Below, piece by piece: positions 1 to 64,000 of a stretch of DNA of 64,000 nucleotides. The first letter of the stretch is position 1. The number at the start of each line of letters is the position of its first letter. Source of the DNA: Chryseobacterium artocarpi (lineage in GTDB: Bacteria > Bacteroidota > Bacteroidia > Flavobacteriales > Weeksellaceae); assembly GCF_001684975.1 (NCBI RefSeq), contig NZ_MAYH01000012.1, positions 558,001-622,000 of the forward strand, read 5' to 3'. A model generated the notes under the pieces. The model had not been told where the DNA came from and made no database searches. It saw nothing but the letters and a program-made list of their open reading frames with translations. The position numbers were made by a program, and so were the translations under genes.

Positions 1-321
1 GTTGCCGGGACCTGCAATATTTTTACTGATCACACTCTTTTTGTAATCAATAGCTTCTACTGTAATGTCATATTCACCGGGAGCAAGCTGTAATTGGTAC
101 AAACCTTTTTCATCGGTCAATACAGCATCACTTAATGATTTGTTGGCTTTATTACTGAAAGTTACAGAGGCATAAGGAACAGGCTGATTTTTCTTATTGA
201 CAATAATCCCTGAAACTCCTGCCTTATCCTGTGCAAAAGCTAATGCTGCTGCAGAGAGTACAAAAGTAAGTCCTAGTGCTTTTCGTGTAAAAATATTGAC
301 AATTTCTGTCTTATTCTTCAT
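1..321 (-). CDS. TonB-dependent receptor, N-terminal part (cut by window edge)
   Basis: The frame is open from an ATG at 321 to the window edge, giving 107 codons. Residues 1 to about 30 form a signal peptide ending in an Ala-rich h-region and AFAQ. Residues 32-105 have the look of the carboxypeptidase-regulatory-like (CarboxypepD_reg) beta-sandwich found at the N-terminus of Bacteroidota outer-membrane receptors, with GIIVNKKNQPVPYASV and then LTDEKGLYQLQLAPGEYD. The plug and barrel would lie outside the window. Known for the family: TonB/ExbBD-powered import of siderophores, glycans or other large ligands. The ligand cannot be told from this part, and other surface proteins also carry this domain, so the receptor call is an inference. 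Confidence 0.75.
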   Translation of the reverse strand, partial: MKNKTEIVNIFTRKALGLTFVLSAAALAFAQDKAGVSGIIVNKKNQPVPYASVTFSNKANKSLSDAVLTDEKGLYQLQLAPGEYDITVEAIDYKKSVISKNIAGPGN

Positions 322-455
322 AGGTTATTTTTTTGTATAAAATCGTGAAAGTATAACCCTTAATATTTTGAATATCCATATCAATTTGAGCTTCAAAATA
401 TTATGATCAATTTATTGTTTTTCTAACTGTATAAAACTTTAGGTGTCTGCTACGC

Positions 456-1481
456 TTATTTTATATTTTTTGAGTTAAGCCAGTCCTGATATGCTTTTGC
501 ATTTACAGCATGTTCCTCAGCACTTGCTGTAAACTTATGGTATCCGAATCTTGCAGGATCAGCACACATAAATATATAATTGTTGTTTTCCGCATTTAAA
601 ACAGCATCCACAGAATTTTTATCTACCACACAAATAGGTCCCGGAGGAATTCCTGCATTTGCATACGTATTGTATGGAGATGGAGTAGAAAGGTGTTTAT
701 AGAATACTCTTTTAATAGATTCTTTAAAATTTGTTTCTTTATTGATGGCATAGATTACCGTAGGATCAGATTGAAGTTTCATTCCTTTTCTGTAACGGTT
801 TAAATATAATCCAGCAATGGTTTTCATTTCATCTTTCTTGCCTCCTGATTCTTTATAAACAATAGATGCAAGAGCGTAAATCTGTTCTCTTGTAAGACCA
901 GACTGCTGTTCTTTATTTTTTCTTTCACTAGTCCAGAAATCATTATACTGATCTTCAAACTTGGCAAAAAACTCTCTCGGACTTACGGTCCAGAAGAAAT
1001 TATAAGTATCAATGAAAAAATACTTCTTTAAATCTTCAATATTTTTATAACCTTTCTCTTGTGCTATAATATCCAGATCATTTACAAAATGTAAAGAATC
1101 CAATTCTGTTTTTTTGGTTACTTTACCAATCATCTGGTACATATCGCCAAAATCTCCGATTCTGAAAGAATTTGCCGTTTGATTACCAGCTTTAATCATA
1201 TTAACCAGATCGGTATTTCCTTTTCCGCTTTGAACATGATAACGTCCTGCTTTAAAATTCGCTTGAAGACCTTTATCTTTAGCTACAGCTTCAAAAGATT
1301 CACGGTTTTTAATATAAGGAGCAATAGAGTCAAGGATTTGATTAAAATTTGCCTTATGAGGGATCAGGATATACCCATCCTTTTCTACATTGTTTCCAAA
1401 ATATTTATTATAAAATCTCAAACCAAAAAATCCTGCGACTACAAAAACCAGCAGAATGATAATGAGAATAGCTTTTTTCAT
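456..1481 (-). CDS. mltG: Endolytic peptidoglycan transglycosylase MltG (YceG-like)
   Basis: 341 residues, the usual family length. One membrane helix lies at residues 4-22 and anchors a periplasmic domain. The C-terminal half has the YceG/MltG core: ASIVYKESGG (Glu211 is the likely catalytic acid), LYLNRYRKGMKLQSDPT, then PSPYNTYANAGIPPGPI, and a final segment rich in ADPARFGYHKF. Known role: cleaves nascent glycan strands at the inner membrane and ends their elongation. The residue two before Glu211 is Tyr where many homologues have Glu (VEKE); the second Glu is kept. It lies 34 bp after dapF on the same strand, so the two probably share a transcript, joining a cell-wall precursor enzyme with a wall hydrolase. 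Confidence 0.93.
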   Translation of the reverse strand: MKKAILIIILLVFVVAGFFGLRFYNKYFGNNVEKDGYILIPHKANFNQILDSIAPYIKNRESFEAVAKDKGLQANFKAGRYHVQSGKGNTDLVNMIKAGNQTANSFRIGDFGDMYQMIGKVTKKTELDSLHFVNDLDIIAQEKGYKNIEDLKKYFFIDTYNFFWTVSPREFFAKFEDQYNDFWTSERKNKEQQSGLTREQIYALASIVYKESGGKKDEMKTIAGLYLNRYRKGMKLQSDPTVIYAINKETNFKESIKRVFYKHLSTPSPYNTYANAGIPPGPICVVDKNSVDAVLNAENNNYIFMCADPARFGYHKFTASAEEHAVNAKAYQDWLNSKNIK

Positions 1482-1515
1482 TCTTAAATAATGTTGATTA
1501 AAAGTTTTTTTGATC

Positions 1516-2283
1516 TTAAAGAATATCTACCTTACCTTTAAAAACTTGCTTTGCAGGACCTTCCAGCCATATATTGCAGAAAGATTCACCGCTTTTTTCA
1601 GCATATACCTTAAGATTGCCTCCTAAAGTTTTAACTTTTACGGAAGTTAGATTGTGTTTTTGAAGAAAAGTTAAAGCAGAAGCTGTAACTCCGGTTCCAC
1701 AACTGTAAGTTTCATCCTCAACGCCTCGTTCATAGGTTCTTACAAATATCTCATTGTCGGAAATTTTTTCTACAAAATTTACATTGATGCCTTTTTCTTT
1801 ATAATTTTCAGAATTTCTGATTCCGTATCCTTGAGTATAAACATCGTAATCTTCAATATTTTCCACATATTTTACATAATGAGGAGAGCCTGTATTCATA
1901 ACTGTATCATTGCCGTCTTGAGAAATAGTGTCTACATCTATCATTTTTAATTTAATGATACCATTATGGATTTCAGCCTCATGTTCTCCATCTATTGCAA
2001 TGAACTTACATTTATCTTCAAAAACGTCAAGGAAAAAAGCAAAAGCAACAAGACATCTTCCTCCGTTTCCGCACATTGTACTCTCACCGCCATCAGAATT
2101 ATAATATACCATTTTGAAGTCATAATCAGGATCGTTTTCAAGAAGAATAAGTCCGTCTGCACCTATTCCGAAACGTCTGTCACATAGTTTTTCAATAATA
2201 TTTTTGTCTTTTGGAAACTGAAGATCTCGGTTGTCTACCATTACAAAATCATTTCCGGTTCCCTGATATTTATAAAATTCCAT
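1516..2283 (-). CDS. dapF: Diaminopimelate epimerase
   Basis: 255 residues from the ATG at 2283. An in-frame ATG at 2310 exists but adds nine non-family residues and overlaps a -7 promoter box, so the start MEFYKYQGTGNDFVMVDNR is preferred. The two catalytic cysteines are in their motifs: Cys71 in MCGNGGRC and Cys195 in SCGTGVTAS. Interconverts LL- and meso-diaminopimelate in the cytoplasm, the last shared step to lysine and peptidoglycan cross-bridges. First gene of a probable dapF-mltG transcript. Confidence 0.97.
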   Translation of the reverse strand: MEFYKYQGTGNDFVMVDNRDLQFPKDKNIIEKLCDRRFGIGADGLILLENDPDYDFKMVYYNSDGGESTMCGNGGRCLVAFAFFLDVFEDKCKFIAIDGEHEAEIHNGIIKLKMIDVDTISQDGNDTVMNTGSPHYVKYVENIEDYDVYTQGYGIRNSENYKEKGINVNFVEKISDNEIFVRTYERGVEDETYSCGTGVTASALTFLQKHNLTSVKVKTLGGNLKVYAEKSGESFCNIWLEGPAKQVFKGKVDIL

Positions 2284-2307
2284 AATTTTTTGTCTAAAAT
2301 GAAGAAG

Positions 2308-2315
2308 CAAAATTA
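2308..2315 (-). promoter_or_regulatory. Probable -7 promoter box for dapF-mltG
   Basis: On the minus strand this reads TAATTTTG, an exact match to the Bacteroidota -7 consensus TAnnTTTG. It lies about 25 bp ahead of the preferred dapF ATG at 2283. No clear -33 TTTG was found at the usual distance. Confidence 0.5.
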
Positions 2316-2324
2316 ATATATTTA

Positions 2325-2357
2325 AAATGAAAAACGAACAGTGTTAGCTGTTCGTTT
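2325..2357 (-). terminator. Rho-independent terminator after the pnuC-lipoprotein unit
   Basis: A perfect 10-bp stem (AAACGAACAG / CTGTTCGTTT, 2332-2341 and 2348-2357) with a 6-nt loop lies 17 bp past the stop of the lipoprotein gene. On the minus strand it is followed by a T-rich run. Confidence 0.8.
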
Positions 2358-2374
2358 CCTTATTTATAATCGTT

Positions 2375-3091
2375 TTATCTAAAGCCTCTTCCGCCTTGTT
2401 TGTTTGAAGTGTCAGAGCTGCTTTGGCTGCTTGAGCTGTTCCTGAAGCCGCCACTCGAAGATTCTGATCTTGCAGGGGTGCTGGTGTTTGTGCTTCCCGA
2501 GCTTCTGAAACCTCCGCCCATATTCAATGTTCTGTTTTCAAAACTGTTGTTATTGGAGCTGTTTCCTGAACTTTGATTTCTGAATCCGCTGTTGTTCTGG
2601 TTACCTTGGTTATTCTGGTATCTATTACTGTTTGAGTTTCTGAATCCGTTGTTGTTCTGGTTACCCTGATTATTTTGGTTTCCATTAGAGTTTCTGAACC
2701 CGTTATTTCCGTTATTGGTATTTCTGTTATTATAACCATTACCATTATTATATGAACCTCCGTTTCTGAAACCGTTGTTCGGTCTTTGTGTCGTAGTTGT
2801 ATTTCTTCTTTCTACGTATACTTTTCTTCTGGAGTTATTATAATTGTCATAATAGTAAGGCATACCATTATCATAGTAGTAATTAATATTGTTCCTATAA
2901 TAATAGCCGTCATTACCCCAATATCCTCCATTTCCATAATATCCGGAAGGGGCGTAGTAATATCCGTTGTTATAATATGGGTCTCCATATCCATAACCTC
3001 CATTACTACCATATCCGTCTGTATATGCCATACAAGATGTTAATGTGCTAATAGCAAAGATACTAACTGCTATTTTTAATAAATTTTTCAT
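2375..3091 (-). CDS. Low-complexity Gly/Asn/Tyr-rich lipoprotein with GFR repeats
   Basis: 238 residues. Residues 1-20 are a lipoprotein signal peptide with lipobox LTSC (Cys20). The mature part falls in two blocks: a Tyr/Gly-rich segment (about 22-88) and an Asn/Gly/Ser-rich segment (about 98-238). The motif GFR recurs seven times in the second block, at the end of irregular repeats of roughly 15-30 residues, and the protein ends in GRGFR. No enzymatic motif is visible. Such composition suggests a surface-exposed, disordered or matrix-like protein; function unknown. It begins 4 bp after pnuC on the same strand, which suggests co-transcription without explaining a shared job. Overlapping frames on both strands are by-products of the repeats. 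Confidence 0.82.
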   Translation of the reverse strand: MKNLLKIAVSIFAISTLTSCMAYTDGYGSNGGYGYGDPYYNNGYYYAPSGYYGNGGYWGNDGYYYRNNINYYYDNGMPYYYDNYNNSRRKVYVERRNTTTTQRPNNGFRNGGSYNNGNGYNNRNTNNGNNGFRNSNGNQNNQGNQNNNGFRNSNSNRYQNNQGNQNNSGFRNQSSGNSSNNNSFENRTLNMGGGFRSSGSTNTSTPARSESSSGGFRNSSSSQSSSDTSNKQGGRGFR

Positions 3092-3095
3092 GACT

Positions 3096-3767
3096 TTATT
3101 GTACTTTTTTTTCTTTAAAACTTTTTTTCCAACTAAGGTATCCTAAGATAGCCATTATAGTAAATACCAAATATTGAACCGAAGTGATTCCAAGACCCTT
3201 AAAAATCATCATTGGTATACAAATAAAATCTCCGATAATCCAGAAAATCCAGTTCTCTATGCGCTGTTTCGCCATAAACCACATTCCTACTAAAAAAATT
3301 GAAGTTGTAAAAACATCCATCCAATTTGCCCAATCTAAATGATATAATCCAAGATTTGTACCTTCCATGGAAAATTTATTATCTATATAAGGTTTATAGT
3401 AGTAAATAAGTGTAACCAATGCTAAGCTGAGAACGAAAAGAATACTTGCATAAAACCATTCTTTCTTTGTTGCCCAGGTGACATCTACGTGTATATGATC
3501 TTCAGAGTTTTTTGCCCATAAAATCCAGCCATAGACACTCATTATTGTATAGTAAACATTGATGAGGCAATCTCCCAGTAAACCAAAATTGAAAAGAATA
3601 TATACATAGATCAGGGTTGAAATAATTCCGGTAGGATATACCCATATATTTTTCTTAATGGAAAAATATACGCTCAAAGTTCCGAAAATAGCACCTGATG
3701 TTTCCAGCATGATTTGTAAGAAATCGTAGCTCTCATAGGGCTTTACAAAAAGATCATATAAATTCAT
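3096..3767 (-). CDS. pnuC: Nicotinamide riboside/vitamin transporter, PnuC family
   Basis: 223 residues from the ATG at 3767 (MNLYDLFVKPYESYDFLQ). A start at 3785 is also in frame, but promoter-like boxes at 3773-3790 overlap it. About seven hydrophobic helices are visible, with the family-typical stretches SIKKNIWVYPTGIISTLIYV, YGWILW and WIFWIIGDFICIPMM. PnuC proteins are facilitators that carry nicotinamide riboside; related PnuT and PnuX carry thiamine or riboflavin. No TPP or FMN riboswitch is recognisable upstream, so nicotinamide riboside is the default guess. Followed 4 bp later by the repeat-rich lipoprotein. Confidence 0.88.
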   Translation of the reverse strand: MNLYDLFVKPYESYDFLQIMLETSGAIFGTLSVYFSIKKNIWVYPTGIISTLIYVYILFNFGLLGDCLINVYYTIMSVYGWILWAKNSEDHIHVDVTWATKKEWFYASILFVLSLALVTLIYYYKPYIDNKFSMEGTNLGLYHLDWANWMDVFTTSIFLVGMWFMAKQRIENWIFWIIGDFICIPMMIFKGLGITSVQYLVFTIMAILGYLSWKKSFKEKKVQ

Positions 3768-3772
3768 GCGAT

Positions 3773-3790
3773 CAAAAATAAACAAAAATA
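3773..3790 (-). promoter_or_regulatory. Two overlapping candidate -7 boxes for pnuC
   Basis: CAAAAATA occurs twice on the plus strand (3773-3780 and 3783-3790). Each is TATTTTTG on the minus strand and fits TAnnTTTG. The distal copy would start a transcript near 3776, only a few bases ahead of the preferred ATG at 3767, which supports that start over the one at 3785. Confidence 0.45.
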
Positions 3791-3932
3791 TGGACTTTTT
3801 AAAATGAATTAAATAATGTCTTGTTTATGTTTTTAAAACATTAATGTAAAATAAATGATGAAAGTTTAAGGATAAACGTGAGAGTTCCTAAATTTTTTAT
3901 ATTTTCGTGAATCCTTAAATAAATAAAAAAAC

Positions 3933-5447
3933 ATGTCGAAAATTTGGGTTAAAAAGCCACTAAGTGCCTATGAGGCAGATATGAAGAAAAGTGAGCTGAA
4001 AAAAGTCCTTGGAAAATGGAGTTTAACAGCAATAGGAGTAGGTGCTATCATTGGAGGTGGAATCTTTGTTCTTACGGGAACTGGAGCCTATTATCATGCA
4101 GGTCCTGCACTTGCAATTTCCTTTATTATTGCAGGTATTGCCTGTGTTTTTGCTGCATTATGTTATGCAGAATTCGCGTCAATTATACCGGTTGAAGGTT
4201 CAGCTTATGCATATGCATACGGAACAGTAGGAGAGATTTTTGCATGGGCAATGGGCTGGTGTCTCATCCTGGAGTATGCCATGGCAAGTATGGCAGTCTC
4301 CGTGAGTTGGTCCGGATATTTTACAAAATTTCTGAAAATTTTTGGAGTTCATTTACCGGCGTATCTTACATCAGATCCTTCCAGCTATGCAGGAGACGGT
4401 TTCTCAATGAATTTACCTGCTTTTATTCTTGTTCTTTTGATTACTGCATTGTTGGTAAAAGGAACAAAAGAAGCAGCTGGAGCTAATAACCTGATTGTTC
4501 TTATGAAAACTTCTGCCGTGATCTTTGTAATTATAGCAGGGGTATATATTATTTTTTCTAATACGGATCTATACAATGCTGTAGATGGTGTTAAAAACTG
4601 GAAACCTTTTATTCCCGAGAGAGTTCCTATTAAAAACTCTGAAGGAGAAATGGTTTCTGCATATGGTATAAAAGGAATTATCTCTGGAGCGGCGGCAATT
4701 TTCTTTGCTTATATTGGCTTCGATGCGGTTTCTACGCAGGCAGGGGAGGCTATTAATCCTAAAAAGGATGTGCCTTTCGCTATTATTGCTTCATTATTAA
4801 TCTGTACTGCTTTATATATCTGTGTATCTTTAGTATTGACAGGGATGATGCATTATACAGACTTTAATCCTGAAGGAAAATATCCAGATGCGATCAAAGC
4901 ACCTGTAGCGTATGCTTTTGAAATTGCTGGAAAACACTGGGCAAGTAATGTGGTAACAATTGCTGCTACGGTAGGTTTAATTTCCGTAGTAATGGTAATG
5001 ATGATGGGACAGTCCAGAATCTTTATCGGAATGGCAAAAGACGGTTTGATTCCTAAGTTCTTCGGTGAGCTTCACCCAAAAACAAAAACGCCTTACAAAG
5101 GAATTATTTTATTGGGAATTGTAGTAGCACTTATCGCAGCGTTTACACCAATTTCTACCTTGGCTGATATGACGAGCTTCGGAACTTTGTTTGCGTTTAC
5201 ACTTGTCTGTATTGCTGTTTGGGTAATGAGAAAGAAAGAACCTGATTTGATCAGACCTTTCAAAGTGCCTGCTTATAAAATAGTAGTAGCATTAGGGGTA
5301 ATTATTAATATTTACCTGATCTTTAACTTAAGTGCTCACGCATTGGAACTTTCCGCTATTTGGTTATTCTTGGGTGGTCTTGTGTATTTCCTTTATGGTA
5401 AATCAAACAGTAAACTTAACAATCCTGAAAAATATCAGAACGATTAA
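3933..5447 (+). CDS. APC-superfamily amino acid permease
   Basis: 504 residues, about 12 membrane helices. The N-terminal glycine-rich helix motif of APC transporters is present (AIGVGAIIGGGIFVLTGTGA, around residues 33-52), as are CYAEFASIIPVEGSAYAYAY and the helix-6 signature FFAYIGFDAVSTQAGEAINP. The ordering matches the cationic amino acid transporter (CAT)-like branch. Predicted to bring amino acids across the inner membrane; the exact substrate cannot be read from sequence. Divergent from pnuC with a 165-bp spacer, and ended by a hairpin terminator directly after the stop. Confidence 0.92.
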   Translation: MSKIWVKKPLSAYEADMKKSELKKVLGKWSLTAIGVGAIIGGGIFVLTGTGAYYHAGPALAISFIIAGIACVFAALCYAEFASIIPVEGSAYAYAYGTVGEIFAWAMGWCLILEYAMASMAVSVSWSGYFTKFLKIFGVHLPAYLTSDPSSYAGDGFSMNLPAFILVLLITALLVKGTKEAAGANNLIVLMKTSAVIFVIIAGVYIIFSNTDLYNAVDGVKNWKPFIPERVPIKNSEGEMVSAYGIKGIISGAAAIFFAYIGFDAVSTQAGEAINPKKDVPFAIIASLLICTALYICVSLVLTGMMHYTDFNPEGKYPDAIKAPVAYAFEIAGKHWASNVVTIAATVGLISVVMVMMMGQSRIFIGMAKDGLIPKFFGELHPKTKTPYKGIILLGIVVALIAAFTPISTLADMTSFGTLFAFTLVCIAVWVMRKKEPDLIRPFKVPAYKIVVALGVIINIYLIFNLSAHALELSAIWLFLGGLVYFLYGKSNSKLNNPEKYQND

Positions 5448-5455
5448 GTCATATA

Positions 5456-5477
5456 AACCGCTTCGGCGGTTTTTTTA
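5456..5477 (+). terminator. Rho-independent terminator after the APC permease
   Basis: AAACCGC-TTCG-GCGGTTT followed by a T run: an extra-stable UUCG tetraloop hairpin, 9 bp after the stop codon. Confidence 0.88.
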
Positions 5478-5490
5478 TTGAATAAACAGT

Positions 5491-6504
5491 ATGAAAAAGA
5501 TTCTATCCCTTATATTCCTATCCGTAGGAATGACAGCATTTTCTCAACAGGTAGAAAATATAGAAACGATTCTGAATGATAAAATAAGCATCAGAGCGTT
5601 AGAAGTGTATGATCATAAAGTATGGTACAGCGGAACAGACTCTAAGTTTGGCTTTGTAGATTTAAAAGATTATAAAAACCAAAAGCAGATTTTGCTTTCT
5701 GAAAAAAAGTTGCAGTTTAGGACGTTGGCTCAAGATAAAAGTTCTTTTTATGCCATTAATATTGAAAGCCCTGCTTACTTCTTTAAAATTGATAAAAAAG
5801 ATCTGAAATTCCAGACTGTTTTTTCAGATACCGCGAAGACTGCGTTTTATGATGCCTTACATTTTGTAAATGATAAGTTGGCTTATACATTCAGCGATGC
5901 GGATCAAGATCATTTATTAAAATTGGCAGTTTATAAAAACGGTCAATGGGGAATGTTTAAAAACAATGTGGAGTTGAATGAAGGAGAGGCGGCTTTTGCA
6001 GCAAGTAATACAAATATCGCTTCTTCCAAAAAATATCTTTGGATTGCAACAGGTGGTAAGGCTTCAAGGATTATAAGAATGGATCTTAAAACAGAGAAAT
6101 TAGAGATTTTTAAAACACCATTCATTCAGGGAGAATCTTCTCAAGGGATGTATTCGATTGATTTTTATGATGATCAATTCGGGGTTGCTGTAGGTGGTGA
6201 TTATACCAAGCAGGATGCGAATATGAATAATATTGCAACAACGAATGATGGTGGGGAAACCTGGCAGATTCAGGCTTCAGGAGAGAATGCAGGATATACA
6301 ACCTGTGTGAAAATTAAGCCAGGCTCAAAAGGAAAAGAAATGATCGCCGTAGGGGATAAACATATCAGCTATTCTTCAGATTTTGGGAAATCGTGGAAGA
6401 AAATTTCCGATGAAAAAGGTTTTTTCGTTTGTAGATGGATCGATGGTAACCACATTGTTCTTGCCGGAAATAGCAGAATTTCAGTGATGAAATTAAAATT
6501 TTAA
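5491..6504 (+). CDS. Secreted beta-propeller (BNR/Ycf48-like) protein
   Basis: 337 residues. Residues 1-18 are a signal peptide (MKKILSLIFLSVGMTAFSQQ). The body has repeated WD/BNR-like blades: VWYSGTDSKFGFVDL, YLWIATGGKASRIIRMDL, and the Asp-box-like ATTNDGGETWQIQASG and SSDFGKSWKKISDEKG in the C-terminal half. This is the make-up of Ycf48-like or sialidase-type propellers that Bacteroidota annotations often call oxidoreductase. No catalytic residues are recognised and a function should not be assumed. It sits alone behind its own start, 43 bp after the permease stop. Confidence 0.82.
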   Translation: MKKILSLIFLSVGMTAFSQQVENIETILNDKISIRALEVYDHKVWYSGTDSKFGFVDLKDYKNQKQILLSEKKLQFRTLAQDKSSFYAINIESPAYFFKIDKKDLKFQTVFSDTAKTAFYDALHFVNDKLAYTFSDADQDHLLKLAVYKNGQWGMFKNNVELNEGEAAFAASNTNIASSKKYLWIATGGKASRIIRMDLKTEKLEIFKTPFIQGESSQGMYSIDFYDDQFGVAVGGDYTKQDANMNNIATTNDGGETWQIQASGENAGYTTCVKIKPGSKGKEMIAVGDKHISYSSDFGKSWKKISDEKGFFVCRWIDGNHIVLAGNSRISVMKLKF

Positions 6505-6575
6505 ATAAAAGAGATAGAATTTATCACTATTAAATAAACCCCTGATCATCCGTATTTAGACTCATTATAAAATAG

Positions 6576-6624
6576 AACCTAATATAATTCATAGGTTAAA
6601 ATTCATAAGTAATGGTTAATTTTG
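6576..6624 (+). promoter_or_regulatory. Candidate hemN promoter with a palindrome at the -33 position
   Basis: TAATTTTG at 6617-6624 fits the -7 consensus TAnnTTTG. Just upstream, AACCTA (6576-6581) and TAGGTT (6592-6597) form a 6-bp inverted repeat with a 10-nt spacer. Its position, where a -33 box or activator would bind, makes it a candidate operator. No known oxygen or heme regulator site is claimed. Confidence 0.4.
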
Positions 6625-6682
6625 TAGGATGGAATTTTAAAATGCTAAACTTCCTGTACCTTATAAAATTTTAATTTTCAAA

Positions 6683-8041
6683 ATGAACTCTTTAATAGAT
6701 AAGTATAATATTCCCGGACCACGTTACACTTCTTATCCTACCGTTCCTTACTGGGATGATTCCACTTTCTCACCGGAAAAATGGAAGGATAGCGTAATCA
6801 GAACTTTTAATGAAAGTAATGCAGAGGAGGGGATTTCTATTTATATCCATTTACCTTTCTGTGAGGCACTATGTACATTCTGTGCATGTCATAAGCGTAT
6901 TACAAAGCAACATAGTGTTGAAGTACCTTATTTGGAAAGCGTATTGAAGGAATGGAGACTTTATCTTGAGCTTTTCAGTGAAAAACCAAAATTAAAAGAA
7001 TTGCACCTTGGTGGTGGTACTCCAACTTTTTTCTCTCCAGAGAATTTAAAGACATTATTGGAAGGGATCTTTACAACGGTAGATATTGCGGAACACCCTG
7101 AATTTTCTTTTGAAGGGCACCCGAATAATACAACGAAGGAACATCTTCAGACATTATACGATCTTGGTTTCAGAAGAGTGAGTTTTGGAGTTCAGGATTA
7201 TGATCCGAAAGTGCAAAAAGCAATCAACAGAATTCAGCCTTTTGAGAATGTAAAAAATGTAACGGAATGGGCAAAAGAAATCGGATACAGAGGAATCAGT
7301 CACGATTTAGTATTTGGACTTCCGCACCAGACCTGGGAAGCGATGGAAAATACGATCAGAAGAACAATGGAACTGAAACCGGACAGATTAGCATTTTATT
7401 CTTATGCACACGTTCCATGGGTGAAAGGAGTAGGGCAGAGAGGTTTTGATGAAAATGACCTGCCAAGTGGAGAAGAAAAACGACGTTTGTATGAGGATGG
7501 GAAAAAATTACTTCAGGATTTAGGGTATATTGAAGTAGGGATGGATCACTTCTCTCTTGAACATGATGATCTGTATCAGTCTTTGATCCATAAAAAACTT
7601 CACAGAAACTTTATGGGATATACTTCAAGTAATACTCAGTTGATGGTTGGGCTTGGGATGTCTGCTATTTCAGATTCGTGGTATGCTTTTGCTCAGAATG
7701 TAAAAACAGTGGAAGAATATCAAACGATGGTGGAAGAAGGGAAGATTCCTGTAGTGAAAGGTCATGTTTTGAATGAAGAAGATCTTATCGTAAGAAGACA
7801 TATTTTAAATTTAATGTGTCAGCTGGAAACTACATTCAACATCGATAACTCTTTCCCGGAGCTTGATAATGCTTTGGAAATGCTGAAAGAAATGGAAAAT
7901 GACGGGCTGGTTGAGATTTCCGGTAAAGAAATAAAAATTACGGAAGAGGGAAGGGCATTCACCCGAAATGTAGCAATGGTTTTTGACTTAAGAATGATGA
8001 GAAATAAACCTGAAACAAGGATTTTCTCAATGACGATATAA
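6683..8041 (+). CDS. hemN: Oxygen-independent coproporphyrinogen III oxidase
   Basis: 452 residues, the normal HemN length. The radical-SAM cluster motif is Cys60-x3-Cys64-x2-Cys67 (PFCEALCTFCACHK), followed by a fourth Cys69 typical of true HemN. Further matches are LGGGTPTFFSPENL, FEGHPNNTT and GFRRVSFGVQDYDPKVQKAINRIQP, all HemN signatures rather than those of the heme chaperone HemW. It converts coproporphyrinogen III to protoporphyrinogen IX without oxygen in heme synthesis. Monocistronic, with a candidate promoter at 6576-6624 and a strong terminator after the stop. Confidence 0.96.
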   Translation: MNSLIDKYNIPGPRYTSYPTVPYWDDSTFSPEKWKDSVIRTFNESNAEEGISIYIHLPFCEALCTFCACHKRITKQHSVEVPYLESVLKEWRLYLELFSEKPKLKELHLGGGTPTFFSPENLKTLLEGIFTTVDIAEHPEFSFEGHPNNTTKEHLQTLYDLGFRRVSFGVQDYDPKVQKAINRIQPFENVKNVTEWAKEIGYRGISHDLVFGLPHQTWEAMENTIRRTMELKPDRLAFYSYAHVPWVKGVGQRGFDENDLPSGEEKRRLYEDGKKLLQDLGYIEVGMDHFSLEHDDLYQSLIHKKLHRNFMGYTSSNTQLMVGLGMSAISDSWYAFAQNVKTVEEYQTMVEEGKIPVVKGHVLNEEDLIVRRHILNLMCQLETTFNIDNSFPELDNALEMLKEMENDGLVEISGKEIKITEEGRAFTRNVAMVFDLRMMRNKPETRIFSMTI

Positions 8042-8044
8042 AAC

Positions 8045-8076
8045 AAAAGCGGTTCAGTAATGAACCGCTTTTTTAT
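8045..8076 (+). terminator. Rho-independent terminator after hemN
   Basis: A 10-11 bp stem (AAAGCGGTTCA / TGAACCGCTTT) with a GTAA loop and following T run, 4 bp after the stop. Confidence 0.9.
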
Positions 8077-8080
8077 TTTG

Positions 8081-8121
8081 CCACTAATTCACGAATAAAA
8101 ATGCTATTAATGCATTAGTGG
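8081..8121 (+). repeat. Intergenic palindromic repeat, family CCACnAATtCACGAAT (copy 1)
   Basis: Arms CCACTAATTCACGAAT (8081-8096) and ATTAATGCATTAGTGG (8106-8121) pair imperfectly. A second copy lies at 62070-62106. Where copy 1 has CCACTAAT/ATTAGTGG, copy 2 has CCACGAAT/ATTCGTGG, so the T:A pair is replaced by G:C and pairing is kept. Confidence 0.7.
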
Positions 8122-8143
8122 GTGTCATTTTTGTTGACAGGTA

Positions 8144-9517
8144 TCATTTAATAACAATTTTCTGGCTGTAAGATTTTAGGTCACCGGATTTTAGGTTGAC
8201 AAAATAAACTCCAGCTGGTATTTCTGAAATATTAATGCTCTTACCGTTGATAATTTGTTTAGTTTCTAATACTTTTCGACCATCAGCACTGATTATTTCC
8301 AAGGTTGTTTTTTTATCCTTTACTCCTTCAATGAAAATTTCTTTACTCGCCGGGTTAGGATAAATCCTTAGACTTTGTGAATGTTGGTTTTCCTGTGTGT
8401 TTAAAGTGATTGTTTTAATCTTAAATATCTTTCCGCTGTTAACGGCTGCAACGTAAAGCTCTTTTTGAGAATCCTGTCCGAAGGTAGAAAAACGATTTCC
8501 AGTGTAAGGAGATGTCCAGACAATGGAATTATCAAGGTTCAGGATGCCGATTTGTGTGGAACAATAGTCTGCAAAAAAATATTTTCCCTGTAGGGAAGGA
8601 TATTCCGTGCCTCTGTAAACATAACCTCCGGTGATGGAACATTTTCCACCTGAATGATCATAAACAGCAACAGGAAATGTCATAGAAGATTGCGGAGGAC
8701 ATCCTGCTGTGTTGTAAACTGTGTTTCCTTCATAGCAGCGCCATCCGTAATTGAGCCCGGCTTGGGTAATGGGCATCTTGTTGATTTCTTCTATGGCTCC
8801 TTGTCCTACATCAGCAATCCATGCGTTACCTGTATTGAGATCAAAAGAAAACTTCCATCCGTTTCTGAGTCCGTAAGCCCATACTTCATCTGCGCCATCT
8901 ACGTTAGTACCAACAAAAGGATTATCTGTCGGAATGTTGTAAGGATTTGTGGTGGCATCTACATCTATTCTCAGCATTTTTCCTAAAAGTACATTTTTGT
9001 TTTGAGCATTGTTGTTTGGATCTCCGCCACTACCGCCGTCTCCGGTGATGATCCAAAGCTTTCCGTCTGGTGCAAAATGTATGCTTCCTCCATTGTGATT
9101 TTCGAAAGGTTTGGGAATATTCAGTAAGATCTTCTCAGAATTAGGATCAGCCACGTTGGGATCTGTAGTACTTACGGTATATCTTGCGACTACGACATTG
9201 CCAGCGGTGTTGTTATAATATACAAAAAAATACCCGTTGGTCAGGTATTGTGGATGAAATGCAAGTCCGAGAAGACCTCTTTCTCCTCCATAAACAATTT
9301 TTGTTGAGATATTTAAAAAATTAACTGGATTAACAGCTCCGTTGGGTTGGATAATCTTTATCATTCCATTCTGCTGTACTACAAACAATCGGCTGTCATT
9401 GGCGTTTGTAATCTCAACCGGGCTGGTAAGTCCGGTGACAAATTCTTCCAAATTAATGCTTTGAGCATTAACAATTAAAGAAGAAAAAATACTAAGGGTA
9501 AAAAGTAGTTTTTTCAT
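8144..9517 (-). CDS. Secreted PQQ-type sugar dehydrogenase (GSDH family) with T9SS sorting domain
   Basis: 457 residues. Signal peptide at 1-18 (ends VNAQS). Residues about 25-370 form the six-bladed glucose/sorbosone dehydrogenase propeller: GERGLLGLAFHPQY, HNGGSIHFAPDGKLWIITGD, VWAYGLRNGWKFSFD, INYGW-type NYGWRCYEG, and CSITGGYVYRG. In the family this fold binds PQQ and calcium and oxidises sugars. The last 75 residues are a type A T9SS sorting domain (LRIYPNPASKEIFIEG ... IPAGVYFVNLKSG ... QKIVIK), so export to the surface or medium by the Por/type IX system is expected. Substrate unknown; whether this species makes PQQ is not shown here. Confidence 0.9.
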   Translation of the reverse strand: MKKLLFTLSIFSSLIVNAQSINLEEFVTGLTSPVEITNANDSRLFVVQQNGMIKIIQPNGAVNPVNFLNISTKIVYGGERGLLGLAFHPQYLTNGYFFVYYNNTAGNVVVARYTVSTTDPNVADPNSEKILLNIPKPFENHNGGSIHFAPDGKLWIITGDGGSGGDPNNNAQNKNVLLGKMLRIDVDATTNPYNIPTDNPFVGTNVDGADEVWAYGLRNGWKFSFDLNTGNAWIADVGQGAIEEINKMPITQAGLNYGWRCYEGNTVYNTAGCPPQSSMTFPVAVYDHSGGKCSITGGYVYRGTEYPSLQGKYFFADYCSTQIGILNLDNSIVWTSPYTGNRFSTFGQDSQKELYVAAVNSGKIFKIKTITLNTQENQHSQSLRIYPNPASKEIFIEGVKDKKTTLEIISADGRKVLETKQIINGKSINISEIPAGVYFVNLKSGDLKSYSQKIVIK

Positions 9518-9696
9518 AATATTTTGATAGATAAGGTGTTGAAATATGAATGAAAATTTTATACCAATTATATTTTGAAGACTTCATTAAGATACGATGA
9601 AAAAATTGTTAAATCTTAAATAGAAATCAGAATACCAATATATCTGAAAATAAACCATTTCTGTTGTTAAAAATTCATAAAATACAAGAAAATCAT

Positions 9697-9704
9697 TATA
9701 TTTG
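9697..9704 (+). promoter_or_regulatory. Probable -7 box for secDF
   Basis: TATATTTG fits TAnnTTTG and lies 29 bp before the secDF ATG. No clear -33 box at standard spacing. Confidence 0.5.
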
Positions 9705-9733
9705 CCGACTTAATTTAACGTAGTTATAACAAA

Positions 9734-12628
9734 ATGCAAGGAAAAGGACTTATTACAATTGTTGCTATTGTCCTGGGGTTGATCTGCTTAAACGAGCTAT
9801 TACCAACCTGGTACGCCAGCAAAATTGAATCGCAGATTGAAGCTGCGAAAGGAAACGAGAAAGAGATCAAACGCATCAAGGAAGATACTCTTAATCTTGG
9901 GTATACGAAGCTTTATTATTCTAAAGCTAAAGACAAGGAAATGAAACTTGGTCTTGACTTAAAAGGAGGGATCAACGTTCTATTGGAAATCAACCAGAGA
10001 GATTTGGTAAATGATTTAACCAATTATTCAACAAATCCTGTTCTTATTGAGGCTTTAAACAAGACTGATGAAGTTCAGAAAAACTCAACAAAATCTTATA
10101 TCGACAACTTCTTCGATCAGTTCGATGCGGTAAACAAAGCAAAAGGAACAAACCTTAAGCTTGCGGATCCGGAACTTTTCGGGAATACAAATTTATCTGA
10201 AATCAAGTACAATACGGCTGATGAACAGGTAAAAAGTATTGTGAAGAGAAGGATAGATCTTTCTGTAGGAACAGCTTTCGAGGTAATCAGAACGAGAATT
10301 GACAAATTAGGAGCAATCCAGCCAAACGTTCAGAGAGTACCTGGTACAGCGAGAATTTCTGTAGAAATGCCTGGTATGAAGGATATCGACAAGGTAAAGA
10401 AAATGCTTCAGACTTCTGCAAAACTTCAGTTCTGGGAAGTACAGCAAGTGCCTGAAATTGCACCTTATTTCCAAACATTGACAACTATGGTTGCTGCGAA
10501 AGGAGATTCTATGGGAGTTGCAAAAAATGTGAACTTCATGAACCTTTTACAGCTTGACAAATTAAGAACTAATGGTGTTGCAAGTGTAAAGCTATCTGAT
10601 ACTGCTGCTGTAAACAAAATTTTAAACAGTAAAGTAGGGATTGCTGCACGTCCTGCAAACATTAAATATACACAGTTCATGTGGGGTTACAAACCTGAAA
10701 CTACAAGTCCTGATGATTTGGTATTGTATGCGATCAGAAGTAACATCAACCAAAAAGCTCCGGTAGACGGTGCTGTAGAAACAGCTAACATCAGCTATGA
10801 CGAACTTGGAAGAGTTGTAGTGGATATGCAGATGGATTCTAAAGGAGCTAAAGAATGGAAAACTTTAACGGAGAAAAACGTTGGAAAACCAGTAGCTGTA
10901 ACACTTGATAACAGAGTATACACTGCTCCAAACGTTGTAGGTGCTATTCCTAACGGGAGAACTCAAATCTCTGGTAACTTCTCTCAGGAAGAAGCTAAAG
11001 AATTGGTTGACGTTTTAGGTGCTGGTAAATTACCTGCAGGTGCAAAAGTAGTTCAGGCTACTCAGGTAGGTCCGTCATTAGGACAGGAATCTATCAACGC
11101 AGGTATGATTTCATTTGCTATTGCATTCTTAATTATCATTGTTTATATCATTTTCTATTATGGTGGTGCAGGGGTTTACGCTGTAATCGCAATGGTAATC
11201 AACTTATTCTATATTTTCGGAATTATGGATTCCGGAGACTTTACGCTAACACTTCCTGGTATTGCGGGTATCGTATTGACGATGGCGATGGCAGTGGATA
11301 CAAACGTAATTATCTACGAAAGAACGAAAGAAGAATTATTCGCGGGTAAGAGCATCTTAGAAGCTTATAAGGACGGTTTCAAACACGCATTAAGCGCAAT
11401 TATTGATGGTCACTCAACTACGTTACTAACCGCTGTTGTATTGTTCTTCTTCGGAACAGGACCTATCAAAGGATTTGCTTTAACGCTGATGATTGGTATT
11501 ATCATGACATTATTCACGTCTGTATTATTATCAAGAGTAATGATTTTCAACAGACTGAACAAAGGTAAACACCTTTCTGTATGGACTCCACCAACGAAAA
11601 ACTTATTCAGAAATACTTGGATTGATTTCATCGGAAAGAGAAAATATGCATATATTATTTCTGCTGTTTTAACAGTAATCTGTATTGGGTCTATGGTTAC
11701 TCATGGTTTCAAATATGGTATCGACTTTACAGGTGGTAGAAACTATGTAGTAAGATTTGATAAAGAAGTAAATGCTAACGACGTTGAAGAAAAATTAGTT
11801 AAAATATTCAAAACTGAAGATGGTAAAAATTCTTCTGTAGAAGCTAAGACTTTCGGAAATGCTAAGCAATTGAAAATCTCTACTGATTACCTTATTGAAG
11901 ATGAGTCTTTAAAAGCTGACCAGACTATTGAACAGAAATTATTCGAAGGATTAAAAGGAGATCTTCCTTCTAACATTACTTTAAATGACTTTAAATCTGC
12001 AGATAAAGATCACGCTGGTATTATCTCTTCTGAGAAAGTAGGTCCTACTGTGGCAGACGATATTCAGACACACGGTATTTTAGCTGTAGTAGCTGCATTG
12101 GCTGGTATCTTTATCTATATCTTATTTAGATTTAGAAAATGGCAGTTCTCTTTAGGTGCGGTAGCGGCATTATTCCACGATGCGGTTATTATTTTAGGAA
12201 CGTATTCATTACTTCACAAATATATGCCGTTCAATATGGAGATCAACCAGGATTTCATTGCTGCAATCCTTACAGTATTAGGATACTCAATCAATGATAC
12301 GGTAATTATCTTCGACAGAATTAGAGAATATCTAAGAGAGAAGAAATCATTAACATTGGCAGGGTTATTTGACGACTCTATCTCAAGTACATTGGGTAGA
12401 ACTTTCAACACGTCATTTACTACTATCCTTGTGATCCTTGCGATCTTCATCTTCGGTGGAGATAACCTAAGAGGATTCATGTTTGCGATGTTGATCGGTA
12501 TCGGATTCGGTACTTATTCATCAATCTTTATTGCATCAGCAATTGCTTATGACTTCCTTAAAAAAGGAAAAGAAGATGAAGTACACGGAAAGACAACTTC
12601 CGATAAAGAAGTACTTGCTTCAAAGTAA
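9734..12628 (+). CDS. secDF: Fused protein translocase subunit SecDF
   Basis: 964 residues, SecD and SecF in one chain as is usual in Bacteroidota. The SecD half starts with one helix and a long periplasmic domain (LGLDLKGGINVLLEI, the D1 motif, then VPGTARISVEMPGM), followed by a six-helix block with GIVLTMAMAVDTNVIIYERTKEE. The SecF half begins near residue 640 with YKYGIDFTGGRNYVVRFD and ends in six helices carrying LTVLGYSINDTVIIFDRIRE. The acidic residues in the DTN and NDT motifs drive proton-coupled pulling of exported proteins at SecYEG. Single gene with its own promoter and terminator. Confidence 0.97.
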   Translation: MQGKGLITIVAIVLGLICLNELLPTWYASKIESQIEAAKGNEKEIKRIKEDTLNLGYTKLYYSKAKDKEMKLGLDLKGGINVLLEINQRDLVNDLTNYSTNPVLIEALNKTDEVQKNSTKSYIDNFFDQFDAVNKAKGTNLKLADPELFGNTNLSEIKYNTADEQVKSIVKRRIDLSVGTAFEVIRTRIDKLGAIQPNVQRVPGTARISVEMPGMKDIDKVKKMLQTSAKLQFWEVQQVPEIAPYFQTLTTMVAAKGDSMGVAKNVNFMNLLQLDKLRTNGVASVKLSDTAAVNKILNSKVGIAARPANIKYTQFMWGYKPETTSPDDLVLYAIRSNINQKAPVDGAVETANISYDELGRVVVDMQMDSKGAKEWKTLTEKNVGKPVAVTLDNRVYTAPNVVGAIPNGRTQISGNFSQEEAKELVDVLGAGKLPAGAKVVQATQVGPSLGQESINAGMISFAIAFLIIIVYIIFYYGGAGVYAVIAMVINLFYIFGIMDSGDFTLTLPGIAGIVLTMAMAVDTNVIIYERTKEELFAGKSILEAYKDGFKHALSAIIDGHSTTLLTAVVLFFFGTGPIKGFALTLMIGIIMTLFTSVLLSRVMIFNRLNKGKHLSVWTPPTKNLFRNTWIDFIGKRKYAYIISAVLTVICIGSMVTHGFKYGIDFTGGRNYVVRFDKEVNANDVEEKLVKIFKTEDGKNSSVEAKTFGNAKQLKISTDYLIEDESLKADQTIEQKLFEGLKGDLPSNITLNDFKSADKDHAGIISSEKVGPTVADDIQTHGILAVVAALAGIFIYILFRFRKWQFSLGAVAALFHDAVIILGTYSLLHKYMPFNMEINQDFIAAILTVLGYSINDTVIIFDRIREYLREKKSLTLAGLFDDSISSTLGRTFNTSFTTILVILAIFIFGGDNLRGFMFAMLIGIGFGTYSSIFIASAIAYDFLKKGKEDEVHGKTTSDKEVLASK

Positions 12629-12650
12629 TACGAACTACAATAAATTAGTA

Positions 12651-12678
12651 AAAGCCTTTCGAAAGAAAGGCTTTTTTA
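12651..12678 (+). terminator. Rho-independent terminator after secDF
   Basis: Perfect 10-bp stem AAAGCCTTTC-GAAA-GAAAGGCTTT with a T run, 22 bp after the stop. Confidence 0.92.
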
Positions 12679-12800
12679 TTTCTGGTTATCACAATTTAAA
12701 CTTATGTTGCTTCCTGCTTTTTATATTTTCTGTCATTTTAAGGAAAGAAATATTTTGGTGATAATAATGAACATGAACCATTGTGTAGGATAGCTGTTGT

Positions 12801-13013
12801 TCAGATATTTTCATCCTTTAGATCCTCTCTTACTCCCTGTATTAGTAGATCATACATTTCGTTTGAATCAGTTGTTTCAGAATAAGCACCAATGTAAGTC
12901 ATATTGCCATTTGCTCTAATGTATGTACCAAAAGGCGCAAACTCACCATTTTCTTTTGAAAATAATTCTGCTTGCTCCATAAGAGAGTTTAGTAATTTTT
13001 CGATATTGTTCAT
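12801..13013 (-). CDS. Small acidic protein at the end of the effector cassette (possible immunity protein or remnant)
   Basis: 70 residues, no signal peptide, no membrane helix. It reads like the first part of a larger cytoplasmic fold found among immunity-type proteins: a helix (LLNSLMEQAELFSK), then EFAPFGTYIRANGNMTYIG, then a helix. The resemblance is by eye and weak. It is last in the five-gene minus-strand cassette, 10 bp after the SH3 lipoprotein. After its stop another frame on the same strand stays open for about 30 codons, so a truncation or frameshift of a longer protein is possible. Function unknown. Confidence 0.6.
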   Translation of the reverse strand: MNNIEKLLNSLMEQAELFSKENGEFAPFGTYIRANGNMTYIGAYSETTDSNEMYDLLIQGVREDLKDENI

Positions 13014-13023
13014 TTAGAATACA

Positions 13024-14085
13024 TCACTTTGATTTTATCCTGCTTTTATGAATATAGCCTTCTTTTCCTTCTTTAGTTTTTACTAAAAACCAATCACCTG
13101 TATTATCCAAAACCTCAATATGTTCTCCTGATTTTACCTTTTGCAAAATCTCTGAGGATGTGTTTTTATCTTTTCTTAAATTGGTATAGCCATCTGGGTC
13201 AATTATGATGGCTGAAGACTGGCTGTCTGTTTTTTCGGAATTAATTATATATCCTTTTAATGTGTTTTGAATATTTTGATTAAAATAATTTCTTTCAAAT
13301 ACATTAAGCTTTATCAATAGTTCTTCACCAAAAAGAGGACTGATATCTATGAAATTTATTGTTTTGTTTTGCCATGCGGTGTATAAACTTGGCGAAAAAA
13401 TACACTCTTCAGTACTAAATTTAGATATTTTTCTTTTAAAAGACTCGCTAAATTCTTTTTCTTTATCTGGGAAGAGAAATAATTGCCCATTCTTTAAATC
13501 AATATCACCCAAATTGTCCTTAAAAAAAGACTGTTTTACAAAAAATTCGTCTAATTGTGGAAAAATTGAATTTAATAAGGTCGTTTCATGATATTTGGCT
13601 CCCTGTTGTATAAAAAATAATGGATTCTCTATAAAAAATTTTGTAAGTTTCTCACCATATAATTCAACACCATTATAGGCTACATCATTATCTTTGGAAA
13701 GTTCGGATAAGATGTAAAATGCATTTACATCTGATAATTGAATCATTCTGATAATCAATAATTGAGAGACTAATGTTGATTTAAATTCATCATCTTCAGT
13801 TTTTGTCTCTTTTAAAAATTTTATAAACTCAGTTCTATAATTTTTGTCTAATAAATCTTTAATTTCTATATCTTCAATATACTGATTATTGTATTGATAT
13901 TTTTTGAGGTCAATATCATTTTTTTGAAAAATTGTATTATCAATAGTAATACCATCTATTAGCCTCGTTTCATTTATGACCTGAGTATTATTCATAAGAT
14001 TATCTTGTTTTTTGTTGTTTTTTTGACAGCTATATGTCACAAATAAAAAGCTCAAAAAAAATATGCTTAATAATCTATTTAACAT
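13024..14085 (-). CDS. SH3-domain lipoprotein, candidate immunity protein
   Basis: 353 residues. Residues 1-20 are a lipoprotein signal (FLFVTYSCQKN; lipid on Cys20), so the protein faces the periplasm or outer surface. Residues about 80-280 are helix-rich and have no recognised fold. Residues about 298-350 are a bacterial SH3 domain: GYTNLRKDKNTSSEILQKV, GEHIEVLDNTGDWFLVKT, KEGYIHKSRI. Bacterial SH3 domains commonly bind peptidoglycan stem peptides. It starts 3 bp after the 841-residue wall-active protein. Periplasmic placement, wall binding and tight linkage are what one would expect of an immunity protein to a peptidoglycan-cutting effector. That role is inference; an accessory wall-binding factor is the alternative. 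Confidence 0.82.
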   Translation of the reverse strand: MLNRLLSIFFLSFLFVTYSCQKNNKKQDNLMNNTQVINETRLIDGITIDNTIFQKNDIDLKKYQYNNQYIEDIEIKDLLDKNYRTEFIKFLKETKTEDDEFKSTLVSQLLIIRMIQLSDVNAFYILSELSKDNDVAYNGVELYGEKLTKFFIENPLFFIQQGAKYHETTLLNSIFPQLDEFFVKQSFFKDNLGDIDLKNGQLFLFPDKEKEFSESFKRKISKFSTEECIFSPSLYTAWQNKTINFIDISPLFGEELLIKLNVFERNYFNQNIQNTLKGYIINSEKTDSQSSAIIIDPDGYTNLRKDKNTSSEILQKVKSGEHIEVLDNTGDWFLVKTKEGKEGYIHKSRIKSK

Positions 14086-14088
14086 GAT

Positions 14089-16614
14089 TTATTTCTTTAA
14101 AGTTAATTTTCCAGGTTTAACGTTTGGATTATTTTTATGATATTCAACCCACCAATCATAAAACTGCTTAGCCTCAGAATCCCATATTCTTATACAGCCT
14201 TTCGTTCTCAGTAGATCTGGATTTTTTCTTGGCTCAAATGTTTCAGTTTCTTGCCTTCCACCATGAATTCTTATGGCTGATCTACCACTTTTATCTGCTT
14301 CATCACCAGTACCCTTTATTGGTTCAAATGCCAGTCTTGGATTGGGACCATAAGTCGTTCTTTTTTTTCCTGATGATGATCCCATTATAAATGGAGATGA
14401 TGCTATTTGATATACCCCAAACGGAGCATCAGAATCTGTTATCATTCTATCTTCTCCTGCTATCCCTTCAAGTAGACAGTCTTTTATTGTAAAAACAATC
14501 TTTCCTGAGTGATCGTAAACCTCCATTTTTCCTCTTCTACAGTTGTTCCTAATAGGAGTTTTTTCTTTATGTGTACATTTACTACCAGTATATTTTTCTG
14601 TTATGATAACGTTCCATACTCCTTTTTCCAAAGTAGGTTGGATTTTTTGTTCTTGACTTTTTTGACATTCAAAAGTTTTAACTTTATGAGCCTTTCCTTC
14701 TTCATAAAAGTTACTAATACTTTTTTCAATTTCCCAAATATAAGTCTTTCCCTCTCCATCATATTCCTTTTTTCCACCATTTTCGTATCTTTTTCTTTCA
14801 CCTTCTTCATGAAGAAAAGTTGGATTTTGTCTGTAGCCGTAATGTCTTGATTTGCTTAAATCTGTTAATTTTCCATTTTTTTTATATGCTAAGGGGTATT
14901 GATTATCAAAAACAACATGGTTAGGTTGATTTCCTCTTCCAACATCAACAGGCATTAATATTGATAAATAAAAATCTGTAAGAGTATTGATTTTATCCTT
15001 CTTTTTTGCTAAATATTTCTCAACATAATCTAACTGCTGTATGGCGGTCATTTTTAATAAATCAGCCCTTGTTGTTCCAACGGATTCTGCTGCGGAATCT
15101 CCAAATTGTATGAGTCCGACATAGCTTGTTTTCTTTCCTGCGGTTGGTGAAAATGTTTTCCCTGTCTCCAATGCCATTCCTGCCATTAACAAATTAGGAT
15201 CTTTTCCTAGTCTTTTTGCTATTTGTATAACTTTTTTTCTAAACTCACAGCTGACTTTTTCTCCCCAAATCAAGTCTTTATACTGTTCTTTACAAATACA
15301 ACCAGAAGGAGTTTTCCCTTGCTTCGGTTCTTTCACCATCGTTGCGCTATCCCCACTCTCAACCCTTGTAGGCTCAGCATCTGCACTCACAGGCATCACA
15401 GCAGATTTTACAGAAGTATCATGATGTATCACTTCTATAAAATAATCCTGTCTACTGCTATCAGTGCCAATTCCTTTGGCTTTGTCAAACATTTCTTTTG
15501 TTAACAATACTCCTACAAAACTAGTATCCCCAACCAATACCCAATCCTTTTCATAAATTAAATCATTAGTCCAACTGAAATTGTCTTCCTCCCATATTTT
15601 GATCTTTACTTTTTTATTCTTCATCTCCTTTGCCATAATTTTTACAGCTACAGCTGTTCCAACTTTGGAAGAATGGAGCCTGTTTCCTTTTCCATCAACA
15701 AATTCAGCACTTAGTATCTTTCCTTGTGGATCATCACTCTTTTTTCCGCCTGTGGTAACTGGGAACTTTGCTGAATTCCCATCAGGTTTAGGTTTGGGTT
15801 TTTCTGGAGCAGGAGTTGTTTTAGGTTTTGCTGGTGAGGGAGTATGCCCTTTAGGAACCTCTCTTTTTCTTGGAGGTTCTGGATTATGAGTAGGGTTAAC
15901 TACATTGATGTTAGGACTTGCTTTTTGTATATGTTTGCTAACTACATCAGCCGTTACATAATATTCGTGGGTTGCTCCCTCACTTTTATCGCCTGATGCA
16001 GTGCGTGCATTGGCAATCATTACAGCCATCGTGTAAAAAGGTAATCTGAAAACAGCTTCTGCCATTCCTTTCTCATTAACTCTGCTAAGAACAGGGACAG
16101 GATTGATTTTATTCAAAGCATTTACGGTGGGGTTGTGTCCTTCTCCCTGAGCATCATCTTCCCAAAGGGTAAAAGCAATATTCATCTCGAACATCTCTAC
16201 ACAATATGCCCTTGCAATAATGGTATCTTTATAGCTTAATTTTTTACCTTTTGGAATAGGTTTATAGTTAGCGTCCAGAAGTTCCACTCTGGTTATTTTA
16301 GGTTCTTTAGCCCGTTGTGGATGTACAATCAGTTCTCCATAGTCTTCACCCTGACGTACAATGATCTTTATCCCCTTATGAAATAAACTCTTCTGTCCGA
16401 AAATATAAGGAACCATTTGACCTTCTTTATCGCTTCCGCCTTTTCTCCATCCTGTTTTGGTCTGCACCATCACTTCCCAATGGGGTTTGGGTACTTGCAA
16501 AGGGTTTTTAATAGGTTGCAAAGGATTCAGCCATCCATTTATTGTAGTGACAGAATACATTTCCTGTTTGCCGATCACAGGTTTATCGTTTCCGATGATT
16601 GTTAATTTTCCCAT
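14089..16614 (-). CDS. Bifunctional cell-wall protein: lysozyme-like plus L,D-transpeptidase-like domains (candidate secreted effector)
   Basis: 841 residues, no signal peptide, so a standard Sec exit is not expected. Order of parts: an N-terminal region with Ig-like beta character (about 1-230); a Pro/Lys linker (about 243-280); a second similar beta region (about 297-410, LSAEFVDGKGNRLHSSKVGT); a helical lysozyme/transglycosylase-like segment (about 450-600) with MALETGKTFSPTAG, YVGLIQFG and MTAIQQLDYVEKYL, where Glu483 is a likely acid; then an L,D-transpeptidase-like domain (about 695-830) with PFGVYQIA, IRIHGG (His784) and TKGCIRIWD (Cys807), the His...GC-I-R pattern of YkuD enzymes. It lies 10 bp after a PAAR-like protein gene and 3 bp before a lipoprotein gene. 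Best reading: a cargo effector delivered by a spike and acting on rival peptidoglycan. Catalysis is inferred from motifs only. Confidence 0.85.
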   Translation of the reverse strand: MGKLTIIGNDKPVIGKQEMYSVTTINGWLNPLQPIKNPLQVPKPHWEVMVQTKTGWRKGGSDKEGQMVPYIFGQKSLFHKGIKIIVRQGEDYGELIVHPQRAKEPKITRVELLDANYKPIPKGKKLSYKDTIIARAYCVEMFEMNIAFTLWEDDAQGEGHNPTVNALNKINPVPVLSRVNEKGMAEAVFRLPFYTMAVMIANARTASGDKSEGATHEYYVTADVVSKHIQKASPNINVVNPTHNPEPPRKREVPKGHTPSPAKPKTTPAPEKPKPKPDGNSAKFPVTTGGKKSDDPQGKILSAEFVDGKGNRLHSSKVGTAVAVKIMAKEMKNKKVKIKIWEEDNFSWTNDLIYEKDWVLVGDTSFVGVLLTKEMFDKAKGIGTDSSRQDYFIEVIHHDTSVKSAVMPVSADAEPTRVESGDSATMVKEPKQGKTPSGCICKEQYKDLIWGEKVSCEFRKKVIQIAKRLGKDPNLLMAGMALETGKTFSPTAGKKTSYVGLIQFGDSAAESVGTTRADLLKMTAIQQLDYVEKYLAKKKDKINTLTDFYLSILMPVDVGRGNQPNHVVFDNQYPLAYKKNGKLTDLSKSRHYGYRQNPTFLHEEGERKRYENGGKKEYDGEGKTYIWEIEKSISNFYEEGKAHKVKTFECQKSQEQKIQPTLEKGVWNVIITEKYTGSKCTHKEKTPIRNNCRRGKMEVYDHSGKIVFTIKDCLLEGIAGEDRMITDSDAPFGVYQIASSPFIMGSSSGKKRTTYGPNPRLAFEPIKGTGDEADKSGRSAIRIHGGRQETETFEPRKNPDLLRTKGCIRIWDSEAKQFYDWWVEYHKNNPNVKPGKLTLKK

Positions 16615-16624
16615 ATTTGTGTGT

Positions 16625-17128
16625 TTATTGGCAGATGTTTACATCTTCTTCCTGTTCATCCTGAAATTCTTTGTAGTCAAGTAACGGGTTAATATTCTGT
16701 TGCTGTTTTAGATCTACATTCCTAACATTCTGCTGGGTTACCTCCGCAACTTGCCCATGTTCTTTTATCGTTATTTTTCCTCCTGTTGCACACATCAATT
16801 CAGAAAGTTCCGTAATACAACTTTTGTTCATGACCTTTACTTTCTCATAGACTTTTTGCCATTTTCCAGCTGGAGCAAAAGCACAAGGTAAATAACCGCC
16901 TGAACTTGGTTTCAGCTTGCACTGCCCAAAGCTAGGACCAGATGGTATGAATTGTAGATCATCTTCTGTAACAGCTAAATAATCCGCTTGTCCTTCTTTG
17001 TTATTCCAATAATGTTTCTGGTGAGAGGTTACTTTAAACTGTGGAAACTGATTCCCTTGATTACATTGGGCTTTTCCTTTTTGGATCACGAAATATTTAC
17101 CATCGTGAGGGGAAGTGTTTTTTGACAT
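16625..17128 (-). CDS. PAAR-like protein (DUF4280 type), candidate spike tip
   Basis: 167 residues, no signal peptide. It matches by eye the PAAR-like DUF4280 family: an early Cys in KGKAQCNQGNQFP, conserved FGQCKLKPSSGGYLPCAFAPAGKW, and the ending SELMCATGGKITIKEHGQ, where a Cys-containing turn closes a beta prism. These proteins replace classic PAAR tips in Bacteroidota T6SS and related contractile systems and carry effectors on the tail spike. The C-terminal 35 residues are polar and acidic. Second gene of the cassette, 18 bp after the LysM gene and 10 bp before the wall-active effector. No VgrG, Hcp, sheath or baseplate gene is present in this window, so it would rely on an apparatus encoded elsewhere. 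Confidence 0.83.
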   Translation of the reverse strand: MSKNTSPHDGKYFVIQKGKAQCNQGNQFPQFKVTSHQKHYWNNKEGQADYLAVTEDDLQFIPSGPSFGQCKLKPSSGGYLPCAFAPAGKWQKVYEKVKVMNKSCITELSELMCATGGKITIKEHGQVAEVTQQNVRNVDLKQQQNINPLLDYKEFQDEQEEDVNICQ

Positions 17129-17146
17129 CGTATTGTGTTTTTAAAT

Positions 17147-18223
17147 TTAATAGCTATCCGTAATTCTTTCTAATAAAAAGTCTTCTCTTTTGATGTTTTC
17201 ATTCCCAAAATATTGGAATCTTGTGTCAACTTTATACAATGATAAATTTTCTCGATTAAAAAAATATTCTGCAAAATGTTCACAATCTATAGGTTTCTTT
17301 TCTGTATCTGTTTTCTCATCAAACTTGGAATCTGTAAAGTGTAATCCTTCCAGATTTCGATTGTCAATAGAAATACCTTTTTGCTGAATCTTTACTCTCT
17401 CATCATCCACAATATCTTTAGATGATAATATGTTTTGAAATTCAAATCGTATCGGTTGAGCATCAAAGATCCAAGGATAAAAATCATAATAAATATCTGA
17501 ACTTCTCCAGCTTCCTAATTTTGTTCTGAAAAATGCACTAAACATAAAGGAGTTAAATAATGTATTTTTAAACTTACGTGAAATGATTTCTGGATTTTCA
17601 ATAATACCTTTCATCTTTTCAATATAATCAGAGGAATATTGATCTGGAAAAAAGTTCTTTATAGAATCCAATTCAGAAACAATATCTTCTGTTTTCCTTG
17701 TCAGTACTATATCAATAAGCTTTCCTTCAGTATCTATAATATATCGGATTGGATAGATAACCTCTATGCACATTTTTGCAAGGGTGTTCACTTTGGAATC
17801 TGAAATGTCTTCATTTTTTCTAAAGTCAAATGCTGAAAAGAGAAAGTGATAATACTCACCTTTAATCCCTTCAAGATTTAATCTTACTTTGTTTTCATAC
17901 TTTGCAAGGACTGTATTATCAGAATAGGTAGTCTGGGTAATTTGATAAGTACCTTCCCAAAGTTTAAAGTCAAAAGGGAATTTCCCATTAGCTGGGAAAT
18001 CATAAAAGCTTTGGCTGTTGTCTCTGATCTTCTTATTGATTTCACGGATTTCCTGTGATGAAGGAATATAAATTTTCATCCCCTGGGCAATATCCCCCTT
18101 AAATCGTTCGGATAAAGAACAGTTTTGATTATGATAGTCCCTTAAATATTCAGGATTTTCAAGCTGTATTTCATTACAGAGATCAGAAAGGGATTGCCCT
18201 AATTGGGTGTAATAAATGATCAT
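17147..18223 (-). CDS. LysM-domain protein opening the effector cassette
   Basis: 358 residues, no signal peptide. Residues 1-55 look like one LysM module (MIIYYTQLGQSLSDLCNEIQ ... NPEYLRDYHNQN ... IAQGMKIYIPSSQE). Such modules are found in spike-proximal adaptor proteins of contractile injection systems as well as in wall-binding proteins. The remaining 300 residues have no fold I recognise; they are rich in aromatic and charged residues (KFPFDFKLWEGTYQITQTTY, FYPWIFDAQPIRFEFQN). First gene of the five-gene run and tightly followed by the PAAR-like gene, which favours an adaptor or chaperone that loads the effector or joins tip to tail. That role is inference. Confidence 0.78.
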   Translation of the reverse strand: MIIYYTQLGQSLSDLCNEIQLENPEYLRDYHNQNCSLSERFKGDIAQGMKIYIPSSQEIREINKKIRDNSQSFYDFPANGKFPFDFKLWEGTYQITQTTYSDNTVLAKYENKVRLNLEGIKGEYYHFLFSAFDFRKNEDISDSKVNTLAKMCIEVIYPIRYIIDTEGKLIDIVLTRKTEDIVSELDSIKNFFPDQYSSDYIEKMKGIIENPEIISRKFKNTLFNSFMFSAFFRTKLGSWRSSDIYYDFYPWIFDAQPIRFEFQNILSSKDIVDDERVKIQQKGISIDNRNLEGLHFTDSKFDEKTDTEKKPIDCEHFAEYFFNRENLSLYKVDTRFQYFGNENIKREDFLLERITDSY

Positions 18224-18483
18224 CGAATTTGTGTTTTTTGTAATAACAAGTATACTTAAAATTGTTTAAAGTTATATAGGTATTTTCCCTGTATTTTGAA
18301 TTGTACTTATATGTGTATGTCTATAAAGTGATAAAATACAACATGTTATAACTTTTATTTTCAGTTAGTTGAATAAATTGTTTAAAATGTATAAAAAGCG
18401 TGTTTTTTTAGTATGAATCTGTTGTTCAATATTATATATGTTTAATGTAATGAAATTTAGAACCATTATTTTTAAGATTTGAT

Positions 18484-18491
18484 TAATTTTG
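18484..18491 (+). promoter_or_regulatory. -7 box placed for a near-leaderless MFS transcript
   Basis: TAATTTTG fits TAnnTTTG and ends only 7 bp before the ATG at 18499. If used, the transcript would begin within a few bases of the start codon. Confidence 0.45.
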
Positions 18492-18498
18492 TACCATC

Positions 18499-19719
18499 AT
18501 GGAAAATTCAAAGAAAAAAGCAGCTATAGGCTTTATATTTATTACCTTACTAATTGATATCACAGGATGGGGAATCATTATCCCGGTGGTTCCTAAATTA
18601 ATTGAAGAATTGATTCATGCAGATATCAGTGAAGCGGCAAAATATGGTGGTTGGCTGGGATTTGCTTATGCATTCACTCAATTTATCTTTTCTCCGCTGG
18701 TGGGAAACCTTAGTGATAAATATGGACGCAGACCTATTATTCTTATTTCACTTTTCGGATTTGCCGTAGACTATATTTTTCTGGCGTTGGCTCCTACGAT
18801 CTGGTGGTTGTTTCTGGGAAGAGTCATTGCAGGGATTACCGGAGCGAGTGTTACCACTGCAAGTGCATATATTGCCGATATTTCCACCGATGAAGACCGT
18901 GCAAAGAACTTTGGGCTGATAGGAGCTGCATTTGGTCTCGGATTCATTATTGGACCTGTTCTTGGTGGAGTTCTTGGACATTATGGAGCGAGAGTTCCTT
19001 TCTATGCGGCGGCAGGATTGTGTTTGCTGAATTTCCTTTATGGATATTTTATTCTTCCTGAAAGTTTGGATAAAGATAAAAGGAGGGAGTTTGATTGGAA
19101 ACGTGCAAATCCTATAGGATCATTTAAATTCTTAGGAAAACACCCGGAAATTTCAGGACTTATTGTTTCTCTTATTTTGATTTATATTGCAGGGCACGCA
19201 GTACAAAGTAACTGGAGTTTCTTTACGATGTATAAATTCAACTGGTCGGAAAGAATGGTTGGTATCTCTTTGGGGGTTGTCGGGTTATTGGTAGGATTGG
19301 TTCAGGGGCTTCTCATCAGATGGACAACTCCGAGATTAGGTGAGCAGAAAAGTATCTATTATGGCTTGGCTCTTTATGCAATAGGAATGTTGTTGTTTGC
19401 TTTTGCTTCTGAAGGATGGATGATGTTTGCCTTTTTGGTTCCTTATTGCTTAGGAGGAATCTGCGGACCGGCTTTACAATCTGTCATCACTAAAAGCGTA
19501 CCTTCCAATGAACAAGGAGAGCTTCAGGGAGCATTAACGAGTTTGATGAGTGCAACTTCCATTATCGGACCTCCGATGATGACGAATCTATTCTACTTTT
19601 TCACGCATGATGAAGCACCTTTTAAGTTTTCAGGAGCACCTTTCTTTCTTGCATTCATATTGATGTCTTTAAGCGTAGTGATCACTTACTCTGCATTTAA
19701 AAAGAAAGGAAAAATTTAA
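18499..19719 (+). CDS. MFS drug exporter of the TetA-like (DHA1) type
   Basis: 406 residues with 12 predicted helices. The helix 2-3 loop has the MFS signature [20 protein letters not shown], and motif C of drug/H+ antiporters appears as [17 protein letters not shown]. The start ([20 protein letters not shown]) is the pattern shared by TetA-like chromosomal exporters. By family it would export small organic compounds by proton exchange. Chromosomal homologues are common in Flavobacteriia and do not by themselves show tetracycline resistance. Followed 31 bp later by arylamine N-acetyltransferase on the same strand. Confidence 0.9.
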
Positions 19720-19750
19720 ACCAATACAGATTTATTCCTAACTTTAAAGT

Positions 19751-20551
19751 ATGGATAATTTGAAATTAGAAAAATACTTTGAAAGGATTCATTATTCCGG
19801 AGATAGGAGAGTGAACATGGAGAATGTAAAACAAATCCATCAGTTGCATCCAAAATTTATCCCTTTTGAAAATATTGATTCTTATACAGGAACTGTTCCT
19901 TCTTTAAATACAGAAGATATCTTTCAAAAGCTTGTTATAGATTCAAGAGGAGGTTATTGTTATGAACAGAATCTTCTTTTGCATGAGGTTTTGAAATCTA
20001 TGGGATTTAATGTGGATCTTAGATTGGGCAGGGTAGTGTGGACAAGAGAAGAAAGTAGTAGTGCGGCAAGAACACATCTATTGTTAACCGTAAATCTGGA
20101 TGATCAAATCTATCTGATAGATTGTGGTTTCGGAACAGCAACGCTTACAAGTCCTTTGTTATTACATAATGAAGAACCACAGCAGACACCCAACGGATTG
20201 TTTAAGATTTCAAAAAATAATAGTTCATACACGCTTTGGACATGGAGAGAAAAATGGCTGCCGGTATATCGTTTCAGCCTTGATGATGTAGAACTTCCTG
20301 AGCTTGAAATCGCGAACTGGTATCTTTCTACCCATCCGGATTCTGGATTTAAGAATAATCTGATTCTTTCAAAAGTGGATGAAGATAGACGATATACTTT
20401 TAGTGTAAATACACTGAACATTAGAAAAAATACCGGAGAAAAGGAATCAGTTCAGATAGAGGATGATATTGAGCTGTATAAAATGCTGCAAGATATTTTC
20501 GGACTCAAAGAAAATGCTGTAGAAATATTGAAGCAAAAGAAAAACAAGTAA
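19751..20551 (+). CDS. Arylamine N-acetyltransferase
   Basis: 266 residues, the normal NAT length. The catalytic triad is in place: Cys70 in RGGYCYEQN, His109 in ARTHLLLTV and Asp124 in YLIDCGFGTA. FIPFENIDSY near residue 40 is also typical. NATs use acetyl-CoA to acetylate aromatic amines and hydrazines in the cytoplasm. Its place directly behind an MFS exporter suggests a small detoxification unit of modification and export; that coupling is inference. The unit ends with a bidirectional hairpin. Confidence 0.94.
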   Translation: MDNLKLEKYFERIHYSGDRRVNMENVKQIHQLHPKFIPFENIDSYTGTVPSLNTEDIFQKLVIDSRGGYCYEQNLLLHEVLKSMGFNVDLRLGRVVWTREESSSAARTHLLLTVNLDDQIYLIDCGFGTATLTSPLLLHNEEPQQTPNGLFKISKNNSSYTLWTWREKWLPVYRFSLDDVELPELEIANWYLSTHPDSGFKNNLILSKVDEDRRYTFSVNTLNIRKNTGEKESVQIEDDIELYKMLQDIFGLKENAVEILKQKKNK

Positions 20552-20572
20552 TATTTACCTGGTAAAATATAT

Positions 20573-20602
20573 AAAGGGAAGCCATGAGCTTCCCTTTACT
20601 TC
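20573..20602. terminator. Bidirectional terminator between NAT and the unknown lipoprotein gene
   Basis: Perfect 10-bp stem AAAGGGAAGC / GCTTCCCTTT with a 5-nt loop, between convergent genes. The T-rich flank is modest on the plus side. Confidence 0.75.
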
Positions 20603-20629
20603 TTTAAAAACTTAATATTCTAGAAAAAA

Positions 20630-21580
20630 CTAAGGATAAAGTGATTTTACTCCGTTGTTCACAATATTACTTCCCAATCCTGAGAAAGAAATAGAAAATT
20701 TGCTGGAGTTGAAGCTTAAAGAACCGGTAGGAGTACAAAGCCCTAAAGCATATTGGCATTGTCCGTAAGCACCTGTTCTTTTTGTTATTTTAGTTTCGCT
20801 TTTTGCTTTTCCAAGGCTGATATAAGCCCAGTCATTCACGTCCGTATTGGAAACAGTGGACCCTGTATAATAAACCGTGATCTGATATCCCATTTCACCT
20901 CTTTTAGAACCCCAAAGCCAGTTTGCGGTCCACCATTGTTTATACCATTTAGAAGCTACTCTTGCAGCTGCCTGCCCTGATGCGGAATCTTCAATGGCTC
21001 CTCTGGTATCCATGATAACCAATCCTCCCAGAACATTATCCCAAACAATTCCTGAATCATTATAAAAACAAAGAGTAGTAAATTTTCCGGTTTTGCTGGT
21101 CCAGATAACTTCCATTACATTGGTTCCGTTTTTGATTTCTTCCATTGCCATCTCCTTTAATCCGTTTTGTGCAAGGATAAGATCATCACCCGTGTATAGA
21201 TCACCAATTCTTCCCACTTTTACAGAAGAAGATTCCGTTACGTTTCCAGATGCAATAAATTGGTCTTTATCTGTAATAAGATTTTTGGAAAGCTCAATTC
21301 CTTTTTCAGTAGAAATCTTTCCTATTACATTTATTCCGGTAATTTGTAAATCATTTTTCAGATACTTTTCAAGACTCTTTTGAGATTCATCCAATTGAGT
21401 TTGTACAACTCCAGGAACGGCTTGAGAAATAGGGGTTGTTTCTTTTTTCAGATCAGCAGTTGTGATTTTAGTCTGAACGGTTTCTTGTCGAGACAGTTCA
21501 TCACTTTCATCACTACAACTGTGAAACGCAAATACCGATAATACGGCTAGAATTTTAAAGCCGGTAACAAGTTTTTTCAT
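20630..21580 (-). CDS. Lipoprotein of unknown function
   Basis: 316 residues. Lipoprotein signal at 1-22 with lipobox FHSC. Then a charged, possibly coiled region (about 25-90), a mixed alpha/beta region (about 95-190, VMEVIWTSKTGKFTTLCFYN, GGLVIMDTRGAIEDSASG) and a Trp-rich stretch (SKWYKQWWTANWLWGSKRGE, around 208-227). The C-terminal part has Cys residues in GAYGQCQYALGLCTPTG that might pair, and the end is Ser/Gly-rich. I do not recognise the family. It stands alone, converging on the NAT gene across a shared terminator, with a long AT-rich upstream region. Confidence 0.75.
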   Translation of the reverse strand: MKKLVTGFKILAVLSVFAFHSCSDESDELSRQETVQTKITTADLKKETTPISQAVPGVVQTQLDESQKSLEKYLKNDLQITGINVIGKISTEKGIELSKNLITDKDQFIASGNVTESSSVKVGRIGDLYTGDDLILAQNGLKEMAMEEIKNGTNVMEVIWTSKTGKFTTLCFYNDSGIVWDNVLGGLVIMDTRGAIEDSASGQAAARVASKWYKQWWTANWLWGSKRGEMGYQITVYYTGSTVSNTDVNDWAYISLGKAKSETKITKRTGAYGQCQYALGLCTPTGSLSFNSSKFSISFSGLGSNIVNNGVKSLYP

Positions 21581-21939
21581 AATAAATATTTTATTTAGGT
21601 TGTGTGTAGTAAATATACTTAATAGTTAAGTAATTCTCAATGTTTTGAATTAATTATTTGTTAATTAGCATGTTTTATGTCGTGAATGCTGTCTTTTAGG
21701 AATGTAAAAAGAAAATAATAAGTTTTTTACCCATAATCTAGGATGAAAAGATCCGATTATTTCTATTCGCTTTAAATTCTTTAAACTTTTGATGGAATGA
21801 TTGATGATAGCTTATTAATATGTTTGATATACAGTATTTTAAACCTATATCTATTCTTTCTATAACCAATAAATCTTAAAATTTGTTTAAATTTCTCGTT
21901 TACAGTAAATAAATGTATAATCTTTCGTAATTTTACAGC
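21581..21939. other. AT-rich intergenic region between divergent genes
   Basis: 359 bp without a credible gene. It must hold the promoters of the lipoprotein gene (minus) and of tatA (plus). No exact TAnnTTTG box was found close to either start; the tatA side has near matches such as TAATCTTTC and TAATTTTA. No repeat or hairpin of note. Confidence 0.6.
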
Positions 21940-22284
21940 ATGGAATTAAGCATTGGAGAAATGGCATTGATTGCAGTGGCAATCGTTGTATTATTCGGTC
22001 CGGATAAATTACCTCAGATAGCGCGTGACTTAGGAGCAGGCGTTAGAAAAATGCGTGGAGCAGTAGAGGATATCAAAACTGAAATCATGAAAGAAACAGA
22101 TAATCCTGTTTCAGAAATTAAGCGCGAGATTGAAAAGGTGAAGGATGCAGCCAAAGACTTTAATCCAATGAAGGATATTGAAAAGGATATTCTTACAGAG
22201 CCTAATAATTCTGTTGCTTCTAACGAACCTCCAAAACCGAAGCCTGTAGACGACGAAACCTACGAAGGACCTGTAAGCAGATAG
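21940..22284 (+). CDS. tatA: Twin-arginine translocase subunit TatA/TatB type
   Basis: 114 residues. The single N-terminal helix, FGPDKLP hinge and amphipathic helix follow the TatA/B plan (LFGPDKLPQIARDLGAGVRKMR). A charged, Pro-rich cytoplasmic tail ends the protein. The Tat system exports folded, often cofactor-bearing proteins with an RR signal. TatC is not nearby. One base separates its stop from the PAP2 gene, so tatA, the PAP2 gene and the TPR gene form one transcript. Confidence 0.92.
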   Translation: MELSIGEMALIAVAIVVLFGPDKLPQIARDLGAGVRKMRGAVEDIKTEIMKETDNPVSEIKREIEKVKDAAKDFNPMKDIEKDILTEPNNSVASNEPPKPKPVDDETYEGPVSR

Positions 22285-22285
22285 T

Positions 22286-22852
22286 ATGGAGGAGATCATT
22301 CAGGAAGATAAACAGGTATTTCTGTACCTGAACAATTTAGGGGATCCGGCTTTTGATCAGCTGTGGATGTTGATTTCCAGTACGTGGATCTGGGTTCCTC
22401 TTTATATTATATTCCTTTATTTTTTATACAAAAATTATAAACTAAGATCTTTAGTTTTCATTCTTATATTTATCGCACTTGGAGCAACGGTTTCAGATCA
22501 GCTGGCAAGTGTTTTCAAATATGGTGTGGCAAGGTTAAGACCATGTCATGACCCTACCTTGGAGCATTACATGAGAATTGTAAAATGTGGCGGGCAATTC
22601 GGATTTTATTCCGCTCATGCTTCCAATACATTCTTTTTGGCAGCCTTTTTAAGTATTATACTGAAAAATAAGGTCAAGTGGTTTCCATATGCTATATTTG
22701 TGTGGGCTATAGTGGTTTCCTACAGCCGAATATATTTAGGAGTGCATTTCCCGATTGATATTTTGGTGGGGGCGTTTGTTGGATCTTTATTGGGAGTGAT
22801 ATTTGGTGCACTCACTAAAAAAGTGATCAACAAACAAAATATACCTTCATGA
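22286..22852 (+). CDS. PAP2-family membrane phosphatase
   Basis: 188 residues with about five helices. All three phosphatase motifs are present: KYGVARLRP (motif 1), YSAHASN (motif 2, with the catalytic His) and SRIYLGVHFPIDI (motif 3). Family members remove phosphate from undecaprenyl pyrophosphate, phosphatidic acid or lipid A precursors at the outer face of the inner membrane. The substrate cannot be chosen from sequence; undecaprenyl pyrophosphate recycling is a common role. Its stop overlaps the next ATG by 4 bases (ATGA). Confidence 0.93.
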   Translation: MEEIIQEDKQVFLYLNNLGDPAFDQLWMLISSTWIWVPLYIIFLYFLYKNYKLRSLVFILIFIALGATVSDQLASVFKYGVARLRPCHDPTLEHYMRIVKCGGQFGFYSAHASNTFFLAAFLSIILKNKVKWFPYAIFVWAIVVSYSRIYLGVHFPIDILVGAFVGSLLGVIFGALTKKVINKQNIPS

Positions 22853-23661
22853 AAAAATCTTTATTACTTTTAGTTTCCCTTGGATTTTCACTAAACATTT
22901 TCGCTCAGGATAGAATAAAAGCAGAAGAATGTTTTAAAAAAGCCGATTATAAGTGCGCGGAAGAACAATATTCCAAGCTGGCAGAAAAAGAACAGATTCA
23001 GAAATTTCAATCTGAATATTACAATAATCTGGGAACAGCCCAAAGAAGACTGGGAAAAACAGCACTTGCTTTTAAATCTTATGAATCAGCTTTAAAAACC
23101 AATCCTTTATCGGCTCCTGTATATGCAAATATTGCTTCATTACACAGCCAAAAAGGAAATAAAGCAAAAGCATTGGAATATATTGAAAAAGGGCTTCAGA
23201 TTGATGATAAAAATCCAGACTTCTATCTTACCCGTTCTAAAATATATGACAGCCAGGGAAAAAAAGATCTTGCGATCAAAGATCTTAATCAAATTCTGAC
23301 TTTTGCACCGGATAATGTATTCGCAAAAACGGGATTGGCAAATCTGAAAAAAAATAGCGGTGATCTTGGAGGAGCTTTAAAAGATTATAATCAGCTTATT
23401 GCCGAGAAACCGGAATCATTACTGTACAACGGGCGTGCTGATGTTTACCTGAAAATGAAAAAACATAAAGAAGCTCTTACAGATATTAATAAAGCTATAT
23501 CTATTGATGCAAAGTTTTCCCAATCTTATGTGACGAAAGCTTTGATTTTATTTGATACTGCGAAACCAAAAGAAGCTTGTGAAAATCTGGATAAAGCAGT
23601 CGTATTGGGCTATGAAAAAGCAATACTGGCTGATTATTACGCTAAATGTACCAAGAAATAA
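22849..23661 (+). CDS. Periplasmic TPR-repeat protein
   Basis: 270 residues. Signal peptide at 1-19 (SLNIFAQD). The rest is a row of about six tetratricopeptide repeats: YYNNLGTAQRRLGKTALAFKS, PVYANIASLHSQKGNKAKAL, PDFYLTRSKIYDSQGKKDLA, FAKTGLANLKKNSGDLGGAL and so on. TPR arrays bind protein partners; none can be named. Two pairs of Cys lie near the ends (KADYKCAEEQ, DYYAKCTKK). Start overlaps the PAP2 stop by 4 bases, implying translational coupling. Confidence 0.9.
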   Translation: MKKSLLLLVSLGFSLNIFAQDRIKAEECFKKADYKCAEEQYSKLAEKEQIQKFQSEYYNNLGTAQRRLGKTALAFKSYESALKTNPLSAPVYANIASLHSQKGNKAKALEYIEKGLQIDDKNPDFYLTRSKIYDSQGKKDLAIKDLNQILTFAPDNVFAKTGLANLKKNSGDLGGALKDYNQLIAEKPESLLYNGRADVYLKMKKHKEALTDINKAISIDAKFSQSYVTKALILFDTAKPKEACENLDKAVVLGYEKAILADYYAKCTKK

Positions 23662-23783
23662 TATAGATAATGACAGATGGAAATTTACTTCCTGAGCATC
23701 ATTATTTTAATCATTCATAAAAGCAGCTGAATGCAACAGATTGTTAGTTTTGGCTGTTTTTTAATTCAGTAAAGTAAATAGAC

Positions 23784-24239
23784 ATGTTAAACATTGTTCT
23801 TGTAGAACCGGAAATTCCTAATAATACAGGTAATATCGGGAGATTGTGTGTAGGAACTGAGTGTAAATTGCACTTAATTCATCCGTTTGGATTTGTAATT
23901 AATGATAAAAATTTAAAACGTTCCGGATTGGATTATTGGGTACATCTTGATGTCACTGAATATGCCAATGTAGAGGAGTGGGTGAAAAGTATTCCAGATC
24001 CGTCGCGCGTTTTCCTGATGAGTTCTCATGCTGAAAAATCATATCTGGAAAATAATTTTCAGGATGGAGACTGGCTGGTATTCGGAAAGGAAAGTGTGGG
24101 ATTGAGTAAAGAAGTACTGGATCAGTTTGAAAATCATTTAACCATCCCGATGTCAAAGCTTATCAGAAGTTTTAATATTGCAAACTCTGTTGCTTTTGTA
24201 GTGGGTGAAGCAAAAAGACAAATCAGTTTAAAAAACTAA
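23784..24239 (+). CDS. trmL: tRNA (cytidine/uridine-34-2'-O)-methyltransferase
   Basis: 151 residues, the typical TrmL size. SPOUT-fold motifs are clear: VLVEPEIPNNTGNIGRLC at the start, WLVFGKESVGLSKEVL in motif 2 and IPMSKLIRSFNIANSVAFVV in the knotted motif 3. The family methylates the ribose at the wobble position of certain leucine tRNAs. Separated by 122 bp from the TPR gene; probably its own unit. Confidence 0.94.
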   Translation: MLNIVLVEPEIPNNTGNIGRLCVGTECKLHLIHPFGFVINDKNLKRSGLDYWVHLDVTEYANVEEWVKSIPDPSRVFLMSSHAEKSYLENNFQDGDWLVFGKESVGLSKEVLDQFENHLTIPMSKLIRSFNIANSVAFVVGEAKRQISLKN

Positions 24240-24315
24240 TTTGCTTTTTTAAATAAAATTATTCTATTACCATTATCCTGTGATTTTATAATCAATCGGA
24301 TGATGGTATTTGTTT

Positions 24316-24789
24316 TTAATCGTTATGATACGGTTTTCCCTGTAAAATCTGATCCGCTCTGTAAAGTTGTTCAACGATAAATAATCTGATCATCTGATGG
24401 GTGAATGTCATTTTAGAAAGGGACATCTTTTCATTGGCTCTGCTGTAAATATCTTCCGAAAAACCATAAGCTCCTCCAATCAGAATGTGTACTTTTTTCA
24501 CAGAGGAATTCATCCAGGTATCTATTTTCTGAGAAAATTCACGGCTGGTAAACTGTTTTCCTTTTTCATCAAGAATTACCACAAGATCATTTTTATCAAT
24601 GTGATTCATGAATAACTTAGCTTCTTCTTTTTTCAGAAGGTCTGGGGACAGATTTTTAGCATTTTTTACATCGGGAATTTCTGTGATTTCAAAATTCCAG
24701 TGCTTGGGAAGACGGTTGAGATAATAATTGATCAAAGATGTAATTTCCTTATCATCTGTTTTACCGATACAAAGTAAACTGATTCGCAT
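24316..24789 (-). CDS. rlmH: 23S rRNA pseudouridine-1915 N3-methyltransferase
   Basis: 157 residues, standard RlmH length. The SPOUT core shows DLVVILDEKGKQFTSREFS, VHILIGGAYGFSEDIYSRA and the C-terminal SKMTFTHQMIRLFIVEQLYR, ending in GKPYHND. It methylates the N3 of pseudouridine 1915 in helix 69 of 23S rRNA on assembled ribosomes. Converges with trmL, another SPOUT enzyme, across 76 bp. Confidence 0.96.
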   Translation of the reverse strand: MRISLLCIGKTDDKEITSLINYYLNRLPKHWNFEITEIPDVKNAKNLSPDLLKKEEAKLFMNHIDKNDLVVILDEKGKQFTSREFSQKIDTWMNSSVKKVHILIGGAYGFSEDIYSRANEKMSLSKMTFTHQMIRLFIVEQLYRADQILQGKPYHND

Positions 24790-24896
24790 TGTGAAAAATT
24801 TCAGGTGGCAAAGATAAGGGTTTTAAAGTTTAATATTCCAATCCTTTCTCTGTTACCTATCATCCGTAACCTGCTGCCTATTTAATTTAATTCCCC

Positions 24897-24904
24897 TACC
24901 TTTG
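24897..24904 (+). promoter_or_regulatory. -7 promoter box for the YihY/BrkB gene
   Basis: TACCTTTG matches TAnnTTTG exactly and ends 19 bp before the ATG. Confidence 0.5.
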
Positions 24905-24923
24905 TAAAAAGACAAGCAAATAG

Positions 24924-25937
24924 ATGGGTGTAAAGGTTCCTAATTTTATTTTGAAGATTCAAGATTTTTTTGATGACATTCATATTCCTGTATTGGGAAT
25001 ATCGCTTTGGCAGATGTTTCAGATTTATATTTCCGGAATTTTCAAAGGAAAAATAGGTAGAAAAGCAGCGGCTATTTCATGGAGCTTTACCATAAGCTTG
25101 TTTCCGTTTATACTCTTCCTTCTTTCTGTATTGCCGTATATGCCTCATTATGACAAGTTGCAGTTTTATATCTTTGATGTATTGATGCATAATGTATTTC
25201 CATCCAATATGGAAGGGGATGTGAGAGGATATATTGAAACCAACATCATCCCGAATATGAAGGGAATCAGTAATTTGACCATTGTGTTGGCACTTATATT
25301 TGCAACAAATGGTACTTTTTCTTTGATTAATGGATTCAATGAAAATACAGAAGAAAAACTAAGTGATGTAAAGGAATTTATTCTTTCATTTTTTATTACA
25401 ATTGGATTTATTACGATTGTTTTTCTGGCGCTTTTCGGGATTTATTATTCAGAGGTTGTAATGAAGCTTTTCACCCCTGCCTATGATGTTTCATGGCTGG
25501 TAGATAACCTTTCCAGTATTATTGGGTTTGTATCTTTTCCGTTGTTTTATTTCATTCTTTTAACCTTGTTTTATTGGCTGGGAACCGTGAAAATTATCAG
25601 ATTCAGACAGGCTATTCCGGGGGCTATACTTACCACGATATTATTTGTGGTTACCACTTATATTTTTGCAATTTACGTGAAAGATATTGCTCGTTATAAC
25701 GTTCTTTATGGGTCTATTGGGAGTATGATTTTATTGATGGTTTGGGTGAATGTCAATGTGTATCTTCTGTTATTCGGAAACGAATTGAATATGGCGATCA
25801 GAAAACTCAGAATAGAGAAATTGCTTTCCGATGAGATCCAAAAGGAAACAATAGAGTATCACGCTCAGATCACGGAACCTGATTTTAACAGTGATGAAGA
25901 ACACCAAAGAAAACTGGAAAACAATAAGAAAAATTAA
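24924..25937 (+). CDS. YihY/BrkB-family inner-membrane protein
   Basis: 337 residues with six predicted helices. Family marks are KAAAISWSFTISLFPFILFL, the central NGTFSLINGFNEN (in others ss.gal..l..afN), PGAILTTILFVVTTYIF and YGSIGSMILLMVWVNVNVYLLLFGNELN. Once called ribonuclease BN by error. The real role of the family is unsettled; lipid transport has been proposed. The charged cytoplasmic tail is about 45 residues. Single gene sharing a terminator with nhaA. Confidence 0.92.
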   Translation: MGVKVPNFILKIQDFFDDIHIPVLGISLWQMFQIYISGIFKGKIGRKAAAISWSFTISLFPFILFLLSVLPYMPHYDKLQFYIFDVLMHNVFPSNMEGDVRGYIETNIIPNMKGISNLTIVLALIFATNGTFSLINGFNENTEEKLSDVKEFILSFFITIGFITIVFLALFGIYYSEVVMKLFTPAYDVSWLVDNLSSIIGFVSFPLFYFILLTLFYWLGTVKIIRFRQAIPGAILTTILFVVTTYIFAIYVKDIARYNVLYGSIGSMILLMVWVNVNVYLLLFGNELNMAIRKLRIEKLLSDEIQKETIEYHAQITEPDFNSDEEHQRKLENNKKN

Positions 25938-25970
25938 TCTCTTTGATAAGGGATAGGGATATTAAAAAAC

Positions 25971-26005
25971 GAATCGGGGAATCAATAAAATTGATTCCCC
26001 GATTC
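25971..26005. terminator. Bidirectional terminator between the YihY/BrkB gene and nhaA
   Basis: A perfect 16-bp stem: GAATCGGGGAATCAAT (25971-25986) pairs with ATTGATTCCCCGATTC (25990-26005) around an AAA loop. Both flanks supply runs for either strand. It ends the two convergent units. Confidence 0.93.
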
Positions 26006-26044
26006 TTTATGTTATTATGTAAAGTTTGATTTTTTGCGTGTAAT

Positions 26045-27220
26045 TTAGTCTTCTTCAGGAATATTTCCTTTCGAACTTAAGCTTAAGATTGTAAATCCTA
26101 AAACAGCAGCAATAAAAGAGGCAATAAGAATCGCAAATTTAGCTTCATCCTGAATAAGTATTTCGCCTTTAAAGGAAAGTAATGCGATGAAAATAGACAT
26201 GGTAAATCCAATTCCGGCAAGTAGACCTACGCCGATCATCTGAGTCCAGTTACTGTTTTGAGGTAAAGAACTAAGCTTTAATTTAATAGCAATTAATGAG
26301 AATAGATTAATTCCAACTAGTTTTCCAACAACCAAACCGAAAATAATACCTAATCCTAACGTACTTGTAACTCCGGCTACCATTTCACTTGAAAAAGTAA
26401 TATTGGTATTCGTTAAAGCAAAAATAGGCATGATTAAAAAGCTTACCGGAATATGAAGCTGGTGTTCCAGTTTTTCCAATGGTGAAATTTCTACATTAGA
26501 TGCATTAGTAGGAATGGAAAACGCAAGTAAAACACCTGCTATAGTCGCGTGAATCCCCGAATGATGCAGGAAGTACCATAAAAATAGCCCTGGAATAATA
26601 TAAAATATTGTTTTGGTTACTTTTAAAAAGTTTAAAATAAATAAAAGTGCAGTTACTCCAAAGGATAATAAAAGATAGGTCCAATGGATCTGATCCGTAT
26701 AAAATATTGCAATAACAAGAATTGCTCCCAAGTCATCTACAATAGCTAATGCAGCCAGAAATATTTTGATGGAATTCGGGATTTTTTTTCCCAGCATTGA
26801 AATAATTGCCAGTGAAAAGGCTATATCTGTAGCCATAGGGATTCCCCAGCCATTGCTATATTCTGTTCCTGTGTTGAAAATACTGTAAATAACAGCCGGA
26901 ACAAGCATTCCGCCCACTGCTGCAAAAATAGGCAATGAGGCGTTTTTAAAAGATGAAAGTTCACCTTCTACAAGTTCTCTTTTGATTTCAAGTCCTACCA
27001 AAAGAAAGAAAACAGCCATCAGACCATCATTAATCCAGATGCTGACAGGATATTCAAGCCCAAACAGATGAGTTCCTACTTCTTTATCCAAAAAGTGCTG
27101 AAAGCTTTCTGCGGCTGATGAGTTTGCAATAAGTAATGAAATAAGCACACAGAAAATAAGTATAATTCCTGATGCCTGACTGTTGTTGAAAAAATTTTTA
27201 AAATATTGTGATAAATTCAT
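26045..27220 (-). CDS. nhaA: Na+/H+ antiporter NhaA
   Basis: 391 residues with about 12 helices. NhaA signatures: WINDGLMAVFFLLVGLEIKRELVEGEL, GWGIPMATDIAFSLAIISML and LAALAIVDDLGAILVIAIFY; the last carries the adjacent Asp pair that binds Na+/H+ (Asp163/Asp164 in E. coli numbering). It expels sodium in exchange for protons. Lies only 2 bp after the (p)ppGpp synthetase/hydrolase gene, so the two are co-transcribed, linking stringent response and ion stress. Confidence 0.96.
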   Translation of the reverse strand: MNLSQYFKNFFNNSQASGIILIFCVLISLLIANSSAAESFQHFLDKEVGTHLFGLEYPVSIWINDGLMAVFFLLVGLEIKRELVEGELSSFKNASLPIFAAVGGMLVPAVIYSIFNTGTEYSNGWGIPMATDIAFSLAIISMLGKKIPNSIKIFLAALAIVDDLGAILVIAIFYTDQIHWTYLLLSFGVTALLFILNFLKVTKTIFYIIPGLFLWYFLHHSGIHATIAGVLLAFSIPTNASNVEISPLEKLEHQLHIPVSFLIMPIFALTNTNITFSSEMVAGVTSTLGLGIIFGLVVGKLVGINLFSLIAIKLKLSSLPQNSNWTQMIGVGLLAGIGFTMSIFIALLSFKGEILIQDEAKFAILIASFIAAVLGFTILSLSSKGNIPEED

Positions 27221-27222
27221 AT

Positions 27223-29433
27223 TTATGATTGTACTCGTCTCACCCTTGAGACTCCATTAATACTTTTAAGTTTTTTAAAGGTTTCTTCAAGCTGACCTTT
27301 ATTCTTAACTTCAAGATTGATGTTTCCGGTGAAAACGCCATTATTGGATTCTATGGACATACTTTTCATATCCATTCCCATACTTCCACTGATCACTGTG
27401 GTAATATCATTGATCATGCCCATTCTGTCCAGACCTTCAATTTCGATTTTTACTCTGTTTTTGAAGCTTTCTGCATTTACCCATTTCGCAGGAATGACAC
27501 GGTAATCATATTGTGCTCTAAGGTTGATGGCATTTGGACAGTTGTCACTGTGAACTTTAATTCCGTCGGAAATAGTGATGAATCCGAAGATTTTATCTCC
27601 AGGAATTACCGTACAGCATTTTGCATAGGTGTAATTCAGCTTTTCCTCATCTTTTCCGAAGACGATCATGTCAAGGTTTTGCTCTTTCGGTTCCTCGAAT
27701 TGAACATTTTTGGAAGGAGATTTTCTGAATCTTGAAAGTAAATTGTTAAATACGTTTTTACTTTCAATGTATTTTCTTAGACTACTCGCATCCAGTTCGT
27801 TACTTTGGAATTTTAAAAATAGTTCCTGAGATGATTTTAGATTAAAGAACTTCTGTAACTTGTTGATCTCTTCATCATTGAAATTGATTTTTGCATGACG
27901 AAGCTTTCTTTGTAAAATTTCTTTTCCTTCTTCTACCAGCTGATTTTTCTGAGAATTCAGGTAACTTTTAATCTTAGACTTTGCTTTTGAAGTTACCACA
28001 AATTCCAGCCAGTCGGATTTAGGTTTCTGGTTTTGAGAAGAGAGAATGTCTATCTGATCTCCATTCTGAAGAACATAAGAAATCGGAACCAGTTTTCCAT
28101 TGATTTTAGCACCTAAACATTTCATTCCTAAATCGGAGTGAACAGAAAATGCAAAGTCTAAAGCTGTAGCATTGGTGGGTAAAATTTTAATTTCTCCCTT
28201 TGGAGTAAATACAAATACCTCTTTTGAATAAAGATTAAGCTTAATATTGTCCAAAAGTTCAGACGTAGAAAGATTCTGCTGCTGTTCAAGTACTTCACGG
28301 ATTTCGGTAACCCATTTTTCAAAATTACGGTCATCGGAGCTTTGCTTGTAACCTTCTTTATATTTATAATGTGCAGCGACTCCTTTTTCAGCGATTTCAT
28401 CCATACGTTCTGAGCGAATCTGTACTTCAATCCACTTTTTATCAGGACCTAAAACCGTTAAATGCAAACTTTCATATCCTGTAGAACGAGGCTGTGTAAT
28501 CCAGTCACGCATCCTCGATGGATTACTGTGATAAACATCGGTAACGATAGAATAGATCTTCCAAGCCAGAAATTTTTCATTTTTAGCATCGGATTTATAA
28601 ATAATCCTGATTGCATAATTGTCAAAAACCTCTTCAAATGAAACTCCCTGCTTAAGCATTTTCCTGTAAATAGAAGAAATTGCTTTTGCACGTCCTTTGA
28701 TTTTAAAATTTAATCCCTCTTCACGAAGTCTCTCCGAAACTTCTGTTTTGAATTCTTCAATATATCTTTCACGGCTTTCTTTGGCAAGTTCCAATTTCTC
28801 TGTGATCTCGTTATAAACCTCAGGATTATTATACTTTAGGGAAAGATCTTCAAGCTCTGATTTGATATTATACAAACCAAGACGGTGAGCCATAGGAGCA
28901 TAGATATACACCGTTTCTGAAGCAATTTTTTTCTGCTTATCGGGTGCCATGCTTTCCAGCGTTCTCATATTGTGAAGACGGTCTGCAATTTTGATCAGAA
29001 TCACTCTGAAATCCTCAGATAACGTTAATAATAACTTTCTGTAATTTTCAGACTGAACAGAAATATTCTGATGATTCATGATGGAGATTTTGGTCAATCC
29101 ATTCACAATACTGGCGATTTTCTCACCGAAGATTTTCTTAAGATCTTCGTATGTATAATCTGAGTCTTCAATGACGTCATGCAAAAGTGCACAGGCAATG
29201 GAAGTGGCGCCCAAACCAATCTCTGTCGCTACAATTTTGGCTACAGCGATAGGGTGGTAGATGTAGGGTTCCCCAGATTTTCTCCTTTGATCTTTATGAG
29301 CATCCAACGCAATGTCAAATGCTTTTCGGATGAGTTTGTTATTTTCCTCATCCAACGTTCTGTATGTGTTAGAAATCAGATCCTTATATCTGGCAAGGAT
29401 CTCTTTGTTTTCTTGTTCTAAATCGTAACTCAT
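27223..29433 (-). CDS. spoT: Bifunctional (p)ppGpp synthetase/hydrolase (RSH)
   Basis: 736 residues with the full Rel/SpoT order: HD hydrolase domain (about 45-200, with ALLHDVIEDSDYTYEDL intact), synthetase domain (about 225-350, YAIRIIYKS, WITQPRSTGYESLHLTVLGP), TGS domain (about 395-460, VFTPKGEIKILPTNATALDF), a zinc-finger/helical part (YAKCCTVIPGDKIFGFI) and a C-terminal ACT domain (about 660-736, IEGLDRMGMINDITTVISG). Both active sites look complete, so it should make and degrade the alarmone. First gene of the pair with nhaA. Confidence 0.96.
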   Translation of the reverse strand: MSYDLEQENKEILARYKDLISNTYRTLDEENNKLIRKAFDIALDAHKDQRRKSGEPYIYHPIAVAKIVATEIGLGATSIACALLHDVIEDSDYTYEDLKKIFGEKIASIVNGLTKISIMNHQNISVQSENYRKLLLTLSEDFRVILIKIADRLHNMRTLESMAPDKQKKIASETVYIYAPMAHRLGLYNIKSELEDLSLKYNNPEVYNEITEKLELAKESRERYIEEFKTEVSERLREEGLNFKIKGRAKAISSIYRKMLKQGVSFEEVFDNYAIRIIYKSDAKNEKFLAWKIYSIVTDVYHSNPSRMRDWITQPRSTGYESLHLTVLGPDKKWIEVQIRSERMDEIAEKGVAAHYKYKEGYKQSSDDRNFEKWVTEIREVLEQQQNLSTSELLDNIKLNLYSKEVFVFTPKGEIKILPTNATALDFAFSVHSDLGMKCLGAKINGKLVPISYVLQNGDQIDILSSQNQKPKSDWLEFVVTSKAKSKIKSYLNSQKNQLVEEGKEILQRKLRHAKINFNDEEINKLQKFFNLKSSQELFLKFQSNELDASSLRKYIESKNVFNNLLSRFRKSPSKNVQFEEPKEQNLDMIVFGKDEEKLNYTYAKCCTVIPGDKIFGFITISDGIKVHSDNCPNAINLRAQYDYRVIPAKWVNAESFKNRVKIEIEGLDRMGMINDITTVISGSMGMDMKSMSIESNNGVFTGNINLEVKNKGQLEETFKKLKSINGVSRVRRVQS

Positions 29434-29490
29434 TTGTGCAGATGCCTATATTTAAACGAAAATACGAAAATTTTTACTTTTTTCAAACAT

Positions 29491-29517
29491 AAAAAATCCG
29501 TAGGGTTACTACGGATT
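29491..29517 (-). terminator. Rho-independent terminator after the 121-residue gene
   Basis: Stem AATCCGTAG (29495-29503) / CTACGGATT (29509-29517), loop GGTTA, with an A run on the plus strand that becomes a U run on the minus transcript. Confidence 0.8.
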
Positions 29518-29540
29518 CGGTTATTAGATTTTATATTGAT

Positions 29541-29906
29541 TTAGAATTTTACTTCAGAGTTCATGCCGTCACTTGCCGTTTTGATTTTAATATCGGGGCT
29601 GTTGTGAATTTCGGCTTTGTTTCTTGCGTCAATATACTTCTTAATAGTATCGTAATTTGCCTGGTCAATGCTCATATTTTCAAACAGATATGTTTTTATG
29701 ACTGCATTTTGTGTAAAGATACTCCGGGCACTGTCTGCCTGATTGCTATCTTTTACGGCAACGCTAGCCAGGTACTGAGCGTCGCTCATGTCACTATTAA
29801 GGTATATGATGTAATCTGAACTTGGGAATCCTGAGTTTTCCAGATCATTTTCAAGCTTTTTGTAATCGCTATGGTGCTCAAATAGCCCAGCTAATATATT
29901 TGACAT
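29541..29906 (-). CDS. Small soluble protein of unknown function
   Basis: 121 residues, no signal peptide. The first half suggests a ferredoxin-like alpha/beta domain: AGLFEHHSDYKKLENDLENSG, DYIIYLNS, then ASVAVKDSNQADSARSIFTQ. This is the shape of short proteins that sense or bind and are induced by stress in Bacteroidota, but I recognise no named family. The C-terminal 40 residues are polar. Monocistronic with a good terminator; it lies alone ahead of a long AT-rich spacer. Confidence 0.75.
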   Translation of the reverse strand: MSNILAGLFEHHSDYKKLENDLENSGFPSSDYIIYLNSDMSDAQYLASVAVKDSNQADSARSIFTQNAVIKTYLFENMSIDQANYDTIKKYIDARNKAEIHNSPDIKIKTASDGMNSEVKF

Positions 29907-30474
29907 AATTAATGGGTTTTAAAGTTCTGATTAAAGTTAATAATAATTTTCTTATTTTTTTAATATTAATCCAATAAAATTTATCTATTAATATTTTATC
30001 TATAAAATAATGTTAAAATATTTGAGAATATCTATTGAACGGGTGTTTGAATTTGTTAATTAAATAATTTATATGATTAATCCGGGATTTGTCAATTGTC
30101 CTAATAAAAGGATAATGAAGGTTATTGATGCTGATTAACTCTACTTTTATAAATTGATTACATTAATCCTCACGTAGATTTGGAGGATGACGTAGATTTT
30201 AATTATTGCTAGATTATTTTGTACTTTTTTATTATTCTGAAAGGATAAAGTAGAATGAACAGTCTCGCAAATTCTCTTTTATTCTTGACTGAACATATAA
30301 AATGTCTTTATAATGAAGGTTTCAGATACTCAATGAAATATGTTAATGGAGTAAAGATGGGACAGATTCCATTAATTCTTTTTAAGTCTGATTATTCATA
30401 CGCATCATTTGCTTGTCTCTTCTCTTTGTTTGCTAGTTATTTTAGATGAAAAATCTTTATTACGTATGCACCAA
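29907..30474. other. AT-rich intergenic region, no credible gene
   Basis: 568 bp, very AT-rich. A 64-codon plus-strand frame at 30255-30449 has no start context, no recognisable protein pattern and no partner, and I treat it as chance. ACGTAGATTT is repeated at about 30172 and 30190. The left side must hold the promoter of the 121-residue gene. Confidence 0.6.
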
Positions 30475-30505
30475 TAAAAAAGACCGCTTCATTATAGAAG
30501 CGGTC
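30475..30505 (-). terminator. Rho-independent terminator after acs
   Basis: Stem GACCGCTTC (30482-30490) / GAAGCGGTC (30497-30505), loop ATTATA, with an A run at 30476-30481 that gives a U run on the minus transcript. 24 bp past the stop. Confidence 0.88.
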
Positions 30506-30529
30506 CTTTATTTTGATATTTGTTTTTAA

Positions 30530-32437
30530 TTAAATTCTTTCGTTTTTAATTTCTTCTACAATTTCCGGATTCAATAGTGTACTGATGTCTCCAAAATTAC
30601 TGAAATCCCCTTCTGCAATTTTTCTCAGAATTCTACGCATAATCTTTCCTGAACGAGTCTTCGGAAGTCCTGAAACGAACTGTATTTTATCAAGTTTTGC
30701 AATAGGACCTATCTGATCGGAGATCAATTGATTGATCTCTTTTTTAAGGTTGTCCTTATCACGGCTTTCTCCGGTTTCTTTAAGTGTTACATAACCATAC
30801 AACGCGTTTCCTTTAATATCATGCGGATATCCTACAATTGCAGATTCTGCTACAGCAGGGTGTTGATTGATACTGTCTTCAATTGGAGCCGTTCCTAAAT
30901 TATGACCTGAAACGATAATTACATCATCCACACGTCCGGTAATTCTGTAATAACCTACCTCATCTCTTAAAGCTCCGTCACCGGTAAAATATTTGCCTGG
31001 GAAAGCTGTAAAGTAAGTCTCCTTATATCTTTGATGATCGCCCCAGATTGTTCTTGCAATTCCTGGCCATGGAAAACGGATGCATAGGTTTCCTGTTACC
31101 TGGTTTCCTGTAATTTCATTACGCTTATCATCCATTAAAACAGGTTGGATCCCTGGTAAAGGTAAAGTGGCATAAGTTGGTTTTGTTGGAGTAACGAACG
31201 GAAGTGGAGAAATCATAATTCCTCCGGTTTCAGTTTGCCACCAGGTATCTACGATTGGGCATTTTTTCTTTCCAACATGATCATTAAACCAGTGCCATGC
31301 CTCATCGTTGATAGGTTCTCCTACAGATCCGATGACTTTTAATGAACTCAGATCGTGCTTGTCTACCCATTCCGTGCTTTCTTTTGCTAAAGAACGTATT
31401 GCGGTGGGAGCAGTATAGAATTGCGTAATTTTGTGTTTCTCGATAACTTCCCAGAAACGATCCGGCTCCGGATAAGTAGGTACGCCTTCGAAGATTACTG
31501 TTGTGGCACCATTCAATAACGGACCGTATAGGATATAGGAGTGTCCTGTAATCCATCCGATGTCAGCGGTACACCAGTAAATATCATTTTCTTTATAATT
31601 AAATACATTTTTGAAAGTATAAGCAGTGTACACCATGTATCCGGCACATGTGTGAAGCATTCCTTTAGGTTTTCCTGTAGAGCCTGAAGTATAAAGGATG
31701 AAAAGAGGGTCTTCAGAATCCATGATTACCGTAACGAAATCTGGTGAAGCTTTTTCATAAAGATCGGCTAGCCAATAATCTCTTCCTTCCTTCATTTTGA
31801 TTTCGTTGTGAGTTCTCTTTACAACAAGTATTTTTTCTACGGTTGGCGTTTTTTCAACTGCTTCGTCTACAATGCTTTTCAGATCCAGAACTTTGCTGCC
31901 TCTGTAACTTCCATCTGAGGTAATAACCATTTTAGCTTCACAGTCATTAACTCTTGAAGAAACGGCAGAAGCTGAGAATCCTGCAAAAATAACGGAATGT
32001 ACAGCTCCTAATTTGGCGCAGGCAAGCATCGTAATTGCCAATTCAGGGATCATAGGAAGATAAATACAAACTCTGTCTCCTTTTTCGATTCCCATATCGC
32101 GTAAAACATTGGCTGTTTTGTTGACACGGGTATATAATTCGTTGTAGGAAATGTGTTGTGCTTCTTCTTTTGGATCGTTAGGTTCCCAAATGATGGCTGT
32201 TTTTTCTCCTCTTATGGTAAGATGTCTGTCGATGCAGTTTTTGGTAATATTAAGCTTGGCGTTTTTGAACCATGTAATCTTTGCTTCATTCATGTCATAC
32301 TTAACGACTTTGCTCCATCTCTGGTACCACACGAAGTTTTGATCTGCTACTTTATCCCAGAATTTCTTCGGATTTTTAATAGACTTTTTATATTCTTCAA
32401 AATAATGTGGTAAATCTTCTATTAAGTAATTTCTCAT
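30530..32437 (-). CDS. acs: Acetyl-CoA synthetase
   Basis: 635 residues. AMP-forming acyl-CoA synthetase motifs: ILYTSGSTGKPKGMLHTCAGY (phosphate loop), WWQTETGGIM, YFTGDGALRD and the C-terminal GLPKTRSGKIMRRILRK, where the Lys of SGK is the usual catalytic, acetylation-controlled residue. Activates acetate with ATP and CoA. Last gene of a minus-strand run with prpE, a response regulator, a symporter-kinase, transporters and a porin. 159 bp separate it from prpE, so it may also have its own promoter. Confidence 0.96.
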   Translation of the reverse strand: MRNYLIEDLPHYFEEYKKSIKNPKKFWDKVADQNFVWYQRWSKVVKYDMNEAKITWFKNAKLNITKNCIDRHLTIRGEKTAIIWEPNDPKEEAQHISYNELYTRVNKTANVLRDMGIEKGDRVCIYLPMIPELAITMLACAKLGAVHSVIFAGFSASAVSSRVNDCEAKMVITSDGSYRGSKVLDLKSIVDEAVEKTPTVEKILVVKRTHNEIKMKEGRDYWLADLYEKASPDFVTVIMDSEDPLFILYTSGSTGKPKGMLHTCAGYMVYTAYTFKNVFNYKENDIYWCTADIGWITGHSYILYGPLLNGATTVIFEGVPTYPEPDRFWEVIEKHKITQFYTAPTAIRSLAKESTEWVDKHDLSSLKVIGSVGEPINDEAWHWFNDHVGKKKCPIVDTWWQTETGGIMISPLPFVTPTKPTYATLPLPGIQPVLMDDKRNEITGNQVTGNLCIRFPWPGIARTIWGDHQRYKETYFTAFPGKYFTGDGALRDEVGYYRITGRVDDVIIVSGHNLGTAPIEDSINQHPAVAESAIVGYPHDIKGNALYGYVTLKETGESRDKDNLKKEINQLISDQIGPIAKLDKIQFVSGLPKTRSGKIMRRILRKIAEGDFSNFGDISTLLNPEIVEEIKNERI

Positions 32438-32596
32438 ATCCTTTTTCGTTTTTTGAAATTTGAATTGTATTGTTAATTTGTTTAATCTTTTGCTTGATTT
32501 TAATTTTCAGACATCATATTAATAGTCAGTCTTAAAATTTTAAATTGGTAATTTAAAGCTCAGAAATGATACTTAAATATATGTTTAATTTTTTGG

Positions 32597-34483
32597 TTAA
32601 GCCCTATATTCCTTGATTTTTCCCTGAATTTCTTCAATGATTTTTTCGTCATCAATAGTAGATGGGATCTGAAAATCTTTACCATCTAATAGTGTTCTGA
32701 TAAGCTTACGAAGTATCTTTCCAGATCTTGTTTTGGGTAAACGTTTGACAGTCATTACATTTTTGAGAAAAGCTACAGCGCCTATTTTTTCACGAACCAT
32801 GTGAATGATTTCTTTTTCAATATCTGCTTCCGAAATGGTAGTGCCGTTTTTTAAAACAACCGTAGCAAAAGGAACTTGTCCTTTCAGTTCATCATCAATG
32901 CCTACTACAGCGCATTCTGCAACATCGGGATGTGATGAAACAATTTCTTCCATTTCAGAAGTGGAAAGTCTGTGCCCGGCAACATTAATGACATCATCCA
33001 CTCGTCCTGTAATGAAAATATACCCATCTTCATCCTGTATAGCGCCATCTCCCGAGAAATAATATCCATTGTATTGGGACAAGTAACTTTTTTCAAAACG
33101 GTCATAATCTTTCCATATTCCAAGTAAAGCACCGGGAGGAAGGGGGAGTTTTATCACTAAATAACCCTCATGATGCGGATCGAGTTCCAGTCCGTTTTCG
33201 TCAAATATTTTAATGTCATATCCCGGAATCGGTTTTCCCGCAGAAGCTCTTTTAATACTGTAATTTTCATCAAAGGTTAATAGCCCCAGCATGGGCGATC
33301 CTGATTCTGTCTGCCACCAGTGATCAATAGCAGGAACTCCGATATGCTCTGCAAACCAATCTAAGGTTGCCACGTCACATCGTTCACCTGCTAAAAATTG
33401 TTTTTTAAAATGGGAAAGGTCATATTTTTTTACCAACTCTCCGTTTGGATCTTCTTTTTTTATCGCTCTTATTGCAGTGGGAGCAGTAAACATCGCAGAA
33501 ACTTTATATTCTGAGATGATTCTCCAGAAAGTTCCCGCATCTGGGGTCATAATAGGCTTTCCTTCAAATACTATAGTTGTATTTCTATTGATTAATGGTC
33601 CGTAAACAGAATAACTGTGCCCGACTGCCCATCCAAAATCGGAAGCTGCCCAATAAGTTTCACCGGGTTCAATACCATACATATATTTCATAGAGAATTT
33701 TAAAGCGGTTGCATAGCCGCCTGTATCACGAACGATGCCTTTGGGTTTTCCGGTAGTTCCGGAAGTGTAAAGTAGATAAAGTGGGTGAGTAGACTCTACA
33801 GGAACGCAGTCTGCAGATTCGGATTTTTGAACCAGTTCTTCATAATCGATAAGCCCTTCAAACATTTCATGCTGATTATCTACCAGTTTCCTATTGTAAA
33901 CGATGATGTTGTCTACTTTATCCTGCGCCAGCTCTATAGCTTTTTCTACTAATGGAAGGTAAGGGATTCTTTTGGCGATTTCTATTCCTGCCGTTGCAGT
34001 GATTAAAACTTTAGGCTTACAATCATCAATTCTTACCACTAATTCATGAGGTGCAAAACCTCCGAAAACCACATTGTGAATAACCCCGATTCTGGCACAG
34101 GCGAGCATAGCAAAAAGCGTCTGCGGAATCATCGGCATGTAAATAACAGCTGTATCTCCTTTTTTTAATCCTAAAGAAGATAGTCCTCCTGCAAATTTTG
34201 AAACTTCCTCTTTTGCCTGATTGAATGTATAGGTTTTCTTTTGCCCGGTTACTGGAGAATCATAAACAACTGCAATCTGGTCTCCAAAACCCTCTTCAAT
34301 ATGTTTGTCAATGCATAAATAGCACATATTAAGCTTTCCGTCGGAAAACCATTGAGGGTAATCATTGTCATCTTTTGAAAGGATCTGTTGTGGGAATTCA
34401 AACCAATGAATTGCTTCTGCCTGTTCCTTCCAAAAATTTTCTTTGTTTTCTATGCTTTGCTTAAATAAAGTATCGGTTTTCAT
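32597..34483 (-). CDS. prpE: Propionyl-CoA synthetase (acyl-CoA synthetase, PrpE type)
   Basis: 628 residues, same superfamily as the neighbouring Acs. Motifs: LLYTSGTTGKPKGIVRDTGG (the RDTGG after the phosphate loop separates PrpE-like from Acs-like enzymes), DHWWQTESGSPM, YYFSGDGAIQDEDGY and LPKTRSGKILRKLIR. Predicted to activate propionate or another short acid. The pairing of both enzymes with a symporter-kinase argues for a short-chain fatty acid use locus. A 9-bp hairpin precedes it at 34511-34531. Confidence 0.9.
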   Translation of the reverse strand: MKTDTLFKQSIENKENFWKEQAEAIHWFEFPQQILSKDDNDYPQWFSDGKLNMCYLCIDKHIEEGFGDQIAVVYDSPVTGQKKTYTFNQAKEEVSKFAGGLSSLGLKKGDTAVIYMPMIPQTLFAMLACARIGVIHNVVFGGFAPHELVVRIDDCKPKVLITATAGIEIAKRIPYLPLVEKAIELAQDKVDNIIVYNRKLVDNQHEMFEGLIDYEELVQKSESADCVPVESTHPLYLLYTSGTTGKPKGIVRDTGGYATALKFSMKYMYGIEPGETYWAASDFGWAVGHSYSVYGPLINRNTTIVFEGKPIMTPDAGTFWRIISEYKVSAMFTAPTAIRAIKKEDPNGELVKKYDLSHFKKQFLAGERCDVATLDWFAEHIGVPAIDHWWQTESGSPMLGLLTFDENYSIKRASAGKPIPGYDIKIFDENGLELDPHHEGYLVIKLPLPPGALLGIWKDYDRFEKSYLSQYNGYYFSGDGAIQDEDGYIFITGRVDDVINVAGHRLSTSEMEEIVSSHPDVAECAVVGIDDELKGQVPFATVVLKNGTTISEADIEKEIIHMVREKIGAVAFLKNVMTVKRLPKTRSGKILRKLIRTLLDGKDFQIPSTIDDEKIIEEIQGKIKEYRA

Positions 34484-34510
34484 ATCAATAATTGTGTATT
34501 TGGAGTGTTT

Positions 34511-34531
34511 ATCACCCTTATCAAGGGTGAT
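34511..34531 (-). promoter_or_regulatory. Hairpin/palindrome between the response-regulator gene and prpE
   Basis: ATCACCCTT-ATC-AAGGGTGAT, a perfect 9-bp inverted repeat with a 3-nt loop, in the 56-bp spacer. No U run follows on the minus strand, so it is not a standard terminator. It could be an operator for prpE or an mRNA processing/stability hairpin. Confidence 0.55.
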
Positions 34532-34539
34532 ATTTTCAT

Positions 34540-34899
34540 CTAAAACAGCTCTTCAATCTGCTGCATCAGTTTTTTAATTGAATAAGGTTTTGTTACGTAA
34601 GCATCGGCGCCCATTTCCATTCCTTTTTCAATATCTCTGGGGTTGTTTTTAGCACTCAGGAAAATTACCTTAGTATCTTTTAGTTTATTGTCTTGTCTAA
34701 TGATATCCAAAGTGCTGTATCCATCCAGATTGGGCATCATGATATCAAGAAGTATGACATCGGGAGTCATGGTTTTTAAGAACTCAAGAACTTCCGTTCC
34801 GTCACGGGCAATGAAAACATCATAACCGTTTTTTCTGAAGCTGTATTCCAGCGACATTAGTATTTTGTGCTCATCATCTGCAATAATTATCTTTTTCAT
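34540..34899 (-). CDS. Receiver-only response regulator
   Basis: 119 residues: one CheY-like receiver and nothing else. Acidic pocket Asp8/Asp9, phospho-acceptor Asp52 (VILLDIMMPNLDG), Ser82 (VIFLSAKNN) and Lys104 (YVTKPYS) are all present. There is no DNA-binding domain, unlike CrbR or CbrB partners of similar kinases. It starts 9 bp after the symporter-kinase and so is almost surely its partner. Output must pass through another protein, or it acts as a phosphate sink or by protein binding. Confidence 0.94.
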   Translation of the reverse strand: MKKIIIADDEHKILMSLEYSFRKNGYDVFIARDGTEVLEFLKTMTPDVILLDIMMPNLDGYSTLDIIRQDNKLKDTKVIFLSAKNNPRDIEKGMEMGADAYVTKPYSIKKLMQQIEELF

Positions 34900-34908
34900 A
34901 AAGGCTTT

Positions 34909-37614
34909 TTAAAGGTGTTCAACTTCATTTTTATTCTCATGTATTATCTTTTCAGGAAGAGTGATGGTAAAGGTGACTCCAAGTCCGCTATTTTCAGCTT
35001 TTATATTTCCGTAGTGTGCCTGTACTATCTTTTTTGAGATGGCAAGTCCAAGTCCGCTTCCTGTTGGTTTTAAAATATTCTGGTTTTTAGATTGATAAAA
35101 CTTGTCAAAAATCATTTCCAGATCTTCCTCAGGAATATGTTTTCCTGTATTGAAAATGGAGACTACTAATTGATTGTTTTTTTCAAATAACTTGGTCTGT
35201 ATTGTTCCTTGTTCATCAGTAAACTTTAGGGCATTACCCCAAATATTCTGAAACAGCTGAATCATTCTCGCTTCATCATATTCAAATATAAACTGATTCA
35301 AAAGATTAACCTCACTTAAATGAATGTTTTTCTGCTGTATCAGATGGAGGAGAGGGTTTAATGCCTTCTTGTAGGTCTCAATAATATTATGCTGTTGAAT
35401 ATTTAATGAGATCTCGCCATGCTGTAATTTGTCTAGGTAAAGAATATCATTAATGATTTCACTCAATCGGTCAGATTCTGTAATAATGTTATTTAAAAAC
35501 TCTCTTTTAATATCCAGTGGAATATCATCGTCATCTGCTAGAATTTCTCCAGCAGAACGTATTGCTGTGATTGGAGTTCTTAATTCATGCGCAACAGAAT
35601 CCAGGAAGTCGTCTTTCTGACGGTCTTTCACGATAAGGTTTTCATTGGCTGTTCTCAGATCATCAGATAGTTTTTGCAGCTCTTCAGACTGTTCTGTGAG
35701 TTTTTTATTTAAGCTGATGTTTTCCTTTGATTCCTCGAGAATATTTAAAACTTCTTTTAAGGATATTTTATCTTCTTTTGTAACACCTTCGATCAGAATT
35801 TTAGCAGATGCAGTTCCGATTCTTCCTGCTAACAGGTTTTCAGAAAACTTGATAAACCTTGAGTCTGCGGTTTCAGTTTTTGAATCAATATTATATTTTA
35901 AATTGAAAATTCTTAATGCCTGCTCAGTTTTATTTTTGCCTAAAAAACGTTCCAGAATATTCTGAATATCGGAAATATAAGCTGTTCCTCGCCAGATAAA
36001 TGCATTCTCATGATTTTGAATGTATTTGTCAATATCTACATAGAGCTCAGCAAAGTTTCTTTCTCGGTAATTTCCTTTTGTACTCACTGAAATAATGGTA
36101 AATAAACCTGTATTTATCAAGAGGGACCAGAAGAAAATTTGAGGAATTCTTGCAAGATAAGGAATAGTGAAGAAGTCAAAGGAATTATACATGTCTCTTA
36201 ATACTCCTTTGAATTCTTGGTTGTAAGAGAAATAATACTGTGGGATAATCAACCCGAAATAACAGATCGTTAATCCAGCGGCAAGCCCGATTACGGCGCC
36301 CTTGTAGCTTCCTCTTCTCCAGAATAGTGCTCCGAAAAACGCAGGCGCCAACTGTGCGATTACCACAAAAGACATTAATCCTACAGAATCCAGTGATTTT
36401 TTTATGATAAAATATTTATAGAACACAAAAGCCATGATAATCAGTGCAAAAATGCTGAATTTCCTAATGTTGGTAATGCTTCTTGTATTTTGTTCTTCAT
36501 TTTCAGATTTAAACTTTCCAAGCAATCCATATGGGATGATCAGGTTATTGGAAAGCATTATGGACAGAGTGATTGCAGAGATAATGATCATGGAAATACA
36601 TGAACTCAATCCGCCAAGAAAAACCAAAACCGTGATTAAAGTATTATCAAAGTGCTGGGGAATTAAAATAGAGTAGAACTCAGGATTTACTTTTTGTCCG
36701 TCAAAAATCAATCTTCCACCCCATGCAATCGGGAAAATAAATATGGTGAAAATCAATAAATAAAGCGGGAAAAACCAGATTGCTGTTCTGATGTGTTTTT
36801 CCTGTCTGTTTTCAACGATTGCCGTATGAAATTGTCTTGGAAGAATGCAGATTGCCGTGGCGGAGATCATGCATAAAACCATCCAGTTCATTGCTCCTTC
36901 AATACCGTTGAATGTATTTTTTTCTTTAAAATCTTTAAACTGGCTAGCCTTCTGATAAATGTCTGTAAAGCCATCAAAAACGTAATAGATCACAAATAAT
37001 CCAAGAATAATAATGAAAAACAACTTTAAAAAACTTTCCAGAGCAATGGCTGAAATGATTCCTAAACGTTTTTCTGATGCATCTACGTAACGCGTTCCAT
37101 AATAAGAAGAAAAAAGAGCGATAAGAATGACAACAAATGTGGCATTATCAGTCAGAATATCTTGTGACATCGAAGTTTCTGTTACTAAATGAAAAGTCTC
37201 AGAAATTGCTTTGATCTGCAGTCCGATGTAAGGAACTATGGCAAGAAGACATACGACGGTAATAATAGCACTAAAGCTTCTGCTGTTTCCATATCGCAGA
37301 GATATAAAATCGGCAAGACTACTGATTTTGTTGACCCTGGAAATTCTTACAATTCTCGTGTTTATATAGATCCATGCTGGGATAATCATGATGGGACCAA
37401 TGTAGATCGGAAGGTAATTTAATCCACTGGTAGCTGCTACGCCAATACTTCCGTAATAAGTCCATGCCGTACAATACACAGCTAATGAAAGTGCATAAAT
37501 ATACGGGTTATTGATCCAAAGCTTACTTCTTTTCTTCTCTGCCAGATGAGCAACTAAGAAAAGGAGAGCCAGGTAAAACAGAACTACGAAAAATAAAGCG
37601 AAACTACTCATCAT
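34909..37614 (-). CDS. Sodium/solute symporter-type sensor histidine kinase (CrbS/CbrA-like)
   Basis: 901 residues. Residues 1 to about 520 are a 12-13 helix SSS transporter domain (CTAWTYYGSIGVAATSG, SSLADFISLRYGNS, LGGLSSCISMIIISAITLS). After a linker and coiled-coil (about 590-660) come a HisKA domain with DFLDSVAHELRTPITAIRSA (His676) and a HATPase domain with IWGNALKF, FNTG and GSGLGLAISKKIV. In Vibrio and Pseudomonas, kinases of this design (CrbS, CbrA) control acs and carbon use. The location beside acs and prpE supports a role in sensing acetate-type acids. Its start overlaps the small membrane gene by 11 bp. Confidence 0.94.
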   Translation of the reverse strand: MMSSFALFFVVLFYLALLFLVAHLAEKKRSKLWINNPYIYALSLAVYCTAWTYYGSIGVAATSGLNYLPIYIGPIMIIPAWIYINTRIVRISRVNKISSLADFISLRYGNSRSFSAIITVVCLLAIVPYIGLQIKAISETFHLVTETSMSQDILTDNATFVVILIALFSSYYGTRYVDASEKRLGIISAIALESFLKLFFIIILGLFVIYYVFDGFTDIYQKASQFKDFKEKNTFNGIEGAMNWMVLCMISATAICILPRQFHTAIVENRQEKHIRTAIWFFPLYLLIFTIFIFPIAWGGRLIFDGQKVNPEFYSILIPQHFDNTLITVLVFLGGLSSCISMIIISAITLSIMLSNNLIIPYGLLGKFKSENEEQNTRSITNIRKFSIFALIIMAFVFYKYFIIKKSLDSVGLMSFVVIAQLAPAFFGALFWRRGSYKGAVIGLAAGLTICYFGLIIPQYYFSYNQEFKGVLRDMYNSFDFFTIPYLARIPQIFFWSLLINTGLFTIISVSTKGNYRERNFAELYVDIDKYIQNHENAFIWRGTAYISDIQNILERFLGKNKTEQALRIFNLKYNIDSKTETADSRFIKFSENLLAGRIGTASAKILIEGVTKEDKISLKEVLNILEESKENISLNKKLTEQSEELQKLSDDLRTANENLIVKDRQKDDFLDSVAHELRTPITAIRSAGEILADDDDIPLDIKREFLNNIITESDRLSEIINDILYLDKLQHGEISLNIQQHNIIETYKKALNPLLHLIQQKNIHLSEVNLLNQFIFEYDEARMIQLFQNIWGNALKFTDEQGTIQTKLFEKNNQLVVSIFNTGKHIPEEDLEMIFDKFYQSKNQNILKPTGSGLGLAISKKIVQAHYGNIKAENSGLGVTFTITLPEKIIHENKNEVEHL

Positions 37615-37798
37615 GTTTTTTTACGATTACAAAGGAAATCACGATGGAAATCATCCAGACTGCGAACAAATAGATCAGGATCATAGGATAGCCTAAAACT
37701 TCCCGATCACTATTGAAAAGTAGCGAAATAGGAATACTGAAGGCAATCATCAGCCCGATGCTTAGAATAACCAGTTTTTGTTCGTGTCTTTTTTTCAT
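37604..37798 (-). CDS. Small two-helix membrane protein upstream of the symporter-kinase
   Basis: 64 residues from the ATG at 37798 (MKKRHEQKLVILSIG). An upstream in-frame ATG at 37852 would run through the hairpin at 37821-37853 and is not preferred. Two helices (about 8-26 and 38-58) with basic N-terminus and KKHDE tail. Small partners with two helices are known next to SSS acetate permeases (DUF485/DUF4212-like), so it may be an accessory subunit of the symporter domain; that is inference. Overlaps the kinase start by 11 bp, showing coupling. Confidence 0.8.
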   Translation of the reverse strand: MKKRHEQKLVILSIGLMIAFSIPISLLFNSDREVLGYPMILIYLFAVWMISIVISFVIVKKHDE

Positions 37799-37820
37799 AA
37801 ATGATGATTCGTAAAAGATA

Positions 37821-37853
37821 ATTGATGGACAGACATTTTTGCCGTCCATCAAT
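37821..37853 (-). promoter_or_regulatory. Hairpin in the transporter/kinase operon
   Basis: A perfect 10-bp inverted repeat, ATTGATGGAC (37821-37830) and GTCCATCAAT (37844-37853), with a 13-nt loop. It lies between two genes of the same strand and has no U run. Candidate mRNA-processing or operator element. Confidence 0.5.
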
Positions 37854-37871
37854 CGTCCTGTAGCTTTTTAA

Positions 37872-38099
37872 TTATATTTTGTCGTCAGAATATTCTCCTG
37901 TTATGGCATAATATCCGAAAACAGCCATTCCGCCTGAGATAATCGGCATCAGTACAAATAAGATAATAATCCCGAAAACCAGATCTTCCTGTTTTCCCGA
38001 AGCAATCTTGGGGATTCCCATTACGGTAATTCCGAAATATCCTACGACGACTGCTATTGCGATCCAGAGAATGCCTAATATTTTTTTTAGTCCGTTCAT
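37872..38099 (-). CDS. Small membrane protein (DUF6814-like) after the MHS transporter
   Basis: 75 residues with two helices (about 5-25 and 42-66) and an ITGEYSDDKI tail. The pattern LGILWIAIAVVVGYFGI ... FGIIILFVLMPIISGGMAVFGYYA resembles a small family that travels with MFS transporters in Bacteroidota (I believe DUF6814, from memory). It lies 43 bp after the MHS transporter gene. Probable accessory of the transporter; no function shown. Confidence 0.78.
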   Translation of the reverse strand: MNGLKKILGILWIAIAVVVGYFGITVMGIPKIASGKQEDLVFGIIILFVLMPIISGGMAVFGYYAITGEYSDDKI

Positions 38100-38142
38100 T
38101 TTAGTAGTTTTAAAATTAATAAAAATTTGAGTGAATCAGTGA

Positions 38143-39723
38143 TTAATCGTGAAGATTATTGTTCTTATTTTTAAGATAAATTAATCCGATGATGAAACAT
38201 ACGGCAGCAACTCCAATCGGGTACCAAAGTCCTTCCAGGTACCATGTAGCGTGTCCTGCATCTTTTCCGGTGGTTACCAGATAAGTTGCCACCGCAGGAA
38301 GAAGTCCTCCGAATACACCATTTCCAATATGATAAGGTAAAGACATTGATGTATAACGGATTCTTACCGGGAACATTTCAACAAGGAATGCTGCAATAGG
38401 ACCGTAAACCATCGTTACAAATATTACCTGTACAAACACCAGGAAGATCAGATACCATTTTGTGTCATCACTTACTTTTACAGCTTGGGAAACTTTTGCT
38501 TCTTCAGCTTTTCCGTCTTTCATTACCGGACCGCTTGGCGACCAGTGAACGATACTGTCTTTCTTGATTAAAGTTCCGTCTGTGAATAGAGTTTCTTTGT
38601 GGAAGGTAACAAGGCTGTCTGTTGCAATATCATTGTGGATTTTAGCCGTTCTTTTCTCTGTAATCCCGCCAGATGCAATGGTCTTGTTTTCAATGTTTAC
38701 ACTTTTAAACATACTGTCATAGATAGGTCTGTATGCTAAAATTGCAATCAGCATTCCCGTCATCATCACTGCTTTTCTTCCGATTTTATCAGAAAGCCAA
38801 CCGAAAAATACAAAGAAAGGAGTTCCTAAAAACAAAGCCGTAGCCATAAGATAATCTACCTGTGTAGAATCTATATTCATTACTTTTTGCATGAAACTCA
38901 TGGCATAGAATTGTCCTGTGTACCAGATGACCCCTTGTCCCATTGCTGCTCCGAAAAGAGCAAGAAGAACGAATTTGAAATTATATTTATTCCCGAAACT
39001 TTCCTTTAATGGATTCTTAGAAGTTTTCCCTTCACTCTTAGCCTTAGCAAAAAGCGGAGACTCCTTCATATTTTTTCTGATGATATAAGACACTGCAACC
39101 ATTAGAATTGAAATCCAAAACGGAATTCTCCATCCCCAGCCATCAAATTCTTCAGGAGAAAGTGTGGTTTTGGTAATTAAAATAACGATCAATGAAATGA
39201 AAAGCCCTGCCGTTGCAGTAGTTTGAATCCATGAGGTCCAGTAGCCTCTTCGATGAGGTTGTGCATATTCAGCAACATAGGTTGCAGCACCTCCATATTC
39301 ACCACCAAGTGCTAGCCCTTGCAATAATCTAAGAATTAAAACTAAAACAGGAGCCATGAAGCCAATCGTCTCATAACTTGGAATACATCCGATCAGGAAC
39401 GTAGAAAACCCCATGATCAGTAAAGTAACAAGGAACGTATATTTTCTCCCGATAAGATCTCCCAGTCTTCCGAAGAATAAAGCTCCGAAAGGTCTTACAA
39501 CAAATCCTGCGGCAAAAGTAGCAAGAGTAGATAAAAATGCAGCTGTAGGATTATCTGCCGGGAAAAATTTAGTTGCCAAAACAACCGCTAAACTTCCGAA
39601 AATGTAGAAGTCATACCATTCTATAAGTGTTCCGAGAGATGACGCTGTAATCACGCTCCATATGGTGCGGTTTTTCTGCTTATCAGTCATATTCTCGTAG
39701 CTTTCGTGATGATTTTCGCTCAT
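38143..39723 (-). CDS. MHS-family MFS metabolite/H+ symporter with an extra loop
   Basis: 526 residues, 12 helices. The start SSLGTLIEWYDFYIFGSLA and FGRLGDLIGRKYTFLVTLLI are the metabolite:H+ symporter (ProP/KgtP/ShiA) marks; RLLQGLALGGEYGGAATYVAEYA is the helix 4-5 signature. A segment of about 90 residues, rich in Lys, Asp and Thr (from FKSVNIENKTIA to VSQAVKVSDDTK), is inserted between helices in the second half, making the protein some 80-100 residues longer than usual. Given the acs/prpE context, a carboxylate substrate is likely but not proven. First gene of the short-chain acid operon body, after the porin gene. Confidence 0.9.
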   Translation of the reverse strand: MSENHHESYENMTDKQKNRTIWSVITASSLGTLIEWYDFYIFGSLAVVLATKFFPADNPTAAFLSTLATFAAGFVVRPFGALFFGRLGDLIGRKYTFLVTLLIMGFSTFLIGCIPSYETIGFMAPVLVLILRLLQGLALGGEYGGAATYVAEYAQPHRRGYWTSWIQTTATAGLFISLIVILITKTTLSPEEFDGWGWRIPFWISILMVAVSYIIRKNMKESPLFAKAKSEGKTSKNPLKESFGNKYNFKFVLLALFGAAMGQGVIWYTGQFYAMSFMQKVMNIDSTQVDYLMATALFLGTPFFVFFGWLSDKIGRKAVMMTGMLIAILAYRPIYDSMFKSVNIENKTIASGGITEKRTAKIHNDIATDSLVTFHKETLFTDGTLIKKDSIVHWSPSGPVMKDGKAEEAKVSQAVKVSDDTKWYLIFLVFVQVIFVTMVYGPIAAFLVEMFPVRIRYTSMSLPYHIGNGVFGGLLPAVATYLVTTGKDAGHATWYLEGLWYPIGVAAVCFIIGLIYLKNKNNNLHD

Positions 39724-39822
39724 ATTGATTCGTTTTTGATGTTATTGGAATAGGATTTAAATTTTTTAGACCATTAAGAGATTTTAAGTTGATAAGATTT
39801 ACTATTCTTAATAGTTCAAACT

Positions 39823-41202
39823 TTATAAATATATTTGGAACTGTACAATAAATTCTCCTTTAGAAGATGGTTTTTCACTAGGATTGGTATAAACAGGTCT
39901 TGTTGAATATTGTGTAGTGATTTTTGCATGATGCCCATCAATAAACCAATTGGCTCCGACATCAAACTGGGATGAAGATTTTTCGAATGCTTCAAAGTTT
40001 TTGTGAGTATAAGCAGCGAAAGGCTGTATTCTGATTTTTGGTTTTTCCGCCTGACTTGGTAATAGTAAACCAGCCTGTGCGTAGATAATATTACCTGTTC
40101 CGATAGTCGGTTGTAGATTTCCCGGACCTGCAATGGCTTTATTGCCTATGAAATTAGGATCGGTAGCTGCAATATTCATTGTCCCAAGGTTTCTTACATA
40201 ATTAGGACCGAAATTATAATTGTAATATCCGGCATACGCTGAAACTGCCATTTTGTTTTTAGCTTCTCCTAAAGGGATGTCCGCAAATGCATCTACAGCA
40301 AAAAGAGTGATGTCATGCTTTTCAATATTAGAATTAACAGAAGTTCTCGTCCCGTCTTTCTGATGATAAAAACCTGCACCTACATTGAAGACTTTCTTCG
40401 TTCCTAAATAAGAACCTACTTTGAAAGGCAGTGTATTAGATTCTTCGTCAAGGAATTGATACTCAACATAACCGGCTTTTGAAAAATTAGGATTTCCATT
40501 GTTGTCTACTGCTATAGCTTTTGATGGGTCTGTTGTGTTTGCTGGAGTAAGATCTGTTGCAAAAGGCTTATTTAAACTAAAACGATATTCAAGTTTTCCG
40601 TATTTTCCTTTGGCAAACATTCCGATCTGTCTTGCAAACTGATCCGAATTATCAATTAATGGCCATGAGAAAACGGGGGAGTCTACGGTAAGGAAATTCA
40701 ACGTAGAAGCCATTGTCATACGAGAAAGTCCCATGTAATAATGAAGCCCTGCCCCTAAAGATAAACTGAATTTTCCTGCTTCTCCAGGTAAAATAACTGC
40801 GTACTCATTCCAGGCATCATGAAAAAATAACTGTGTTTTCTTTCCGTTTCCATAGCCTCCTGTGCCTGTGGTTCCTGTAGCACCACCATTAATAAAGGTT
40901 TGGTTATTGATCCCGAAATGCAAGAGGATCATATATCTTTTAGAAATTTGTGCGTATGTTAAAGCCCGTAATCGCCTGTTTCCTATATTCCAGGTGTTGT
41001 CTGTTGGTTCACCACCAACCATACTTCCTGGGTTCATCTGGCTGTTTCTTAACCAAAGCTGATCCCATAAAATAAATCTGATGAATTTGTCTCCCTCAGG
41101 ATTGAGGTTTACTTTGAGTCCACTGCCATAATCAGGAGAACCTTGTGAATATACAGAACTGCTGATTAAGGCTACTCCAATGAATGTAAGTAATTTCTTC
41201 AT
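39823..41202 (-). CDS. Outer-membrane porin
   Basis: 459 residues. Signal peptide at 1-19 (SSSVYSQG). The mature part has the alternating pattern of a beta barrel with many aromatic ends (KRYMILLHFGINNQTF, KVGSYLGTKKVFNVGAGFYH, MAVSAYAGYYNYNFGP) and ends in FIVQFQIYL with a terminal aliphatic residue after a Tyr. It resembles Bacteroidota porins that sit next to carboxylate transporters. It would let the transporter's substrate cross the outer membrane. 99 bp separate it from the MHS gene on the same strand. Confidence 0.86.
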   Translation of the reverse strand: MKKLLTFIGVALISSSVYSQGSPDYGSGLKVNLNPEGDKFIRFILWDQLWLRNSQMNPGSMVGGEPTDNTWNIGNRRLRALTYAQISKRYMILLHFGINNQTFINGGATGTTGTGGYGNGKKTQLFFHDAWNEYAVILPGEAGKFSLSLGAGLHYYMGLSRMTMASTLNFLTVDSPVFSWPLIDNSDQFARQIGMFAKGKYGKLEYRFSLNKPFATDLTPANTTDPSKAIAVDNNGNPNFSKAGYVEYQFLDEESNTLPFKVGSYLGTKKVFNVGAGFYHQKDGTRTSVNSNIEKHDITLFAVDAFADIPLGEAKNKMAVSAYAGYYNYNFGPNYVRNLGTMNIAATDPNFIGNKAIAGPGNLQPTIGTGNIIYAQAGLLLPSQAEKPKIRIQPFAAYTHKNFEAFEKSSSQFDVGANWFIDGHHAKITTQYSTRPVYTNPSEKPSSKGEFIVQFQIYL

Positions 41203-41309
41203 AAATTATCAATTTTTGGCGTTGTTTTTTGTGAAAGCCAAATTGGAGTTAATAATTTATTTACGAAAATTTAATATATATTAGTGGTAATAGTATAGCT
41301 ATAATTTGT

Positions 41310-41445
41310 TACGAGATGCGAGTTTCGTGTTTCGTAATCCGGTATTTTGATTTTTTTTTGTTTGTAAAATATTGATAATTAATATTTTATATTTTTTTTG
41401 TATTGTGCTTCGAATCTCGAACCGAGTACCCCGAACCTCGCGTCT
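41310..41445. repeat. Imperfect inverted repeats of the CTCGAA type in the porin upstream region
   Basis: Around 41310-41338 reads GTTACGAGATGCGAGTTTCG followed by TGTTTCGTAA. Around 41407-41445 reads GCTTCGAATCTCGAACCGAG then TACCCCGAACCTCGCG. The two blocks are partly complementary (CGAGATGCGAG versus CTCGCGTC and TCTCG) around a T-rich centre. CTCGAA/CGAATC words recur in the spacer after argC (44872-44900). A degenerate extragenic palindrome family is likely. Confidence 0.5.
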
Positions 41446-41860
41446 ACTTCTTAAACCTTTCCCACTTGATCAGCATATACTTATCAGCAAACTGAGTGAT
41501 AATAATACCGGAGTTTTTGATGTTTTCTTCCTTTGCAATGTATTCTATTAATTCATTTTGTTTCAGGATTTTATATACAGGATGAAACTCGGAATGGGGA
41601 GGTCTGGTAATATTGTATTTTTTTATCCATGAGCTGATGGTTACGTGCGAAACTCCGATAATTCTCTCGATTTCACGATAGCTTAAGCCTTCCAGGTAAA
41701 GCTGTAGTGCTTTAGTAACATAATAATCATCAATCTGTTTTCCCAGTTTTTTAACGGTAAAATAATAGTTGCAATTTTTACAGTGAAACCTTTGTTTTTC
41801 ATTAATAATACCACTTTTAACGACTTTGTTACCCTTGCATTTTGGACATGTATTTTCCAT
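41444..41860 (-). CDS. Zinc-ribbon plus helix-turn-helix protein, IS1-type transposase N-terminus-like, probable regulator
   Basis: 138 residues. Residues 4-33 are a four-Cys zinc ribbon (CPKCKGNKVV ... FHCKNCNYYF) as in the InsA/IS1-type N-terminus. Residues about 55-82 are a helix-turn-helix (GLSYREIERIIGVSHVTISS WIKKY). The C-terminal 50 residues (IAKEENIKNSGIIITQFADKY) are not a DDE nuclease. No terminal inverted repeats or second frame are seen, so this is not an insertion sequence. I read it as a domesticated transposase-derived DNA-binding protein. Its position at the head of the acetate/propionate locus makes it a candidate output for the receiver-only regulator or an independent controller. 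Confidence 0.82.
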   Translation of the reverse strand: MENTCPKCKGNKVVKSGIINEKQRFHCKNCNYYFTVKKLGKQIDDYYVTKALQLYLEGLSYREIERIIGVSHVTISSWIKKYNITRPPHSEFHPVYKILKQNELIEYIAKEENIKNSGIIITQFADKYMLIKWERFKK

Positions 41861-41966
41861 AGCTATATTATTTTAGCAAATATATAATAAATTAGCAAAA
41901 ATATATTTTTAAATAAAGATAATTTTACCTGTATAAATTTTTAAAACAAAAAAAATATCTTTTTTA

Positions 41967-41999
41967 TTTGGTTTTTAAAGTAATTATATTTTAAATTTG
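41967..41999 (+). promoter_or_regulatory. Promoter of the arginine operon
   Basis: TTTG at 41967-41970 and TAAATTTG at 41992-41999 fit the Bacteroidota -33 (TTTG) and -7 (TAnnTTTG) elements with 21 bp between them. The -7 box ends 21 bp before the GNAT start codon. Confidence 0.6.
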
Positions 42000-42020
42000 C
42001 CAAAAAATTTAGATAAATAA

Positions 42021-42659
42021 ATGGAAATAGAAATTTCCTCATGCGAACATCTAGTGTATGTGAGTGAAATACAGCAGGAAATGTATGATTCTGCACAGCG
42101 TAGAGGAACGGGAATCGCAAAACGTTCCATCGAATATTTGAGTAAGAAGATTTCAGAAGGCAATGCTGTGGTTGCTACTGAAAACGGTGAGTGGGTAGGG
42201 TTCTGTTATATAGAAACCTGGTCACACGGAAAGTTTGTGGCAAATTCGGGGCTGATTGTATCTCCGAAGTTCAGGAACGGTGGAGTAGCGACTCAGATCA
42301 AACATAAAGTTTTCCAATTATCTAGAGAAAAATATCCTGAAGCAAAAGTATTTGGATTAACAACAGGTCTTGCGGTAATGAAAATCAATAGTGATTTGGG
42401 GTATAAACCAGTCATCTATTCTGAATTGACTCAGGATGAAGAGTTCTGGAACGGTTGTAAGAACTGTGTGAACTATGAAATTTTAATGAAAAAGGAACGT
42501 AAAAACTGCTTATGTACAGCGATGTTATTTGTTCCTGAAAATATGAAAAAAAATGAGGTTGTAAATAATCAGCCTGATCTTAATAAAGTAAACAGTGTTG
42601 TGAATGCGCAACCAGAAATTAAATATAGCAATGAACAAGAAAGTCATCTTAGCGTTTAG
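42021..42659 (+). CDS. GNAT acyltransferase heading the arginine operon
   Basis: 212 residues. The acyl-CoA binding signature of GNAT enzymes is at about 82-98 (LIVSPKFRNGGVATQIK). A C-terminal tail of about 45 residues after residue 165 is polar and includes two or three Cys (WNGCKNCVNYE, KNCLCTAMLF). No other candidate for the first arginine step (ArgA or ArgJ) is in this window, so it is a good candidate for the N-acylglutamate synthase. This would fit an acetylated or succinylated pathway. That activity is inference. Its last 29 bases overlap argG. Confidence 0.85.
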   Translation: MEIEISSCEHLVYVSEIQQEMYDSAQRRGTGIAKRSIEYLSKKISEGNAVVATENGEWVGFCYIETWSHGKFVANSGLIVSPKFRNGGVATQIKHKVFQLSREKYPEAKVFGLTTGLAVMKINSDLGYKPVIYSELTQDEEFWNGCKNCVNYEILMKKERKNCLCTAMLFVPENMKKNEVVNNQPDLNKVNSVVNAQPEIKYSNEQESHLSV

Positions 42660-43827
42660 TGGAGGGTTAGATACTTCCTACTGTGCAAAATATCTTAGTG
42701 AAACACTTGGGTATGATGTATATGCGGTTACTGTAAATACCGGAGGTTTTTCCAAAGAAGAAGAAAAAGAGTTGGAGAAAAAAGCTTTAAATCTTGGGGT
42801 AAAAGAGTACAGGTGCGTAGATGCTCAGGAAGATTATTACAATTCTTGTGTGAAGTATTTGATTTTCGGGAACGTATTGAAAAATAACGCGTATCCTCTT
42901 TCTGTAAGTGCTGAGCGTACCATTCAGGCGCAGGAAATTGCAAAATATGCGATTGAAGTAGGAGCAGATGCTATTGCTCACGGAAGTACGGGAGCTGGAA
43001 ATGATCAGGTTCGTTTTGATCTGATTTTCCAGGTAATGTGTCCGAATATTGAGATCATTACGCCAATTCGTGACATGGCTTTGTCCCGTGAAGAAGAAAT
43101 TGAGTTTTTGAAAAGTCATGGCTATGAAATGGAATTCCATAAAGCACAATATTCGGTAAATAAAGGACTTTGGGGAACTTCTGTAGGTGGAAAAGAGACT
43201 TTGACCTCAAGAAATTATCTGCCGGAAGAAGCTTTCCCTTCCCAGGTTCAGGAAACTCAACCTTCCGAACTGGAAATTGAATTTAAAAACGGAGAAGTAG
43301 TGGCTGTGAATGGAGAAAGTTTTAATCACTCTGTTTATGCGATTCAAAAAATAGAAGAATTAGCTTCTGCTTACGGAATTGGTCGTGATATTCATGTAGG
43401 AGATACTATTGTAGGAATCAAAGGAAGGGTTGGATTTGAAGCAGCGGCAGCATCTGTGATTATTAAAGCGCATCATTTATTAGAAAAACATACGCTTTCA
43501 AAATATCAGCAAATGATGAAATCCCAGTTATCCGACTGGTATGGAAACTGGCTTCACGAAGCACTTTTCTTAGATCCTGTGATGAGAAATATTGAATCTT
43601 TCTTAGCGGACTCTCAGAAAACGGTAAGTGGAAAAGTATTTGTAACCCTTCATCCATACAGATTTATCTTAAACGGAATTGAATCTGATCATGATTTAAT
43701 GTCGGATAAATTCGGAAGCTACGGAGAAGCCAACAGAGCCTGGACGGGAGAAGATGTAAAAGGATACACAAAAATTGTAAGTAATTCTTTGAATATATAC
43801 CACCAGATTAACCAAAATATCAACTAA
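42631..43827 (+). CDS. argG: Argininosuccinate synthase
   Basis: 398 residues from the ATG at 42631 (MNKKVILAFSGGLDTSYCAK). An in-frame ATG at 42604 adds nine residues not seen in the family. The PP-loop ATP motif is AFSGGLDTSY; other marks are STGAGNDQVRFD, TPIRDMALSREEE and YSVNKGLWGTSVGG. Joins citrulline and aspartate with ATP. Its start lies inside the GNAT gene (29-bp overlap), so translation of the two is likely coupled. Confidence 0.96.
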   Translation: MNKKVILAFSGGLDTSYCAKYLSETLGYDVYAVTVNTGGFSKEEEKELEKKALNLGVKEYRCVDAQEDYYNSCVKYLIFGNVLKNNAYPLSVSAERTIQAQEIAKYAIEVGADAIAHGSTGAGNDQVRFDLIFQVMCPNIEIITPIRDMALSREEEIEFLKSHGYEMEFHKAQYSVNKGLWGTSVGGKETLTSRNYLPEEAFPSQVQETQPSELEIEFKNGEVVAVNGESFNHSVYAIQKIEELASAYGIGRDIHVGDTIVGIKGRVGFEAAAASVIIKAHHLLEKHTLSKYQQMMKSQLSDWYGNWLHEALFLDPVMRNIESFLADSQKTVSGKVFVTLHPYRFILNGIESDHDLMSDKFGSYGEANRAWTGEDVKGYTKIVSNSLNIYHQINQNIN

Positions 43828-43828
43828 A

Positions 43829-43870
43829 GTTCCGGAGGAACGATTTAACCCAAGGTAGGATATAGTCCTA
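43829..43870 (+). repeat. Two-hairpin intergenic repeat, copy A (argG-argC spacer)
   Basis: First stem GTTCC-GGA-GGAAC, then the linker CGATTTAACCCAAGG, then second stem TAGGA-TATAG-TCCTA. It matches copies at 47057-47102 and 52621-52743 in layout, with compensating base changes in the first stem. Confidence 0.75.
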
Positions 43871-43881
43871 TCAGTTTAAAA

Positions 43882-44847
43882 ATGAAAAAAACAGTAGGAA
43901 TAGTCGGAGCCAATGGTTATACAGGAAGCGAGTTGATACGCTTGCTGGCTTTTCATCCCCACGTGACATTGAGTTTTTTATATAGTCGTTCGAATTCGGG
44001 AACAAAAATTTCTGATCTGTACCCGGATTTAACGACGGTTTGTGAAATGGTTTTAACCAATCAAACAGAAGAGGTTGATATTCTTTTTCTATGCCTTCCT
44101 CATAAGGAAAGTCAGAATTGGTTAACTCAGAATCCTGTTCATGAAGATACGCTTGTGATTGATTTAGGAAATGATTTCCGTTTGGATGGAAATTTTGGAA
44201 ACAGAAATTTTATCTACGGTTTACCTGAAATCAATAAAAAACAACTGTCAGGTTCAAAAAGTATTGCTAATCCGGGATGCTTTGCAACTGCAATTCAATT
44301 GGCGTTATTGCCATTGTCAGAAAAAGGATTGTTGAATGAAGTTTTTACCACAGGGATTACAGGTTCTACAGGAGCTGGGCAATCTTTGCAGGCAACAACT
44401 CATTTTACATGGAGAAATGATAATGTTTCAGCTTATAAGACTTTGACACATCAGCATGTGGATGAGATCTTACAACAGTTGATCTCATTTAATAATAAAG
44501 AAGTAAACCTGAATTTTGTTCCATGGAGAGGAGATTTCGCAAGAGGGATTTTTACAAGTTCTACCGTGAAAACTGATTTGGAATTGAGGGAGATAGAGCA
44601 ATTGTATCAGGATTTTTATGCAGGAGAGCCTTTTGTTACAGTAAGTGAAAGGGCGATTGATTTAAAGCAGGTTGTCAATACCAATCGCTGTGTGATTCAG
44701 ATTGAGAAGAATGGAAATGTTGCCGTAATTCATTCAGCGATTGACAATTTGTTGAAAGGAGCTTCAGGGCAGGCGGTACAAAATATGAACATCGCAATGG
44801 GCTGGGAAGAAAATACAGGTTTGAATTTGAAACCGATAGCATTTTAA
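43882..44847 (+). CDS. argC: N-acetyl-gamma-glutamyl-phosphate reductase
   Basis: 321 residues. NADP-binding start VGIVGANGYTGSELIRLL; catalytic Cys133 in SIANPGCFATAIQLALLP; later TGSTGAGQSL and VNFVPW-like LNFVPWRGDFARGI. Reduces N-acyl-glutamyl phosphate to the semialdehyde. Third gene of the operon; separated from argG by a repeat element but with no terminator. Confidence 0.96.
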   Translation: MKKTVGIVGANGYTGSELIRLLAFHPHVTLSFLYSRSNSGTKISDLYPDLTTVCEMVLTNQTEEVDILFLCLPHKESQNWLTQNPVHEDTLVIDLGNDFRLDGNFGNRNFIYGLPEINKKQLSGSKSIANPGCFATAIQLALLPLSEKGLLNEVFTTGITGSTGAGQSLQATTHFTWRNDNVSAYKTLTHQHVDEILQQLISFNNKEVNLNFVPWRGDFARGIFTSSTVKTDLELREIEQLYQDFYAGEPFVTVSERAIDLKQVVNTNRCVIQIEKNGNVAVIHSAIDNLLKGASGQAVQNMNIAMGWEENTGLNLKPIAF

Positions 44848-44871
44848 TACAGGAATGCACCAACTGATATT

Positions 44872-44900
44872 ACGGGAAAAACTCGAAACTCGAATCCCGT
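44872..44900 (+). repeat. Small palindrome with CTCGAA repeats (argC-argD spacer)
   Basis: ACGGGA (44872-44877) and TCCCGT (44895-44900) enclose a loop with ACTCGAAACTCGAA. The CTCGAA/CGAATC words also occur at 41407-41430, so the two may belong to one family. Confidence 0.45.
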
Positions 44901-44931
44901 TTCATTAATCAATTATCATTTATAAAAAGAC

Positions 44932-46071
44932 ATGAATTTATTCAACGTATATCCATTATTTAATATAAACCCAGTTAAAGCTCAGGGATCTTTTCTTTGG
45001 GATGATAAAGGAGAGCAATATCTTGACTTTTATGGCGGTCATGCCGTGATTTCAATTGGACATAATCATCCACATTACCAAAATAAGTTGAAAGAGCAAT
45101 TAGAAAAAATCTCTTTCTATTCTAACTCTGTTCAGAATGAATTGCAGGTTGAACTGGCTGAAAAACTGGGAAAACTTTCAGGATATGAAGATTATAATCT
45201 TTTTCTGTGTAATTCAGGAGCTGAAGCGAATGAGAATGCATTAAAACTGGCTTCTTTTCATAATGGAAAAAGCAAAGTACTTTACTTCTCAGGATCATTT
45301 CACGGAAGAACTTCTGCGGCAGTTTCTGTAACGGATAATCCTAAAATTGTTGCTCCTGTAAATTTTTCAGAACGATTCATCAAATCCGAATGGAATGATA
45401 TCAAACAGCTTGAACAAACTTTTGAGGTATACGGAAACGAAATTTCGTCAGTAATTATCGAAGGAATTCAGGGGGTAGGCGGAATTATGATTCCAACAGA
45501 AGAGTTCTTATTTAAGATTAAAGAATTGTGTGAGAAATATGATGCTGTTTTGATTCTGGATGAAGTGCAGTCAGGATATGGAAGAAGCGGATATTTCTTT
45601 GCGCATCAGGAATTTGGAGTTAAAGCAGATATAATTACTACAGCAAAAGGAATGGGAAATGGCTTTCCTGTTGGCGGAGTTTTAATCAATCCTAAGTTTA
45701 AAGCTAGCAATGGTTTGTTGGGAACAACTTTTGGAGGAAATCACTTAGCGTGTGTAGCTTCTATTGCCGTTCTGGATGTAATGAAAGATGAAAATCTTAT
45801 CGAAAATGCTCAACAAATGGGTGAGTATATTGAAAATGAAATTAAAGATTTACCACATATTAAATCCATCCGAAGGAAAGGATTGATGATCGGAATAGAA
45901 CTCGATAGAGACTGTTCAGAAGTAAGGAAAAGCTTACTGTTCGATCATCATATTTTCACCGGAAACTCTAATGATAAAAGTGTTTTAAGGATTCTTCCGG
46001 CACTTAATATCAAAAAAGAGGAAACGGATCTTTTTATCAATGCTTTGAAAGAAGTGTTGAAAAATATTTAA
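44932..46071 (+). CDS. argD: N-acylornithine aminotransferase
   Basis: 379 residues, class III aminotransferase. PLP lysine Lys239 in ITTAKGMGNGFPVGG; Asp210 in LILDEVQSGYGRSG; NSGAEANENALKLA and FSGSFHGRTSAAVS are also typical. Converts N-acylglutamate semialdehyde to N-acylornithine with glutamate. The shorter N-terminus and operon place favour ArgD over ornithine aminotransferase. Confidence 0.94.
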   Translation: MNLFNVYPLFNINPVKAQGSFLWDDKGEQYLDFYGGHAVISIGHNHPHYQNKLKEQLEKISFYSNSVQNELQVELAEKLGKLSGYEDYNLFLCNSGAEANENALKLASFHNGKSKVLYFSGSFHGRTSAAVSVTDNPKIVAPVNFSERFIKSEWNDIKQLEQTFEVYGNEISSVIIEGIQGVGGIMIPTEEFLFKIKELCEKYDAVLILDEVQSGYGRSGYFFAHQEFGVKADIITTAKGMGNGFPVGGVLINPKFKASNGLLGTTFGGNHLACVASIAVLDVMKDENLIENAQQMGEYIENEIKDLPHIKSIRRKGLMIGIELDRDCSEVRKSLLFDHHIFTGNSNDKSVLRILPALNIKKEETDLFINALKEVLKNI

Positions 46072-46093
46072 GTAATCTTTAAAATCAATTCAA

Positions 46094-47047
46094 ATGAAAA
46101 AATTTACCTCTGTAAGTGATGTAGAAAACTTGCAGCAAATTATAAAAAAGGCTTTAGAAATTAAAGCAAACCCACTTTCTGAAACAGAAAAAGGAAAAGG
46201 AAAAACAATAGGTCTTGTATTCTTAAATTCAAGCTTAAGAACACGTTTAAGCAGTCAGATTGCAGCACAAAACTTAGGTTTAAATGTGTTGACATTAAAT
46301 GCTGCACAAGAAGCATGGAACCTTGAATTTGCAGATGGAGCTGTGATGAACGGAGATACCGTAGAACATATCAAAGATGCTATTGAGGTTTTAAACCAGT
46401 ATTGTGATATCATTGCTGTTCGTTGTTTTGCAGGGATGAAAAGCAAGGATGATGATGTGAACGAAAGTATCTTAAGTCAGTTTGAAAAACATGCAACAGT
46501 TCCTGTTATTTCTTTGGAATCGGCAACACGTCACCCATTACAGAGTTTTGCAGATTGTATCACTATTACAGAAAACTGGAAAAAAGATCATAAGCCGAAA
46601 GTTGTTTTAACATGGGCACCACACATTAAGCCAATTGCACATGCTGTAGGAAATTCTTTTGCAGAATGGATGCAGGAAATGGATGTGGAACTTGTGATTA
46701 CTAATCCGGAAGGTTATGATTTGGACCCAGCTTTTACAAAAGATACAAAAATAATTCATGATCAGGATGAAGCATTGAAAGATGCCGATTTTATCTATGT
46801 GAAAAACTGGTCTTCATTTGATGATTATGCAGCAATGCCGGAAGTAGAAGAAAATTGGATGTTGACCAATGAAAAACTGGCAAACACTAATGATGCAAAA
46901 GTAATGCACTGCCTTCCCGTTCGTCGTAATGTTGAATTGAGTGATGAGGTAATGGATGGTGAAAATTCTATCATTTATCAGCAGGCAAAGAACCGTATTT
47001 TCTCAGCCCAAACCGTGTTTAGCGAAATTTTAGATCATATAAAATAA
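46094..47047 (+). CDS. argF': N-acylornithine carbamoyltransferase (ArgF' type; acetyl or succinyl)
   Basis: 317 residues. Carbamoyl-phosphate motif is FLNSSLRTRLS (residues 43-53), rather than the STRTR of ordinary OTCases, which marks the ArgF' group of Bacteroidota and Xanthomonas. HPLQSFAD and MHCLPVRRN are present. In Bacteroides fragilis the enzyme uses N-succinylornithine and Pro90 sets this choice; Glu there gives the acetyl form. Here residue 90, in MNGDTVEHIKDA, is Val, so the acyl group cannot be assigned. Makes N-acylcitrulline, which ArgE then deacylates. Confidence 0.93.
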   Translation: MKKFTSVSDVENLQQIIKKALEIKANPLSETEKGKGKTIGLVFLNSSLRTRLSSQIAAQNLGLNVLTLNAAQEAWNLEFADGAVMNGDTVEHIKDAIEVLNQYCDIIAVRCFAGMKSKDDDVNESILSQFEKHATVPVISLESATRHPLQSFADCITITENWKKDHKPKVVLTWAPHIKPIAHAVGNSFAEWMQEMDVELVITNPEGYDLDPAFTKDTKIIHDQDEALKDADFIYVKNWSSFDDYAAMPEVEENWMLTNEKLANTNDAKVMHCLPVRRNVELSDEVMDGENSIIYQQAKNRIFSAQTVFSEILDHIK

Positions 47048-47056
47048 CCCTAATGA

Positions 47057-47102
47057 GTCCTGAAGGGACGATTTAATCTCAAAATAGGAATTTATTCCTA
47101 TT
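47057..47102 (+). repeat. Two-hairpin intergenic repeat, copy B (argF'-argB spacer)
   Basis: First stem GTCC-TGAAG-GGAC, linker GATTTAATCTCAA, second stem AATAGGAA-TTTA-TTCCTATT. Same layout and orientation as the copy at 43829. Confidence 0.75.
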
Positions 47103-47130
47103 ATTCTATCCATATACAATAAGTAAAAAA

Positions 47131-47925
47131 ATGAAACAGAAAATATACATCATAAAAATAGGCGGAGCGCTCATTGATGATGAACGATTACTGGATCAGT
47201 TTTTAGATCAGTTTTCCGGAATTAATGATAAGAAGATTCTTGTTCACGGTGGAGGGAAGTTGGCGACAACGCTGGCAGATAAACTCGGAATAGAACAGAA
47301 AATGATTAACGGAAGGAGGATTACCGATAAAGAAACATTGGATATTGTAACAATGGTATACGCTGGAGGAATCAATAAAAATATTGTTGAGAAATTACAA
47401 CATAAAAAATGTAATGCGATAGGATTTTCCGGAGCTGACGGAAATCTTATTAAAGCTAAAAAAAGAGAACATCCTGAAATTGACTTTGGATTTGTGGGCG
47501 ATATCAATAAGAAAAGTGTGAACAAGAAATTGGTTTCAAAATTAATTAAACTGGATCTTGTTCCTGTATTTTCAGCCATTACACACGATAAAAAAGGAAA
47601 CCTTTTCAATACAAATGCTGATACCATTGCTTCTGTGATTGCTCAGGCGCTGTCAGAGAAATATGAAGTAGAATTGTTGTATTGTTTTGATAAAGAAGGT
47701 GTTTTAGAAGATGTAAATGATCCGGAATCTATTATTAAAAGTGTAAATGAAGAAGAATTTTCTACACTGAAAGAACAAGGAAAATTACACAAAGGGATTT
47801 TACCCAAACTTGAAAACGCTCTTGGAGCCATAAAGAATAATGTAAATAAGGTATTTCTGATTAAAGAAACCGAATTAAAAAATCATATAGAGAATCATCA
47901 TGCAGGAACTGAAATCTGTTTATAA
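47131..47925 (+). CDS. argB: N-acetylglutamate kinase
   Basis: 264 residues, amino-acid-kinase fold. KIGGALIDDE and LVHGGGKLATTLADKLG are the nucleotide and acylglutamate sites; GRRITDKETLDIVTMVYAG is a strong ArgB signature; NTNADTIASVIAQAL closes the ATP site. Phosphorylates N-acylglutamate. Its 3' end overlaps argE by 26 bp. Confidence 0.96.
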   Translation: MKQKIYIIKIGGALIDDERLLDQFLDQFSGINDKKILVHGGGKLATTLADKLGIEQKMINGRRITDKETLDIVTMVYAGGINKNIVEKLQHKKCNAIGFSGADGNLIKAKKREHPEIDFGFVGDINKKSVNKKLVSKLIKLDLVPVFSAITHDKKGNLFNTNADTIASVIAQALSEKYEVELLYCFDKEGVLEDVNDPESIIKSVNEEEFSTLKEQGKLHKGILPKLENALGAIKNNVNKVFLIKETELKNHIENHHAGTEICL

Positions 47926-48982
47926 TAAAGAAGAATTGTTAAATAATGCGGTCGGATTGCTTAAAAATTTGATTGAAATTCCTTCATTCAGTAAAGATGA
48001 ATTCAATACATCGGTGGAGATTGAAAACTTTTTCAAGAAACACCAGATCCCTACCAAACGTTTTAAAAATAATATTTGGGCGGTGAATAAACATTTTGAT
48101 GTATTCAAACCATCTGTATTACTGAATACCCATCATGATACCGTAAAACCTAATAAAGCTTACACACTTGATCCGTTTGTGCCGATTGAAAAAGACGGTA
48201 AACTGTTTGGATTGGGAAGTAATGATGCGGGAGCCTCTTTGGTTTCCATGGCGCAGGTTTTTTTACATTTTTATGATAAAGAAGATTTAAAATATAATTT
48301 AGTGATAGCGTTGACGGCAGAGGAGGAGATTTCAGGTTTTGACGGAATCGAGGCTCTGTTTCCACAGTTACCTAATATCGAGCTTGCCATTGTAGGAGAA
48401 CCCACGCAGATGAATCTGGCAATCGCTGAAAAAGGACTGTTGGTAATTGACGGAGAGATGAAAGGAACTCCTTCTCATGCTGCTCATCCCAATGATGACA
48501 ATTCAATTGTGAAATGTATGCAGGACTTACAGGGGATTTTAAACTTTAAATTCCCAAAGGTTTCAGAATATCTTGGAGAAGTTAAAGTAACATTATCGGG
48601 AATTCACGCCGGAGTACAACATAATGTCGTTCCCGAATCCTGTAATTTCACATTAGATGTAAGGGTTACGGATGAATATTCCAATAAAGAAGCCTTTGAA
48701 ATCATTCAGTCACAAATGAAATCAACACTTACTGCAAGATCTTTCCGACTGAATTCCTCAAAAATAGAAATGGATCACCCATTTGTACAGGCAGGATTGG
48801 AAATTGGAAGGACAACCTACGGATCACCAACCTCATCAGATCAGGCAATTATTCCATGCACATCTGTGAAAATGGGACCTGGAGACAGTAGGCGCTCTCA
48901 TACAGCGGATGAATTCATCTATATCAGTGAAATAGAGGAAGGGATAGAAATCTATATCCGGGTTTTGGAAAAAGTGTTATAA
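47900..48982 (+). CDS. argE: N-acylornithine/N-acylcitrulline deacylase, M20 family
   Basis: 360 residues. Di-zinc peptidase M20 residues are visible: LLNTHHDTVKP, LFGLGSNDAGASLVSM, TAEEEISGFDG and GEPTQM. The dimerisation domain follows at about 170-280. In this pathway the substrate should be N-acylcitrulline, made by ArgF'. Starts inside argB (26-bp overlap). Confidence 0.92.
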   Translation: MQELKSVYNKEELLNNAVGLLKNLIEIPSFSKDEFNTSVEIENFFKKHQIPTKRFKNNIWAVNKHFDVFKPSVLLNTHHDTVKPNKAYTLDPFVPIEKDGKLFGLGSNDAGASLVSMAQVFLHFYDKEDLKYNLVIALTAEEEISGFDGIEALFPQLPNIELAIVGEPTQMNLAIAEKGLLVIDGEMKGTPSHAAHPNDDNSIVKCMQDLQGILNFKFPKVSEYLGEVKVTLSGIHAGVQHNVVPESCNFTLDVRVTDEYSNKEAFEIIQSQMKSTLTARSFRLNSSKIEMDHPFVQAGLEIGRTTYGSPTSSDQAIIPCTSVKMGPGDSRRSHTADEFIYISEIEEGIEIYIRVLEKVL

Positions 48983-49295
48983 ATGATGGAGCAGGAAGAT
49001 GTATGAAAGGAAGTTTTTACGGTTTGTTATTAACTCTCAGCTTCAGACTTTCGGCTTACAATATATTTTGACTAATGCTCAGCAGACATTTAAAGTTTAC
49101 GTTTTTAATAAGGATTTATGCAAACAATACGATTAAAAATAGTGACTTTATATAATAAGGAAGTGTTTTTTTATAGTTAATAGTAATTTAAGGAAAGTCT
49201 TGCTGGGCTTGTCAAAATCAATCAAATATTTTAAATCAGATCACTACATAAGTCCTTTACGGGAATGTGTGATCGTAGAAAATCAATACTTATTT
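48983..49295. other. Spacer between argE and argH
   Basis: 313 bp. An in-frame extension of argH to 49200 exists but its 32 residues do not resemble the family. No terminator of quality or promoter consensus is visible, so whether argH is read from the operon promoter is open. Confidence 0.55.
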
Positions 49296-50600
49296 ATGAA
49301 AAAGATATGGCAAAAGGATGACCTCGCCACCAATATATTAGTCAATAATTTTACAGTAGGAAAAGACCTTGACTTCGATGAACGTTTAGCAAAATATGAT
49401 GTTAAAGGTTCTATGGCACACTGTAAGATGCTTGCAGAAACCGGAATTATCTCCAACGAAGAATCAGTGCAGATGCTTTCTGTATTGAATGATATTTTAA
49501 ATAAAATAGAAAATGGGAGTTTTGAAATTGATAAAGATGCTGAGGATATCCATTCTCAGATAGAAGCAATCCTGATTGCGGAATTAGGAGATACAGGAAA
49601 AAAAATCCATACTGCACGATCAAGAAATGATCAGGTTTTATTAGATATAAAACTTTATTTATTAGATGAAATCCGTGAAATTACTGCACTTACTGATGAT
49701 TTTTTCCAGATTTTGATTCAATTGGCAGACCAGCATAAGAATGTTCTGCTTCCGGGATATACCCATTTGCAGATAGCGATGCCTTCATCATTCGGACTAT
49801 GGTTTGGGGCGTATGCAGAAGCACTTTTGGATGATGTTGAGATGTTATTTTCAGTGAAAAATATCATAAATAAAAATCCATTGGGTTCAGCAGCGGGCTA
49901 TGGCTCATCTTTCCCGATCAATCGTGAGAGTACGACTTATAATTTAGGATTTCAATCAATGAATTATAATTCTGTATATGCTCAGATGACTCGTGGAAAG
50001 TCGGAGAAGTTACTGGCAATGTCAATGGCTACTTTAGCCGGAACCCTTGGGAAATTTGCGTATGATGTTTGTCTGTATTTAAATCAGAACTTTGATTTCA
50101 TCAGTTTTCCTAAGGAATTTACGACCGGAAGCAGCATTATGCCACATAAAAAGAACCCTGATATCTTTGAGCTGGTTCGTGCGCGATGCAATAGAATTCA
50201 ATCATTACCCAATGAATTGATCCTATTAACGAATAATCTTCCATCAGGATATCACCGAGATGTACAGCTGACAAAGGAAATTCTTTTCCCTGCAATTGAT
50301 TCCTTAAAAGAATGTCTTGAGATCTTAAGCTATACTTTACCGAATATTCAGGTGAAAGACGGGATTTTAGAGGATGAAAAATATAAATATCTTTTCAGTG
50401 TAGAGAAGATCAATGAAGAAGTGAAAAGCGGAAGCTCTTTCCGTGATGCCTATGTAAAAGTAGGGCAGGAGATTGAAAACAATGAATTTGATTTTGAAAT
50501 CGGAGATTTGGATCATACCCATCAGGGAAGTATCGGAAATCTTTGTCTGGATAAAATAGAATATCAGTTCAATAAACTGAAAAATAAATTATTGGGTTAA
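49296..50600 (+). CDS. argH: Argininosuccinate lyase
   Basis: 434 residues from the ATG at 49296 (MKKIWQKDDLATNILVNNFT), which fits the family start. Key parts: HTARSRNDQVLLDIKL, LPGYTHLQIAMPSSFG and the fumarase/ASL signature GSSIMPHKKNPDIFELVRA. Splits argininosuccinate into arginine and fumarate. The C-terminal part is slightly shorter than that of E. coli ArgH. Confidence 0.95.
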   Translation: MKKIWQKDDLATNILVNNFTVGKDLDFDERLAKYDVKGSMAHCKMLAETGIISNEESVQMLSVLNDILNKIENGSFEIDKDAEDIHSQIEAILIAELGDTGKKIHTARSRNDQVLLDIKLYLLDEIREITALTDDFFQILIQLADQHKNVLLPGYTHLQIAMPSSFGLWFGAYAEALLDDVEMLFSVKNIINKNPLGSAAGYGSSFPINRESTTYNLGFQSMNYNSVYAQMTRGKSEKLLAMSMATLAGTLGKFAYDVCLYLNQNFDFISFPKEFTTGSSIMPHKKNPDIFELVRARCNRIQSLPNELILLTNNLPSGYHRDVQLTKEILFPAIDSLKECLEILSYTLPNIQVKDGILEDEKYKYLFSVEKINEEVKSGSSFRDAYVKVGQEIENNEFDFEIGDLDHTHQGSIGNLCLDKIEYQFNKLKNKLLG

Positions 50601-50910
50601 AATCTAAACCATTAAGGTCAAACAGTTAAGCTGACATAAAAATCTAAAATTACTTTTAGAATACGCCTTATGTTTTATCGTTTGTAAATCCTTAAATCTT
50701 ATTTGCTTAAGCGATCTTAATGGTTGGATTTTACTTCGCTCTTTGAATTTGATGATTAATTTTTTGAAAACTACTCAGTTGTAAATTTTATCGAAGATAA
50801 AATCTTTGTGTCTTAAAGCATAAAGTTTATAAATTTCTTTTGCGTATTTGCGTTTTTATAACCAAATAAGAGATTTTAAAAGCCTATTTGAAAACGCAAA
50901 GGCGCAAAAT
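50599..50910. repeat. Two nested-type inverted repeats after argH
   Basis: Pair 1: AAAATCTAAACCATTAAGG (from 50599) is complementary to CTTAATGGTTGGATTTT (to 50732) with few mismatches. Pair 2: CTTTTGCGTATTTGCGTTTT (50837-50856) against AAAACGCAAAGGCGCAAAAT (50891-50910), with a smaller CAAATA...TATTTG hairpin inside. Such ACGCAAAGACGCAAA-type palindromes are common between Bacteroidota genes. No gene is visible in 50601-51002; the pairs may also serve as terminators for argH and the Lrp gene. Confidence 0.65.
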
Positions 50911-51002
50911 GATACTGATATATATTATTTTCAAGACGCAAGAAAGTCAAAGACTTTCAGTAAGTGAAACCGGAATTAATATTAAGTTTAAAATAAAAAG
51001 AC

Positions 51003-51464
51003 TTATTCCAGATCAATTTTAAACTTGGTAGATTTTTTAACCTCATGGAGAACGATAGAGCTGTGGTATTGTCCAATATTGGGAAGATTTGAAATTACAC
51101 TCACAGCAAAGTCATTATAAGAATTAATATCTTTTGCGATAATTTTCAACATATAATCATATTCTCCGGAAAGACTGATGATTTCCTGTACCTCGTCATA
51201 TTTTATAATGTTCTTCTCGAAGGTTTCCAATACTTTCTTGGATTGTTCTTTAAGTCGGACATTACAGTAAACGACAATATTTAAACCCAACTTTTCACGG
51301 TTTAAGAGACCCACGTACTTTTCAATGATTCCCTGTTTCTCCAATTGTTTGATTCTTTCGTACGTTGGAGTAAAGGTAAGACCTATCTTTTCTGAAATTT
51401 CTTTAACAGATAAAGTAGAGTCTTCCTGTATGATGCTGAGAATCATTTTGTCTTTTAAATCCAT
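51003..51464 (-). CDS. Lrp/AsnC-family transcriptional regulator
   Basis: 153 residues. HTH at about 18-45 (LSVKEISEKIGLTFTPTYERIK QLE) and a RAM/AsnC ligand domain from about 65 (VVYCNVRLKEQSKKVLETFE, EIISLSGEYDYMLKIIAKD). These proteins sense amino acids as dimers or octamers. Divergent from pyrB and next to the arg operon, so arginine or branched-chain control is possible, but nothing in the sequence names the ligand. A -7-like TATTTTTG (minus strand, 51485-51492) lies 20 bp upstream of its start. Confidence 0.92.
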   Translation of the reverse strand: MDLKDKMILSIIQEDSTLSVKEISEKIGLTFTPTYERIKQLEKQGIIEKYVGLLNREKLGLNIVVYCNVRLKEQSKKVLETFEKNIIKYDEVQEIISLSGEYDYMLKIIAKDINSYNDFAVSVISNLPNIGQYHSSIVLHEVKKSTKFKIDLE

Positions 51465-51549
51465 AAACTATATTTGAGTTTTAACAAAAATATTAATTTT
51501 AAATGAGAATAAGGAATTCGTAAGTTTTTAATTTATTTTAAACTTTGTT

Positions 51550-51580
51550 TTTGTAGGTTCATAAAATTGTTGTATCTTTG
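51550..51580 (+). promoter_or_regulatory. Promoter of the pyrB leader
   Basis: TTTG (51550-51553) and TATCTTTG (51573-51580) with a 19-bp gap, a very good match to the Bacteroidota -33/-7 pattern. The transcript would start near 51586. Confidence 0.75.
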
Positions 51581-51586
51581 CACTTA

Positions 51587-51658
51587 ATGAATAAAAAAGC
51601 ATTTATATCATTAGATTTACCGGGCGAAAGCGCCCTTTACGATATTTATTGTTATTAG
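51587..51658 (+). CDS. Putative pyrB leader peptide (23 residues)
   Basis: ATG at 51587 to TAG at 51658, giving 23 residues: start MNKKAFISLDLPGESALYD, end IYCY. No gene family is implied. Why it is called: it follows a strong promoter by a few bases, contains a GGGCG-AAAG-CGCCC hairpin (51622-51635), then a U-rich stretch, and its stop codon sits on the first bases of the terminator stem at 51657. This is the geometry of the E. coli pyrBI leader, in which a ribosome close behind RNA polymerase blocks the terminator when UTP is low. Expression of the peptide is unproven. Confidence 0.65.
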   Translation: MNKKAFISLDLPGESALYDIYCY

Positions 51659-51685
51659 CGAAGATTGTTGTCTTCGCTTTTTTTA
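51657..51685 (+). terminator. Attenuator terminator ahead of pyrB
   Basis: Perfect 8-bp stem AGCGAAGA / TCTTCGCT (51657-51664, 51671-51678), loop TTGTTG, then a run of T. It ends 18 bp before the pyrB start codon and lies after the only visible promoter, so it can act only on pyrB. Confidence 0.85.
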
Positions 51686-51703
51686 TGCCCAAAAATAAGA
51701 ATT

Positions 51704-52594
51704 ATGTTTACGATTACAGAACTAAGTACCGAGAGAATCAACAGTATACTGACAGAAGCGATGGCTTTTGCAAATGGTAAAACTGCTAAAATTGAAGGAG
51801 AAGTTTTTTGCTCAAACCTTTTCTTCGAAGATAGTACAAGAACAAAAACAAGTTTTGATATTGCAGAAAGAAAATTGGGACTTCAGGTTGTTCCCTTTGA
51901 TGCTTCACACAGCTCAGTTAATAAAGGAGAGAGCCTTTATGATACAGTAAAGACCATAGAAAGTCTGGGAGTAAACTTAGTAGTGATCCGTGACAAGAAA
52001 GACCGATATTTTGAGGAATTAAAAAATATTAAGATCCCTGTGATCAACGGAGGAGACGGAACAGGTAACCACCCGTCACAATGTATGCTGGACCTGTTGA
52101 CAATCTATCAGGAGTTTGGGAAATTTGAAGGATTGAAAGTAGGAATTGTAGGAGATGTAAAACACAGCCGTGTAGCAAACTCAAATGCTGAAGCTTTAAG
52201 AAGATTAGGCGCTAAAGTATACTTCTCTGGACCTGAACAATGGTTTGATGAAGGAGCGTTAATCAACGGAACTTACCTTTCAGTGGATGAGCTGATCGCT
52301 GAAGTAGATGTTCTTATGTTATTAAGGATTCAGCACGAAAGACACGACGCAGCTATGAGTTTCTCTGCTTCGGAATATCATAAAAGATATGGTCTGACTA
52401 AAGAAAGAGAACAAGCAATGAAAAAAGAAGCAATCATCATGCACCCTGCACCAATTAACAGAGGGGTAGAAATAGATTCAGACCTTGTAGAATGCGAACG
52501 CTCAAGAGTCTTTAAACAAATGCAGAACGGTGTCTTCGCAAGAATGGCAATTTTAAAAGAAGCATTAGAAGAAAAAGGGTTTACCTTTAAATAA
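51704..52594 (+). CDS. pyrB: Aspartate carbamoyltransferase catalytic chain
   Basis: 296 residues from the ATG at 51704 ([19 protein letters not shown]). An in-frame ATG at 51665 lies in the terminator stem and is rejected. Carbamoyl-phosphate motif [59 protein letters not shown]. Catalyses the first committed step of pyrimidine synthesis. No pyrI regulatory chain or pyrR gene is in this window. Likely controlled by the attenuator upstream, and followed by carA and carB on the same strand. Confidence 0.96.
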
Positions 52595-52620
52595 AAGAGT
52601 CAAGGTAAAAGTAAAAAGGT

Positions 52621-52782
52621 ATTGTGAGCTCCGTAGGAGCGACCTGATAATAGCCAAGGGTGATACCTATGTAAAATAAAGAACATAACAATTGTGAGCC
52701 CTGTAAGGGCGACCTATTAATAACCAAGGGTGCAACCCTTGGGATATAAAAAGAAAAGCCTCTTGGAGGCACTTGTTAAAAA
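52621..52782 (+). repeat. Two full and one partial copy of the two-hairpin repeat (pyrB-carA spacer, copies C, D, E)
   Basis: Copy C (52621-52671): ATTGTGA then stem GCTCC-GTA-GGAGC, GACCTGATAATAG, CCAAGGGT. Copy D (52691-52743): ATTGTGA then GCCCT-GTA-AGGGC, GACCTATTAATAA, CCAAGGGT-GCA-ACCCTTGG. Partial E (52758-52782): GCCTC-TTG-GAGGC then ACTTGTTAA. Stem bases change together between copies. All lie in the transcribed direction. Confidence 0.85.
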
Positions 52783-52805
52783 AATAGAAAATCTAAATAG
52801 AAAAA

Positions 52806-53879
52806 ATGAAGAAAAAATTAATACTGGAGTCCGGTGAAGTGTTTCATGGAGAAGGTTTCGGAGCAGAATTGGAAACTGCAGGTGAAGTAGTTTTCAATAC
52901 CGGAATGACAGGGTATCAGGAATTGATCTCTGACCCATCATATTGCGGTCAGATAGTTTGTATGACCTATCCGCTTATCGGGAATTATGGTATTAACCGT
53001 GATGATTATGAAAGTATTGAGCCGGCAATTAAAGGGCTTATCGTAAAAGAACTTTGCGATCTTCCTTCTAACTTCCGTACTCAGATTACTTTAGATGAAT
53101 TATTTAAGAAGAAAAACCTTTCAGGAATTTCAGGAATTGATACAAGAAGACTGACAAGAATTCTTCGTAACTCCGGAGTAGTGAAAGGAAAAATTGTGAA
53201 TGCTGATGCTGATGGAGCGGCAGTTGCAACAGAATTGAAAGAAACAAACTTCCCAACTAATCAGGTGGAAGAAGTTTCTACAAAAACACCTTATGCAAAT
53301 CCAAACAGAGGCTTCAAAGTAGTATTGGTAGACTTCGGAGCAAAACTAGGAATCATCAGAGAATTATCTCAAAGAAACTGTGACATCATCGTAGTTTCTC
53401 AGGATACCACTGCAGAAGAAATCTTATTGATGAATCCAGACGGAATCATGCTTTCAAACGGTCCTGGTGACCCGGAAGATGTACCACACGCTCTAGATAT
53501 GATCCGTGGATTGCTTGGAAAAGTTCCAATCTTCGGAATCTGTTTAGGACATCAGTTAATCGGTCTTGCTTGTGGAGCAAAAACGTTTAAGCTTAAGTTC
53601 GGGCACAGAGGAGGAAACCACCCTGTATTGGATTTAGCGAAAAATACAGTAGCTATTACTTCTCAGAACCATGGATATGCAGTAGATCAGGAAAGTTTAA
53701 AAGGAACAGACCTTATCGAAACACACATCGCATTGAACGACAGAACAAACGAAGGTTTAAAACACAAAATTCACCCTTGTTTCTCAGTTCAGTATCACCC
53801 GGAAGCAAGCCCTGGTCCAGAAGATGCAAACTACTTATTTGATGAGTTTATCCAAATGATGGAAGACTTTAAGAAATAA
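52806..53879 (+). CDS. carA: Carbamoyl-phosphate synthase small subunit
   Basis: 357 residues. N-terminal CPSase domain (LESGEVFHGEGFGAE, FNTGMTGYQELISDPSY) and class I glutaminase domain from about residue 175. The catalytic triad is visible: Cys in IFGICLGHQLIGLACG, and His and Glu in SVQYHPEASPGPEDA. It makes ammonia for CarB; the product feeds both PyrB and ArgF', whose genes are on either side here. Confidence 0.96.
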   Translation: MKKKLILESGEVFHGEGFGAELETAGEVVFNTGMTGYQELISDPSYCGQIVCMTYPLIGNYGINRDDYESIEPAIKGLIVKELCDLPSNFRTQITLDELFKKKNLSGISGIDTRRLTRILRNSGVVKGKIVNADADGAAVATELKETNFPTNQVEEVSTKTPYANPNRGFKVVLVDFGAKLGIIRELSQRNCDIIVVSQDTTAEEILLMNPDGIMLSNGPGDPEDVPHALDMIRGLLGKVPIFGICLGHQLIGLACGAKTFKLKFGHRGGNHPVLDLAKNTVAITSQNHGYAVDQESLKGTDLIETHIALNDRTNEGLKHKIHPCFSVQYHPEASPGPEDANYLFDEFIQMMEDFKK

Positions 53880-53881
53880 AA

Positions 53882-53913
53882 AGACTTCAGATATTAGACA
53901 TCAGATAACAGAC
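53882..53913 (+). repeat. Left imperfect inverted repeat flanking the four-helix-bundle gene
   Basis: The reverse complement reads GTCTGTTATCTGATGTCTAA and on to ATCT. It matches the right flank at 54289-54313 at about 20 of 25 positions. Confidence 0.7.
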
Positions 53914-53919
53914 TTTATC

Positions 53920-54273
53920 ATGCATAATTTTGAAAAACTAGTTTTTTGGCAGAAATCAATAGAACTTGCAAAAAAGATTTATGTCATTTGTGTGGAGTTA
54001 CCTAAAGATGAAAAGTTTGGTTTGATTTCTCAAATTAAACGCTCTGTAATCTCTATTCCTTCAAATATAGCGGAAGGAGCGGGGAGAAATAATGATAGAG
54101 AATTTTATCATTTTCTTGGAATAGCAAATGCATCCTCTTTTGAACTACAGACACAGTTAATTTTAACTAGAGAATTGAATTTACTTGATGCAGAAAAAGT
54201 AGATAGTTTAATAGCAAATCTGAATGAAATTCAAAGAATGATTTATACATTCAAATCTAATTTAAAAAAGTAA
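53920..54273 (+). CDS. Four-helix-bundle protein (S23/IVP-like) inserted between carA and carB
   Basis: 117 residues. Family marks: an N-terminal FEKLVFWQKSIELAKKIY, the central SIPSNIAEGAGRNNDREFYHF and a C-terminal helix pair. This family is the one coded in intervening sequences of 23S rRNA genes and as scattered single genes in Bacteroidota; related Avd proteins work with diversity-generating reverse transcriptases, but no RT is here. It probably binds nucleic acid or protein as a pentamer; role unknown. It has no link to carbamoyl phosphate and appears to have entered the carA-carB spacer together with its flanking repeats. Confidence 0.92.
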   Translation: MHNFEKLVFWQKSIELAKKIYVICVELPKDEKFGLISQIKRSVISIPSNIAEGAGRNNDREFYHFLGIANASSFELQTQLILTRELNLLDAEKVDSLIANLNEIQRMIYTFKSNLKK

Positions 54274-54288
54274 AACATCCTGTTGGAA

Positions 54289-54313
54289 GTCTGAAATCTG
54301 ACATCTAACATCT
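54289..54313 (+). repeat. Right imperfect inverted repeat flanking the four-helix-bundle gene
   Basis: GTCTGAAATCTGACATCTAA then CATCT: inverted partner of 53882-53913, with the shared skeleton GTCTGnnATCTGAnnTCTAAnATCT. It ends 19 bp before carB. Confidence 0.7.
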
Positions 54314-54332
54314 TGTATCTAAAAAAAGAAAA

Positions 54333-57300
54333 ATGGCAAAACGTACAGATATAAAAACAATTTTAGTAATCGGTTCAGGACCTATCATTATCGGGCAGGC
54401 AGCTGAATTTGATTACGCAGGAACGCAGGCTTGTCTGTCTTTGAAAGAAGAAGGCTACAAAGTAATTTTGATCAACTCAAACCCTGCAACAATCATGACA
54501 GATGTGGAAATCGCTGATAAAGTATACATCGAACCGATTTCATTACAGTTTGTAAGCCACATCATCAGAAAAGAACGTCCGGATGCATTATTACCAACTC
54601 TTGGAGGACAAACTGGTCTTAACATGGCGGTAGAGCTTGAAAAATCAGGAATTCTTGAAGAATGCAAAGTGGAAGTATTGGGAACTAAACTTTCTGCGAT
54701 CAACAGAGCAGAAGACAGAGATCTTTTCCGTGAATTGATGAGAGAATTAAATGAGCCGGTTCCGGAATCTGATATTGTAAATACAGTAGAAGGAGCATTG
54801 GCTTTTGCTGACGAAATTGGTTATCCTGTAATTGTTCGTCCTGCCTTTACCATGGGAGGAACAGGTGGAGGTATCGCTTCCACTGAGGCAGAATTGAAAG
54901 AGATTGCTGAGCTAGGTTTGAAACACAGCCCGGTTACACAGTGTCTTATCGAGAAATCAATTGCCGGTTTCAAAGAAATTGAATACGAAGTAATGCGTGA
55001 TGCAAACGACAATGCCATTGTGGTTTGTAACATGGAAAATATCGACCCGGTTGGAGTTCACACAGGAGACTCAATCGTAGTTGCACCTTCTCAGACGCTT
55101 TCAGACAGAGAGTACCAGTTATTGAGAAACGCTTCTTTAAAAATTATCAGAGCATTAGGAATTGAAGGTGGATGTAACGTACAGTTAGCATTAGATCCAT
55201 ATTCATTCGATTACTATATCATCGAGGTAAACCCTAGAGTATCCCGTTCATCAGCGTTAGCAAGTAAGGCAACAGGATATCCGATTGCAAAGATCGCTGC
55301 AAAAATCGCAGTAGGATTAACATTAGATGAAATCATGAATCCGGTAACAGGAAAAACATACGCATGTTTCGAGCCTGCTCTGGATTATGTGGTGACTAAA
55401 TTCCCAAGATTCCCATTCGATAAATTCGAAACTGCAGACAGAAGACTTTCTACTCAGATGAAAGCAACCGGAGAAGTAATGGCAATCGGAAGAAACCTTG
55501 AGGAGTCTTTACAGAAAGCAATTCGTTCCTTAGAAACAGGAATCAAGCACTTAGGATTAAAAACAAAACAAGCTCAGGCGCTTACTGCTGAAGAAATCGA
55601 AAGAAGAATCAGAGTGTGTGATGACGAAAGATTATTCATCATCGGAGACGCTTTAAGAAGAGGATACGATTGGGAACAGATTGTAGAATGGAGCAAAATT
55701 GATAAATTCTTCATCTGGAAACTTAAAAAATTAGCTGACTTCGAAAAAGTAATCGCGGCTAACAAATTTGACAAAGAAACATTAGTCGAAGCTAAGAGAT
55801 TAGGTTTTGCAGATATTAATATCGCAGTTCTTTGGGATGTAAAAGAACGTGAAGTTTTCAATTTCAGAAAAGAAAACGGAGTGATGCCGGTTTACAAAAT
55901 GGTAGATACTTGTGCTGCTGAATTTGAAAGTGAAACGCCATACTTCTACGGAACTTACGAAGAAGAAAACGAAAGCGTAGTTTCTGATAAAGAAAAGATC
56001 ATCGTTCTAGGTTCAGGACCTATCAGAATCGGACAGGGAGTCGAATTCGACTATGCAACAGTACACTCAGTTTGGGCAATCAAAGAAATGGGGTATGAAG
56101 CGATCATCATCAACAACAACCCGGAAACAGTTTCTACAGACTTCTCAATCTCCGATAAATTATACTTCGAACCACTAACGGAAGAAGATGTAATGAACAT
56201 TATCGAGCTTGAAAAACCTAAAGGAGTAGTCGTACAGTTCGGAGGGCAAACAGCCATCAACCTTGCAGATAAATTAGCTTCTCACGGAGTACAGATTTTA
56301 GGAACTTCCCTTGAAGATCTTGACAGAGCAGAAAACAGAGATAAATTCGAGAAAGCTTTACAGGAAATGGGAATTCCTCAACCAAAAGGAAGAACTTCCA
56401 CTTCAAAAGAAGAGGCAATCAAAATTGCTAATGAAATCGGTTACCCGGTATTAGTACGTCCGAGTTACGTTCTGGGAGGTAGAGCAATGGAAATTGTATA
56501 CGCAGAAGCAGAATTGGCGCACTATATGGAGCATGCAGTAGATGCAAGCCCTGAGCACCCTGTTTTAGTAGACAAATACATGGTTGGAAAAGAAATCGAA
56601 GTAGATGCGATCTGCGACGGTGAAACAGTAGTGATTCCAGGGATTATGGAGCACATCGAAAGAGCAGGAGTTCACTCCGGAGACTCTATCGCAGTATATC
56701 CGCCACAAAATATCTCTCAGAGTGAAATCGATATTTTAGTAGACTACACAAAGAGATTGGCAAAAGGACTGAATGTAATCGGATTAATGAACATCCAGTA
56801 CGTTCTTTTTGAAGGAAATGTATATGTAATCGAGGTAAACCCACGTTCTTCAAGAACAGTTCCTTTCTTATCTAAAATCACTGAAGTTCCAATGGCTAAC
56901 CTTGCTACAAAAGCAATCTTAGGACAAAAACTGAAAGACCTTGGATATGAAAACGGATTAGTTCCAAACAAAGAAGGAGTATTTGTAAAAGTACCAGTAT
57001 TCTCTTTCTCAAAACTGACAAAAGTTGACATCTCTCTAGGACCTGAAATGAAGTCTACAGGAGAAGTAATGGGGAAAGATACCACTCTTGAAAAAGCACT
57101 TTACAAAGGATTAGTTGCAGCAGGAAGAAAAGTTCCAATGCACGGTTCTATCTTATTCACAGTAGCAGATAAGCACAAAGAAGAAGCAGCTGATCTTGCA
57201 GCAAGATTCCATGAAGTAGGTTTCAGAATCTGGGCTACAGAAGGTACAGCGAAATTCTTCGAACAAAAAGGAATTCCTTGCAAAATAGGATACAAAATAG

Positions 57301-57515
57301 GAGAAGAAAGTGTAAACCTTATCGACCTGATCCAGAAAGGAAAAGTTCAGTATGTAGTAAACACAACTACAAAAGGTAAACAAGCAGAAAGAGACGGATT
57401 CCAGATCAGAAGAATGAGTGTGGAAAACGGAGTTCCTTGTTTAACTTCAATGGATACAGTAGAAGCCATTCTAAAAGTAATCGAAAGCATGAGCTTCAAA
57501 ATGGAGATAATGTAA
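54333..57515 (+). CDS. carB: Carbamoyl-phosphate synthase large subunit
   Basis: 1060 residues with two tandem ATP-grasp halves. Each half opens with a matching motif ([20 protein letters not shown] at about residue 11; [20 protein letters not shown] at about 562) and has its own ATP-grasp core ([29 protein letters not shown]) and metal site ([40 protein letters not shown]). The last 130 residues are the MGS-like allosteric domain, where UMP and ornithine act in E. coli. Provides carbamoyl phosphate for both arginine and pyrimidines. Confidence 0.97.
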
Positions 57516-57534
57516 TTTCGAAACATAAATATTT

Positions 57535-57567
57535 AAATCCCGTAAGTTTTCTTGCGGGATTTTTTTA
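57535..57567 (+). terminator. Rho-independent terminator after carB
   Basis: Stem AAATCCCGTAAG / CTTGCGGGATTT with a TTTT loop, one G:T pair and a T run. 19 bp past the stop. Confidence 0.9.
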
Positions 57568-57632
57568 TTGGAAAAATTCATCAATTAAACTAATCTGTTT
57601 ATTTTTACAAAAACCATCTAAACTTCAGTAGA

Positions 57633-58076
57633 ATGAGTATAAAGTCAATTACGATAATATTCTTAAGTTTTATTCTTGTAACGGTTCTTTCAGCGTGTTC
57701 TTATTTGACTGAATTTTATATTCAAAACCACACCGGAAGCAAAAAAATAATAAAGATCAATTATAATTATTCAATCTCAAAATCAATTAATAAAGATCCT
57801 GATAACTTTGGATTTAATTATGAAAACGGAATATTATCTCCACGAGCTTTTCGAAAAGTCAAGAATCTGAAGTCGCTTGAAAAGATAGAAGTGAAAGATT
57901 CTGCTATTGTTCTGGAAATTCAGCCAAATTCAACCACAAGAATTGCTAAAAGCCATAACGGAAGATGGAGGTATATGATAAAAAGTATTGAGGTTGATGG
58001 AAAGTTTTTTAGTCCTACAGAATTGCAGAAGAAAACTAAGTTTATTAGTAATGATTATGTTTATAAAATTGAATAA
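57633..58076 (+). CDS. Small lipoprotein of unknown function
   Basis: 147 residues. Lipoprotein signal at 1-22 with lipobox LSAC. The mature part begins YLTEFYIQNHTGSKKIIKIN and is mostly beta in pattern, with ATTRIAKSHN-like charged stretches (NSTTRIAKSHNGRWRYMIK) and a final SNDYVYKIE. No family recognised. First of three unknown genes between carB and the siderophore receptor. Confidence 0.75.
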   Translation: MSIKSITIIFLSFILVTVLSACSYLTEFYIQNHTGSKKIIKINYNYSISKSINKDPDNFGFNYENGILSPRAFRKVKNLKSLEKIEVKDSAIVLEIQPNSTTRIAKSHNGRWRYMIKSIEVDGKFFSPTELQKKTKFISNDYVYKIE

Positions 58077-58088
58077 GATGGATATATC

Positions 58089-58121
58089 AAACCTCATAGG
58101 TTTTAAAAACCTATAAGGTTT
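58089..58121 (+). repeat. Intergenic palindrome AAACCTcATAGGTTTT
   Basis: Arms AAACCTCATAGGTTTT (58089-58104) and AAAACCTATAAGGTTT (58106-58121) pair over 16 bp with one mismatch. Each arm is itself nearly palindromic. Confidence 0.7.
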
Positions 58122-58163
58122 AGAACCTTAGAATCAAATTATTATCAAAAACAGCCAGCCTAA

Positions 58164-59000
58164 ATGGACAAAAAAGCAATACAAATTTTACTCAAAACTA
58201 TAAAAACCTCTCAGAATGAAAGCTTAAGAGATTGGTTTTATTGGGATTCTTATATGAAGTATATTACAAAAGAGGATTTTGAATATGCCAAGAAGAATTC
58301 TGTAATGTACGATCAGGAAAATATAAGCCATGATGAAATTGGGAGAAGAATAAAAACAGCAGTTGCCAAAATTGAAAAAGAAGAAGTTGTAGATGCCTTT
58401 CTTTATAGCTTAAGTACAAGACAATTGGAGTATCGTTCTTTTTTATCAAGTTACTGCATCGGAAAATCATTGGTAGAACATAGTTTTACGCCAAGTCCGG
58501 AGCCTAATGAGGGGATTTGTGCCATTTGTGAACTTAATACTTATGAATTTGAAGATCCTATTGAGTTTAACACCATCAATTATTTCAAATATAAACATGG
58601 GGCTTGCTTTGATAGCTTAATCCAGGTCTTATTTGATTTGGAACAATTCCCGAAACTTCCTGTCGTCAAACCTGTTGAGAATGACTATAAAATACTAACG
58701 GATTTGAAAAAAATAATTGAAGAATCTGAACCTGATGACAGAATTTCTCAACTCAAGAAGAATATTTCTAAAACATTCAAATCAAACGAAGGAGAACGAT
58801 TAGGTGTCTTGGAAATTTTAGGAGTAATTGGCATTTTACATGATGACATACACTTTGGATATGACAAAAAATTCGTTACTTATCCCGAGAGAGAACACAG
58901 ACCTATCAGAAATGATGATGTAGGCTATCCTGCACGATGGTGGCAGGGAAAATTCGGAATTGATCATGAAAAATGGGAATATTGGTTTGGAAGAAAATAA
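58164..59000 (+). CDS. Cytoplasmic protein of unknown function with a Cys pair
   Basis: 278 residues, no signal, no membrane helix. The N-terminal 110 residues are helical and charged (YWDSYMKYITKEDFEYAKKN). GICAICELNTYEFEDP (about 117-132) has a CxxC that could be half a metal site; YKHGACFDSL adds another Cys. The C-terminal 60 residues are aromatic (DDVGYPARWWQGKFGIDHEK WEYWF). It looks like the standalone, immunity-like or housekeeping unknowns common in Bacteroidota. No named family. Confidence 0.78.
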   Translation: MDKKAIQILLKTIKTSQNESLRDWFYWDSYMKYITKEDFEYAKKNSVMYDQENISHDEIGRRIKTAVAKIEKEEVVDAFLYSLSTRQLEYRSFLSSYCIGKSLVEHSFTPSPEPNEGICAICELNTYEFEDPIEFNTINYFKYKHGACFDSLIQVLFDLEQFPKLPVVKPVENDYKILTDLKKIIEESEPDDRISQLKKNISKTFKSNEGERLGVLEILGVIGILHDDIHFGYDKKFVTYPEREHRPIRNDDVGYPARWWQGKFGIDHEKWEYWFGRK

Positions 59001-59116
59001 TGCGTTTATTTTTCTTGTTGATTTATCTAAGAGATTGTAAATTAGGGGGTCATAAAATATAAATTATCCAATACTATTAAAAAAACGGATCAAACTTCAC
59101 CAAATTCAAAATAATC

Positions 59117-59611
59117 ATGGCAGAATACCAAGCAAAATCCAGCAATTCTTTATCATTTGAAATAACAAAAGAAGATCAGCTAACAGGAAAAATTACCTAC
59201 AGCAGCTGGTTTAAGTTCAATGCTGTGATTGAAATGGCACATCATAAAAATTATCAGATAGAGCCTAAGGGATTTTGGGGAACAACCATTGAATTAAAAG
59301 ACGGAGACAGAGTTCTTTTGAAATTCAGGATGAACTGGAATGGTGAAATCATTGTGCAGACCTATTTTGATGGAATAAAAGACAGCTTTGTATTCAAGCA
59401 CAGAGGTATTTTTAAGGACTCTTTTGTACTCACAGATAAAATTGGAACCGAACTTTTAGTCATGAAACCCCATTTCAAATGGAATTCGCTAAACTATGAA
59501 TATCAGATAACTACCTCTGAAAACTTTGAAGATTATAACAGTAAAGAATTACTTTTACTAACGTCATTACACTGTGCCAATTACTATATGTCTACAATGG
59601 TGGTTGTATAG
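59117..59611 (+). CDS. Soluble beta-rich protein of unknown function
   Basis: 164 residues, no signal peptide. A row of short strands with repeated YxxK and FxFK patterns (GTTIELKDGDRVLLKFRMNW, GIFKDSFVLTDKIGTELLVM KPHF) gives a fold reminiscent of LURP1/Tubby-like single barrels, but this is only an impression. The last 25 residues are hydrophobic (LLLLTSLHCANYYMSTMVVV), perhaps a central helix. Followed by strong hairpins at 59686-59738. Confidence 0.75.
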   Translation: MAEYQAKSSNSLSFEITKEDQLTGKITYSSWFKFNAVIEMAHHKNYQIEPKGFWGTTIELKDGDRVLLKFRMNWNGEIIVQTYFDGIKDSFVFKHRGIFKDSFVLTDKIGTELLVMKPHFKWNSLNYEYQITTSENFEDYNSKELLLLTSLHCANYYMSTMVVV

Positions 59612-59685
59612 AAAATAGAACTAAATTTTATCAAAAATATAAAACGTAGAGCTAAAATAAGACGTTGAAATATCATACATAATTG

Positions 59686-59738
59686 AAATAAAGGGTTTGT
59701 GAACTTTCATAAGCCCTTTATTTATGGGCTTTTTTTTA
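59686..59738 (+). terminator. Terminator with a competing upstream hairpin
   Basis: Terminator hairpin AAGCCC-TTTATTTAT-GGGCTT (59711-59731) with a following T run. An alternative, longer stem pairs AAATAAAGGGTTTGTG (from 59686) with the bases to 59723, with two G:U pairs. The two stems share 59711-59716 and exclude each other. Confidence 0.7.
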
Positions 59739-59791
59739 GCAAGATTTTATGATTTGTATCATATTTTTATTTAGAATCGATAAAAATAAAG

Positions 59792-59799
59792 TAATTTTG
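59792..59799 (+). promoter_or_regulatory. -7 box of the siderophore receptor
   Basis: TAATTTTG fits TAnnTTTG and ends 23 bp before the ATG. Upstream, TTATTT and AAATAA (within about 59768-59790) flank a short AT-rich palindrome that could be a Fur site; weak evidence. Confidence 0.5.
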
Positions 59800-59822
59800 C
59801 GACACTAAGCTTAATTATAAAA

Positions 59823-61997
59823 ATGAAAAAAACGATTATTTCTGCATCTTTTTTAGCAGTGACCATGTTGAGTGCACAACAAAGTGACACCCTCAAAGTA
59901 GCCGAGATCCAATCCGTATCCCTGCAAGGAACTCACAATTACAGAACCAAAAAATCTGAATCAGTGGCAAGGCTTCCACTGGAAAATCTTGAAAATCCAA
60001 CCGTTTACAACCTTGTTCCCAAAGAAATCATCAGTGAAATGGGAGCTATTGATTTTAATACAGCAATGGCTTCGGCGCCAGGAGTTGTAGTAAACAACAG
60101 TGTAAACGATAGCGGAAACGATATTTTCCTGAGAGGATTCAGTTCCAATGCAAGCTTTAGAAATGGATTGACTCAAAATCCAAGAGTACAGTCGGAAATA
60201 GCTAATATTGAAAGAGTAGAAGTAATCAAAGGACCATCTGGAACATTGTTTGGAGGAACCCTGGCAAACTATGGTGGAGTGGTGAATGTAATCACCAAAA
60301 AACCACAGGAAAACTTCGGTGGAATTATCAATTATACCACCGGAAGCTGGGGAATGAGCAGAATTACAGCCGATGTGAATACCCCTTTAAATAAAGAAAA
60401 GACAGCATTGGCAAGATTTAATGTAGCTGCTTATTCTCAGGACTCATTTCAGGATGCAGGATATAGCAAAGGTCTGTTCTTTTCAGGAAGTATTTTGTAT
60501 AAAGTAAGTGATAAAACGACAGTAACATTAGACACAGAATTCCATGCTCCGGAGAAAACATTGAATGCTTATGTAAGAAAGTCTGATAACCTGACTTTCC
60601 ATTCTATGAAAGATCTTTCAGCCATTCACGGCAGGTCATTTACAAGTAATGATATCGGTTCCAAAAGAACAAATTTTGTAACCATGGCGGAAGTTACCCA
60701 TAAATTTAATGATCAATGGACTTCCAGAACATCTTACCAAAGAGGTGAAGCCAATGAGAATGAATCTATATTCCTTGTTTTAACATATCTGGATAATAAT
60801 ACGGTGAGTAGAGGAATTCGTCCGTTTGATAGTTATAAAATTACCACAGACAATATTCAGCAGAATTTTATTGGCGACTTTAAAATAGGGAAATTGAGAA
60901 ACCGTTTGGTTGTAGGATTAGATTACTATCAGCAGACTGCTAAAAATCAGTATGGAATGTTTAAAACATCAAAAGAAGATACAAAAGGCTCTGCATTTGC
61001 ACCATATGATATCATTAAGCTGGATGAATTTTCAGCATGGCAGCCTATCTCCAGAAGCATGGTGGAAAATCTGGAAAGAATCCCGAATAATCCCAATAGT
61101 AATGTAAAACCAACGAACTTTGATGTTACACAATCCAGAACATTCAGTGTGTATGCATCAGATGTGCTTAATATTACGGATAACCTATTAGTAATGGCAA
61201 GTTTAAGAATGGATCACTATAAAAATGACAATATTGTAACCAATGGTGTAGTAGGAAAAGGTGAATATTCCCAAACTCAGTTTGCCCCAAAGTTCGGATT
61301 AGTCTATGAGATTGTTAAAAATCAGGTTTCATTCTTTGCCAATTATGTCAATGGTTTCAAGAATGTAGCGCCAACAAGAGATCCTAGAGATAAGAATGGA
61401 AATACTTTTATTGAATATAAACCTGAACAAGGAAATCAGTTTGAAGCAGGGTTTAAACTAGATTTACTGAATAAAAAGCTATTAACTACAGTAAGTTATT
61501 ACAATATGAAAATTAAAAACCGTTTAGTTGCTGACCCGTCAGGAATTACCGGACTTTATATTCAGGATGGAAATATTAAAAATCAAGGTTTTGAGATTGA
61601 TATTGTTGCAAACCCAGTTAAAGGTTGGAATATAGTTGCCGGATACGGTTATAATGACAATAAATTTGATGATAGAAGTATAGATGCAGGAAAAAGAAGC
61701 GCCTGGACTCCAAAACATGTGGCAAATTTCTGGACAAGTTATAAGATCATGAATGGAACTTATGAAGGAATTGGTTTCGGAGCTGGATTCAATTTTGTGG
61801 ATAAAGCATATATCAATATTGTCAATCATTTCTTAGCACCTGCCTATACATCTGTAGGAGCTACCATTTTCTACGATAAGAAAAAATACAGAATAGGTCT
61901 GAAAATGAATAATGCTTTGAATCAAACGTACTGGAACTTCTATGGGCAGCCACAGAAACCAAGAGAAATTCTGGCAAATTTTGCATTTAAATTCTAA
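59823..61997 (+). CDS. TonB-dependent siderophore receptor
   Basis: 724 residues. Signal peptide at 1-18. Residues about 45-180 form the plug (IFLRGFSSNASFRNG, IERVEVIKGPSGTLFGG, YGGVVNVITKKP), a pattern typical of siderophore receptors such as FoxA/FpvA. The barrel follows, with the C-terminal NALNQTYWNFYGQPQKPREI and final FAFKF (aromatic terminal residue). There is no CarboxypepD_reg domain. It imports a ferric siderophore across the outer membrane. Next genes (PepSY protein, esterase) are the usual partners for iron release. Confidence 0.92.
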   Translation: MKKTIISASFLAVTMLSAQQSDTLKVAEIQSVSLQGTHNYRTKKSESVARLPLENLENPTVYNLVPKEIISEMGAIDFNTAMASAPGVVVNNSVNDSGNDIFLRGFSSNASFRNGLTQNPRVQSEIANIERVEVIKGPSGTLFGGTLANYGGVVNVITKKPQENFGGIINYTTGSWGMSRITADVNTPLNKEKTALARFNVAAYSQDSFQDAGYSKGLFFSGSILYKVSDKTTVTLDTEFHAPEKTLNAYVRKSDNLTFHSMKDLSAIHGRSFTSNDIGSKRTNFVTMAEVTHKFNDQWTSRTSYQRGEANENESIFLVLTYLDNNTVSRGIRPFDSYKITTDNIQQNFIGDFKIGKLRNRLVVGLDYYQQTAKNQYGMFKTSKEDTKGSAFAPYDIIKLDEFSAWQPISRSMVENLERIPNNPNSNVKPTNFDVTQSRTFSVYASDVLNITDNLLVMASLRMDHYKNDNIVTNGVVGKGEYSQTQFAPKFGLVYEIVKNQVSFFANYVNGFKNVAPTRDPRDKNGNTFIEYKPEQGNQFEAGFKLDLLNKKLLTTVSYYNMKIKNRLVADPSGITGLYIQDGNIKNQGFEIDIVANPVKGWNIVAGYGYNDNKFDDRSIDAGKRSAWTPKHVANFWTSYKIMNGTYEGIGFGAGFNFVDKAYINIVNHFLAPAYTSVGATIFYDKKKYRIGLKMNNALNQTYWNFYGQPQKPREILANFAFKF

Positions 61998-62069
61998 TAA
62001 AATAAAAAACAAAAATAAGCTGTTGGAAAACATAAAGACAGAGAATATAATGTAACATGCTATTTTTTG

Positions 62070-62106
62070 CCACGAATTCACGAATTATTTATTAGTGCAT
62101 TCGTGG
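62070..62106 (+). repeat. Intergenic palindromic repeat, family CCACnAATtCACGAAT (copy 2)
   Basis: Arms CCACGAATTCACGAAT (62070-62085) and ATTAGTGCATTCGTGG (62091-62106). See copy 1 at 8081-8121; paired changes keep the outer stem. Confidence 0.7.
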
Positions 62107-62241
62107 CTATATAATATAATCTCCCACATATTAAGCAGATAACTACTGAAAATCTTTGATTTTCTAGCGCCTTAAAAACAGCATGTTGTTTCATTTATTC
62201 GCGCCTTCCAACAATCATAAAAGCAATCTTCAGATTCAGAT

Positions 62242-63516
62242 ATGGAAAATAAAAAAACTAACCCAAAGAAAAAGCAGGGAAAATCCCTGACCAAAAGAAT
62301 TACAGGATGGCTCCATCTATGGCTGGGACTTGTCTCAGGAATCATTGTACTTACGGTAACCCTTTCAGGAACCGTTTTTGTGTTTTGTGATGAAATTGTA
62401 GATCTCTGTGCCGGAAATGCAAAATACATTCAGGCTCCGGCTCATGCAAAAAAAATGATACCCGAAGAATTACTTGTTAAATTTCATGAACAGGTTCCGG
62501 ACAGAAAAGCCTTTTACTTCGATACATACAAAGAAGCAGGCAGAACTTTCCGTGTGGCATCAGCAACCAAGCCTCCCAAAGATAAAAATGCAGACAAAGC
62601 AGACAAACCCAAAGGAAAAGGTCGTGGTCCCAGAGGTGTTTTTGCCTATCATTATCTAGACCCTTATACCGGTAAAGTAATGGGTTCTACAAAAAGCTAT
62701 GAATTCTTTTATGTTGTTGCCCATATTCACGCTCAATTATTGGCAGGTAAATTCGGTAAAACAGTGGTGGGAGTAGCATCTATCATATTTTTCATTCAAT
62801 TAATTGGTGGATTGATCCTTTGGTGGCCCAAGAAATGGAACAAAACAACAAGGACGACAGCATTTAAAATCAAATCCGGAACAAAATGGAGAAGAAAAAA
62901 TTACGACTTCCATAATGTCTTCGGCTTTTATTCATTGCTTCCGGCTGTCTTTATCACCATTACCGGATTGATCATGGCGTATAAGGTTTTAACAGATCTT
63001 ACCCAGGTTACTTTTGGAGGAGCTCCGGATGCCCATAAAATCGCTGAAAAATACGAACCGAAATTTGATCCCGACAAAAAAGCATTGTCTTTTACAGACT
63101 TTATTGATAGAGGTTTTAAAGAAATTCCGGAAGCTAAGCAGATTAGAATGAGTATTCCAAGAAAAGATTCTGCAACGGTTTATAATGTAGTTGCTGCAAA
63201 ATTTATCGGATTGAAAAGCATTATTGACGGAAAAAGTAAAGAAGTCAATAAATATACAGGTGATGAGATCAATTATCCAAAAGAAGTCCTGATGCATGAA
63301 GTGATTGAACACATGAACTTCGACCTGCACGTGGGATATTGGGGCGGAATGTTTGGGAAAATCTTCACTTTCGTGATCGGAATTATATGTACCAGCCTTC
63401 CTGTTACAGGATTTTTAATCTGGTGGGGAAGAAGAAATAAATCACCAAAAAAGAACAAAGAAATTAAAAATATTCATCAACACAGAAAAGAATCCCATCA
63501 TGAACAATTGGTTTAA
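62242..63516 (+). CDS. PepSY-domain membrane protein, iron-locus type
   Basis: 424 residues, four main helices. The start RITGWLHLWLGLVSGIIVL and later IFFIQLIGGLILWWPKKW and FHNVFGFYSLLPAVFITIT are the PepSY-associated TM pattern (the conserved His in HLWLGL). A charged insertion with KDKNADKADKPKGKGRGPRG lies in the periplasmic part (about 112-131). Members of this group (PiuB-like) sit next to siderophore receptors and are thought to reduce ferric siderophores or handle their iron. Ends 17 bp into the next gene. Confidence 0.9.
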   Translation: MENKKTNPKKKQGKSLTKRITGWLHLWLGLVSGIIVLTVTLSGTVFVFCDEIVDLCAGNAKYIQAPAHAKKMIPEELLVKFHEQVPDRKAFYFDTYKEAGRTFRVASATKPPKDKNADKADKPKGKGRGPRGVFAYHYLDPYTGKVMGSTKSYEFFYVVAHIHAQLLAGKFGKTVVGVASIIFFIQLIGGLILWWPKKWNKTTRTTAFKIKSGTKWRRKNYDFHNVFGFYSLLPAVFITITGLIMAYKVLTDLTQVTFGGAPDAHKIAEKYEPKFDPDKKALSFTDFIDRGFKEIPEAKQIRMSIPRKDSATVYNVVAAKFIGLKSIIDGKSKEVNKYTGDEINYPKEVLMHEVIEHMNFDLHVGYWGGMFGKIFTFVIGIICTSLPVTGFLIWWGRRNKSPKKNKEIKNIHQHRKESHHEQLV

Positions 63517-64000
63517 AATTTTACTTTTATCAGGATTATCATTTTTCACCCTTGGAAAAGCTCAGGAAAAAGTAACCATAGGAGAGAAGCAGAACGTATT
63601 TTCTAAAGTATTAAATGAAAACAGAGAAATATGGATTCATCTTCCGAAAACTTATAATGATAAAGAAATCAATCCCGCAAAATATCCGGTAATCTATCTG
63701 TTAGACGGAGAAATTAATTTTGAATATTATACGGGACTGTCCGATTTTATTGCCAGAACTCCTTACGCAGACATTCCGGAATGTATTGTTGTAGGAATTA
63801 AAAATACGGAGCGTACAAGAGACCTGACACCCACAAAATCTCAAAAGAAAAGTCCGGTAAATCCCGAGGTAACTCTTTTCGCAGATAGCGGTGGCGGTGA
63901 AAACTTTGTGAAATTTTTACAGGAAGAACTGAAACCTTTTATCAATAAAAATTACAGAACTCAGGATTATTCTATATTGGTAGGGCACTCATTCGGAGGA
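63500..64000 (+). CDS. Alpha/beta-hydrolase esterase, Fes/IroE-like (cut by window edge)
   Basis: 167 codons to the window end. Signal peptide at 1-20 (FFTLGKAQE). PVIYLLDGEINFEYYTGL and IVVGIKNTERTRDLTPTK are marks of the putative esterase (PF00756) family; the window stops at VGHSFGG, the nucleophile Ser elbow. Homologues split ferric siderophores or their esters in the periplasm to free iron. Overlaps the PepSY gene by 17 bp, so it is co-translated. Confidence 0.9.
   Translation, partial: MNNWFKILLLSGLSFFTLGKAQEKVTIGEKQNVFSKVLNENREIWIHLPKTYNDKEINPAKYPVIYLLDGEINFEYYTGLSDFIARTPYADIPECIVVGIKNTERTRDLTPTKSQKKSPVNPEVTLFADSGGGENFVKFLQEELKPFINKNYRTQDYSILVGHSFGG

Follow-up and report, generated by a model that had tools for sequence, protein, structure and literature searches.

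The window, a stretch of 64,000 nucleotides of Chryseobacterium artocarpi DNA, carries pyrB, carA and carB on its + strand. Gene pyrB (51704..52594), encoding the catalytic subunit of aspartate carbamoyltransferase, is identified by matches above cut-off to NCBIfam NF002032 and TIGR00670, carA (52806..53879; small chain of carbamoyl-phosphate synthase) by Pfam domains PF00988 and PF00117, and carB (54333..57515; large chain) by PF02786, PF02787 and PF02142. A CarA-like ORF is also found 3' of pyrB in 6/6 Weeksellaceae loci inspected, and carA, and with it carB, is probably part of one transcription unit with pyrB. The intergenic regions have features of their own: two adjoining 70-nt direct repeats, 71% alike, lie between pyrB and carA (52608-52747), and their core, GCGACCT..CCAAGGGTG, has no further copy in the window even when three mismatches are allowed. 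Between carA and carB (53920-54273), a protein of 117 aa is encoded that belongs to the 23S rRNA-intervening-sequence type (PF05635). The 5' neighbour is a divergent minus-strand gene for an Lrp/AsnC-type regulator (51003-51464). C. ureilyticum DSM 18017 (Bacteroidota, Flavobacteriales, Weeksellaceae) shares 100% PyrB identity with the window and differs from it by a single base in the 233 nt ending with the pyrB ATG, this base being one of the six that precede the leader ATG.

Between the regulator gene and pyrB lies a compact leader region on the + strand, whose parts can be read directly in the order given by the original prediction. The promoter is composed of a -33-like TTTG element (51550..51553) and, after a spacer of 19 nt, a -7 box of the TAnnTTTG type, TATCTTTG (51573..51580), followed 6 nt downstream by the ATG (at 51587) of a leader ORF (51587..51658). 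This ORF encodes in 23 sense codons the peptide MNKKAFISLDLPGESALYDIYCY and is closed by a TAG at 51656-51658. It harbors a hairpin, GGGCG-AAAG-CGCCC (51622..51635), a candidate pause hairpin, and a U-rich tract of 21 nt (51636..51656, 13/21 U), the proposed UTP-sensitive pause region for RNA polymerase. An intrinsic terminator, the putative attenuator, follows (51657..51684), with its stem at 51657-51678 and a T6 run at 51679-51684. The stem begins at the second base of the leader TAG, in the stop codon as predicted, while its length, given earlier as 8 bp, is nine pairs by the pattern scan.

This terminator is the sole terminator-like site reported by a pattern scan of 701 bases (shuffles: mean 0.2), and the 120-nt transcript folds better than 200/200 shuffled versions (z -3.8). 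In a 37-sequence alignment, 5/9 pairs of the consensus terminator exhibit changes on both sides. No + strand gene ends there, and the 25 nt from the stem end to the pyrB ATG leave no room for a promoter; the terminator must therefore act on transcripts begun upstream and, as far as sequence allows, no promoter follows it. A start of pyrB at a TTG inside the terminator, yielding a protein of 309 aa, was rejected, as relatives match only from 51704 on. On a rival reading, the terminator would serve just to tune or insulate pyrB expression, without regulation. However, it separates the promoter from pyrB, no + strand gene has its end there, the neighbour (51003-51464) being divergent, and the places of frame and hairpin are kept across the family (see below), which makes an unregulated leader scarcely credible.

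The promoter is well conserved. A genus-level set of 81 sequences was assembled from the window and the best 80 of 151 relatives found by a contig scan, all of them Chryseobacterium except L076, a Weeksellaceae MAG. In this set (window plus best 80 of 151), every base of the TTTG element is conserved at 90% or more, and the box reads TATCTTTG in 80/81 and TACCTTTG in 1/81. Across the family, a TAnnTTTG box is present in 41/41 Weeksellaceae genomes with the leader. A sigma-70 pattern scan of the 701 bases did not report the leader promoter, as expected for a box of Bacteroidota type. The gap between box and ATG is 6 nt in 81/81 sequences of the genus set and, among 32 family representatives, 6 nt in 28, 5 in three and 7 in one; the base at -1 is a purine in 32/32 and that at -2 a pyrimidine in 31/32 of these representatives. 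In F. psychrophilum, the promoter box is placed at -12 to -5 (PMC9723704). Taken together, this box position, the box-ATG gap and the -1/-2 base pattern make it likely that the transcript begins at the A before the leader AUG (51586), or one base either side.

Within Chryseobacterium (the same 81 sequences, window and best 80 of 151), the box, the ATG, the GGGCG/CGCCC stem and the terminator with its U-run are kept in 81/81. The leader stop begins 1-4 nt before the stem in 79/81 (-1 in 72, -4 in six, -2 in one), the two exceptions, L044 and L058, having it shifted to +9 and +39. The GGGCG/CGCCC stem is invariant in all 81 while all four loop bases vary, and these account for four of the only 15 variable columns among the 63 that follow the leader ATG; in five further sequences of the genus, a stem base is changed in one (L094). 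Pairwise, amino acids differ by 18% in the leader versus 6.7% in pyrB, and synonymous codon differences amount to 1.0% versus 37.7%, the latter ranging from 13.7 to 47.4% in 28 sampled 21-codon windows of pyrB. Since leader amino acids vary more, and synonymous sites less, than those of pyrB, the genus set points to a constraint on the RNA sequence and not on the peptide. No second copy of the hairpin-tract block exists in the window's own genome with up to three mismatches.

A part of this constraint exceeds what attenuation asks for. The segment TTTATATCATTAGA(T/A)TTACC is invariant in Chryseobacterium and much of it is unpaired, an invariance that is beyond what hairpin and U-rich tract explain; a further signal, be it a ligand, a protein or a pausing signal, may thus act in this genus. 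Carried further, the leader could be, at least in Chryseobacterium, a riboswitch-like RNA binding a metabolite or a protein, its ORF being incidental. The near-invariance of synonymous and unpaired sites of 51587-51656 among the window and best 80 of 151 relatives would suit such an RNA, as would a longer stem, ATATC/GATAT, possible in some sequences, where changes are few. Yet an Rfam search of the window returned no match over the gathering score, the conserved block reaches beyond the genus only in g98 (L113, L114) among the genera aligned, the frame is kept widely, and the leader has no other segment that pairs with the arm of the terminator. We regard this explanation as very unlikely.

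The family survey covered all 26 Weeksellaceae genera with a PyrB match in a 296-genome sample, each represented by one or a few genomes, and the leader was found in 25 of them, in 41 genomes. The remaining genus, g86, was excluded from the family counts; its locus L141 exhibits none of the leader anatomy, which counts against the attenuator model. At another g86 locus, L156, a box and a terminator lie 5' of pyrB together with a long frame running through the terminator; no ATG is near the box, so that a TTG start is needed, and the locus is possibly a leadered, pyrL-like version. Among the 41 genomes, a stop at -6 to +2 of the stem is found in frame 0 in 32, in frame 1 in none and in frame 2 in one. 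An open frame as far as the stem is seen for frame 0 in 38/41, for frame 1 in 1/41 and for frame 2 in 15/41; the openness of frame 2 counts against the model, yet its stop falls at the stem in that one genome only. With one genome per genus, the stop lies at -7 to +2 of the stem in 18/25 (mean 2.8, maximum 8 over 2000 rounds of single-base shuffling) and the frame is open to the stem in 23/25 (mean 4.1, maximum 11). The leader frame is kept along with the terminator, across the genera as within Chryseobacterium, contrary to one of the outcomes that the original prediction named as refuting it.

The eight exceptions count against the model and fall on both sides. The leader stops short in 2/41 genomes, at -16 in L124 and at -11 in L127, and these stops may be within ribosome reach. 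It overruns the stem start by at least 15 nt in 6/41: L123 and L135 (+15), L126 (+16), L134 (+38), L121 (+49) and L101, whose frame is open as far as the pyrB start. Such long leaders would let the ribosome enter the terminator, by analogy with E. coli. To note, genome G205 contains a second pyrB (L157), preceded by a separate leader with this layout; this genome is listed at 2% contamination and may therefore be mixed. Seven of 33 Weeksellaceae genera gave no PyrB match in the family sample, and still none with one genome each at E <= 1e-15; they are perhaps pyrimidine auxotrophs or possess a more distant enzyme.

The hairpin is conserved in place more than in sequence. In 30/33 representatives of 25 genera, 16-26 nt separate the end of the best simple leader hairpin from the terminator, against 4.2 (sd 1.9) in shuffles, and in 22/25 with one representative per genus, against 3.5 by shuffling; L099 has no hairpin, while those of L122 and L135 are elsewhere. 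Among the 32 hairpins, 26 different stems are observed. This positional test was used because whole-leader folding energy is unremarkable: the stability of the leader alone is not unusual (z about -1.3 to -1.5), and the inner hairpin rests on place and comparison, not on energy. RNAalifold, applied to the MAFFT family alignment, recovered the terminator and not the inner hairpin, because the hairpins vary in sequence and place; this outcome counts against the attenuator model, and it argues against a simple conserved RNA as well. Concerning antiterminators, pairing between the leader and the terminator's left arm is no better than in shuffles (P<0.05 in 1/32 representatives); competing antiterminator/terminator stems of the classical trp/his type are absent.

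The third conserved element is the composition of the tract. In 32 representatives, the 18 nt immediately 5' of the stem average 56% U and 6% C, whereas the U content is 29% elsewhere in the leader and 26% in pyrB. For Phe, Tyr and Ile, codons ending in U or C are used at 94:10 in the last seven codons, 56:17 in the earlier leader and 805:430 in the pyrB genes that these leaders precede (32 representatives, L124 left out), the preference of the last seven codons over pyrB having a P of 1.4e-8. Furthermore, in 12 leaders of equal length from seven genera, the last seven codons are best conserved at their third position (0.84 vs 0.69 and 0.63), where codons 2-10 are least conserved (0.44 vs 0.60 and 0.52). 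The U-ending codons and the third-position conservation make the tract fit selection for U in the RNA and not for amino acids, while codons 2-10 carry a weak coding signal.

These figures bear on two other ways of using the same leader. An amino-acid attenuator or arrest peptide would have the ribosome stall at Tyr, Ile or Asn codons or on the nascent peptide; leaders often terminate in N-I-Y/F-x-I, and the coding signal at codons 2-10, where third positions are the least conserved between genera, goes in the same direction. Nevertheless, the peptides differ strongly between genera, as exemplified by MNLVQNLATTTIGKFADNNNIFYI and MKRTFPLDHVYIGSDAGNNNIYFI, amino acids change more than synonymous codons in the genus set (18% vs 1%, window and best 80 of 151), the tract is best conserved at third positions, and competing stems are lacking. 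The pyrimidine pathway, moreover, does not make Tyr, Ile or Asn, and stalling of this kind is highly improbable here. Alternatively, a translation-coupled attenuator might report ribosome availability or the rate of leaderless initiation (growth, stress, antibiotics) and not UTP, the tract being mere AT-rich coding sequence. The same anatomy would serve, as any coupled ribosome that halts at a stop so placed can antiterminate; however, the tract has more U and less C than its codons require, and the leader stands before a pyrimidine gene, while pyrE of the own genome is without such a leader. A sensor of ribosomes is, in our view, unlikely.

PyrR-dependent attenuation of pyr genes is of the Bacillus type. 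In 20/20 loci of other families (L111, L112, L142-L155 and L158-L161), a PyrR-like ORF of about 180 aa lies directly 5' of pyrB; one of these, P0003, matches NCBIfam NF003549, and all 20 genomes are among the P0003 matches. A search with P0003 at 1e-15 in 196 genomes of the order found PyrR in 118/167 non-Weeksellaceae genomes and in 0/29 Weeksellaceae, the own genome included, whereas PyrB is present in 28/29 Weeksellaceae and 118/167 others. A second search at 1e-10 gave 0/35 Weeksellaceae genomes from 32 genera, with control genome G002 positive. Both searches together cover 33 Weeksellaceae genera (the own genus from the first), where a very divergent PyrR could escape, and Weeksellaceae seem to lack PyrR. 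No PyrI (PF01948) was found in the own genome at 0.001, 7/14 control genomes being positive; at these cut-offs, the predicted lack of pyrR and pyrI near the locus extends to the whole genome. With no PyrR in the sampled Weeksellaceae and the leader in 25/26 genera, absence of the one and presence of the other go together at the family level. The PyrB proteins of Weeksellaceae share 38-46% identity with those of other families, and regulator and enzyme may therefore have changed together; no PyrB of Weeksellaceae type was found outside the family among 296 phylum genomes at E <= 1e-66. In the own genome, pyrE has a box, TAAATTTG, then an ordinary short leader, and no + strand terminator-like site before the gene except one far upstream. 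A pyr-wide attenuator was dropped from consideration, as pyrE, the only other gene examined, lacks such a leader.

The anatomy and its conservation, that is, promoter box, in-frame ORF, hairpin, U-rich tract and terminator, are observed directly in the sequence and by comparison. Pausing, UTP dependence, coupling and the leaderless start are what we infer from them, and on this basis the pyrB leader is quite probably a UTP-sensitive, translation-coupled attenuator that acts on pyrB, and probably on carAB as well, by gauging how far RNA polymerase is from the first ribosome translating a short leader ORF. Transcription would begin ~1 nt before the leader AUG, and the first ribosome would enter at the 5' end. 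When UTP is scarce, RNA polymerase would slow in the U-rich tract just past the hairpin; the ribosome could then close the gap and, on reaching the stop codon or its vicinity, cover the left arm of the terminator, so that transcription would continue into pyrB. When UTP is plentiful, the polymerase would run ahead, the terminator would fold and transcription would end. The sequence of the leader peptide itself would be irrelevant. Data from E. coli are compatible with such a layout: tight coupling across pyrL is described as necessary to prevent the pyrBI terminator (PMC5021804), and, as reported in PMC4824070, a reporter terminator close behind a stop codon is almost fully repressed, termination is maximal once the stop-terminator distance exceeds about 30 bp, and uncoupled translation abolishes the repression.

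The mode of ribosome entry deserves a separate assessment. A start ~1 nt before the AUG implies that the first ribosome would load on the 5' end of a leaderless RNA. The single 16S copy found in the own genome ends in CTGGAACATCTCATTTTAG, its 3' end (G000:C4:3657-3691, L166) reading CTGGAACATCTCATTTT, and lacks the CCTCC anti-Shine-Dalgarno core. This agrees with the published anti-Shine-Dalgarno loss in Chryseobacterium: PMC6107228 reports 128 organisms without CCUCCU, concentrated among Bacteroidetes in Chryseobacterium, Elizabethkingia, Riemerella and Blattabacterium, and including Mycoplasma and Carsonella. A leaderless start would suit ribosomes without this core. Against the leaderless reading, leaderless mRNAs are a minority in F. 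psychrophilum (5.5%, PMC9723704), about 3.7% of leaders are under 10 nt in B. thetaiotaomicron, and leaders exceed 10 nt in 87% in F. johnsoniae. The exact pattern TATCTTTGCNNNNAATG occurs once in the own genome, at the pyrB leader, and is so narrow that it says little on leaderless genes in general. The bolder proposal is that, in a family whose ribosomes have lost this core, 70S ribosomes load directly on the 5'-end AUG of a leaderless leader-peptide attenuator, with coupling fast enough for a ~72-nt leader to sense UTP, that this device replaced PyrR at the base of Weeksellaceae, and that it implies close transcription-translation coupling in Bacteroidota. We put it forward tentatively, with doubts slightly outweighing confidence.

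Such leaders would provide a natural, family-wide test of transcription-translation coupling in Bacteroidota, and also of a possible regulatory role for leaderless starts in organisms that have lost Shine-Dalgarno pairing. Among the open-licence literature matches listed, no report of a pyrB attenuator in Bacteroidota was found in titles and abstract openings. The nearest case within the phylum is F. psychrophilum, in which attenuators with leader peptides have also been suggested, in front of amino-acid operons (PMC9723704); the attenuator section of that paper names no pyrimidine operon, and pyrR is absent from its main text. The PyrR-dependent system, of the Bacillus type and present as pyrR-pyrB in other Flavobacteriales, shares the target gene and differs in its regulator, which was not found in the sampled Weeksellaceae genomes. 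This suggests that a polymerase-ribosome race took the place of PyrR and that it arose independently of the one in Enterobacteria.

The closest resemblance is with pyrBI/pyrL of E. coli, which shares with Weeksellaceae, before pyrB, a leader ORF, an upstream hairpin (CGTCT...AGACG in MG1655), a pyrimidine-rich tract (U-rich here) and a terminator. The dimensions differ: pyrL has 44 codons versus 23 in the window, and the hairpin-terminator spacer is 39 nt versus 21. The pyrL ATG is preceded by an SD-like GGAGG, whereas the window leader is probably leaderless, and pyrB is followed by pyrI in E. coli and by carA, without pyrI, in the window. By eye, the two leader peptides have no evident similarity. 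The logic of E. coli attenuation had been predicted for this locus, and the anatomy and the kept frame bear it out. The layouts differ, however: the pyrL stop lies past the terminator, 44 nt beyond the stem start, and not at it (-1 in the window). With the same logic in a different layout, the Weeksellaceae leader likely works like pyrBI attenuation, and its origin is assumed to be separate from that of E. coli pyrL.
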